From positions 28,231 through 61,528 of the forward strand of contig PLEX01000199.1 of the NCBI GenBank assembly GCA_003136575.1: a DNA stretch of 33,298 bases. Direction: 5' to 3'. Position 1 is the stretch's first letter; each line of letters starts with the position of its first letter. The DNA comes from Bryobacterales bacterium (lineage in GTDB: Bacteria; Acidobacteriota; Terriglobia; Bryobacterales; Bryobacteraceae). The position numbers and the translations under genes are program-made. The notes beneath the pieces are model-generated. The model was not told the origin of the DNA. It saw only the letters and a program-made list of their open reading frames with translations, and did not search any database. Shown piece by piece: positions 1 to 33,298 of this stretch.

Positions 1-169
1 GCCTGCCGCGCCGTCGCTCTCGCAGATTGAGGAAGACGTCATGTCGGCTCTGCTGAATCTCGGTTGCGCGCGCCCCGCCGCCGAAGCCGCGGTGCGTAAG
101 GCTCGGGCGGCGGGAACGCCCACCGAATTTGAGCCGCTATTCCGCCGATCGCTGGAACTGGTGCGTTGA
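1..169 (+). CDS. ruvA: Holliday junction branch migration protein RuvA, C-terminal part
   Basis: Only the last 55 codons lie in the window; the gene enters from the left edge and is read from base 2. The visible protein has the pattern of the flexible RuvA C-terminal domain III: an acidic helix, then the ALLNLGC motif, a helix rich in alanine, and a FEPLFRRSLELV helix. In this family domain III is the part that contacts the RuvB motor, while the missing N-terminal domains form the tetramer that holds the four-way junction. The TGA stop overlaps the ATG of ruvB by one base (TGATG), so the two are almost certainly one translationally coupled operon. Identification rests on the domain III pattern plus the immediate RuvB neighbour. 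Confidence 0.88.
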   Translation, partial: PAAPSLSQIEEDVMSALLNLGCARPAAEAAVRKARAAGTPTEFEPLFRRSLELVR

Positions 170-1200
170 TGTCGAACGAGCGTCTGGTATCGGCGTCGTC
201 GTCCGAAGACGAGTTGCAGTTTGAAGCGGGCCTGCGCCCGCGCCGCCTCGCCGATTTCACCGGCCAGACGCGCCTCAAGGAAAACCTCCAGATCGCCATC
301 GAAGCCGCGCGCAAACGCGGCGAGGCGATGGATCACGTCCTGCTCTACGGGCCGCCCGGTCTGGGCAAGACGACGCTCGGGTCCATCATCGCGCAGGAGC
401 TCGAGGTTCCCTTCACGCAGACCTCCGGACCCGTAATGCAGAAGAAGCTCGACCTCTCGGGCCTGCTGAGCACCATACAGCCCCGGCAAGTGTTCTTCAT
501 CGATGAGATTCACCGGCTGCTGCCGGATGTGGAGGAGATGCTCTACTCCGCGCTCGAAGATTTTCATCTCGACATCCTGATCGGCACCGGCCCCGGCGCG
601 CGCACGCATTCGATGCCGCTGCAGAAATTCACGGCGATCGGCGCCACCACGCGGCAAGGCCTGGTCAGCGCTCCCATGCGCAGCCGCTTCGGCCTGGTGC
701 TACGGCTGAACCACTATGACGTGGCCGATCTCACACTCATCGTGAAGCGTTCGGCTCGATTGCTGGAAACGCCGATCGATCCCGAGGGCGCCGAAGAGAT
801 CGCCCGGCGCTCGCGCGGCACGCCCCGCATTGCCAATCGTCTGCTGCGGCGCGTCCGCGATTACGCGGAGGTGCGGGCGAAGGGACATGTCACGAAGGAA
901 GTGGCAATGACCGCGCTCGACATGGTGGAAGTGGATCGCTTCGGGCTCGACGAGATCGACCAGAAGATCATGCGAACGGTGCTGGAGAAATTCAGCGGCG
1001 GCCCGGTCGGCGTGAATACGATCGCGGCATCGATCGGCGAGGAGTCCGAGACGATTGAAGAGATTTACGAGCCGTATCTGATTCAGCTGGGGTTCCTGCA
1101 CCGTTCGCCGCGCGGCAGGATTGCGACGGAGCGAGCGTACGACTACTTCAAAGTGCCGCGCCGATTCGGCGGCGTGGAGAAACAACCGGAGCTGTTTTGA
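169..1200 (+). CDS. ruvB: Holliday junction branch migration DNA helicase RuvB
   Basis: RuvB is the hexameric AAA+ ATPase that pumps DNA through RuvA-bound Holliday junctions during recombinational repair. The 343-residue product has normal length. Visible motifs are Walker A GPPGLGKTT (about residue 62), the TSGP segment after it, Walker B FIDEIH (about residue 111), sensor 1 IGATTR and the arginine-finger segment MRSRFG. A C-terminal winged helix follows, containing the GGPVGVNTIAASIGEE stretch typical of RuvB. I chose the ATG at 169, which overlaps the ruvA stop, over a TTG immediately upstream at 166 because the one-base overlap is a classic coupled start. Nothing is missing from the catalytic set. 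The gene ends 76 bases before folK. Confidence 0.97.
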   Translation: MSNERLVSASSSEDELQFEAGLRPRRLADFTGQTRLKENLQIAIEAARKRGEAMDHVLLYGPPGLGKTTLGSIIAQELEVPFTQTSGPVMQKKLDLSGLLSTIQPRQVFFIDEIHRLLPDVEEMLYSALEDFHLDILIGTGPGARTHSMPLQKFTAIGATTRQGLVSAPMRSRFGLVLRLNHYDVADLTLIVKRSARLLETPIDPEGAEEIARRSRGTPRIANRLLRRVRDYAEVRAKGHVTKEVAMTALDMVEVDRFGLDEIDQKIMRTVLEKFSGGPVGVNTIAASIGEESETIEEIYEPYLIQLGFLHRSPRGRIATERAYDYFKVPRRFGGVEKQPELF

Positions 1201-1231
1201 CGCGAGCAGGCATCCGCAAGACGCATTCCAA

Positions 1232-1260
1232 CCCTGGCGGCCCGGGCCTTTTGTCCAGGG
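1232..1260 (+). terminator. Hairpin between ruvB and folK
   Basis: Arms CCCTGG (1232-1237) and CCAGGG (1255-1260) enclose the smaller palindrome GGCCCGGGCC, which is followed by four T residues. It lies 32 bases after the ruvB stop and 16 bases before the folK start. It could attenuate or end ruvAB transcription. The T run is short and sits inside the outer stem, so function is uncertain. Confidence 0.3.
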
Positions 1261-1276
1261 CAGGCGTAAGCCCTTC

Positions 1277-1762
1277 ATGAAGACCGTTTACCTCGGACTC
1301 GGCTCGAACATCGGCGACCGCGCGGCCAACCTCCGGCAGGCTTTGGACAAACTACAGTCCCGCGACCTTCGCCTTCGCCGCGCCAGCAGCCTGTACGAGA
1401 CGGAACCCATGGGCCTTCGCGAACAACGCTGGTTCCTCAATCAGGTGGCCGAATTTGAAACCGAACTTTTCCCATTGCAACTGCTGCAGCGCATCCATCG
1501 GATCGAGCGGCAACTCGGACGCAAACGCCTTGTGCTCAACGGACCCCGCACGATCGACATCGACATCCTGCTCTATGCGAACTCCAACGTCAAGACGCCG
1601 GAACTCGAAGTTCCCCATCCGCGCTATCGCGAGCGCCGCTTTGTGCTGGAGCCTCTGGCTGAGCTGAACCCGGAATTAACAGACCCCGAGACGCGGCAAA
1701 CCGTTGTGCAGATGCTGAACGCCGTTCGCGCGCAGATAGTTCGGCGATTAGCGCCGGATTAA
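1277..1762 (+). CDS. folK: 2-amino-4-hydroxy-6-hydroxymethyldihydropteridine diphosphokinase (HPPK)
   Basis: FolK transfers pyrophosphate from ATP to hydroxymethyl-dihydropterin, the step before dihydropteroate synthase in folate synthesis. The 161-residue protein starts with the family pattern VYLGLGSNIGDR. It then has the pterin/ATP loop region RASSLYETEPMG, the RWFLNQV segment, and the signature GPRTIDIDILLY whose paired aspartates bind two magnesium ions. The PHPRYRERRFVLEPLAEL segment follows. The reading frame is open upstream to 1121, inside ruvB, but the homology begins at the ATG at 1277. No strong ribosome site is visible before it. The last 15 bases overlap the 3' end of the convergent gene at 1748-2821. 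Confidence 0.95.
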   Translation: MKTVYLGLGSNIGDRAANLRQALDKLQSRDLRLRRASSLYETEPMGLREQRWFLNQVAEFETELFPLQLLQRIHRIERQLGRKRLVLNGPRTIDIDILLYANSNVKTPELEVPHPRYRERRFVLEPLAELNPELTDPETRQTVVQMLNAVRAQIVRRLAPD

Positions 1763-2821
1763 TCGCAGATCCCGTAACGTGAGCGTATTGTCGCCGGATT
1801 CTCCGGTGACGTCGAGTATCAGAATCGACTGAATATTGTTCGGATCGAGTTTGCCATCGGGGTCGGGAGCGGCATTTTCATCAAGCTCGAAGGCCGCAAG
1901 CGACACTTCCCGATGGTCGATGCGCCCGCCTCCGGGAAGGAAAAACTCACAATGATAGCGCGCAGCGGGCTGGCTGCCGGATCGGCGTTCGGCAATCGAA
2001 ATGACCAGTTGCGCGGGCCGGTCGGATGCGACGTCCATCGCCAGATGCGTGGCCCCTTTGTAATCGCGAGCGGGCGTCTGGTGCAGAAACGCAACGAATT
2101 CTTCGGGCAGTTGCGCGTAGCGGATCGAAAGAGCGCCGTCCTTTTGTTCGAATGCCGCTCCGCCAGGCGAGAACCATGCGGGCACCGCCCGGCTGAAATC
2201 GTCGACAACATCGCTCGGTACGGCTGGCAGTGGATCCCGTGAAACCTCGAATGCCCGCACGGAGATCGAGTGCGGCCCGTCGTGCGGCTCAACGTGAAAC
2301 GGAACGTTGCCCGCGGACGCCGCTGTCGAAAAGAACTGTCCCATATCCAGAAACGCCACGCTCTCGATCTGTTCGGCGTCGAGCTTGTGGTCGGCATCGA
2401 CCGGATCGTTGGCACCGTCGCTCACCGCAAAATCCGCCGCGCCCAGAACCACGTTCTGCCACCGATCGCCGGCCGACCATACCACCGCCGTGTAATTGCC
2501 GCCGCCCGGTTTCCTCTCGGAGAGGACAATCGCCACGGGCATCGGAATGTCGGTGCGCACTTCGAATCGCAGAGACCGAAAATCGCCAAACGGCAGAGCC
2601 GCGACGGGCAGATAAGCCAGACTCAACGAGCCCGCGCGCGCTTTGTACACAAGGTGCAGACTGCCGTCCACAGTTTCCAGCGAAGCGCCGTTGCCGAGTG
2701 CCATCCAGCCCCCGGCGTTGCCGTCGGCGAAATTCTGGCGAAGCACGGGCTCCGCCGCGGCTATCGGGAGCGCAGCCAGCGCGAAAAAGACCGGGAGGAC
2801 GACAATGGTTTCGAGACGCAT
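1748..2821 (-). CDS. Secreted protein with two beta-sandwich-like repeats, function unknown
   Basis: The 357-residue product begins with a clear signal peptide (charged MRLE, hydrophobic stretch, AAA/E cleavage region near residue 23). The rest looks like two similar halves, about residues 28-190 and 205-355. Each starts with an aromatic-rich segment (NFADGNAGGWMALG; DFSRAVPAWFSPGG) and ends with a KLD-x-IxS-hydrophobic-D pattern (KLDAEQIESVAFLD; KLDPNNIQSILILD). This resembles galactose-binding or CBM-like jelly-roll domains that bind sugars; that reading is inference from shape. The ATG is preceded by AAGGAG at good spacing. No catalytic motif was seen. Its 5' end overlaps the divergent kinase gene and its 3' end overlaps folK by 15 bases. 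Confidence 0.8.
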   Translation of the reverse strand: MRLETIVVLPVFFALAALPIAAAEPVLRQNFADGNAGGWMALGNGASLETVDGSLHLVYKARAGSLSLAYLPVAALPFGDFRSLRFEVRTDIPMPVAIVLSERKPGGGNYTAVVWSAGDRWQNVVLGAADFAVSDGANDPVDADHKLDAEQIESVAFLDMGQFFSTAASAGNVPFHVEPHDGPHSISVRAFEVSRDPLPAVPSDVVDDFSRAVPAWFSPGGAAFEQKDGALSIRYAQLPEEFVAFLHQTPARDYKGATHLAMDVASDRPAQLVISIAERRSGSQPAARYHCEFFLPGGGRIDHREVSLAAFELDENAAPDPDGKLDPNNIQSILILDVTGESGDNTLTLRDLRLIRR

Positions 2822-4103
2822 GGTTCCTCTCCTTAAATCCCCTTCTCAGGATACGCCGGTTTCCGACGAAAGGTTCCCCGTCCGTATTTCGGACCTGTTG
2901 CTGGCCGTCCTCTTCGGCGCGCTGATATTCCTTGCGCACGATCTTCCGCAGAAAGCTCTTGTCCTCGGACTGGCCGCGCTGCAACTGATCGAAGGGCGGG
3001 TACGGCTGCTCAGAATGCCCGCGGGACGCCTGACGTCGGTGTTTCTGCAATTGGCTCTAAGCGTCGAACTCATCCACCAGACCAACAGCCCTAACAATCT
3101 GGATAGCCCATACTACCCGATATTGCTGTTGCCCGTTGTGTCGACAGCAGCATACCTCGGCGTCGTGGCCACCGTGACCGCCTCGGTAGCGGCGGTGGCC
3201 GCATATCTTTCGTTTCTGCTTTTTGTCGACTGGAAACACGTCGAACTTCCGGAAGAAGCAGAGCACGTACTGGCGATCCGTTGCCTGTTAATGGCCGCGA
3301 CTGCCGTGCTGGTGAACGCCCTTGGCGCCGCCGTCCGTTCAGAATCGGCCCGCAATAAAGCCACTGCCGAGAAACTGGCCGCAGCCAACGAAAGCCTGCT
3401 CGCCGCGGAAGCAGCCGTTCGACGCGCCGAACGCCTCGCGGCACTGGGACAGCTGACGGCCGGCCTCGCCCACGAACTGCGTAACCCTCTCGCCAGCATC
3501 AAGGGCTCGGCGGATCTGCTGGCGCGCGGTTCCGCCGGGCGCGATCCGGTCGCGCGCGAACTGGGAGAAATCATCAGTTCGGAGGTCGACCGCACCAATC
3601 TTCTGGTTACGCGTTTTCTCGATTTTGCGCGCCCGCTCGAACCGCGCCGGGAAATGGCGGATATAGCCGATGTCGTCGACCGCGCCGCCGCGCGTGCCGG
3701 CGTGCCGATCGTCCGCGAATATTCGCGCGACGTTCCGCGTTTCGCGTTCGATCCGGCCCTCATGGAACAGGTTTTTCTCAACCTGCTGACCAACGCCGCG
3801 CAGGCTTCCGCTCCGGGGAAACCGGTGACCGTTGCGACCCGTCTGACGGAACACGGACCGGCGGACCAGACGGTTGAGGTGACGGTCGCCGACGAGGGCT
3901 GTGGCATCCCTCCGGATAAACTCGAGACCATCTTCAACCCCTTTGTCACGACGAAGCAGGACGGCGTCGGACTCGGCCTGGCCATTGTCGCGAAGATCGT
4001 CGACGGACACGGCGGTAAAATGACTGTCGAAAGCGAACCGGGGGCTGGCAGCACATTCCGCATCAGTTTGCCGATTGTGTATCTGGCCGCCGACGGCGCG
4101 TAA
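2805..4103 (+). CDS. Membrane sensor histidine kinase (NtrB/AtoS-like)
   Basis: This 432-residue kinase probably forms a two-component pair with the NtrC-type regulator 47 bases downstream. Residues about 28-175 contain four or five hydrophobic segments with short loops, so the sensor is mostly membrane-embedded. An alanine-rich coiled-coil linker (about 183-215) follows, then HisKA with the phospho-acceptor in LAHELRNP (H223). The ATPase domain has the N box FLNLLTNAAQ (about 324), the G1 box DEGCGIPP and the G2 box GVGLGLAI. I chose the ATG at 2805 because GGGAGG lies six bases upstream; a second ATG at 2820 has only a weak site. With either start the gene overlaps the 5' end of the divergent secreted-protein gene. 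No PAS domain is seen. Confidence 0.9.
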   Translation: MVSRRMVPLLKSPSQDTPVSDERFPVRISDLLLAVLFGALIFLAHDLPQKALVLGLAALQLIEGRVRLLRMPAGRLTSVFLQLALSVELIHQTNSPNNLDSPYYPILLLPVVSTAAYLGVVATVTASVAAVAAYLSFLLFVDWKHVELPEEAEHVLAIRCLLMAATAVLVNALGAAVRSESARNKATAEKLAAANESLLAAEAAVRRAERLAALGQLTAGLAHELRNPLASIKGSADLLARGSAGRDPVARELGEIISSEVDRTNLLVTRFLDFARPLEPRREMADIADVVDRAAARAGVPIVREYSRDVPRFAFDPALMEQVFLNLLTNAAQASAPGKPVTVATRLTEHGPADQTVEVTVADEGCGIPPDKLETIFNPFVTTKQDGVGLGLAIVAKIVDGHGGKMTVESEPGAGSTFRISLPIVYLAADGA

Positions 4104-4150
4104 ACCGGCGCGATGCCCGTCGGCCCGGCACAGGAAAGAATACAGCCCTC

Positions 4151-5500
4151 ATGAAAAAACGCATTCTGGTCGTTGAAGACGAAGACAAGCTGCGGCGCAT
4201 CGTCGAGCTTCAGTTGCTCGACGCAGGTTATGAAGTCGACAAGGCCGCGAAGGCGGAAGAGGCTCTGCCATTGATCGACCGCGCCGATCTGATTCTCACC
4301 GACTACAAGCTTCCCGGCATGACCGGCCTTGAAATGCTGCAAATCGTCCGGCGGCAGAATTCCGTGGTGCCAGTGATCGTAATGACGGCGTTCGGCACGA
4401 TTGAAAACGCAGTTGAAGCCATGAAAGCGGGCGCCGCCGATTTCCTGCCAAAACCCTTCTCGCTCGATCACCTGACCACCGTCGTCAACAAGGCGCTCGA
4501 AGTGCGCAATCTGCGCGACGAAAACGTCCGGCTGAAGGAAGAGCTGGGCAAGAAATACAACTGGGATAACATCGTCGGCCGCAGTCCGGCGATGCAGGAA
4601 ATATTTTCGTCGGTGATGCGCGTCGCTCCTTCGAGGGCAACGGTGTTGCTGGCCGGCGAAAGCGGCGTCGGCAAAGACCTGATCGCGCGCGCGATTCATT
4701 ATCATTCGCCGCGGCGAGACAGACCGTTCGTCAAGATCAACTGCACCGCGCTGCCTGAAAACCTCATGGAGAGCGAGCTTTTCGGCTACGAGAAAGGCGC
4801 GTTCACGGGTGCCAACATGTCGAAAGCGGGCAAGTTCGAGCAGGCCGATTCCGGCACGGTGATGCTGGATGAAATCGGCGACGTTCCGGGCAATATTCAG
4901 GTGAAGCTGCTGCGCGTATTGCAGGAACGCGAGGTGGAGCGCCTCGGCAGCAACAAGACCCTGCATATCGACGTACGCGTGATTGCGGCGACCAACCGCG
5001 ATCTCCGCGCCGCGCTCGAAGACGGCACGTTTCGCGAAGATCTTTACTACAGGCTGAACGTGGTCCCCATAGAGATCCCGCCGCTGCGCGAACGCAAGGA
5101 AGATATTCCCTATCTGGTTCGCTATTTCGTACAGAAGCTGGCGCGCGAAAACGGCGGACACGTGCGCAGCATTACCGATGCGGCTATCGACAAGCTGATG
5201 CAGTATTCCTGGCCCGGCAACGTACGCGAAATCGAGAACGTGATCGAGCGCAGTATCGTGATGACCACGGGGGACAAACTGGACGCCGACGATATCCGGC
5301 TCGACATGAACCTGCGTCCCCGTGCCCAGGCCGGAGAGATGGTCTTGCCCGAAGGCATGAGCCTCGACGCTTATGAGCAGGAACTCATTCGCAATGCGCT
5401 GAAGCAGGCGAATAACAACAAGAGTCAGGCCGCGCGAATACTCGGCCTGACCAGGAATTCGCTGCGCTACAGGCTGACCCAGATGGGCATCGAAAGCTGA
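4151..5500 (+). CDS. NtrC-family sigma-54-dependent response regulator
   Basis: The 449-residue protein has the full three-domain NtrC layout. The receiver domain (1-120) has acidic residues VEDED, phospho-acceptor D51 in LTDYKLPG and the conserved lysine in LPKPF. The AAA+ activator domain (about 142-370) has Walker A GESGVGKD (169-176), the sigma-54 contact loop GAFTGA (216-221), Walker B VMLDEIGD and the arginine finger region FREDLYYRLNV. A Fis-type helix-turn-helix (about 405-447) contains NNKSQAARILGLTRNSLRYRL. It should drive sigma-54 promoters when phosphorylated by the upstream kinase. A purine-rich AGGAAAG lies 12 bases before the ATG, rather far for a ribosome site. Its targets cannot be told from this window. 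Confidence 0.95.
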   Translation: MKKRILVVEDEDKLRRIVELQLLDAGYEVDKAAKAEEALPLIDRADLILTDYKLPGMTGLEMLQIVRRQNSVVPVIVMTAFGTIENAVEAMKAGAADFLPKPFSLDHLTTVVNKALEVRNLRDENVRLKEELGKKYNWDNIVGRSPAMQEIFSSVMRVAPSRATVLLAGESGVGKDLIARAIHYHSPRRDRPFVKINCTALPENLMESELFGYEKGAFTGANMSKAGKFEQADSGTVMLDEIGDVPGNIQVKLLRVLQEREVERLGSNKTLHIDVRVIAATNRDLRAALEDGTFREDLYYRLNVVPIEIPPLRERKEDIPYLVRYFVQKLARENGGHVRSITDAAIDKLMQYSWPGNVREIENVIERSIVMTTGDKLDADDIRLDMNLRPRAQAGEMVLPEGMSLDAYEQELIRNALKQANNNKSQAARILGLTRNSLRYRLTQMGIES

Positions 5501-5530
5501 TAACCGCCGGCGGAAAAGTAACTTAACCAA

Positions 5531-6259
5531 CTACGGCATCAAGCCGGCGGCATTGAGTGCAAGGTAAACTGCTTCGGTCCCCGCCACAAGCGTTGCCGAC
5601 CGGGCCATGGTCAGCCTGTTCGACGTCCGGGAAAGTCCGATCGCGAGCACGATCAGCCACCAGACCAGGAACGGGTCGAGTTTGGAAATCGCCGTATAGG
5701 TGTTGGGCGGAACTGCACCTCGCGGAATCAGATGCGCCAGGCTTGTGGGGGACCAGGCTTCGGCCGGTACGGGAAAAAAGTGCGCCGAGCCGCGCATCAA
5801 CAGGGACGCGGCGACCACCAGTCCCCCAATGCCCCGGTAGATGACGAAAGACCAGCAGACCACCGAAAGCACCCGTCGAAATGTGTTGCCCGCGCGCATC
5901 AGCCGAAGCAGGAGATAGAAGAATATCGCCAGCGCGGCAATCACAACCGGAATGCCGAAAAACGGCACGGCATACCAGTACTGCTTCTGCTGTCGAAGTG
6001 CTTCGATTTGCTTTTGGGCATCGGCGGGAGTCAACCGAATCCCGGCGGCGGTGGCGTCCCACTCGACCTTGTCTCGCGCAATCCGGTCAAAGTTGGCGTC
6101 GTCCGCGATGACCTTGTACACAACGAACTGGATCCCGAGGTTAACGACAAGCAACAAAGCCAGTGGAAAAAGAAAGGTAGGCGAAACCCTGAGCGCGTCA
6201 AACGCTTTTCGGGGTGAAACTACGACTGCGGCGAGTGTTCTAAACCCGTTCATATTCAC
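5531..6259 (-). CDS. Yip1-like multi-pass membrane protein
   Basis: The 242-residue protein has an N-terminal amphipathic segment with SPRKAFDALR, followed by a hydrophobic helix. A charged helical region (about 55-95) comes next, then four hydrophobic segments, including the pair ending VWWLIVLAIGLSR. The SPxxxFxxL start followed by spaced membrane helices is the pattern of bacterial Yip1-domain proteins, whose role is not established. The start is either the GTG at 6259 or the ATG at 6253; neither has a strong ribosome site. It is the last gene of a minus-strand run, 22 bases after the spermidine-synthase-like gene, and is convergent with the NtrC-type regulator 30 bases away. Confidence 0.7.
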   Translation of the reverse strand: MNMNGFRTLAAVVVSPRKAFDALRVSPTFLFPLALLLVVNLGIQFVVYKVIADDANFDRIARDKVEWDATAAGIRLTPADAQKQIEALRQQKQYWYAVPFFGIPVVIAALAIFFYLLLRLMRAGNTFRRVLSVVCWSFVIYRGIGGLVVAASLLMRGSAHFFPVPAEAWSPTSLAHLIPRGAVPPNTYTAISKLDPFLVWWLIVLAIGLSRTSNRLTMARSATLVAGTEAVYLALNAAGLMP

Positions 6260-6281
6260 ATCCGGCTACAGGATCCGCGCC

Positions 6282-8645
6282 TCAACTCACAAACCGGGAA
6301 CGCCGCGGTACCGGACTCAGCCATGCTACCAGAGCTGCGAACAGATACAGCCCGCCGCCGATCAGCAACGTGTGCACTATCCCCAGATAAAGCGCCAGCA
6401 CCAGCGCGCCCACCGAACCCAGCACGCTCGCGGCCGCGTTCAGCGACCACGCCCAGCGCACCGATGGCGGGTGAGCGCGTTCCAGCATGCGCAGGCCGGT
6501 CGGAAACGGCAGCCCCATCGCGAAACCCGCCGGCGTCAGCATCAGAACCGTCGCGGCAACCTTCACAAAAAACGGCAGCCCGACGCCCGCGCTCAGGATT
6601 GGCTGCACAATTGCCGCCAGAATGGCGACCAGCACCGCCACCGCGCCCAGGGCCTTCAGTAAATTCGCCGGGTTATCTCCAATGATTTTGCGGCTTGCAT
6701 AACTGCCGAATCCGCTCGATACCAACATCGAGAAAATAACTACCGTCAGCGCGTAAGTCGGATGCCCCAGGAACAAAACGAACTTCTGGATCATGGCGAC
6801 TTCGATCAGTATGTAGCCCATTCCGATGGCAAGGAAGTAAAGCAGAAAACTCCGCACCGAACCCTCCCGCGGCAGCCTCGTTCCCAGCACCAGCGGCGGA
6901 AGCACAAGAATAATGACGACGGCAACGATACTCACGAACATGGCGTCGAACAGCTTCGGCACAGCCACGTTGACTTTCAGATCGGCCGACTTCGAACCAG
7001 TCTGCAGAATGAACGCCGCCACGTCGCGCGGCTGCACCGTGTAAAAGAAGAATGGCCGATTGTCGCTCACCGGCGTGATATCGAACCGGTAATTCCGCTC
7101 CCAGGCTGCGGGATCCTTCGCCAGCAGCAACTGTCCGAATTCATTGCGCGGCGGATCGCCCGGCAGGTAAATCTCCTCCATGTGGGCGTCCGCGAATGCC
7201 TGGCGCGCGCGTGCCACGTCCGCATCGCTCAGCGCCGACCGCGAAAAGATAACCGTATCGAGCGCACCCCAGCCATGCAGTTCGGACTTGCCGCCGGAAC
7301 GGCCCACCAGCACATGACGCCACGGTTCGGTCTGCCCCAGATCCGCCAGCGCGGACATGGCGAGCGAAACCAGGCGCAGCGACTCGCGCGGCGGATCGAA
7401 TCCCCACCGCGTGAACGTCAGCAGCCCATCGGGAGTGAGGTGCGTAAAGTAGTCGTGAAAGGCGTCCGTCGTGTAAAGGTTGTTTTCCGAAAGCGCGAAC
7501 GCGCCCGCGGCGGTCGAAGCCCAGGTGTCAACCAGCGTTGCCTGAATCACCTGGAACTTGTCCGTGCTGCGCCGAACGAAGCTGCGGCCGTCTTCGACGT
7601 TGATGTGAACGTCCGGACGCAGGTACAGGTACTGGCTTAGCTGTGGAAATTTCTGCCGCATGATCGTCGTCGCGATAATCGGGTTGATCTCCACGGCGGT
7701 GACATCGTGACTGCCCGACGCGAGCGCGCGTGAGACATCCCAGCCGCCGCCCGGTCCGATGATCAACGTCTTCGCGCCGGGCCGCAGATTGTATGGGATG
7801 CCTGGTCCCTGATGCTCCAGGTCCTGTATCTGGCTCGGCGTCAGGTGATTGAAGTCGAAATTGGCGATTGCCGTAGACGCGTCGGCGTCGATGAAAATCA
7901 TCTCGCCGGCGTCTTTATCGGCCGCCAGTCCGATGCGGGAAATGCTGTTCCATTTGGTGAACTGCTCGTCGCGCAGCTTCAGGCCTTTTGCGTACCGCAC
8001 TTCGATAAACGGATGCCCGTAGTTGGCAATCAGCAGCATAGTGAAGGCGAGACCGACGAAAACCCCGGCAATACGCCCGATGCGGTAGCCCGCCAGACCG
8101 AACCAGATGGCGGCTCCGGCGGAAAAGAGCACGGAAACCGCGACGATCGTATTCGGTCCGCCATAGGCGTTCAAAAGGGCGACCAGCGCGAGGCATCCGG
8201 CGGCTGCGCCCAGCAGATCGAAGAAGTAAACTTTGTCTACCCTCTCGATCGTTTCGGAAATCGCAAGCGAAACAATAATGCCGGACCCGACGAAAGGCAG
8301 CGCGATCGTGAAATAGATGACGGCCAGTTCAAGGGTGCCGATATCGGCGCCGCGCGTCAGCACGAAGAGCATTGCGCCGAGTGCAAGGACAGCGTTGATC
8401 AGACTGACCACCCCGAGTTTCTTGTATATCCCACCGCCCGGAGCGACCACGTAAGAAAGAACGCCGCCCACGCCGAGACCAAAAAGGGCGATCGATATTG
8501 CGAGGAAAGCGAAGTGGTAGTAGAAGACTACGGAAAAAATGCGCGTCAGCGCGAGTTCCAGCAGCAGTGTGGCAGAGGTCGTAAGCGCCACAGCAAGATA
8601 AAGCATGGGCCAGCTGGATGGGCGCGAGGCGGGTTTTTGGGGCAA
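6282..8645 (-). CDS. Polytopic membrane protein with a spermidine-synthase-like methyltransferase domain
   Basis: The 787-residue protein has an N-terminal membrane block (about residues 12-210, six or more helices). A soluble Rossmann-type domain follows (about 215-540), then a second membrane block (about 565-780). The soluble part has the nucleotide loop IIGPGGGWDV (about 295-304), an acidic residue ending the next strand (AVEINP, E318) and EDGR (about 351). This is how spermidine synthases and related methyltransferases bind decarboxylated or normal S-adenosylmethionine. Family members fused to membrane domains are widespread and their substrates are largely unknown, so polyamine synthesis should not be assumed despite aguB/aguA nearby. 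The likely start is TTG at 8645, nine bases after the HAD gene stop; an ATG at 8606 is the alternative. Confidence 0.82.
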   Translation of the reverse strand: MPQKPASRPSSWPMLYLAVALTTSATLLLELALTRIFSVVFYYHFAFLAISIALFGLGVGGVLSYVVAPGGGIYKKLGVVSLINAVLALGAMLFVLTRGADIGTLELAVIYFTIALPFVGSGIIVSLAISETIERVDKVYFFDLLGAAAGCLALVALLNAYGGPNTIVAVSVLFSAGAAIWFGLAGYRIGRIAGVFVGLAFTMLLIANYGHPFIEVRYAKGLKLRDEQFTKWNSISRIGLAADKDAGEMIFIDADASTAIANFDFNHLTPSQIQDLEHQGPGIPYNLRPGAKTLIIGPGGGWDVSRALASGSHDVTAVEINPIIATTIMRQKFPQLSQYLYLRPDVHINVEDGRSFVRRSTDKFQVIQATLVDTWASTAAGAFALSENNLYTTDAFHDYFTHLTPDGLLTFTRWGFDPPRESLRLVSLAMSALADLGQTEPWRHVLVGRSGGKSELHGWGALDTVIFSRSALSDADVARARQAFADAHMEEIYLPGDPPRNEFGQLLLAKDPAAWERNYRFDITPVSDNRPFFFYTVQPRDVAAFILQTGSKSADLKVNVAVPKLFDAMFVSIVAVVIILVLPPLVLGTRLPREGSVRSFLLYFLAIGMGYILIEVAMIQKFVLFLGHPTYALTVVIFSMLVSSGFGSYASRKIIGDNPANLLKALGAVAVLVAILAAIVQPILSAGVGLPFFVKVAATVLMLTPAGFAMGLPFPTGLRMLERAHPPSVRWAWSLNAAASVLGSVGALVLALYLGIVHTLLIGGGLYLFAALVAWLSPVPRRSRFVS

Positions 8646-8654
8646 GCTTACAGT

Positions 8655-9350
8655 TTAGACGATGGCCAGATCGAGGCGGGTGAGATCTTCAAGCAGGAGA
8701 TCCGGCCCGGCCGCGACGAGTTCTTCAATCGGCGCGATTCCCGTCCGCACCGCGATCGATTGCACTCCCGCATCGCGCGCCGCCTGTATGTCCGACGCGG
8801 CATCGCCGATCAGGGTAATTCTCGCATCAGAACCGATCAGGCCCTCGCGGCGGGCACGCTCGACGGCCATTTTGGCGAGGTCGCCGCGGGTTGGCGCCAT
8901 TTCTCCGAAAGCGCCGAAACGGAAGTAGTGGCCGATTCCCGCGCGCAAGAGCTTGTGCCAGCCGATCCGCGTGAGGTTTCCCGTGACGAGCGCGAGCACG
9001 ACCCCGCGCTGCGTGAGTTCTTCGAGGATGGCCGGCAGCCCAGGACACAATTTGTCGCGCAGATCGGGAACGCCCGTCTGGTAGAGATCCTGCGCCGCGT
9101 CCATCGCGGCGGGGAGCACGCGTTGCGCCTCGGCATCGGAGATTCCGGCCGCGCGGAGCATCAATGTCAGGATGACGCGATCCAGCATGCCATGGACCGG
9201 GATCCCGTCCGTAGTGGCGGCGATTCCCGTCACCTGAAGCACGGCGTTTTCAAGCGCCGCCCGGTGATGAGGCCCCGCGCCCCGCGTCAAAGTGCCGTCG
9301 ATATCGAAGAGTACAAGTGAGGAACTCAACTCCCAGAGTACGCGATCCAA
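8655..9350 (-). CDS. HAD-superfamily phosphatase (phosphoglycolate-phosphatase-like)
   Basis: This 231-residue hydrolase has the HAD motifs in order. Motif I is LFDIDGTLTRG (about 14-24, nucleophile and acid aspartates), motif II is LVTGN, the lysine region follows in the middle, and motif IV is LIGDAASDIQAARDAG. A helical cap between motif I and II fits the subclass that includes phosphoglycolate phosphatase and beta-phosphoglucomutase. The substrate cannot be assigned from sequence. The only upstream start is TTG at 9348-9350; a TTG seven codons later is also possible, and neither has a clear ribosome site. It heads the minus-strand run with the spermidine-synthase-like and Yip1-like genes and diverges from aguB across 32 bases. 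Confidence 0.85.
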   Translation of the reverse strand: MDRVLWELSSSLVLFDIDGTLTRGAGPHHRAALENAVLQVTGIAATTDGIPVHGMLDRVILTLMLRAAGISDAEAQRVLPAAMDAAQDLYQTGVPDLRDKLCPGLPAILEELTQRGVVLALVTGNLTRIGWHKLLRAGIGHYFRFGAFGEMAPTRGDLAKMAVERARREGLIGSDARITLIGDAASDIQAARDAGVQSIAVRTGIAPIEELVAAGPDLLLEDLTRLDLAIV

Positions 9351-9382
9351 CCGGCGGCATCGGCACGACTAAAATAGTGTGA

Positions 9383-10264
9383 GTGAATCCCCCGAAATTC
9401 CATATCGGACTGATCCAGAATGCGTGTGTTCTCGACACGCAGGCCAATCTCGACCACGCCTGCGAAAAAATCCGCGAAGCCGCCGCGCGCGGTGCCCAGG
9501 TCGTGTGCCTTGAGGAACTTTTCCGCTCTCAGTACTTCTGCCGCGAAGAAGACGCTCGCCTGTTCGACCTCGCCGAAACCATTCCAGGCCCATCCACGAA
9601 TCGCCTTCAGCCCCTTGCCGCCGAACTCGGCGTGGTGATCGTCGCGTCTCTGTTTGAAAAGCGAGCCACAGGTCTCTATCACAACACTGCGGTAGTGATC
9701 GACGCCGATGGCGCGCTGCTCGGTCTCTATCGCAAGATGCATATTCCGGACGATCCGCTCTTCTTCGAAAAGTTTTACTTCACCCCCGGCGATCTGGGCT
9801 TCCGCGCGTTCGATACGAAATTCGGACGGATCGCGACTCTGGTCTGCTGGGATCAGTGGTATCCCGAAGCCGCGCGCCTGGCCGCCTTGACCGGCGCCAA
9901 TGTGATCTTCTACCCGACGGCCATCGGCTGGCATCCCGCCGAAAAGGCGCAGTACGGCGAAGCGCAGCACGACGCGTGGCGGACCATGCAACGATCCCAC
10001 GCTATCGCGAACGGCATCTTTGTCGCCGCAGTCAATCGCGTAGGTTTTGAGGGGCCGTCGGACCGGGGCCTTGAATTCTGGGGCGCATCGTTCGTGAGCG
10101 ACCCGTTTGGCCGCGTCCTCGCCGAAGCCTCGCACGACAAGGAAGAGATTCTGGTGGTCGATTGCGATCCGGCGGCGATGGAAGAAGTCCGCCGCAACTG
10201 GCCATTTCTTCGCGACCGGCGCATCGACGCGTACGGCCCTATCCTGAACCGGTTTCTCGTGTGA
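9383..10264 (+). CDS. aguB: N-carbamoylputrescine amidase
   Basis: AguB hydrolyses N-carbamoylputrescine to putrescine, CO2 and ammonia. The 293-residue protein is a carbon-nitrogen hydrolase with the catalytic triad visible: glutamate in CLEELF (E45), lysine in YRKMHIPD (K118) and cysteine in LVCWDQW (C155). The segments FRSQYFCREED, DDPLFFEKFYFTPGD and NGIFVAAVNRVG are typical of the AguB branch rather than general nitrilases. The start is a GTG at 9383. Its TGA overlaps the GTG of aguA (GTGA, four bases), so the two enzymes are translationally coupled. No arginine decarboxylase lies in the window, so the source of agmatine is elsewhere or external. Confidence 0.94.
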   Translation: MNPPKFHIGLIQNACVLDTQANLDHACEKIREAAARGAQVVCLEELFRSQYFCREEDARLFDLAETIPGPSTNRLQPLAAELGVVIVASLFEKRATGLYHNTAVVIDADGALLGLYRKMHIPDDPLFFEKFYFTPGDLGFRAFDTKFGRIATLVCWDQWYPEAARLAALTGANVIFYPTAIGWHPAEKAQYGEAQHDAWRTMQRSHAIANGIFVAAVNRVGFEGPSDRGLEFWGASFVSDPFGRVLAEASHDKEEILVVDCDPAAMEEVRRNWPFLRDRRIDAYGPILNRFLV

Positions 10265-11289
10265 GCGCGACGACAGCAGACAGTCCGCGATCCCTCGGCT
10301 TCCGCATGCCGGCCGAGTGGGAGCCGCACGAAGCGACTTGGATCGCCTGGCCTCACAACGAGGAAGACTGGCCGGGGCGGTTTGAGCCGATCAAGTGGGT
10401 CTACGCCGAGATCGTGCGCAAGCTTTCCGCCGTCGAACGAGTGAAGATTCTGGTTCGCGACGAGGATCTGCGCGAGACCGCACGGCAGGCACTGGAAATG
10501 GTTGGCGCGAACATGGCCGCCATCGATTTCCGCCTGGCGCCCACCGACCGCGTCTGGACCCGCGACTTCGCGCCGCTGTTCCTGAAGAATGCGGCGGGCG
10601 AAGTGGCCGGAGCGAAGTTCAAATTCAACGGTTGGGCGAAGTACGGCAATCATCTGCTCGACGATGCCGCCGGACGCGCGCTTCCTGGCGTCCGCTGGCA
10701 ACCCGACTTTGTGCTGGAAGGCGGCAGTGTCGACGTGAACGGCGCAGGCTTGCTCCTTACCACCGAAGAATGCCTGCTCAGCCCGATTCAGGCAAGAAAT
10801 CCTACGCTGACGCGCGGGCAACTGGAAGCGCGCCTGAGCGAATATCTCGGCATCGACCGCGTTCTTTGGTTCAACAACGGCATTGCGGGCGACGACACGC
10901 ACGGGCACATCGACGACCTTGCCCGTTTTACCGGTGCGGATTCCATCGTCATCGTCTCGGAAGACGATCCGTCGGACCCGAACCATGAACCGATGCTGGA
11001 AAACTGGGATCGGGCGCGGACCATGCCGGTGCACGCGCGGAAATTGCACATGCCCGCGCCCCTCTGTTTCGATGGCGTGAGACTGCCGGCGAGCTATGCG
11101 AACTTCTATATCGCGAACCAGACCGTGCTCGTGCCGACGTTCAACGACCCAAACGACCGCGTGGCGCTGAACACCCTGGCCGAATGTTTTCCGGATCGTC
11201 GGGTCATCGGCATCAACTGCGTGGAACTCGTTTGGGGACTCGGAACGCTGCATTGCATGACGCAGCAATTGCCCGCCGGGGCGCGTTAA
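10261..11289 (+). CDS. aguA: Agmatine deiminase
   Basis: AguA (porphyromonas-type peptidyl-arginine deiminase fold) converts agmatine to N-carbamoylputrescine, which AguB then uses. The 342-residue product has the family opening FRMPAEWEPHEATWIAWPHN, the substrate loop TDRVWTRDFAP, and EGGSVDVNG. It also has the catalytic histidine region GDDTHGHIDDLARF and the C-terminal active-site cysteine in GLGTLHCMTQQ (about C332). The GTG at 10261 overlaps the aguB stop by four bases; an ATG at 10306 would still keep all conserved segments. The pathway order is reversed relative to gene order, which is common. Both genes together give a complete agmatine-to-putrescine route. Confidence 0.95.
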   Translation: MSATTADSPRSLGFRMPAEWEPHEATWIAWPHNEEDWPGRFEPIKWVYAEIVRKLSAVERVKILVRDEDLRETARQALEMVGANMAAIDFRLAPTDRVWTRDFAPLFLKNAAGEVAGAKFKFNGWAKYGNHLLDDAAGRALPGVRWQPDFVLEGGSVDVNGAGLLLTTEECLLSPIQARNPTLTRGQLEARLSEYLGIDRVLWFNNGIAGDDTHGHIDDLARFTGADSIVIVSEDDPSDPNHEPMLENWDRARTMPVHARKLHMPAPLCFDGVRLPASYANFYIANQTVLVPTFNDPNDRVALNTLAECFPDRRVIGINCVELVWGLGTLHCMTQQLPAGAR

Positions 11290-11304
11290 GCTGGTAACCG
11301 CAAT

Positions 11305-12297
11305 ATGAGACTTGTACAACTTTCCGGCCCGCTGGGACGCCGCGTCGCTGTAGTGGAAGAACCGCAGCTTCGCCTCCTCGAAGGCCCGCCCACCGTTTAC
11401 GATCTGGCGTCGGAGTGTCTGCGCGAAGGGACTTCTCTCGCCTCCGCCATCGAACGTCATAAATCCGCCGACCTGCTCGATTACGACCCGATATACCGGG
11501 GCGAATCCGACTGGCGTCTGCTGCCCTCCGCCGATTTCCCGGGCGAGCCGTCGCGATGCCTGGTGAGCGGCACCGGACTCACGCATCAGGCGAGCGCGAA
11601 GAACCGCGATGCCATGCATGCAGGCACGCAGGCGGTCACCGACAGCACGCGCATGTATCTTAGCGGCGTCGAAGGCGGCAAACCCGCGCCAGGTGAAGCG
11701 GGCATTTCACCCGAATGGTTTTACAAGGGCTCGGGGGCTGTGCTGCGCGCGCATGGCGAACCGCTCGTTGTTCCCGAATTCGCCGAAGATGGCGGCGAAG
11801 AACCGGAAGTCGCGGGAGTCTACATCGTCGACTTGAAGGGAACGCCGCGCCGCGTTGGGTTTACCGTTGGCAACGAATTCTCCGACCACGTTTTCGAGCG
11901 TAAGAATTATCTCTACCTGGCCGCTTCCAAACTGCGCACCTGCTCCATAGGTCCGGAACTGGTAATCGACGCCGATTTCAATCTGATCCCCGGCGAAGTC
12001 GCGGTGGAGCGCGATGGCAAGACTCTTTGGTCGCACGCGATCAAGACCGGCGAGGCGACGATGTGCCACAGCCTTGCCAACATCGAGCACCATCATTTCA
12101 AGTTCGATTTTCACCGCAGTCCCGGCGATCTGCACATCCATTTCTTCGGCGCGGACGCGTTCAGCTTCGGCGCAGGCGTGCAATTGCAGGATGGAGACGT
12201 GATGCAGGTTCGCTTCGACGGTTTCGGCCGCGCTCTGCGTAATCCGATGACACGCGTATCGGTATCGACGAAGGCAGTCGAAGTCAAACCGATCTGA
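11305..12297 (+). CDS. AraD1/GguC-like protein of the fumarylacetoacetate hydrolase fold
   Basis: The 330-residue protein matches the AraD1/GguC pattern. It opens with MRLVQLSGPLGRRVAVVEE and has the central SGTGLTHQASAKNRDAMHAG motif. The metal-binding FAH-like segment PEWFYKGSGAVLRAHGEPL is followed by acidic residues DGGEEPE, then GNEFSDHVFERKNYLYLAASKLRTCSIGPEL. Relatives act on 2-keto-3-deoxy sugar acids, for example in oxidative arabinose breakdown, but the exact substrate here is unknown. It begins 15 bases after aguA and may share its transcript, though function suggests it belongs with the transporter and ribokinase further right. That link is supported by a transporter 3' remnant 13 bases downstream of its stop. 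Confidence 0.8.
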   Translation: MRLVQLSGPLGRRVAVVEEPQLRLLEGPPTVYDLASECLREGTSLASAIERHKSADLLDYDPIYRGESDWRLLPSADFPGEPSRCLVSGTGLTHQASAKNRDAMHAGTQAVTDSTRMYLSGVEGGKPAPGEAGISPEWFYKGSGAVLRAHGEPLVVPEFAEDGGEEPEVAGVYIVDLKGTPRRVGFTVGNEFSDHVFERKNYLYLAASKLRTCSIGPELVIDADFNLIPGEVAVERDGKTLWSHAIKTGEATMCHSLANIEHHHFKFDFHRSPGDLHIHFFGADAFSFGAGVQLQDGDVMQVRFDGFGRALRNPMTRVSVSTKAVEVKPI

Positions 12298-12310
12298 ATC
12301 TACCGCACAA

Positions 12311-12344
12311 GGCTACTTCTGCGTCGCCATCCCGATCAGTGTCG
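12311..12344. repeat. Left direct repeat bounding the insert
   Basis: Bases from 12311 match those from 13810 over about 34 positions. Both share GGCTAC, then TGCGTCGCCATCCCGATCAG, then a diverged tail. The left copy has three extra bases (TTC) and a few substitutions. Both copies are in the same orientation and encode, on the minus strand, the last residues of a transporter. Such paired 3'-end copies are what an integrative element or an old duplication leaves behind. The divergence says it is not recent. Confidence 0.75.
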
Positions 12345-12354
12345 GCCCGCTCAG
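12313..12354 (-). pseudogene. Remnant 3' end of a sugar-transporter gene
   Basis: Read on the minus strand, this stretch encodes KLSGPTLIGMATQK followed by TAG. The intact transporter at 13812-14807 ends in YAGGLTLIGMATQ followed by TAG, so the two share LTLIGMATQ-type endings and the stop. Nothing upstream on the minus strand continues the transporter, so only the tail survives. It may be the recreated or displaced gene end left by insertion of 12345-13809, or the last trace of a second, tandem transporter gene. Confidence 0.6.
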
Positions 12355-12471
12355 TTTCCTGGCGTCTGCAACGCGGGAGTCAGGGTCTGGCAAGGCAAAC
12401 CCGCATTGACGACAGCATGGTCGGTATCGACCGGTATCAAAGACCTCCCAGCGCGGCCTCCTGCGAGTCGT

Positions 12472-12496
12472 TACAATTGAATCTGGAACGATTGTA
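12472..12496. promoter_or_regulatory. Inverted repeat before the small frameshifted gene
   Basis: Perfect arms TACAAT (12472-12477) and ATTGTA (12491-12496) are 13 bases apart. The right arm runs directly into the ribosome site TAGGAGG (12495-12501) of the gene starting at 12506. The position fits an operator or a hairpin that could hide the ribosome site. No protein binding it can be named. Confidence 0.35.
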
Positions 12497-12505
12497 GGAG
12501 GACGT

Positions 12506-12771
12506 ATGCAGCATACATTCACGTTGCACGAGGACTTGCAAGCTGACTCGTGGCTCCGCAGCGGGCCTGATTTCAAGAGCGGCCAGGTCACGGGGTATCG
12601 GGTCGGGGGATGCCCGACGGAAGCGCGGCCAGGATCGCAAACTTCAGAGCGCCCAATGGGAACGACTGGCGGATCATGCGAATCAGTGCCGACAACACTC
12701 AGACTGGTTGGGCTGGCCACTACGAGACTCTCTACGATGCGTTAGCGGCGTTACAGCAGGTTTGCCCGTAA
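12506..12771 (+). pseudogene. Small gene of unknown function, broken by one frameshift
   Basis: An ATG at 12506 follows an excellent ribosome site (TAGGAGG, four bases away). The frame reads sensibly through DFKSGQVTGYRVGG to a run of five G residues (12605-12609). After that the convincing frame is the one starting MPDGSAARIANF at 12610, which continues through NGNDWRIMRISADNT and GHYETLYDALAALQQ to TAA at 12769. One extra G in the run would join both parts into about 88 residues. I do not recognise the family; the second half looks like a compact alpha/beta domain ending in a helix. The single-base break is either real decay or a homopolymer sequencing error. It lies in the AT-richer insert just before the HEPN gene. 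Confidence 0.55.
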
Positions 12772-12867
12772 TCCCTTTGGCGCAGGGACAACTTCTCCCC
12801 CGACGCGAAGCAGTTGCGACTTCTGCGAGGCGTGACGGAATCCGCGGTCTGATGCTTCTCTAAGCCA

Positions 12868-13921
12868 ATGTTCACTGAGTTCGCGCTGGTCCGCAATTTC
12901 TTGTTCAACGGTCGAGCGACTCGACTTCGGCGAATTCCGGATTTGCCGCGTCGGACTTCGATTCGCGGAGATTAGAGAAATATTTTCGTCCGCAGACGTA
13001 AACCCGGGCGATTGGTTTTTGGAAAAAACCTACACGCAGGAACCTCCGCTGAATGACATCGAAGATGCGCTCCTGCTTCTTCCAATGTATAAGCCTGGCG
13101 AAATATCATTCGTAAGGCGGGCGACGCTGGCGCCGGGAGGCAATGTCCGAGTCCATCTGCCGTACCGGGCGATGAACGATCTCAACAGCTATTCTCACTT
13201 GGAATTCGGGACTGATCCAGACGATTGCCTCTTATGGACTGCCTTCGCGGCTCGTATTCGGGAAAGTCGGTCATGGAGTTCCGAATGGTTCGCAGCGGCG
13301 CGGCGGTTCTTCCTCTGTGGCGGCGCAAAGCAATTTAAACGGGATGATGTGGATCGGGTTTTGGACTACGCCACGGCGCTCGAGGCTACGCTCGTTCCCG
13401 AGAGGGACTACAGCGCCCGCCGAATCCGCCATCGTGCAGCCGAACTGCTCGATCCTGGAAACCCCGCCGAAAAGTCCGCGACCGTAAAATTCATAAACAA
13501 GTTCTACGACATTCGCTCAACGATAGTACACGGCAGCAGGCTTAGCGAAGAGAGCATGGACTGGCTGATTGAGAATCACGCTCAACTTGAGCTTAAGGTA
13601 CGGCGGATTCTTCTAACGGCAGTCCGGAAACTTCCACCCGGAAAGGAAGATCGTCAGCGCGTCCTGGCTGGATTGTACGACCCGACGGACGAGGATCGAG
13701 GGAACTTCGTTCTCGAGAGGTTCAATGGGATTAAAACCGCGGAAGCGAAGAAGGCGGTCGCCGCCAGGATAGCAGAATTGGTGGGCGAGTGGTCGAACGC
13801 TGCCAGTCTGGCTACTGCGTCGCCATCCCGATCAGCGTCAGACCGCCCGCATAAGCCACGAACATCGCGGCAACAAATTTTCCGGTGCCTCGCGGCGCAT
13901 CGCGGAATTCCTTCCAAATGA
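12868..13921 (+). pseudogene. Apea-like HEPN-domain protein gene, frameshifted and fused at its 3' end
   Basis: Coding starts plausibly at the ATG at 12868 (MFTEFALVRNFLFN) but that frame stops at 12973. From about 12911 the good frame is the next one (ERLDFGEF, then FAEIREIFSSADV, PGDWFLEKTY), which runs on to 13921. The frame from 13019 starts only with TTG and lacks the N-terminus, so one extra base near 12908-12912 explains the data. The middle and C-terminal parts show the HEPN pattern, with WFAAARRFFLCGGAK, then RIRHRAAELL, then FYDIRSTIVHG. In the last, R (13514-13516) and H (13529-13531) make the R-x4-H motif of HEPN ribonucleases. Family-like sequence ends near 13807, and the remaining codons are antisense to the transporter gene. 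HEPN proteins often act in toxin or phage-defence systems; that role here is inference. Confidence 0.65.
13810..13845. repeat. Right direct repeat bounding the insert (inside the transporter 3' end)
   Basis: This is the right-hand partner of the copy at 12311-12344 and overlaps the stop and last codons of the intact transporter. The HEPN reading frame runs through it on the opposite strand without a stop of its own. That suggests the HEPN gene lost its native end at this junction. Confidence 0.75.
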
Positions 13922-14807
13922 ACACGCCCCAAATGGCGGCAATCAGCGTTGCGCCCTGCCCGAGCGCGTAGGAAACCGCCGGCCCCGCCTGTCCCGACGC
14001 GATGACGTTCAGACTCAGCGCCAGCATCCAGATCAGGCCGCCAAGAAATCCCAACGAGTGCAGCCTGAAACCACCGCGCAGATAGTCGGCATAAGTCACT
14101 CCGCCTGTTCGCATAAAAATCGTATTGACCAGCAGATTGCTGCCGAGCAGCCCCGCGCCGAATAGCGGCAAAGCGGTGTATGGCGTCAGATATCCGGGCA
14201 GAATTGTTCCCGCGCCGAATCCCGGCGACATCGACTCCGACAGCACCGGATAGAAGAAGCCCATCATGCACCCCGCGATCACCGCGAAGATTACGCCTCG
14301 TATCCAGCTCCGGTTGCCCGGCTGCGGCAGTCTGCTGTAAGCTACCGCCGAAAGCAGCATGGCGCAAATCACCAGACCGACTCCTGTGAAGAGCAATCCG
14401 CCGTTGCCCTTCGGCGATTGCGCGTAACTCGCAACCGTGCCGATCACCAGCGCCAGCCCCACGCCTACCGGAAACGCGACCGACATCCCCGCGGCGTCGA
14501 TCGCCACCACCAGCAGGATGTTCGAGACATTGAATAACACGCCGCTCAGAAACGCCTGCCGCACCGGACCCGCGGCCGCCTGGGAAAGATTCGCGAATGA
14601 ACCCATGCCGGAACTTCCGGTCGTCCCAAGGGTCGCCATCATCACAATGCCCAGCGCGAATACGCCGAACGCGTAATCCCAGTAATACAACGGGAATGGC
14701 CATTTATCTTTTCCGGCCAGCTTCTGCGTGTTGGCCCACGAACCCCATCCGAGCATGGTCAGGACGCAAAAAAAGATGGCGAGTCCGGTACTGTCGACGA
14801 TAAACAT
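13812..14807 (-). CDS. GRP-family (GlcU/RbsU-type) sugar transporter
   Basis: The 331-residue protein has about ten hydrophobic helices and almost no long loops. It opens with a helix carrying MLGWGSWANTQKL and has the repeated glycine-rich packing (LLGSNLLVNTIF, GGLIWMLALSLNVIASG, AVSYALGQGATLIAAIWGVFIWKEF) of the drug/metabolite superfamily branch that carries glucose, ribose or rhamnose. The ribokinase gene ends only 13 bases upstream, so ribose or a similar pentose is a reasonable guess; the substrate is not proven. The ATG at 14805-14807 follows AGAGGAAAC on the minus strand. The 3' end carries the direct repeat bounding the insert to its left and is overlapped by the broken HEPN frame. 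Confidence 0.8.
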   Translation of the reverse strand: MFIVDSTGLAIFFCVLTMLGWGSWANTQKLAGKDKWPFPLYYWDYAFGVFALGIVMMATLGTTGSSGMGSFANLSQAAAGPVRQAFLSGVLFNVSNILLVVAIDAAGMSVAFPVGVGLALVIGTVASYAQSPKGNGGLLFTGVGLVICAMLLSAVAYSRLPQPGNRSWIRGVIFAVIAGCMMGFFYPVLSESMSPGFGAGTILPGYLTPYTALPLFGAGLLGSNLLVNTIFMRTGGVTYADYLRGGFRLHSLGFLGGLIWMLALSLNVIASGQAGPAVSYALGQGATLIAAIWGVFIWKEFRDAPRGTGKFVAAMFVAYAGGLTLIGMATQ

Positions 14808-14820
14808 GGTTTCCTCTTAT

Positions 14821-15747
14821 TCAGACCGCGAACATGCGCTTCACATCCTCGGCATCGGGCGCTGAATTCTGCGCGCCGGGACGAGTCACCGAAACCGCGG
14901 CCGCCGCGTTGGCAAAACGCATGGCGTCCCTTATGGATGCGCCTTCCGCAAGCGCCACCGCGAGCGCCCCGTTGAAGACATCGCCCGCCGCCGTCGTATC
15001 CACAGCAGTCACCTGGAACGCACCGGCCCGCACCATTCCTTCCACGCCGGAATAAAGACTGCCAACAGCCCCAAGCTTCATCGTTACCGCCTGCACCCCC
15101 AGCGCAAGCAGTCGCAGCGCAGCCCGTTCCGCGTCGTCGAAGGTCCCCATGCCCAACGCCGGATCGCCGATCAGCACCGCAGCCTCCGTCTGATTGGGGG
15201 TCAGGATACCGACGCATTCGAGCAACTTCCGGGGCAGAGCGCGGGCCGGCGCAGGATCGAGCATCGTCGCCGCTCCGACTTTTGCCGCATGAGCGAATGC
15301 GGCCTCCACCGTTTCAAGAGGCGTTTCCAGTTGCGCCAGCAGAAAATCTCCCGCCGCAATGTCGGCTAATTGCGCCAAAGCGGTGCCAGAATCGAGATCT
15401 GCGTTCGCCCCCGGCGAAATCACAATGGAATTCTCGCCGCCCGGTAACACATAAATGCACGCGCATCCCGTAGGCCGTACCGACGTTTTAATCCGGCTGG
15501 TATCTACCCCCGCACGGCCAAGACTTTCGAGCAGCGTCTGCCCGAAAGGATCCGCGCCAACCGCCGCAATCATCTTCACATCGCCGCCGAGCCTTGCCGC
15601 GGCGACAGCCTGGTTCGCTCCTTTGCCGCCGGGGAATAACGCCAAGTCCCCGCCAGCCAGGGTCTCGCCTTCGCGCGGCAACCGGTCGAGGGCAAACACA
15701 AGGTCCATGTTGGCGCTGCCAAGCACGAAGATTCTGCGCTTATGCAT
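14821..15747 (-). CDS. rbsK: Ribokinase (PfkB family)
   Basis: Ribokinase phosphorylates D-ribose at O5 using ATP. The 308-residue protein has the PfkB signature 1 GGKGANQAVAAARLGG (40-55). The early sugar-binding segment is GSANMDLVFALDRLP, and the C-terminal signature is DTTAAGDVFNGALA with catalytic base D256. The AAGD form of this last motif, rather than GAGD, is also seen in E. coli RbsK and supports ribokinase over fructokinase. GGAG lies six bases before the ATG on the minus strand. The transporter follows after 13 bases, making a two-gene uptake and phosphorylation unit; the FGE-fold gene precedes it by 13 bases. A related pentose or nucleoside substrate is possible. Confidence 0.88.
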   Translation of the reverse strand: MHKRRIFVLGSANMDLVFALDRLPREGETLAGGDLALFPGGKGANQAVAAARLGGDVKMIAAVGADPFGQTLLESLGRAGVDTSRIKTSVRPTGCACIYVLPGGENSIVISPGANADLDSGTALAQLADIAAGDFLLAQLETPLETVEAAFAHAAKVGAATMLDPAPARALPRKLLECVGILTPNQTEAAVLIGDPALGMGTFDDAERAALRLLALGVQAVTMKLGAVGSLYSGVEGMVRAGAFQVTAVDTTAAGDVFNGALAVALAEGASIRDAMRFANAAAAVSVTRPGAQNSAPDAEDVKRMFAV

Positions 15748-15760
15748 GAAGTCTCCGGAC

Positions 15761-17953
15761 TTACTGCGCGTCCACCACGCACCGGAAGCCCACGGTGCCG
15801 GAACGGTCCTTTGCGGGCGCCATCAGCAGCAGCTTGCCGTGCTCGCCCAGCCTATAGGACTGCGGGAAGTACCATCGCGAACCCTGCGGTTGATAGTAGC
15901 TGCCCCCGCGCAGAATAGCCGCCCGCGTGTGATCGTCCGAATACTCATCCGTCCACTGCCACGCGTTGCCGGTCAGGTCTTCCACGCCGAACGGACTTGC
16001 CCCGCGTGGATGAGCCGTCACGTCGTCGGGACCGGTAAGTGTGCGCCCTTTATCCGGCGTCGGCACTGCCGCCGGATCCCACTGGTTTCCCCACGGATAC
16101 ACCCGTCCATCCGATCCCTGTGCCGCATACTGCCATTCCCATTCGTGGGGCAGACGTTTGCCCGCCCAATGCGCATAAGCCCGGGCGTCTTCGAGCGAAA
16201 TCCATGTAACCGGCTTGTTCGCCCAGCCAGCCGGGTAATTTCCATCCTTCCAGTCCTTCAGAAAGTTGTGGTTGTCGGCGGGGCTGTATTTCGACGCATC
16301 CAGAAATTTCCGGAACTCGGCATTCGTCACCGGATAGCGATCAATGTAGAACGGCCCGATTTGCACAGTTGACCTGTGCGCCCGCCGGGCCACATTCTCC
16401 CACGGATATTGCACATCCACGCCAATCTGGTTCTCGCCTTCTATCTCGATGCCGGATACTTCGAACATGAAGCTTGTCCCGGGGATGCGCACCATTCCGG
16501 CTGGCGAACTGGCCGCAGGCTTCGTCGGCGCGATGGCGGTCGCGGTCTGTGGCAACACGTTCCGTTCTTTCGAAAAACTATCCAGCCGCTTTGCGCTCAG
16601 CGTCTTCATGCCCGCAAGGAATGTGTTCAGAACCGCGTTGACAGCCGAGGCGTCGATCGCGAGAATCGCACCATAGCCGCTTGCTTCCATGGGAAAACTC
16701 AAGACCATCGAAGTGCCCCTGCCCGGCGCAGGCGTCAACTCCACACCGTGCCACAGATCAAAGTACCGCTGCCCGGCCTTACCCGGAATCTCAATCTGTT
16801 CCCCCGCCACGTCGAACTCGTTCTTATTCACGATGGTCCAGACCGTGCGACCGCCAGCTGGGTCCACCAGCGGCCATTTGCTCGCATAAATGCCGGTCTG
16901 CAGCACAGGCGTGTGCGGCTCCCAATCCGCGGTGACCAGATTCGCGGCAAACTGCCGCTCGATCCGCCCGATGCGCCGCACTGTCTCCGAATCGCGCGGC
17001 GTCATCTGGTTCCAGATCCCCCAGATGTTTTCCCATGTCTCCATGCCCACGCCGTTGAAGAACGCGTACTGCAGATCGACGTTCTTGTCCCGTTGCCAGC
17101 GGTCGGAGATGTTGGTCATATGGCGCGGCTCCAGCCATTTGTATTTCGAAACCAGTTGTGGGACTGGCAGCATTCCACCTCCCGTCGCCGGACCGGTCGC
17201 CTGCCCCCAGTTCATGTTGTTCCAGGCCAGCGCTTCGTCTACCGTGAGCGACTCCGGCTCGAACGCCAGCGGATGCCCGGTCTTATCGGAAGCCAGACGA
17301 TACTCGCGCGGCACCGCCGCCATCGTGTCGCCGTTGATGCCATCCGCGCCGACCTCGGCCAGTTCCTCAGCCAGCGCTCTCGACTCGGCCATGCCGAAAT
17401 CGCGCGTGCCCTGATCCCAGAGCATCATCGGAAACAGCACGCGCACGCCGCGGCGTTGAAAGTCCGCCACCATTTGCCGAACGCCCGCCATCCCGCCCGG
17501 CATATCGCGGAAGTGATCGAACTGGCTGCGGTCGTCGATGCCGATGTTCGGATACGTGTGCCACACGAGCACCGCGTCGATGCCGCCGTAACGCTTCTCC
17601 AGATCGTCGAGGTAACGATCCACCGTGTACTTGCCCGCGGCCGGATCGAAAAAATACCGGTCTTCGATCATCATCTGCGGCTGCATGAAGCTGCTTTGGG
17701 TCCACTTCAGCTCCGGCCTGTCGTACTCGGAGCCGCTGTAACCGATCCGCTTCAGGTACTCCATGCGCCAGCGCTTCATGTCGGCAATCCAGCGCGGAAA
17801 ATCGGCGGGCGTGCGGGGACCCTCGAAATGATAGCCCTGCGGCGCAACGGCGGGGTCCTGCGCGGCGAGGGGAAACGGCCGATACCCGATCGTCGCTGCG
17901 ATCGTCAGAGCAGCTATGATTACCCCTGTTCCCGCAGTTGAAAGTCTGTTCAT
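15761..17953 (-). CDS. Secreted two-part protein: glycosidase-like N-terminal region plus FGE-sulfatase fold
   Basis: The 730-residue protein has a signal peptide ending near LAAQ. Residues about 35-470 contain barrel-like strands (AVLVWHTYPNIG, RVLFPMMLWDQGT, GADGINGDTMAAVP), suggesting a glycosidase-like TIM barrel; I cannot name the family. From about residue 486 an FGE/EgtB-type fold is clear: MVRIPG, YIDRYPVTNAEF, PVTWISLEDARAYAHWAGKRLP, EWEWQYAAQG, YPWGN, LTGNAWQWTDEY, LRGGSY and GTVGFRC. The two catalytic cysteines that follow GGSY in true formylglycine-generating enzymes are absent here (QPQGSRW instead), so oxidase activity is unlikely and ligand binding more so. I prefer the ATG at 17953, preceded by GAGG, over the ATG at 17977. 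It probably begins the transcript continuing to rbsK and the transporter. Confidence 0.75.
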   Translation of the reverse strand: MNRLSTAGTGVIIAALTIAATIGYRPFPLAAQDPAVAPQGYHFEGPRTPADFPRWIADMKRWRMEYLKRIGYSGSEYDRPELKWTQSSFMQPQMMIEDRYFFDPAAGKYTVDRYLDDLEKRYGGIDAVLVWHTYPNIGIDDRSQFDHFRDMPGGMAGVRQMVADFQRRGVRVLFPMMLWDQGTRDFGMAESRALAEELAEVGADGINGDTMAAVPREYRLASDKTGHPLAFEPESLTVDEALAWNNMNWGQATGPATGGGMLPVPQLVSKYKWLEPRHMTNISDRWQRDKNVDLQYAFFNGVGMETWENIWGIWNQMTPRDSETVRRIGRIERQFAANLVTADWEPHTPVLQTGIYASKWPLVDPAGGRTVWTIVNKNEFDVAGEQIEIPGKAGQRYFDLWHGVELTPAPGRGTSMVLSFPMEASGYGAILAIDASAVNAVLNTFLAGMKTLSAKRLDSFSKERNVLPQTATAIAPTKPAASSPAGMVRIPGTSFMFEVSGIEIEGENQIGVDVQYPWENVARRAHRSTVQIGPFYIDRYPVTNAEFRKFLDASKYSPADNHNFLKDWKDGNYPAGWANKPVTWISLEDARAYAHWAGKRLPHEWEWQYAAQGSDGRVYPWGNQWDPAAVPTPDKGRTLTGPDDVTAHPRGASPFGVEDLTGNAWQWTDEYSDDHTRAAILRGGSYYQPQGSRWYFPQSYRLGEHGKLLLMAPAKDRSGTVGFRCVVDAQ

Positions 17954-18083
17954 TCCGACCTCGTTCCCATCGGCCATGCGGCCGGCGGGCTGATGCAGTA
18001 TCTCAGCATATCCGAACCATGCCGCGCCGTGGGACTGCCCGAGCGAACACGGCGCTTACAGGTAGCTTTGAGATACTCGTTTA

Positions 18084-18155
18084 CCGCTCCCTGACGGGTC
18101 GGGGCCCGGAAACCGATCGTTGATTCCTTCCGAGCCGCGCGCGTGAGCAAGCGGT
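18084..18155. repeat. Dispersed GC-rich (REP-like) repeat pair
   Basis: In the 290-base gap between the divergent FGE-fold and kinase genes, CCGCTCCCTGACGG (18084-18097) is followed by GAGCCGCGCGCGTGAGCAAG (18132-18151) and then CGGT. The second half is a variant of 28723-28746. I recall similar short repeats scattered between genes in Solibacter-like genomes; that is memory, not a search. The rest of the gap shows no gene. Confidence 0.5.
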
Positions 18156-18243
18156 GCGGTAGCGCCGGGGTTTCGTACAACCGCCGTCTGCTTCCTCCCC
18201 CAACCACAGACGAAATTTCCCACCCCGCGCTAAGCTGAAATCC

Positions 18244-19725
18244 ATGAACGACAAGCGCGCGCCGGACTCAGCGCAAATAGCACAACTCGCGTTACGTGTT
18301 GCGGCAATGGGCGCAATCGTCGGCGCGCTGACATTCACGATGGCCAGGCTCCCGGTGAACGCAACCACCGCCGGTTTCGGGTATCTGGTAGCGATCCTCT
18401 TCGGCGCAACGAAGTGGGGCCTGACGGAAGCCACCATCGGATCCGTAATCGCCGTTCTTTGTTTTAACTATTACTTTCTCCCGCCCATCGGCACGTTTAC
18501 GATCGCCGATCCCCAAAACTGGGTTGCACTCTTCGCACTGCTGATCACTTCAATTACGGCCAGTCGCCTTTCGACCCGCGTGCGCAAACAGGCGATCGAG
18601 GCGCAGGACAGGCAACAGGAGCTTGAACGTCTCTACTCGCTGAGCCGTTCCATTCTTCTGATCGATTCCGCGCAGTCCGTTTCCCGGCAGGTCGTGAATC
18701 AGGTAGCGCAGGCATTTGATGCGGCAGCCGTGGTGCTTTACGACCACTCTACGGGAGAATTATTTCGCGCCGGCCGGGAGGACTTCGGCGGCACCGAGGA
18801 ACAACTGCGCCAGGCTGCGTCGCAGGGGACGCAACTTCACGACCCCGGGTCGCGCACATGGATTACCGCCGTACGGCTCGGCGCACAACCGGTCGGCAGC
18901 CTGGGCATCGGCGGCGTGGTTCTCTCCGATTCCGCCATGCAGAGCCTGACGAATCTCGTGGCGATCGGCCTCGAAAGGGCGCGCGCCCAGGAATCCGCCA
19001 GCCGCGCCGAGGCCGCAAGGCAGAGCGACGAGCTGAAGTCCACTCTGCTCGACGCCATCGCCCACGAGTTCAAAACACCGCTGACGACCATCAAGGCTTC
19101 CACCACCGCTCTGCTGTCCGATAAACCGCCAAAGCCGGAACAGCAGCGCGAATACATCTCGCTGGTGGATGAAGAGGCCGACCGGCTCAGCGGGCTGGTT
19201 TCCGAGGCGATTCAGATGGCGCGCATCGAAGCGGGGCAGGTGCGGCTGCAACTGGAGGAAACGCCGGTTACCGAATTGCTTGAAAACGTGCTGACAAAAA
19301 TGAAGTCCGCCGTGGACGACCGCAAGGTTGAGATCGACGCTCCGCCAGATCTGCCGCCGGTAAAGGTTGACAGAGAGATGATGGAGCTGACGTTTCGCCA
19401 ATTGATCGATAATGCGGTGAAGTACTCGCCGCCGGGATCGCCGATCGCCATCTCTGCCGTCGCCGAGGACGGCCAGGTAGTGACTCGCGTGCGGGACCAG
19501 GGTCGCGGGATAGCGTCGGCCGACCTGACACGCATTTTCCAGAAGTTTTACCGGGGGAAGGAATTGCGGAATCAAGTACCGGGGGCGGGTCTCGGACTGG
19601 CGATCGCACGCGCCGTCGTCATCGCTCATGGCGGCACGATATGGGCTGAAAGCAAGCCGGGCGAGGGTTCGACGTTTTGCGTGGCGCTTGCGGAAGCGCT
19701 GCCGGCGGAGGAGGGTCGCGCATGA
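18244..19725 (+). CDS. kdpD: KdpD-like sensor histidine kinase lacking the N-terminal KdpD domain
   Basis: Classical KdpD is about 890 residues; this one is 493 and lacks the N-terminal ATP-binding KdpD and Usp domains. It starts directly with the four-helix DUF4118 membrane module (about 15-110, including FGATKWGLTEA and NYYFLPPIGTFTIADPQN). A GAF-like region (about 130-245), a coiled coil and HisKA follow, with the acceptor in LDAIAHEFKTPL (H274). The ATPase domain contains FRQLIDNAVKYSPPG, VRDQGRGI and GAGLGLAIARAVV. It should phosphorylate KdpE, whose gene overlaps the stop by four bases (ATGA). A separate UspA-like gene at 20574 may replace the lost domain. No strong ribosome site precedes the ATG. 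Confidence 0.87.
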   Translation: MNDKRAPDSAQIAQLALRVAAMGAIVGALTFTMARLPVNATTAGFGYLVAILFGATKWGLTEATIGSVIAVLCFNYYFLPPIGTFTIADPQNWVALFALLITSITASRLSTRVRKQAIEAQDRQQELERLYSLSRSILLIDSAQSVSRQVVNQVAQAFDAAAVVLYDHSTGELFRAGREDFGGTEEQLRQAASQGTQLHDPGSRTWITAVRLGAQPVGSLGIGGVVLSDSAMQSLTNLVAIGLERARAQESASRAEAARQSDELKSTLLDAIAHEFKTPLTTIKASTTALLSDKPPKPEQQREYISLVDEEADRLSGLVSEAIQMARIEAGQVRLQLEETPVTELLENVLTKMKSAVDDRKVEIDAPPDLPPVKVDREMMELTFRQLIDNAVKYSPPGSPIAISAVAEDGQVVTRVRDQGRGIASADLTRIFQKFYRGKELRNQVPGAGLGLAIARAVVIAHGGTIWAESKPGEGSTFCVALAEALPAEEGRA

Positions 19726-20417
19726 GCTTAGGCCGCATATTAATAGTCGACGACGATCCGCAAATCCGGCGGGTCATGAAGATGACTCTTACCGGCGAGG
19801 GCTATGAGGTCGGCGAAGCGAGGTCGGGTGAGGAAGCGGAGCTGGAGCTGCGCAGGAGCCAGTACGATCTGATGCTGCTGGATATGAACATGCCCGGCGT
19901 GGGCGGCTTTGAAACCTGCAAATCCGTGCGCGCGTTTTCCGACATCTCGATCATCGTTTTGACGGTTCGCAACAGCGAGCGCGACAAAGTGAGTGCGCTC
20001 GACGCCGGCGCAGACGATTTCATCACCAAGCCGTTCAGTTCGCCGGAACTGCTGGCCCGTATTCGCGCCGTTTTGCGCCGGGCTCCCGCGCCGCCGGAGG
20101 GCGGCCCGCGGCAAGTGGTTCTGGACGGCGTCGAAATCGACTTTCAGGCGCGCAAGGTCCTCGTGCGCGGGGAACAGTTACACCTGACCCCCAAGGAGTT
20201 CGACTTGTTGCGGTATCTGATTATGAATCCGAACCGCGCGATTCCCCATCGCGAGTTATTGCAGGCGGTGTGGGGACCGGATTACGGCGATCAGGTCGAG
20301 TACCTTCGCGTGTTTATCAAACAGATCCGGCGCAAGATCGAAGCCAAACCCGACAAACCCGTCTACCTGCTGACGGAACCCTGGGTTGGCTATCGATTTG
20401 CACTGCCCGAAGCGTAA
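19722..20417 (+). CDS. kdpE: KdpE response regulator (OmpR/PhoB family)
   Basis: The 231-residue regulator has a receiver domain with acidic pocket VDDDP, acceptor D54 in MLLDMNMPG, the switch threonine in IIVLTVR and the lysine in FITKPF. The C-terminal winged helix contains LHLTPKEFDLLRYLIMNPNRAI and HRELLQAVWG, then YLRVFIKQIRRKIE, the DNA-binding helix and wing typical of KdpE. Phosphorylated KdpE activates the K+-transport genes that begin downstream. The ATG at 19722 overlaps the kinase stop (ATGA). The 156 bases after the stop carry no gene. They probably contain the promoter for the transport genes, but I could not pick a convincing -10/-35 pair or KdpE site. Confidence 0.93.
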   Translation: MSLGRILIVDDDPQIRRVMKMTLTGEGYEVGEARSGEEAELELRRSQYDLMLLDMNMPGVGGFETCKSVRAFSDISIIVLTVRNSERDKVSALDAGADDFITKPFSSPELLARIRAVLRRAPAPPEGGPRQVVLDGVEIDFQARKVLVRGEQLHLTPKEFDLLRYLIMNPNRAIPHRELLQAVWGPDYGDQVEYLRVFIKQIRRKIEAKPDKPVYLLTEPWVGYRFALPEA

Positions 20418-20573
20418 TTTCGGCTGAACTCGGTTGTGAGCCATTTTTCATGCGCCGTTTTTGACGCAGAATGGGCTATCAGGCGCACAAGGGTTGGTTT
20501 TATGAATTCCTTACGGCTTCTATATGACTTCTTCCGATCCGAACTCTTAGCCTGAATCTGGAAGGGCAGAAAG

Positions 20574-21068
20574 ATGCAAGTCACTGCTGCAGAGAGAATA
20601 AATCGACAGGAATGGACGGGGGTGGCTGCGGAGCCGTCGGTAAGTACACCGGAGCAACGGGCAGCCGGAAACGCTGAGTCACGGCTCAATGTTTGCGTGA
20701 TCTTCACTTCGGTGGAAGGAACCATGGCGGCGCTGCGAACCGCCGGAACGCTGGCGAGCCGCCTTGGCGCGCGAATCACGCTGGTGGTGCCGGAAGTGGT
20801 CCCTTACCGTTTGCCGCTCAACAAGCCTCCGGTTTTGCACGACTGGAACGAGAAGCGCTTTCGCGTACTGGCCGCCGGTTGTCCGGTTGACACCTCGGTC
20901 AGGTTTTATCAGTGCCGCGACCGGGATGAGACGCTCGAAAGGGTAATGAAACCGCACTCTCTCATCGTGATAGGCGGTAAGAACCATTGGTGGCCGACGT
21001 CCGACCGGCGTTTGGCCGCCAGACTGCGGCGCAAAGGCCATGAAGTCATATTGGCGGAAACGGAGTAA
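20574..21068 (+). CDS. UspA-like protein encoded with the Kdp genes
   Basis: The 164-residue protein has a polar N-terminal tail (1-35) and then a Rossmann-like alpha/beta fold. That fold starts with strand NVCVIFTS, followed by a helix, strand RITLVVPEVV, strand VRFYQCRD, strand LIVIGGK and a final strand EVILAET. This order is that of universal-stress-protein domains, and the second strand with its PxVVPY end matches Usp proteins. It sits between kdpE and the transport subunits, where Usp or KdpD-N domains normally belong. I infer that it may partner the truncated kinase or the transporter. No ATP-binding G-2x-G-9x-G motif is evident. The start has AAGGGCAGAAAG upstream. Confidence 0.6.
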   Translation: MQVTAAERINRQEWTGVAAEPSVSTPEQRAAGNAESRLNVCVIFTSVEGTMAALRTAGTLASRLGARITLVVPEVVPYRLPLNKPPVLHDWNEKRFRVLAAGCPVDTSVRFYQCRDRDETLERVMKPHSLIVIGGKNHWWPTSDRRLAARLRRKGHEVILAETE

Positions 21069-21074
21069 CTTCGG

Positions 21075-21158
21075 ATGCTCGATCTCTTTTACGTTGTAAT
21101 CGGTTGTGCGGTATTGCTGCTGTTCTGGGCCTTCACAAGGGCCTGCGACAAGCTCTAA
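21075..21158 (+). CDS. 27-residue single-pass membrane peptide upstream of kdpF
   Basis: The frame runs from the ATG at 21075, six bases after the Usp-like stop, to TAA at 21156. The peptide has an acidic start (MLDLFY), one hydrophobic helix of about 17 residues and a cationic/acidic end (RACDKL). Its ATG is preceded by GGAGTAACTTC. The next ribosome site, AAAGGAG, overlaps its end and serves kdpF. A peptide of this size and pattern recurs, as I remember it, ahead of kdpF in some acidobacterial Kdp operons; no database was searched. Its role is unknown, and a second small KdpF-like stabiliser is one possibility. Confidence 0.6.
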   Translation: MLDLFYVVIGCAVLLLFWAFTRACDKL

Positions 21159-21169
21159 AGGAGAAGACG

Positions 21170-21253
21170 ATGGACTACATTATTGCCGGCATCGCGTCGC
21201 TGGGGCTCCTCGTTTATCTGATTTACGCGCTGTTGCGGCCGGAGAAGTTTTGA
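21170..21253 (+). CDS. kdpF: K+-transporting ATPase small subunit KdpF
   Basis: This 27-residue peptide (MDYIIAGIASLGLLVYLIYA, then LLRPEKF) is one membrane helix ending in the RPEKF tail characteristic of KdpF. KdpF stabilises the KdpABC complex in the membrane. AAAGGAG lies about eight bases before the ATG at 21170. kdpA starts 40 bases after its stop. Its length and tail match other KdpF proteins well. Confidence 0.85.
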   Translation: MDYIIAGIASLGLLVYLIYALLRPEKF

Positions 21254-21293
21254 GCGTACGTTCGCATGAGCGCGGCGGCCATGGAGGAAGATT

Positions 21294-23096
21294 ATGACAA
21301 GTAGTGGAATTCTGCAAATCCTGTTGTTTTTCGCCCTGATCCTGGTGTGCACAAAGCCGCTCGGGGCATTCATGACGAAGGTCTTCGATGGGGAGCGGAC
21401 ATTTCTCCATCCCGTGCTGCGATGGCTTGAAGTCCTGACCTATAAGTCGATCGGCGTCCAGGAACAGGTGGAACAGCGTTGGACTCAGTACACAGGTGCC
21501 CTGCTCAGTTTCAGCATCTTCGGCTTCCTGCTGGTGTACTTCATCCAGCGCGCCCAGGGCTTCCTCCCGTTTAATCCTCAGGGGTTTAACGCGGGCAACG
21601 TGAGTCCGGATCTCGCCTTCAATACTTCCACAAGTTTCATTACGAATACCAACTGGCAGTCCTATTCCGGCGAATCGACAATCAGTTACTTTGTCCAGAT
21701 GGCCGCGCTCACCGTACAGAACTTCGCTTCGGCGGCGGCGGGAATCGCGGTAGCGATCGCTCTGATTCGCGGATTCGTGCGCCAGGAAAAGAAGACGATC
21801 GGCAACTTCTGGGTCGATGTGACGCGCGCCACAGTATATATCCTGCTGCCGATTTCGATCGTTGCCGCGCTTTTGTTTTGTTCGATGGGCGTGATTCAGA
21901 ACCTGAAGCCTTATACGGCGCTCGTAACGCTGGAGGGCGCGAAACAAGTGATAGCTCAGGGACCGGTGGCTTCGCAGGAAGCGATCAAAATGCTCGGCAC
22001 GAATGGCGGCGGCTTCTTTAACGCCAACTCCGCGCATCCTTTCGAGAATCCGACGCCTCTCAGCAACCTGTTGCAGATGTTTCTGATCTTCCTGATTCCT
22101 GCCGGCCTGACCTATACATTCGGGCGAATGGTGAAGGACACGCGGCAAGGCTGGGCGATTTTTGCCGCGTTCTCCGTGATGTTCTTCGCGGGCGTAATCG
22201 CGGTATACCACTTCGAGCAGGGCGGGAATCCGATTTTGTCGAAGCTCGGAATACAGAGCGCGCCGACGGCGGGGCAGGCCGGTGGCAACATGGAAGGCAA
22301 GGAAGTCCGTTTCGGTATCGCGAACTCGGCCTTGTTTGCCACCATCACGACGGATGCGAGCTGCGGCGCGGTCAACGCCATGCACGACAGCTTTACGCCG
22401 ATCGGCGGACTTGTCCCGCTCTTCAATATTATGACCGGGGAAGTAATCTTCGGCGGCGTCGGAGCGGGGCTGTACGGTATTCTGCTCTACTGCATTCTCG
22501 CCGTGTTCATCGCCGGTCTTATGGTGGGCCGGACGCCGGAGTATCTCGGCAAGAAGATCGAGCAAAAAGAAGTCAAAATGGCGATGCTGGCGATCATAGC
22601 GACCGCATTGAGCATTCTGGTTTTCAGCGCGATCAGCACCGTGATTCAGTTCCCTGTCAAGGGCTATTGGAACCCCCCGGGTCCCGCAATAGCGAATATG
22701 AATAACAGCGGGCCGCACGGATTCGGCGAGATCCTCTATGCTTACGTCAGCAGCACAGGCAACAATGGCAGCGCTTTCGCCGGAATCAACGCCAATACCC
22801 CCTGGTACAACCTGACGCTCGGCCTGGCGCAGTTGATCGGCCGGTTTCTTTTCCTGATTCCTCTGCTTGCCGCCGCGGGAAGCCTGGCTGTCAAAAAGAA
22901 GATACCGTCCACCGCTGGAACCTTCCCCACCCATGGTCCGCTGTTTGTCGGCCTGCTGGTCGGAACCGTGCTGATTGTCGGCGCCCTCACGTTTTTCCCC
23001 GCAATCGCGTTGGGTCCCGTCGTGGAGCACTATCTCATGAACAGCGGCAAGTTATTCTCGACCATCTTCACGCTGCCGACCTCGATCTGGAGCTAA
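21294..23096 (+). CDS. kdpA: K+-transporting ATPase subunit KdpA (channel-like)
   Basis: KdpA binds and moves K+ through the complex. The 600-residue, ten-helix protein has normal family features. It opens with the helix ending in [11 protein letters not shown]. The selectivity-filter-like loops are [19 protein letters not shown] (first), [20 protein letters not shown] (second), [18 protein letters not shown] (third) and [12 protein letters not shown] (fourth). [13 protein letters not shown] and [12 protein letters not shown] are also present. The ATG at 21294 follows GGAGGAAG. It is co-transcribed with kdpB, which starts four bases after the stop. Nothing is missing. Confidence 0.97.
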
Positions 23097-23100
23097 TACT

Positions 23101-25230
23101 ATGTCGACACAAGTTGCAGAACCCGAAATCCGCCAGAGTTCACCGCAGGAGGATTCCACTTCGCTTCTCCCGAAGAAGCTTGGCCGTGCCCGCCCGCTTT
23201 TCGATCCCGAGATAGTCGGGCGCGCGACCCGGCAATCTTTCGTTAAGCTCAATCCGGTCACTCTGGCGAAGAACCCGGTCATGTTTGTGGTGGAAGTGGG
23301 CGCGGCGCTCACGACCATCCTTCTGGTCCGCGACGTCTTTACCGGCGCCGGTGGCATCGGTTTCTCCGTCCAGATTTCGCTTTGGCTCTGGTTTACAGTG
23401 CTGTTCGCCAACTTCGCCGAAGCGATGGCGGAGGCGCGTGGAAAGGCTCAGGCCGATAGCCTCCGCAAGACCAAGACCGATGCGCTCGCCAAACGGATCA
23501 CCAGCGCAGGCGCGATCGAACAAACCAGTTCGTCGATGCTTCGCGCGGGCGATGTGGTCATCTGCGACGCGGGCGATCTGATTCCCGGCGATGGCGATGT
23601 CATTGACGGCGTGGCCACGGTGGATGAATCGGTGATTACCGGCGAAAGCGCGCCGGTAATCCGTGAATCCGGCGGCGACCGAAGCGCGGTAACTGGCGGT
23701 ACGCGAGTTCTGTCCGATCAGATCAAAGTCAGGATCACTTCCAATCCCGGCGAGACTTTTCTCGACCGGATGATTGCCCTGGTCGAAGGCGCGCAGCGGC
23801 AGAAAACGCCGAACGAGATCGCCCTCAACATTCTGATCGCCGGACTCACGCTGATTTTCCTCCTGGCCGTGATTACGCTCCAACCGTATTCGGTGTTCGC
23901 GGTTTCGCAGACCGGTTCCGGTTCCGTCCCGAGCGTGGCCGTCCTCATCTCTCTGCTGGTCTGCCTGATCCCGACGACGATCGGTGGATTGCTTTCGGCG
24001 ATCGGGATAGCGGGCATGGATCGAGTGATGCAGCATAACGTTCTCGCCATGAGCGGCAAGGCGGTGGAAGCTGCGGGCGACGTGAATTCGCTGTTGCTCG
24101 ATAAGACCGGTACGATCACCCTCGGCAATCGGCAGGCGGTGGAATTCCTGACGGTAAACGGCATCACAGCCGCGGAACTGGCCGACGCCGCGCAGCTTTC
24201 GAGCCTGGCCGACGAGACCCCGGAGGGCCGGTCCGTGGTCGTTCTGGCAAAGGAGAAGTACGGCCTGCGCGGCCGCCACATTCCCGAACACGAGGCGACC
24301 TTCATCCCGTTTTCCGCCTACACGCGGATGAGCGGAGTGGATTTCGAAGGCAAGCAACTCCGTAAGGGCGCGACCGAGGCCATCTGCACTTTCGTGAAGG
24401 AGCGCGGCGGCTATGTTCCCCCCGATTTTCAGGACATGAGCGACAGGATTTCGCGCAGCGGTGGAACACCTCTGGCCGTGGCGAATGGCGGCCGTTTGCT
24501 GGGTGTGATCCATCTGAAGGACATCGTGAAGGGCGGGATGAGCGAGCGCATCGCGCAACTCCGCCGCATGGGTATTCGCACCATTATGATTACCGGCGAC
24601 AATCCGCTGACCGCCGCAGCCATCGCCGCCGAAGCCGGCGTCGACGACTTCCTCGCCCAGGCCACGCCAAAGGACAAGCTGGATTACATCAAGAAAGAGC
24701 AGGCGGCGGGGCGGCTCGTGGCCATGACGGGCGACGGCACGAACGACGCGCCCGCCCTGGCGCAGGCCGATGTCGGCCTTGCCATGAATACAGGAACCAT
24801 GGCGGCCAAGGAAGCCGGTAACATGGTCGATCTCGACAGCAATCCGACCAAGCTCATCGAAGTAGTGGCGATCGGCAAGCAGCTGCTGATCACGCGCGGC
24901 GCGCTGACGACGTTTTCCATCGCCAACGACGTTGCGAAATACTTCGCGATCATTCCGGCGATGTTCATTCCGACCTATCCCGTGCTCGCGAAGCTCAACA
25001 TCATGGGTCTGCACACCCCGCAGAGCGCGGTATTGGCGGCGGTCATTTTCAACGCGCTGATCATCATCGCGCTGGTGCCGCTGGCGTTGCGGGGCGTCAA
25101 GTACAGGCCGCTCGACGCTGCGAGTCTGCTGCGGCGAAATCTGCTGATCTACGGCGTCGGTGGAATTATCGCGCCTTTCCCAGGCATCTGGCTCATCGAC
25201 CAGTTGCTCGTCATTCTTCATCTCGCATAG
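23101..25230 (+). CDS. kdpB: K+-transporting P-type ATPase subunit KdpB
   Basis: KdpB is the ATP-hydrolysing subunit. The 709-residue protein has the P-type landmarks: actuator loop TGES (180-183), the membrane [15 protein letters not shown] segment, the phosphorylation site [11 protein letters not shown] (D334) and the nucleotide-binding region [12 protein letters not shown]. The hinge motif is [18 protein letters not shown]. The serine in TGES is the residue that, in E. coli, is phosphorylated to inhibit the pump. The N-terminus, about 30 residues, is a variable tail. kdpC follows after 12 bases with its own AGGAG site. The antisense strand carries a long open frame, which is a codon-bias shadow. 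Confidence 0.98.
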
Positions 25231-25242
25231 GAGTTACAGATT

Positions 25243-25824
25243 ATGTGGCAACAGATTCTTCCAGGAATTCGCATCAAGATTTTCATGACGGTCGTGCTTG
25301 GCATTTTGTACCCGCTGGCGATTACCGGGATCAGCCAGATGCTGTTCCCGCATCAGGCCAACGGGAGCCTGGTCACGGTCGGCGGCAAGGTGGTTGGCTC
25401 CGAACTGATTGGGCAGAATTTCGCTAAGCCGGAGTATTTCCAGCCTCGCCCTTCCGCCGCGGGGAACGACGGATACGATCCGACCGCGTCGGGCGGCTCG
25501 AACTACGGGCCGACGAGCCAAAAGCTCGTCGATCGTGTCAAGGCCTCAATCGACAAATTCCGCAAAGACAATCCGGATTACACCGGCCCGATCCCGGCCG
25601 ATCTGGTCACTGCTTCCGGCAGCGGCCTCGACCCGGACATCAGTCCGGATTCCGCCGCCGCGCAGACGGCAAGAGTGGCAAAGGCACGCGGCGTATCGGC
25701 GGACCAGCTAAGCAAGCTCGTGGCGCAATTCACGGAAGCGCCGGATCTTGGATTGCTCGGCGAACCAAGGGTGAACGTGCTCAAGCTGAATCTGGCGCTG
25801 GATGAGCAATTCCCGCGCCAGTGA
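25243..25824 (+). CDS. kdpC: K+-transporting ATPase subunit KdpC
   Basis: KdpC is the single-pass subunit that stabilises ATP binding to KdpB. The 193-residue protein has one N-terminal membrane helix (FMTVVLGILYPLAITGISQ). The periplasmic conserved block follows: GSELIGQNFAKPEYFQPRPS, then ASGGSNYGPTS, then DLVTASGSGLDPDISP, the latter close to universal in the family. The C-terminal NVLKLNLALDE is also conserved. It closes the Kdp transcript. A short hairpin (25829-25842) lies between its stop and the stop of the convergent folD gene. Confidence 0.96.
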   Translation: MWQQILPGIRIKIFMTVVLGILYPLAITGISQMLFPHQANGSLVTVGGKVVGSELIGQNFAKPEYFQPRPSAAGNDGYDPTASGGSNYGPTSQKLVDRVKASIDKFRKDNPDYTGPIPADLVTASGSGLDPDISPDSAAAQTARVAKARGVSADQLSKLVAQFTEAPDLGLLGEPRVNVLKLNLALDEQFPRQ

Positions 25825-25828
25825 CATC

Positions 25829-25842
25829 CGGCCGCTTGGCCG
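25829..25842. terminator. Hairpin between convergent kdpC and folD
   Basis: CGGCC (25829-25833), a GCTT loop, and GGCCG (25838-25842) form a five-pair stem in the 25-base gap between two stops. There is no T run. It may act in both directions, but evidence is only its position and symmetry. It overlaps the left end of a repeat shared with the ferredoxin start. Confidence 0.35.
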
Positions 25843-25871
25843 TTGCCCGCTATACTGGTGTTTTGCCCAAA
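25837..25871 (+). repeat. Copy 1 of a 35/36-bp repeat (folD 3' end)
   Basis: From TGGCCGTTGC through TATACT to TTTTGCCCAAA, this matches 30861-30896 base for base except one T missing here. On the minus strand it encodes the last folD residues LGKTPV and the TAG stop. No further match extends on either side. Confidence 0.85.
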
Positions 25872-26704
25872 TGTTCCGCGGCCTGGACGGTCTGCGTGAT
25901 CAGGGTGGCAATCGTCATCGGACCCACTCCGCCCGGCACCGGCGTGTATGCAGCGCATCGGCCGATCACTCCCGGCAGTTCGATATCGCCGACGCCGGGT
26001 GGATGGTAACCTGCATCGACGACTACCGCTCCGTCTTTGATCCAGGCGGCTTTGATGAACTCGGGCTTGCCCAGCGCTCCAATCACAATATCGGCGCGCT
26101 TGACGACCAATTCCAAATCGTGTGTCCTCGAATGGCAGACGGTGACCGTTGCGTTGGCGTTCAGCAGCATCGCCGCCATCGGCTTGCCGAGAATCGCACT
26201 GCGGCCGACCACCACAGCCTCTTTACCTTCGAGGGCGATTCCGTAGTGCCTGAGCATCGTTAGGATTCCGCCCGGAGTTGCCGAGTTAAACGCCGGCTCG
26301 CCAAGCGCCATCCGCCCGTAGCCCAGACTCGTGACGCCATCGACGTCCTTTCTCAGCTCGATTGTGTCGAAGCACAACCTTTCGTCCACCTGTCTCGGAA
26401 CGGGGTGCTGCAGCAGGATGCCGTAGACGCGTGGATCGGCGTTCAGTGTTTTAACAGCCGTGAGCACGTCATCCGTGGAGGCCGTCTCCGGAAGGGTAAT
26501 TGGCAGCGAGGCCAGGCCGACCCGCCTGCAGGCGTTACCTTTCATCCTGACGTACGTCGCCGACGAGGGGTCGCCGCCAACGAGGATGGTTGCGAGCATC
26601 GGCACTTCTCCCCTGGATCTTTCCTTGAGAGCGGCCACGCGTATGGCTAGTCCTGCTTCGATTTCGCGCGAGAGTACTTTTCCATTCAATACGATTGCTG
26701 CCAC
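25850..26704 (-). CDS. folD: Bifunctional methylenetetrahydrofolate dehydrogenase / cyclohydrolase FolD
   Basis: FolD interconverts 5,10-methylene- and 10-formyl-tetrahydrofolate using NADP+. The 284-residue protein has the catalytic lysine in [17 protein letters not shown] (K55), the substrate segment [17 protein letters not shown] with the conserved aspartate, [11 protein letters not shown], the nucleotide loop [17 protein letters not shown] and the closing signature [15 protein letters not shown]. The frame is open to an ATG at 26746, but the GTG at 26704 is preceded by AGGAG at five bases and aligns with normal FolD starts, so I use it. It is convergent with kdpC. The C-terminal tail after AAEHLG lies in the repeat shared with the ferredoxin start. 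Confidence 0.95.
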
Positions 26705-27155
26705 CAAATCTCCTATCCGATAAGCCGTTGCTGTGGTCGCGGCCATTCCGGGGCGGAACGAAACTGCGACAATCCAATGATGCGCCTCGTGAAGGCGCTC
26801 GGACTTCCTTTCAAATATAGTGAGTCAAACTCAGGTGCGTCCTGGCAAATGGGCAGCTTTTGTTGAAGCCCGGTTTGGCAGAGAGCGCGACCGTTAGTTG
26901 AGTATTCGGCTCCGGAGCAGCCGTGAAATTAATCATAATTCACGCGCAAGACCCTGGGGGCCGCGAATGGCTATCCGGTAACGACTGACGGCGAAGGATA
27001 GACCAAACCGGTACCGGGCAAACGGAAGTACCCGCCGACGGGCAGGAGTACTGGTCAACTCGTCGCTGACGGCGAGGGATGAGGCCGGTACCGCGAAGCC
27101 GCGCGCGGTTCGCCGGGATCGCGTCACGAATTGCGATTGACAAGGCAGGCCCCCG
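26705..27155. other. Non-coding spacer with an imperfect tandem repeat
   Basis: No convincing gene fills these 450 bases; short frames on either strand have no ribosome site or family pattern. Two copies of a similar unit are present: TGACGGCGAAGGAT leading to CCGGTACCG (26986-27016), and TGACGGCGAGGGAT leading to CCGGTACCG (27067-27093). Between them lies a hairpin-prone stretch around CCCGCCGACGGG (27031-27042). It could be a structured RNA, a decayed dispersed repeat or protein sites; I cannot decide. Confidence 0.4.
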
Positions 27156-28259
27156 CTAAACGCAGGTTGGCCCGCTGAAGAGCGAGTGCCCGCGCCGGAA
27201 GTCGCGCGACCAACGGCTCTCAATCAGAATTCCGTGTCCTTGCGCGCAGACCGACTCGGTGATGGCCGCGCCCAACACAATCCGGCTGGCATCGCCTTGA
27301 GTTTGGGAGAGAAGAAGACGGTCGAGGCAGACAGGACAGCGGCGTCGGAGATCCAGCCACCAATACCGGCACTGAACGGCAGCCACCAGTAAGCAGATCA
27401 CGGCCAGCAGCGAGAAGCTCAACCCGGCGGTCGTTGGTGTTTGCCATGATTTGCCAGACCATGGTGCGCGGCTCCAGAGTTGAGTCGCGAGCGCCCATGC
27501 CACGATGGACACTGCCGAATGCAGGAATGCCATGGAACCCGCGTAGAGAAGCCATGGGAGCGTCACCCGCCTGTGCAAGCGGCTGTACAAGAAGAACGCG
27601 CCGTACAGCGCAGCGAGCAGCCAGACGACTTTGGCAGCAGTCGTGTCGATCCCTGGCTGGCGTAAGATCCAGGCCGCGTAAAATCCACGATTACCCGTCC
27701 GGGCGACGGCTTCGGAGGTGATGGCAGCGAGCGTGATACCTTTGACTGGCTGCGCCAAGACCTGATGCGGCCCGAAACTCTCCACGCGGGTCACGGTGGC
27801 CATCGACTGAAGCGACGCCAATTCCGTCAGCGTGATTCCGGGGGACGCGGGACCCGCCCCGTAAACCGAAAGCGCTACCGCTTCGCGAACCTCGGCACCA
27901 AATGTTCGCCCAAGCAGACCCTCGGCGATTTCGCGCGGCGACGGGCTCACGGCGAAGATGAGGGCCCCCGCGGCGAGCAGTACGATCGGCTGGAACCAAA
28001 GGGAAGCCGCTACACGATGCGCGCGGAATAGGTTCGCGAGGCCCCGCAGATCGCCGCCGAGTTCCCGCAGTCCGGTTTGCGAATTCCGCCGGCTGCCAAA
28101 ACGAATTCGCGCCATTCGTTTTGCTTCGCGGGCGGTCAGGCCGAGCGCACGAAGATCCGCCGAGGCCCTCTCAAGATGAAACTGGCGCTCTTCGCGCATA
28201 CGCGCGCGACGCTCCAGCCATTCGTTCAGAGCGCTCAGCAGGCGGGGCATACCGCTCAC
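27156..28259 (-). CDS. Permease-prefix-domain membrane protein with C-terminal cysteine motifs
   Basis: The 367-residue protein starts with the helical permease-prefix segment often found on acidobacterial ABC-type permeases (WLERRARMREERQFHLERA, then DLRALGLTAREAKRMARIRFG). A membrane helix comes near residue 90, then a small extracytoplasmic domain (about 115-205) and three or four more helices (to about 315). The tail has CPVC and later CAQGHG, which could bind a metal, but there are too few cysteines for a sure zinc ribbon. It is shorter than the typical duplicated permease (about 800 residues) and lacks the FtsX-like repeat. The start overlaps the PadR stop by four bases, so PadR very likely controls it. 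Function unknown. Confidence 0.65.
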   Translation of the reverse strand: MSGMPRLLSALNEWLERRARMREERQFHLERASADLRALGLTAREAKRMARIRFGSRRNSQTGLRELGGDLRGLANLFRAHRVAASLWFQPIVLLAAGALIFAVSPSPREIAEGLLGRTFGAEVREAVALSVYGAGPASPGITLTELASLQSMATVTRVESFGPHQVLAQPVKGITLAAITSEAVARTGNRGFYAAWILRQPGIDTTAAKVVWLLAALYGAFFLYSRLHRRVTLPWLLYAGSMAFLHSAVSIVAWALATQLWSRAPWSGKSWQTPTTAGLSFSLLAVICLLVAAVQCRYWWLDLRRRCPVCLDRLLLSQTQGDASRIVLGAAITESVCAQGHGILIESRWSRDFRRGHSLFSGPTCV

Positions 28260-28606
28260 GCCCTCCTCAGGACGCGGCCCATCGCCGCCTGAAACCGCCG
28301 CCAGCCTTCCTGCTCGGCTTCCAGGCGTTCAGTTCCGCTCTTCGTAAGCGAGTAAAATCTCGCGCGCCGGTTGTTTTCCGAACGGCCAGTCTCCGACCGT
28401 ATCCAGCCCTTCTTTTCCATACGGTATAGACATGGGTAGAGCGACCCTTCGTCTACCGAGAACCATTCATCGGACAGCTCGCCCAAACGGCGCGCGATCG
28501 CATAGCCGTGGAGCGGACCCGCAACCAGCACGCGGAGCACGAGCAGATCGAGCGTTCCCTGAAGAAGACCGATGCTCGCCTCGCCATCTTGCCGTTCCTT
28601 AGACAT
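28256..28606 (-). CDS. PadR-family transcriptional regulator
   Basis: The 116-residue protein has the PadR winged helix: LLQGTLDLLVLRVLVAGPLHGYAIARRL, then FSVDEGSLYPCLYRMEKKGWI and the wing NNRRARFYSLTKSG, followed by a C-terminal dimer helix (LEAEQEGWRRFQAAM). In acidobacteria such PadR genes usually sit directly before permease-prefix genes, as here with an ATGA overlap. It probably represses its own transcript. The ATG at 28606 has only a weak ribosome site. Upstream, TAGGTAATACTTC could form part of a promoter, though I see no clean palindromic operator. Confidence 0.92.
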   Translation of the reverse strand: MSKERQDGEASIGLLQGTLDLLVLRVLVAGPLHGYAIARRLGELSDEWFSVDEGSLYPCLYRMEKKGWIRSETGRSENNRRARFYSLTKSGTERLEAEQEGWRRFQAAMGRVLRRA

Positions 28607-28722
28607 TCCAATGAAGTATTACCTATGTCTCGCCGCCATGTCAAGCGGGCTGGTTTTGGTGCTGGTTACCGCTCCCCGACGGCCCCATCCCGAGAACCGG
28701 CTCTTGACTCCACGAACATTCA

Positions 28723-28746
28723 GAGCCGCGAGCGTAAGCAAGAGGT
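28723..28746. repeat. Dispersed GC-rich (REP-like) repeat
   Basis: GAGCCGCGAGCGTAAGCAAG followed by AGGT matches 18132-18155 at most positions (GAGCCGCG, GCGT, AGCAAG, GGT). It lies in the 194-base gap between PadR and the DUF3738 gene. Next to it, an A run followed by GGTCTGGCACC (28784-28794) resembles another short motif I recall from such genomes. Confidence 0.5.
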
Positions 28747-28800
28747 TCCGTCGCGGCGAGTTTTCTGTCCTCACCCCAAAAAAAGGTCTGGCACCCGGTT

Positions 28801-30384
28801 TTAGTTCTCCACCGGCTTCTGTTCGACGTGGTCAATCACGAGGACGGGGGCGGGCCGCTTTTCCAACGAGAGCTTCAGACCGAGCTGGCCATTGAGGGCA
28901 TCGAAAAGAGAGACAGCGCCGTCGGGGTCGGACAAACCACTGCCGCCAGGATTGCTCCTGTTCTGCACGGCGGACTGGAAACTGAATCCGAACGTGAAAT
29001 CGTACGCGCCTTCGATGCCGGTGGAATCGAGAACTGGCGAGCGGAGATAGAGACAGCACATGGCGGACCGCGCGTCCGCGATGTTCGGCAGCTGTTCGGC
29101 GAATTGCGCCATCGTCATGTTGTGGCAGGTGACCAGTCTCGATATAGCGGGATTCATCACCCGAAGATCTTTTTCGCCATTCTCCGGGCCCTCTTTGCAG
29201 CCGGTGCGATTCGCGGGATCAGCCTTGCGGAGTTTTGGCTTCAATGCGGTCAGGGTCCAGGCCGGTACGACTCGCTCTTCGAGGTGAGTCTTCAAACGAA
29301 AGCGATCTTCGATGAGATCGCGAACCATGACGATCATGGAGTCGAGGTCCGTCCTGGGCGCGGCGCCGGGGGCGGTGGCGACCTTCCCGACAATATCCCA
29401 GCGGTCGGCGTCCAGCCATTTGGGTGCGCCGGCAATCAACTCCGGGGTGACGAACCAGATATTCTGCAGGAGGAAGCTCAGGGTGGCTCCCGCGATATTG
29501 ACGCTGGGGGTGACCTGAAGTTTTATCCCGTCGAACGCGGGATCCGTTGGCTTGATGGTGGCCGCCTCAAACTGCGGTGGTGGCGGGGAAGGCAGCGCCG
29601 AAGCTACGCCGGGGGGATTATCGAGTGGCTCTTCATTCACGCGATCGACAATGAGGACCGCAGTAGCGATTTGCTTTAGTTCCAGCTTCAGGCCGAGTTG
29701 TTTATCGAGAGCGTCGAAGATGGATATGCCATCCGGTCCGGCGGCGGCGAGGGAGTTTCGCGGTGTCCACTTCACGCTGAAGTCCCAGGCTCCCTCGAGC
29801 TTCGTATCGTTCACAACCGGATGCTCGAGATAGTCGCCGGCGGCGCCGCCTAACAGCGATGCAAGCGCGTCCATCGTGATGCCGTGGCAGGTGGCCGGGA
29901 TCGCGTCAGCGACGGTCTGAGGCTGACGCTGACAACCGGGCGGGCCGGAGCCTTCCGACTCCTTCAGTTTTGGCTTGCCATTCCCGACGGTCAGGGCGAA
30001 GGCGGGCAGCGGCTTCTGATCCACGTGTACCGCCAGGTTAAAGCGCTCGGCCAGCAGACTCCGGAGCATGAGCCCGATGTCCTGCGGCGACGTGGTTTGC
30101 GGGGCTTTGGCAATTACGTCGAAGCGGTCCATTTCGAGCCAACTCGGCCCGCCCAGCACTTTATTCGGCGCGATGCCGTATGCGGCGGCGATCAGGTCGA
30201 CCATGGTGGCGTCGCCGAGTTCATAGCGGCCGGCGCGAAAAGCACCGCCCTGCCTCACGGGATGAAGAGTCTTAGGGCTGATGTGCACGTCGGCGATTTC
30301 AAATGCCGGCGGCGGGGCGGTGGTTTGGCTGAAGGTCACGAAGGGGATCAGGGCGACAATGATCGGGCAGACCGGCAGTTTCAT
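28801..30384 (-). CDS. Secreted protein with two DUF3738 (TIGR03435-type) domains
   Basis: The 527-residue protein starts with a signal peptide (MKLPVCPIIVALIPFVTFSQ). Two homologous halves follow. Half one (about 27-255) opens FEIADVHISP and half two (about 275-527) opens FEAATIKPTDP. Each has a tryptophan block (GGPSWLEMDRFDVIAKAP; AGAPKWLDADRWDIVGKVA), an LLAERFNL/LIEDRFRL helix, a CHGITMDALA/CHNMTMAQFA cysteine block, and an ending of the form SIFDALDKQLGLKLE with a VLIVD or VLVIDHVE strand. The family is strongly expanded in Solibacter-like genomes; its role is unknown. I chose the ATG at 30384, with GGAG five bases upstream. A strong promoter with a palindromic operator precedes it. Confidence 0.87.
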   Translation of the reverse strand: MKLPVCPIIVALIPFVTFSQTTAPPPAFEIADVHISPKTLHPVRQGGAFRAGRYELGDATMVDLIAAAYGIAPNKVLGGPSWLEMDRFDVIAKAPQTTSPQDIGLMLRSLLAERFNLAVHVDQKPLPAFALTVGNGKPKLKESEGSGPPGCQRQPQTVADAIPATCHGITMDALASLLGGAAGDYLEHPVVNDTKLEGAWDFSVKWTPRNSLAAAGPDGISIFDALDKQLGLKLELKQIATAVLIVDRVNEEPLDNPPGVASALPSPPPPQFEAATIKPTDPAFDGIKLQVTPSVNIAGATLSFLLQNIWFVTPELIAGAPKWLDADRWDIVGKVATAPGAAPRTDLDSMIVMVRDLIEDRFRLKTHLEERVVPAWTLTALKPKLRKADPANRTGCKEGPENGEKDLRVMNPAISRLVTCHNMTMAQFAEQLPNIADARSAMCCLYLRSPVLDSTGIEGAYDFTFGFSFQSAVQNRSNPGGSGLSDPDGAVSLFDALNGQLGLKLSLEKRPAPVLVIDHVEQKPVEN

Positions 30385-30392
30385 GCTATCTC

Positions 30393-30440
30393 CATTAGAT
30401 GTTCTAATGATAGTATGGTCTTGTTCCATTAGAATGTCAA
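30393..30440 (-). promoter_or_regulatory. Promoter with palindromic operator for the DUF3738 gene
   Basis: On the minus strand a perfect -35 box TTGACA (30435-30440) is followed, after exactly 17 bases, by CATACT (30412-30417) as the -10. Immediately downstream, covering the expected start of transcription, is the perfect palindrome CATTAGATGTTCTAATG (30393-30409). A further half-site, CATTAGA on the plus strand (30427-30433), lies in the spacer. A repressor bound here would block RNA polymerase. The AT-rich dyad style resembles BlaI/MecI/CopY-family operators; the family assignment is inference. Confidence 0.75.
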
Positions 30441-30887
30441 GTGGTAAATTTGGGGGAACGGGCGGTCCGGTGCTCCGATCGCGTCAGATGGCAACGCCCG
30501 TTCTTTGGATCCGCATTCCGCTATCTAACGCCATCGGGGGCTTCCGATGGGAACTCATCGACAGCCGCCGCGCTCCGGACTGGGCGAACTGCATTCCATT
30601 CGCCCGACAAAGAAGATGCGCGCCGTTGTCAAACGGGACGCCGATTTTCTCGAATTCCTTACCCTCCATCCGGATCGCGATTCCGGTTACACGCACTGAC
30701 CAGCCTGCGAACCGGAACTGTGTCGGGCAGCGCGCATATGGATGCGGACCGACTTCCCGCGATTCCCGACCTGGGTGGTCTCGATACATTACGATCGCAA
30801 AGTTCAATGCAGTCGACCCTCGCGACGTTAGTGGGCCGTTTTCGGACACGCCCAACCTCCTGGCCGTTGCTCCGCTATACTGGTGTT
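30441..30887. other. Spacer before the ferredoxin, with at most a weak small frame
   Basis: No confident gene is present. The frame 30547-30699 (50 codons, plus strand) has gene-like base composition by position over 30601-30696 (low G+C at second positions, higher at first and third) and contains MRAVVKRDADFLEFLTLHPD. It has no good ribosome site and no family I recognise, so it may be a fragment. A 123-codon antisense frame (30484-30855) shows nothing conserved. Confidence 0.3.
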
Positions 30888-30896
30888 TTGCCCAAA
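30861..30896 (+). repeat. Copy 2 of the 35/36-bp repeat (ferredoxin promoter/start)
   Basis: It is the same as 25837-25871 with one additional T. Here it contains TATACT (30876-30881), a good -10 box, six bases before the ferredoxin TTG start at 30888. If TATACT is the -10, transcription would begin at or next to the start codon, giving a leaderless message. No clear -35 box is visible. Confidence 0.7.
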
Positions 30897-31235
30897 GTCA
30901 CTTTCCTTCCCGCCAACGAAACATTCGAATTTGAGTCTGGCAAGCTGCCGTATAAAAGTCACGGCAAGCCCGAATCGTTGCTGGACGTGGCGATGAACTT
31001 CGGCTTTCACCTCGAACACGCCTGCGGCGGGAGTTGTGCCTGCACTACCTGCCACGTAGTCGTGAAGAAGGGCGTCGATAATCTTTCCCCGATGGACGAC
31101 GACGAATTCGACCGCGTGGAGCAGGCCTCCGACTTCCAGCTCAATTCGCGTTTAGGTTGTCAGGCGATTGTAAAGGGCGACGTGACGGTCCACATTCCAG
31201 CGTGGAACCGCAACTACGTCAGCGAAGGCCATTAG
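30888..31235 (+). CDS. fdx: ISC-type [2Fe-2S] ferredoxin
   Basis: The 115-residue protein belongs to the adrenodoxin/Fdx group that supplies electrons for iron-sulfur assembly or to oxygenases. The cluster ligands are visible in EHACGGSCACTTCHVVV (C-x5-C-x2-C) and the later LGCQ cysteine. The N-terminus PKVTFLPANETFEFE and the end VTVHIPAWNRNY also match the group. Translation most likely starts at the TTG at 30888, because homologues begin M-P-K at this point; the frame is open further left but not family-like. No ribosome site precedes it, consistent with a leaderless message. No other isc or hsc genes are in the window. It is convergent with the PQQ dehydrogenase. Confidence 0.93.
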   Translation: MPKVTFLPANETFEFESGKLPYKSHGKPESLLDVAMNFGFHLEHACGGSCACTTCHVVVKKGVDNLSPMDDDEFDRVEQASDFQLNSRLGCQAIVKGDVTVHIPAWNRNYVSEGH

Positions 31236-31251
31236 AACGCGAAGGGCGTGG

Positions 31252-31271
31252 GGCAGGCGGTTCCGCCTGCC
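31252..31271. terminator. Perfect hairpin between convergent fdx and PQQ dehydrogenase genes
   Basis: Arms GGCAGGCGG (31252-31260) and CCGCCTGCC (31263-31271) pair perfectly with a two-base TT centre, 16 bases after the fdx stop. There is no T run, so it may work only as a weak or bidirectional terminator. It may also be another dispersed palindromic repeat. Confidence 0.45.
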
Positions 31272-31330
31272 GTCCCGGGGGCGATCCGTCTCCGGCAGCG
31301 TCTCTCACGCCGCGCTCGCCGGCAATGCTT

Positions 31331-33298
31331 CTATTTCTTCGCGCCGCTCTCAGGCAGCGCGAACGCCACATAAGTTCCACCCGACGGCGCACCTCGTCCG
31401 CCTTTGCCGCCGGTCGCATAGATCACCACATACTGCCTGCCACCGATTTCGTAGGTAATCGGCGTGGCGTTTCCCGACATTGGCAGCGTGGTCTCCCAAA
31501 GCAGTTTGCCCGTGCGTTTATCGAAGGCCCTGAACTTTCTATCGAAGTTCGTCGCGGCGATGAAGACAAGCCCGCCGGCCGTCACGATCGGCCCGCCGTA
31601 ATTCTCCGACCCCGTATCCTTCAGCCCTTTCGCCGCCAACTCGGGATACTCGCCCAGTGGAATCTTCCACGCGTATTCACCGGTATTCAGATTGATCGCG
31701 TTCAGCGTACCCCATGGCGGCGCGGTCGCGGGATAGCCGTCGGGATCGAGCCATTTGTGATAGCCGCTGAACCGGTAGTCCTGGTTGATCCTGGGATCCG
31801 TCGGAGCCGCCGCGCTCGCCAGTTCCTTATCCTGGCCGCTCAACACGTACTGCGCCAGCGCCGTCGTGTCGGCCGCGCTTAGATTGGGGAACGACGCCAT
31901 GCGCCCACCACCCTGACGGATCATCGTCGTCACCTGTTGCTCGGTGCGTTTGCCTCGAATCTCCAGCAGCGACGGAAACTGCGGCTGTTGCCCGGCAAAG
32001 TCGGCTCCATGGCAGCCCGCGCAATTCGCGGCGTAAAGTTGTTGCGCGGAGCGAACGCGCGGAGGAGGAGCCGGGTTCAGGCTGGAAGTCCACGCCAGGT
32101 CGTTCGCGTTCACATAGTAAATTCCCGTCTCAGGATCGAACGCCGATCCGCCCCATTCCGCGCCGCCATCAAACCCCGGGAACACGACCGTTTCCTGCCC
32201 GAGCGCGAGCGGCACGAATTGGCCGCCGCTTTTTAATTTGGCGAATTCGCTGAGCGCCCATTGGTGAACTTCGGGCGTGCGGTTGGTCAGCGTATCCGCC
32301 GTTAGCACCTGGCGCGCGTAAGGAGCGGGCTTTGTCGGCAGCGACTGCGTCTCGGCGGTCACCTCGCCGGGCACGGTACTTGCCGGATATTTCCTCGATT
32401 CGATGGGAAACAGCGGCTGTCCTGTTGTGCGATCGAAGAGATAAAGCCATCCCTGCTTCGACGCCTGCGCGACCGCGTCAATCGTCTTGCCTGCGCGTTT
32501 CACCGTTACCAGCGTCGGAGGCGACGGAAAATCGCGATCCCACAAATCGTGTTTCACTGCCTGAAAATGCCAGATGCGCTCGCCCGTGTCCGCTTTCAAC
32601 GCAAGCAGTGTGTTCGCAAACAGATTGTCTCCGATGCGATCCGCGCCGTAAAAATCCGTGGCGGCGGAACCGGTTGGCACATAGACGACGCCGCGCGCTT
32701 CATCCACAGCCATACCCGGCCAGTTGTTCGCCGCGCCGGTGTACTCCCAAGCGTCCTTCGGCCATGTTTCGTAGCCCAATTCGCCGGGATGCGGAACCGT
32801 GTGGAACTGCCAGCGCAGCTTGCCCGTGCGCACGTCGTACGCCCGAATGTCGCCGGGCGGCGCAGGCAGCGCTTCGGGATTGCGGCCGCCGACGATCAGC
32901 AGATCCTTGTAAATAATCCCCGGACTCGTGATAACCCAGGATTGCTTCGCGGGATCGCGGCCAAGGTCCTCGCGAAGATCGATGCGGCCGTCTTTGCCAA
33001 AGCTCTTGATCGCCTCGCCGGTCTGCGCGTTGATCGCGTAGACGAAACTCTGGACGTCGCTGAAGATTCGGTGGTCGGGGCCTGACGTCCAATAGACAAC
33101 CGCGCGATTTGGCCCGCGCCCGCGAACGCCGGAATCAAATTGCCACTTGCGTTTGCCCGTCGCCGCGTCGATAGCGACGATCTTGTGGGTCGGCGTCACG
33201 CCGTAGAGCGTGCCATTAACCATGATTGGCTGGTTCTGCGTATCGCCGGGCCCGTCCTGTGTATCGTATGTCCACGCGACCTGCAGACGACTCACGTT
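31331..33298 (-). CDS. PQQ-dependent dehydrogenase with cytochrome c motif, 5' end outside window
   Basis: At least 655 residues are visible; the N-terminus, including any signal peptide, lies beyond the right edge. A GTG at 33295 is probably internal, since the frame continues to the window end (N-V-S-R-L-Q-V-A-W-T-Y). Repeated beta-propeller blade ends are seen (VAIDAATGKRKWQFDSG, YAINAQTGEAIKSFG, YDVRTGKLRWQFHT, LALKADTGERIWHFQ, FDKRTGKLLWETTLP). A heme c site CAGCHG stands near visible residue 425, inserted before the last blades with a cytochrome-like tail ending MASFPNLSAADTTALAQYV. Such enzymes oxidise alcohols or sugars in the periplasm and pass electrons to the respiratory chain; the substrate is unknown. 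No partner gene is visible on this side. Confidence 0.9.
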   Translation of the reverse strand, partial: NVSRLQVAWTYDTQDGPGDTQNQPIMVNGTLYGVTPTHKIVAIDAATGKRKWQFDSGVRGRGPNRAVVYWTSGPDHRIFSDVQSFVYAINAQTGEAIKSFGKDGRIDLREDLGRDPAKQSWVITSPGIIYKDLLIVGGRNPEALPAPPGDIRAYDVRTGKLRWQFHTVPHPGELGYETWPKDAWEYTGAANNWPGMAVDEARGVVYVPTGSAATDFYGADRIGDNLFANTLLALKADTGERIWHFQAVKHDLWDRDFPSPPTLVTVKRAGKTIDAVAQASKQGWLYLFDRTTGQPLFPIESRKYPASTVPGEVTAETQSLPTKPAPYARQVLTADTLTNRTPEVHQWALSEFAKLKSGGQFVPLALGQETVVFPGFDGGAEWGGSAFDPETGIYYVNANDLAWTSSLNPAPPPRVRSAQQLYAANCAGCHGADFAGQQPQFPSLLEIRGKRTEQQVTTMIRQGGGRMASFPNLSAADTTALAQYVLSGQDKELASAAAPTDPRINQDYRFSGYHKWLDPDGYPATAPPWGTLNAINLNTGEYAWKIPLGEYPELAAKGLKDTGSENYGGPIVTAGGLVFIAATNFDRKFRAFDKRTGKLLWETTLPMSGNATPITYEIGGRQYVVIYATGGKGGRGAPSGGTYVAFALPESGAKK

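Follow-up and report, generated by a model that had tools for sequence, protein, structure and literature searches.

A compact two-gene cassette, made up of a -10-like box, a gene for an 84-aa protein and a gene for an HEPN-type protein of about 319 aa, lies in a decayed state between an araD1-like gene and a GRP-type transporter gene in the 33,298-nt stretch of DNA analyzed here (the window). With confidence a little above even, we read the whole locus as a decayed mobile cassette, encoding a putative ApeA-like RNase and its small partner, that was joined to the transporter end by recombination.

The cassette in the window

The features of the locus are as follows.

11305–12297 (+): araD1-like gene with an FAA-hydrolase domain (Pfam PF01557, E 2.5e-5); left neighbor, convergent with the transporter.
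12311–12350 (-): left repeat, a remnant GRP-type transporter 3' end (...LIGMATQK*); 15 nt separate it from the araD1 stop.
12472–12477 (+): TACAAT, the -10-like box of the cassette, which precedes the small-gene ATG by 34 nt.
12506–12771 (+): gene for the small partner, which has 84 aa in most relatives; one base missing after about 12606 shifts the frame in this copy.
12868–13792 (+): HEPN-type gene with an ApeA-like HEPN domain, 312–319 aa in intact relatives.
13810–13846 (-): right repeat, the 3' end of the intact transporter.
13812–14807 (-): intact GRP-type transporter gene (ureide permease / sugar transport-like; Pfam PF07168, E 4.5e-8).

The sequence-only reading had placed two genes between the repeats. 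Both are indeed present, but the small one is frameshifted in this copy. The HEPN gene carries one extra base at or near 12905, and TGG replaces its stop codon at 13790–13792. The two frameshifts are contradicted in the alignment by all ten other copies, and a stop codon is found in each of the seven other copies that reach the window's TGG, the remaining three being truncated or shortened; none of the three lesions recurs in the copies that cover the respective sites (10, 10 and 7). The same reading had noted that the HEPN frame lacks its own stop, as we find; this loss explains why the frame runs through the right repeat, and it stays open to 13921. The HEPN motif RSTIVHG is undamaged.

The composition of the insert differs from its surroundings in the direction first reported, if only modestly (56.9% G+C compared with 60.7% for the window; of 637 overlapping segments of equal length, 36 have a G+C this low). 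At third codon positions the HEPN part has a G+C fraction of 0.61, compared with 0.69–0.75 in seven other window genes. Inspection by eye of the ORFs and six frames between the repeats showed no integrase or transposase, in agreement with the earlier statement that none is left. The only other ORF scanned there (12313–12720) has no Pfam match, and no tRNA gene was found in the window.

Conservation of the gene pair in relatives

A profile of the HEPN protein (E of 1e-3 or less) matches 15 of the 257 genomes of the order, 11 of them as close copies and four in the HEPN domain only. The small-gene profile matches 13 of the 257, namely the same 11 and, weakly, G101 and G315. In all 11 close copies the small gene stands immediately upstream of the HEPN gene on the same strand, and the two adjacent, co-directional genes thus travel together as those of a toxin–antitoxin module do. 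In a sample of the class, 14 of 399 genomes are matched by the HEPN profile, mostly in the HEPN domain only. A TA[ACG]AAT box is found within 45 nt of the small gene in 11 of 11 copies, at position -22 or -21 in eight of the ten other copies, at -26 in two and at -34 in the window.

Low dN/dS in unsaturated pairs is counted here as purifying selection on the cassette genes. For the HEPN gene the only pair not near saturation is G497/G500 (dN/dS 0.051/0.231); for the small gene the same pair gives 0.091/0.290, with 0.092/0.324 and 0.095/0.220 in two further pairs. Five of the 11 copies (G525, G017, G497, G500 and G435) have an intact HEPN gene; it is shortened by about 31 residues in G205 and frameshifted in five (G072, G345, G524, G511 and the window), two of which are also truncated. 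Ten of the 11 copies keep an intact small gene. This excess of intact small genes (10/11 versus 5/11) was considered as a sign of antitoxin logic and set aside, as the HEPN gene is about four times longer; by a rough hand estimate, the chance of such a pattern from length alone is of the order of 0.2.

The pair is not strictly inseparable, given solo HEPN relatives and a small gene apart from any HEPN gene. Two distant HEPN relatives (L121 and L122) occur with no small gene. In G511 a second small-gene match (contig C375, L161 209–442, E 2.4e-18) lies inside an open frame of 293 codons, on a contig with no match to the HEPN profile. Some further fragments and neighbors were recorded. The solo relatives (L121 6053–7030 and L122 6703–7623, 36–41% identical) lie near transposase-like genes, one of REP type and an IS3-like pair (labels by eye). 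G101 encodes an 88-aa protein akin to the small partner (L159 1492–1758, E 8e-6), and no HEPN protein of the family was detected in that genome. G500 holds an HEPN C-terminal fragment (L145 6341–6466) on a contig separate from that of its intact copy.

Possible relation of the HEPN protein to ApeA

The HEPN superfamily motif Rx4-6H, with a polar residue after the arginine, is present as RSTIVHG, and the R, S and H of RSxIxHG are invariant in eight aligned members including the window. Passages of PMC3710099 describe this motif as an RNase active site, and passages of PMC13405049 state that HEPN RNases work as homodimers and list ApeA among them; ApeA is likewise mentioned as a HEPN system in a part of PMC7699616.

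The connection to ApeA, which defends against phages, runs through nine larger acidobacterial HEPN proteins, which were retained out of 12 domain-level matches (L111, L115 and L134 were omitted, as R-x4-H was not found in their ORFs). These bridging proteins were matched with E values of 1e-5 to 6e-4 per genome each, except for that of G539 (1.5e-10). The alignment of the HEPN part of six family proteins matches the alignment of these nine in hhalign with a probability of 99.2 and E 3.7e-19. With the profile of the nine, the seven best matches in the PDB are solved ApeA proteins (E 5.2e-6 to 0.05); with the joint profile of 15 proteins, ApeA ranks first to seventh (E 3e-4 to 0.62). Y, R and H are invariant in the joint alignment, an invariance that is partly a matter of choice, since nine of its proteins were kept for showing R-x4-H. 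The family's own profiles, including that of the HEPN part alone, retrieve neither ApeA nor anything else relevant from the PDB, and neither cassette protein scores above the cut-offs of Pfam, NCBIfam or PADLOC models. The ApeA link is therefore a transitive one. The PADLOC ApeA model gives no match to the family and a weak one (E 0.035) to a single bridging protein, and Pfam gives the bridging HEPN proteins sub-cut-off matches only, such as one domain to HEPN_RiboL-PSP at E 0.1.

About 135–140 residues precede the HEPN domain and have no Pfam match; the beta-rich N-terminal domain of about 300 aa that passages of PMC3710099 describe for ApeA is absent here. The small gene shows only a weak similarity to a phage family, phrog_5306 (E 9e-4 and 4e-3).

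From this chain of profiles we infer that the HEPN protein would be an ApeA-like ribonuclease effector, silenced or triggered through the small protein. Gene order and co-occurrence lead us to guess that the latter might be an antitoxin or a sensor; the solo HEPN relatives count against a strict need for it.

Location of the cassette copies

The cassette is scattered through one acidobacterial family and stands between unrelated flanks in the 11 genomes examined. Among 265 flanking ORFs of at least 100 aa, taken within at most 6 kb of the 11 loci, not one cross-locus match was found at 1e-10 (G017 has almost no left flank and the flanks of G500 are short, both contigs being short). Those flanking genes with a Pfam assignment are ordinary: argR/argH, recA, 3-hydroxyacyl-CoA dehydrogenase, M20 peptidase, spermine synthase-like and others. 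Nine of the 20 flank proteins scanned have no Pfam family. At the G511 locus (L144 5385–6449) the cassette begins 57 nt past the end of recA. In the four intact copies measured, the HEPN gene is lower in G+C than its own locus (51.6–56.5% versus 56.6–61.8%).

The ends of the cassette are sharp. In the closest pairs similarity stops 42–46 nt ahead of the small gene and 16–36 nt past the HEPN gene. Between G497 and G500, genomes with different genus labels, the copies share 90% identity along 1,366 nt, from -42 of the small gene to +36 of the HEPN stop, and the flanks are otherwise unrelated, save for one extra 43-nt upstream match. Such identity under two genus labels marks a recent transfer. 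Likewise, G017 is 85–86% identical to G072, of another genus label, and 61% identical to the window copy of its genus-mate; such genus labels may be wrong, given that all five named relatives are MAGs and that contamination amounts to 10% in G072. The surroundings differ in three same-genus pairs, one flank being missing for G000/G017.

No recombinase, terminal repeat or empty site that would account for movement of the cassette was found. Direct or inverted repeats flank none of nine other copies above the level of shuffles (500 nt on each side; G017, at a contig edge, was excluded), and exact 11-mers gave no repeat at the flanks of four of these. In G205 the cassette sits where five of six relatives, fetched out of 22 matching, have a FecR-like gene (label by eye) 23–37 nt upstream of the M20 gene, while in the two genus-mates of G525 only the right flank is conserved; neither flank comparison with genus-mates gave a clean empty site. 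Searches of IMG/VR, plasmids and phages found no relatives of the HEPN protein.

Vertical inheritance of a non-mobile pair, moved by ordinary rearrangement and lost in most lineages, would agree with the restriction of close copies to one family and with these empty searches of plasmids, phages and IMG/VR. We consider it very unlikely, as identity between genera exceeds that within a genus and ends sharply with the cassette, the three same-genus pairs (G000/G017 with one flank missing) differ in their surroundings, and no syntenic site common to several genera was seen.

The duplicated transporter end and its neighborhood

The tail of the transporter gene occurs twice in the same orientation, as first proposed. 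The copies at 12316–12350 and 13812–13846 are identical at 31 of 35 nt; the best 35-nt match in 20 window shuffles reaches 19–22 and the real runner-up, with the left copy masked, 23. Inside the repeat is an exact core of 21 nt, and the copies differ on both sides of it. The core has exactly two copies in the assembly, both in the window, along with two sites at three mismatches (6.6 Mb in 242 contigs, 83% complete, were searched), and none of 100 shuffled windows yielded two core matches. A search for the repeat around other cargo, which had been proposed as a check, thus came out negative: elsewhere in this assembly the exact core flanks none.

Once a 3-nt indel is allowed for, the minus strand of the left copy gives ...GPTLIGMATQK*, and the intact gene ends ...GGLTLIGMATQ*. 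The Q is shared by both window tails and absent from all 19 other transporter tails printed (L in 16, other residues in three distant ones), so the left copy derives from the lineage of this very gene rather than from an old paralog. The transporter-derived sequence there amounts to no more than about 35–45 nt. The left repeat lies about 100 nt beyond the conserved end of the cassette, and the right repeat is almost flush with the other end. We take the repeat to be a trace of the recombination that placed the cassette beside the transporter, rather than a feature of the cassette.

No other genome searched shows this neighborhood. A 3.5-kb query found no match across the araD1–transporter junction in any of 18 genus relatives (11 matched in part, seven nowhere), and the two genes were never adjacent in the 10 araD1 and eight transporter neighborhoods read. 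The four closest araD1 orthologs (76–82% identical) have neighborhoods with no transporter. The relative of the transporter in G001 is 85% identical; two further GRP genes of the genome itself, each off this contig, are 45% and 32% identical. In G001 and G012 a speE-HAD-aguB-agmD block adjoins the kdp genes, and beyond agmD other genes follow. Their araD1 genes lie on a separate contig, as does the G001 transporter, and an empty site is therefore unreadable there. Compared with both genomes, the speE-to-agmD block is inverted relative to the kdp genes in the window (6282–20417), and between block and kdp stand araD1, the cassette, the transporter, rbsK and a gene for a 738-aa protein. The agmatine-deiminase ORF (10162–11289) overlaps aguB by about 100 nt; an in-frame stop in the matches of several relatives to this ORF means that translation probably starts farther downstream than 10162.

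How the second tail arose can be explained in several ways. An att site that resembles the transporter 3' end could have let an element integrate site-specifically with help in trans, rebuilding the right end and leaving the original at the left. The geometry would suit this, with a transporter complete to its stop, a displaced end that keeps the araD1 side and repeat copies that match exactly over 21 nt and diverge on both sides. We nevertheless judge such integration unlikely: none of the nine other cassette copies has flanking repeats, the exact core does not recur in the assembly, about 100 nt separate the left repeat from the conserved cassette end, no integrase was seen by eye between the repeats and the window has no tRNA gene. 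Of the original proposal of a small element or defense cargo inserted at a gene 3' end, what stands is a conserved, patchily distributed, defense-like unit that occupies unrelated sites and here lies beside a duplicated transporter 3' end; an att-site element is unsupported, with 0 of 9 other copies flanked by repeats and no other cargo flanked by the core. The alternative raised along with it, the scar of a lost tandem transporter, finds little support. Here deletion would have left only the tail of one of two GRP genes, and the HEPN pair would have entered the gap or been present already. A left copy that is a tail with its own stop (MATQK*), slightly unlike the intact one, would agree with that; yet just 35–45 nt are left, the shared Q assigns the left copy to this gene's own lineage, the other GRP genes of the genome are only 45% and 32% identical and on other contigs, tandem GRP genes occur in none of eight transporter neighborhoods and none of 18 genus relatives matches across the junction. 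These observations render the scar quite improbable. A chimeric assembly, with unrelated pieces joined at a short repeat, would explain why the junction exists in this assembly alone among 19 genus genomes. We regard it as highly improbable, because the speE-HAD-aguB-agmD block at the left and the kdp genes at the right form one conserved neighborhood in G001 and G012, so that a single contig should carry both, and because an identity of 21 nt is short for an assembly mis-join.

Discussion

The preferred reading, a cassette joined to the transporter end by recombination, suggests the following course of events. An ApeA-like HEPN ribonuclease would cut RNA on a trigger, such as phage infection or stress, and growth would stop. 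The small protein, made just ahead of it, would bind and restrain the HEPN protein, or would sense the trigger. Recombination would have joined the cassette to the 3' end of the transporter gene, leaving a second copy of that end beside araD1, and two frameshifts and the lost stop would then have cost the cassette its function here.

Among known systems the cassette comes closest to ApeA, to which the profile chain links it transitively; each has a HEPN domain with the R-polar-x3-H motif and, upstream of it, an LE helix. ApeA is a single-gene system with one large protein. A preprint in the reference list of PMC13405049 concerns its activation by deoxydinucleotides. The solved chains (Ec1–Ec4ApeA and Thr1ApeA; PDB 9hx- entries) have 546–619 aa without tags, whereas the proteins described here have 312–319 aa and a short N-terminal part of no recognized family, and a conserved small gene precedes theirs. 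HEPN-MNT (type VII) toxin–antitoxin systems resemble the cassette in that a HEPN protein and a small partner form a two-gene unit of patchy distribution, but the partner matches no nucleotidyltransferase model at Pfam and NCBIfam cut-offs, and the HEPN protein is longer, with a domain nearer to ApeA. Genomic islands at gene 3' ends also carry cargo flanked by a duplicated gene end; unlike them, the present locus has no visible integrase, no tRNA target and a length of only 1.5 kb, and its repeat does not recur with other cassette copies. A literature search, thin on subscription papers, found no recognizable description of the pair. The cassette is thus possibly an undescribed kin of ApeA, an HEPN module that combines an ApeA-like domain with a small gene of its own.

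A broader proposal is put forward tentatively, as somewhat short of an even chance. The cassette may be a self-contained mobile defense unit of about 1.37 kb with no transposase or integrase of its own. Its ApeA-like HEPN ribonuclease, only about 319 aa long, would work together with an 84-aa protein dedicated to control or sensing, and the unit would pass from genus to genus among soil Acidobacteriota, settle in gaps next to ordinary genes and decay thereafter. If this is true, a short two-gene relative of ApeA would represent an alternative control of the same kind of RNase domain and a compact test system, and sharp cassette ends with no mobility gene would make the movement of small defense genes directly testable.
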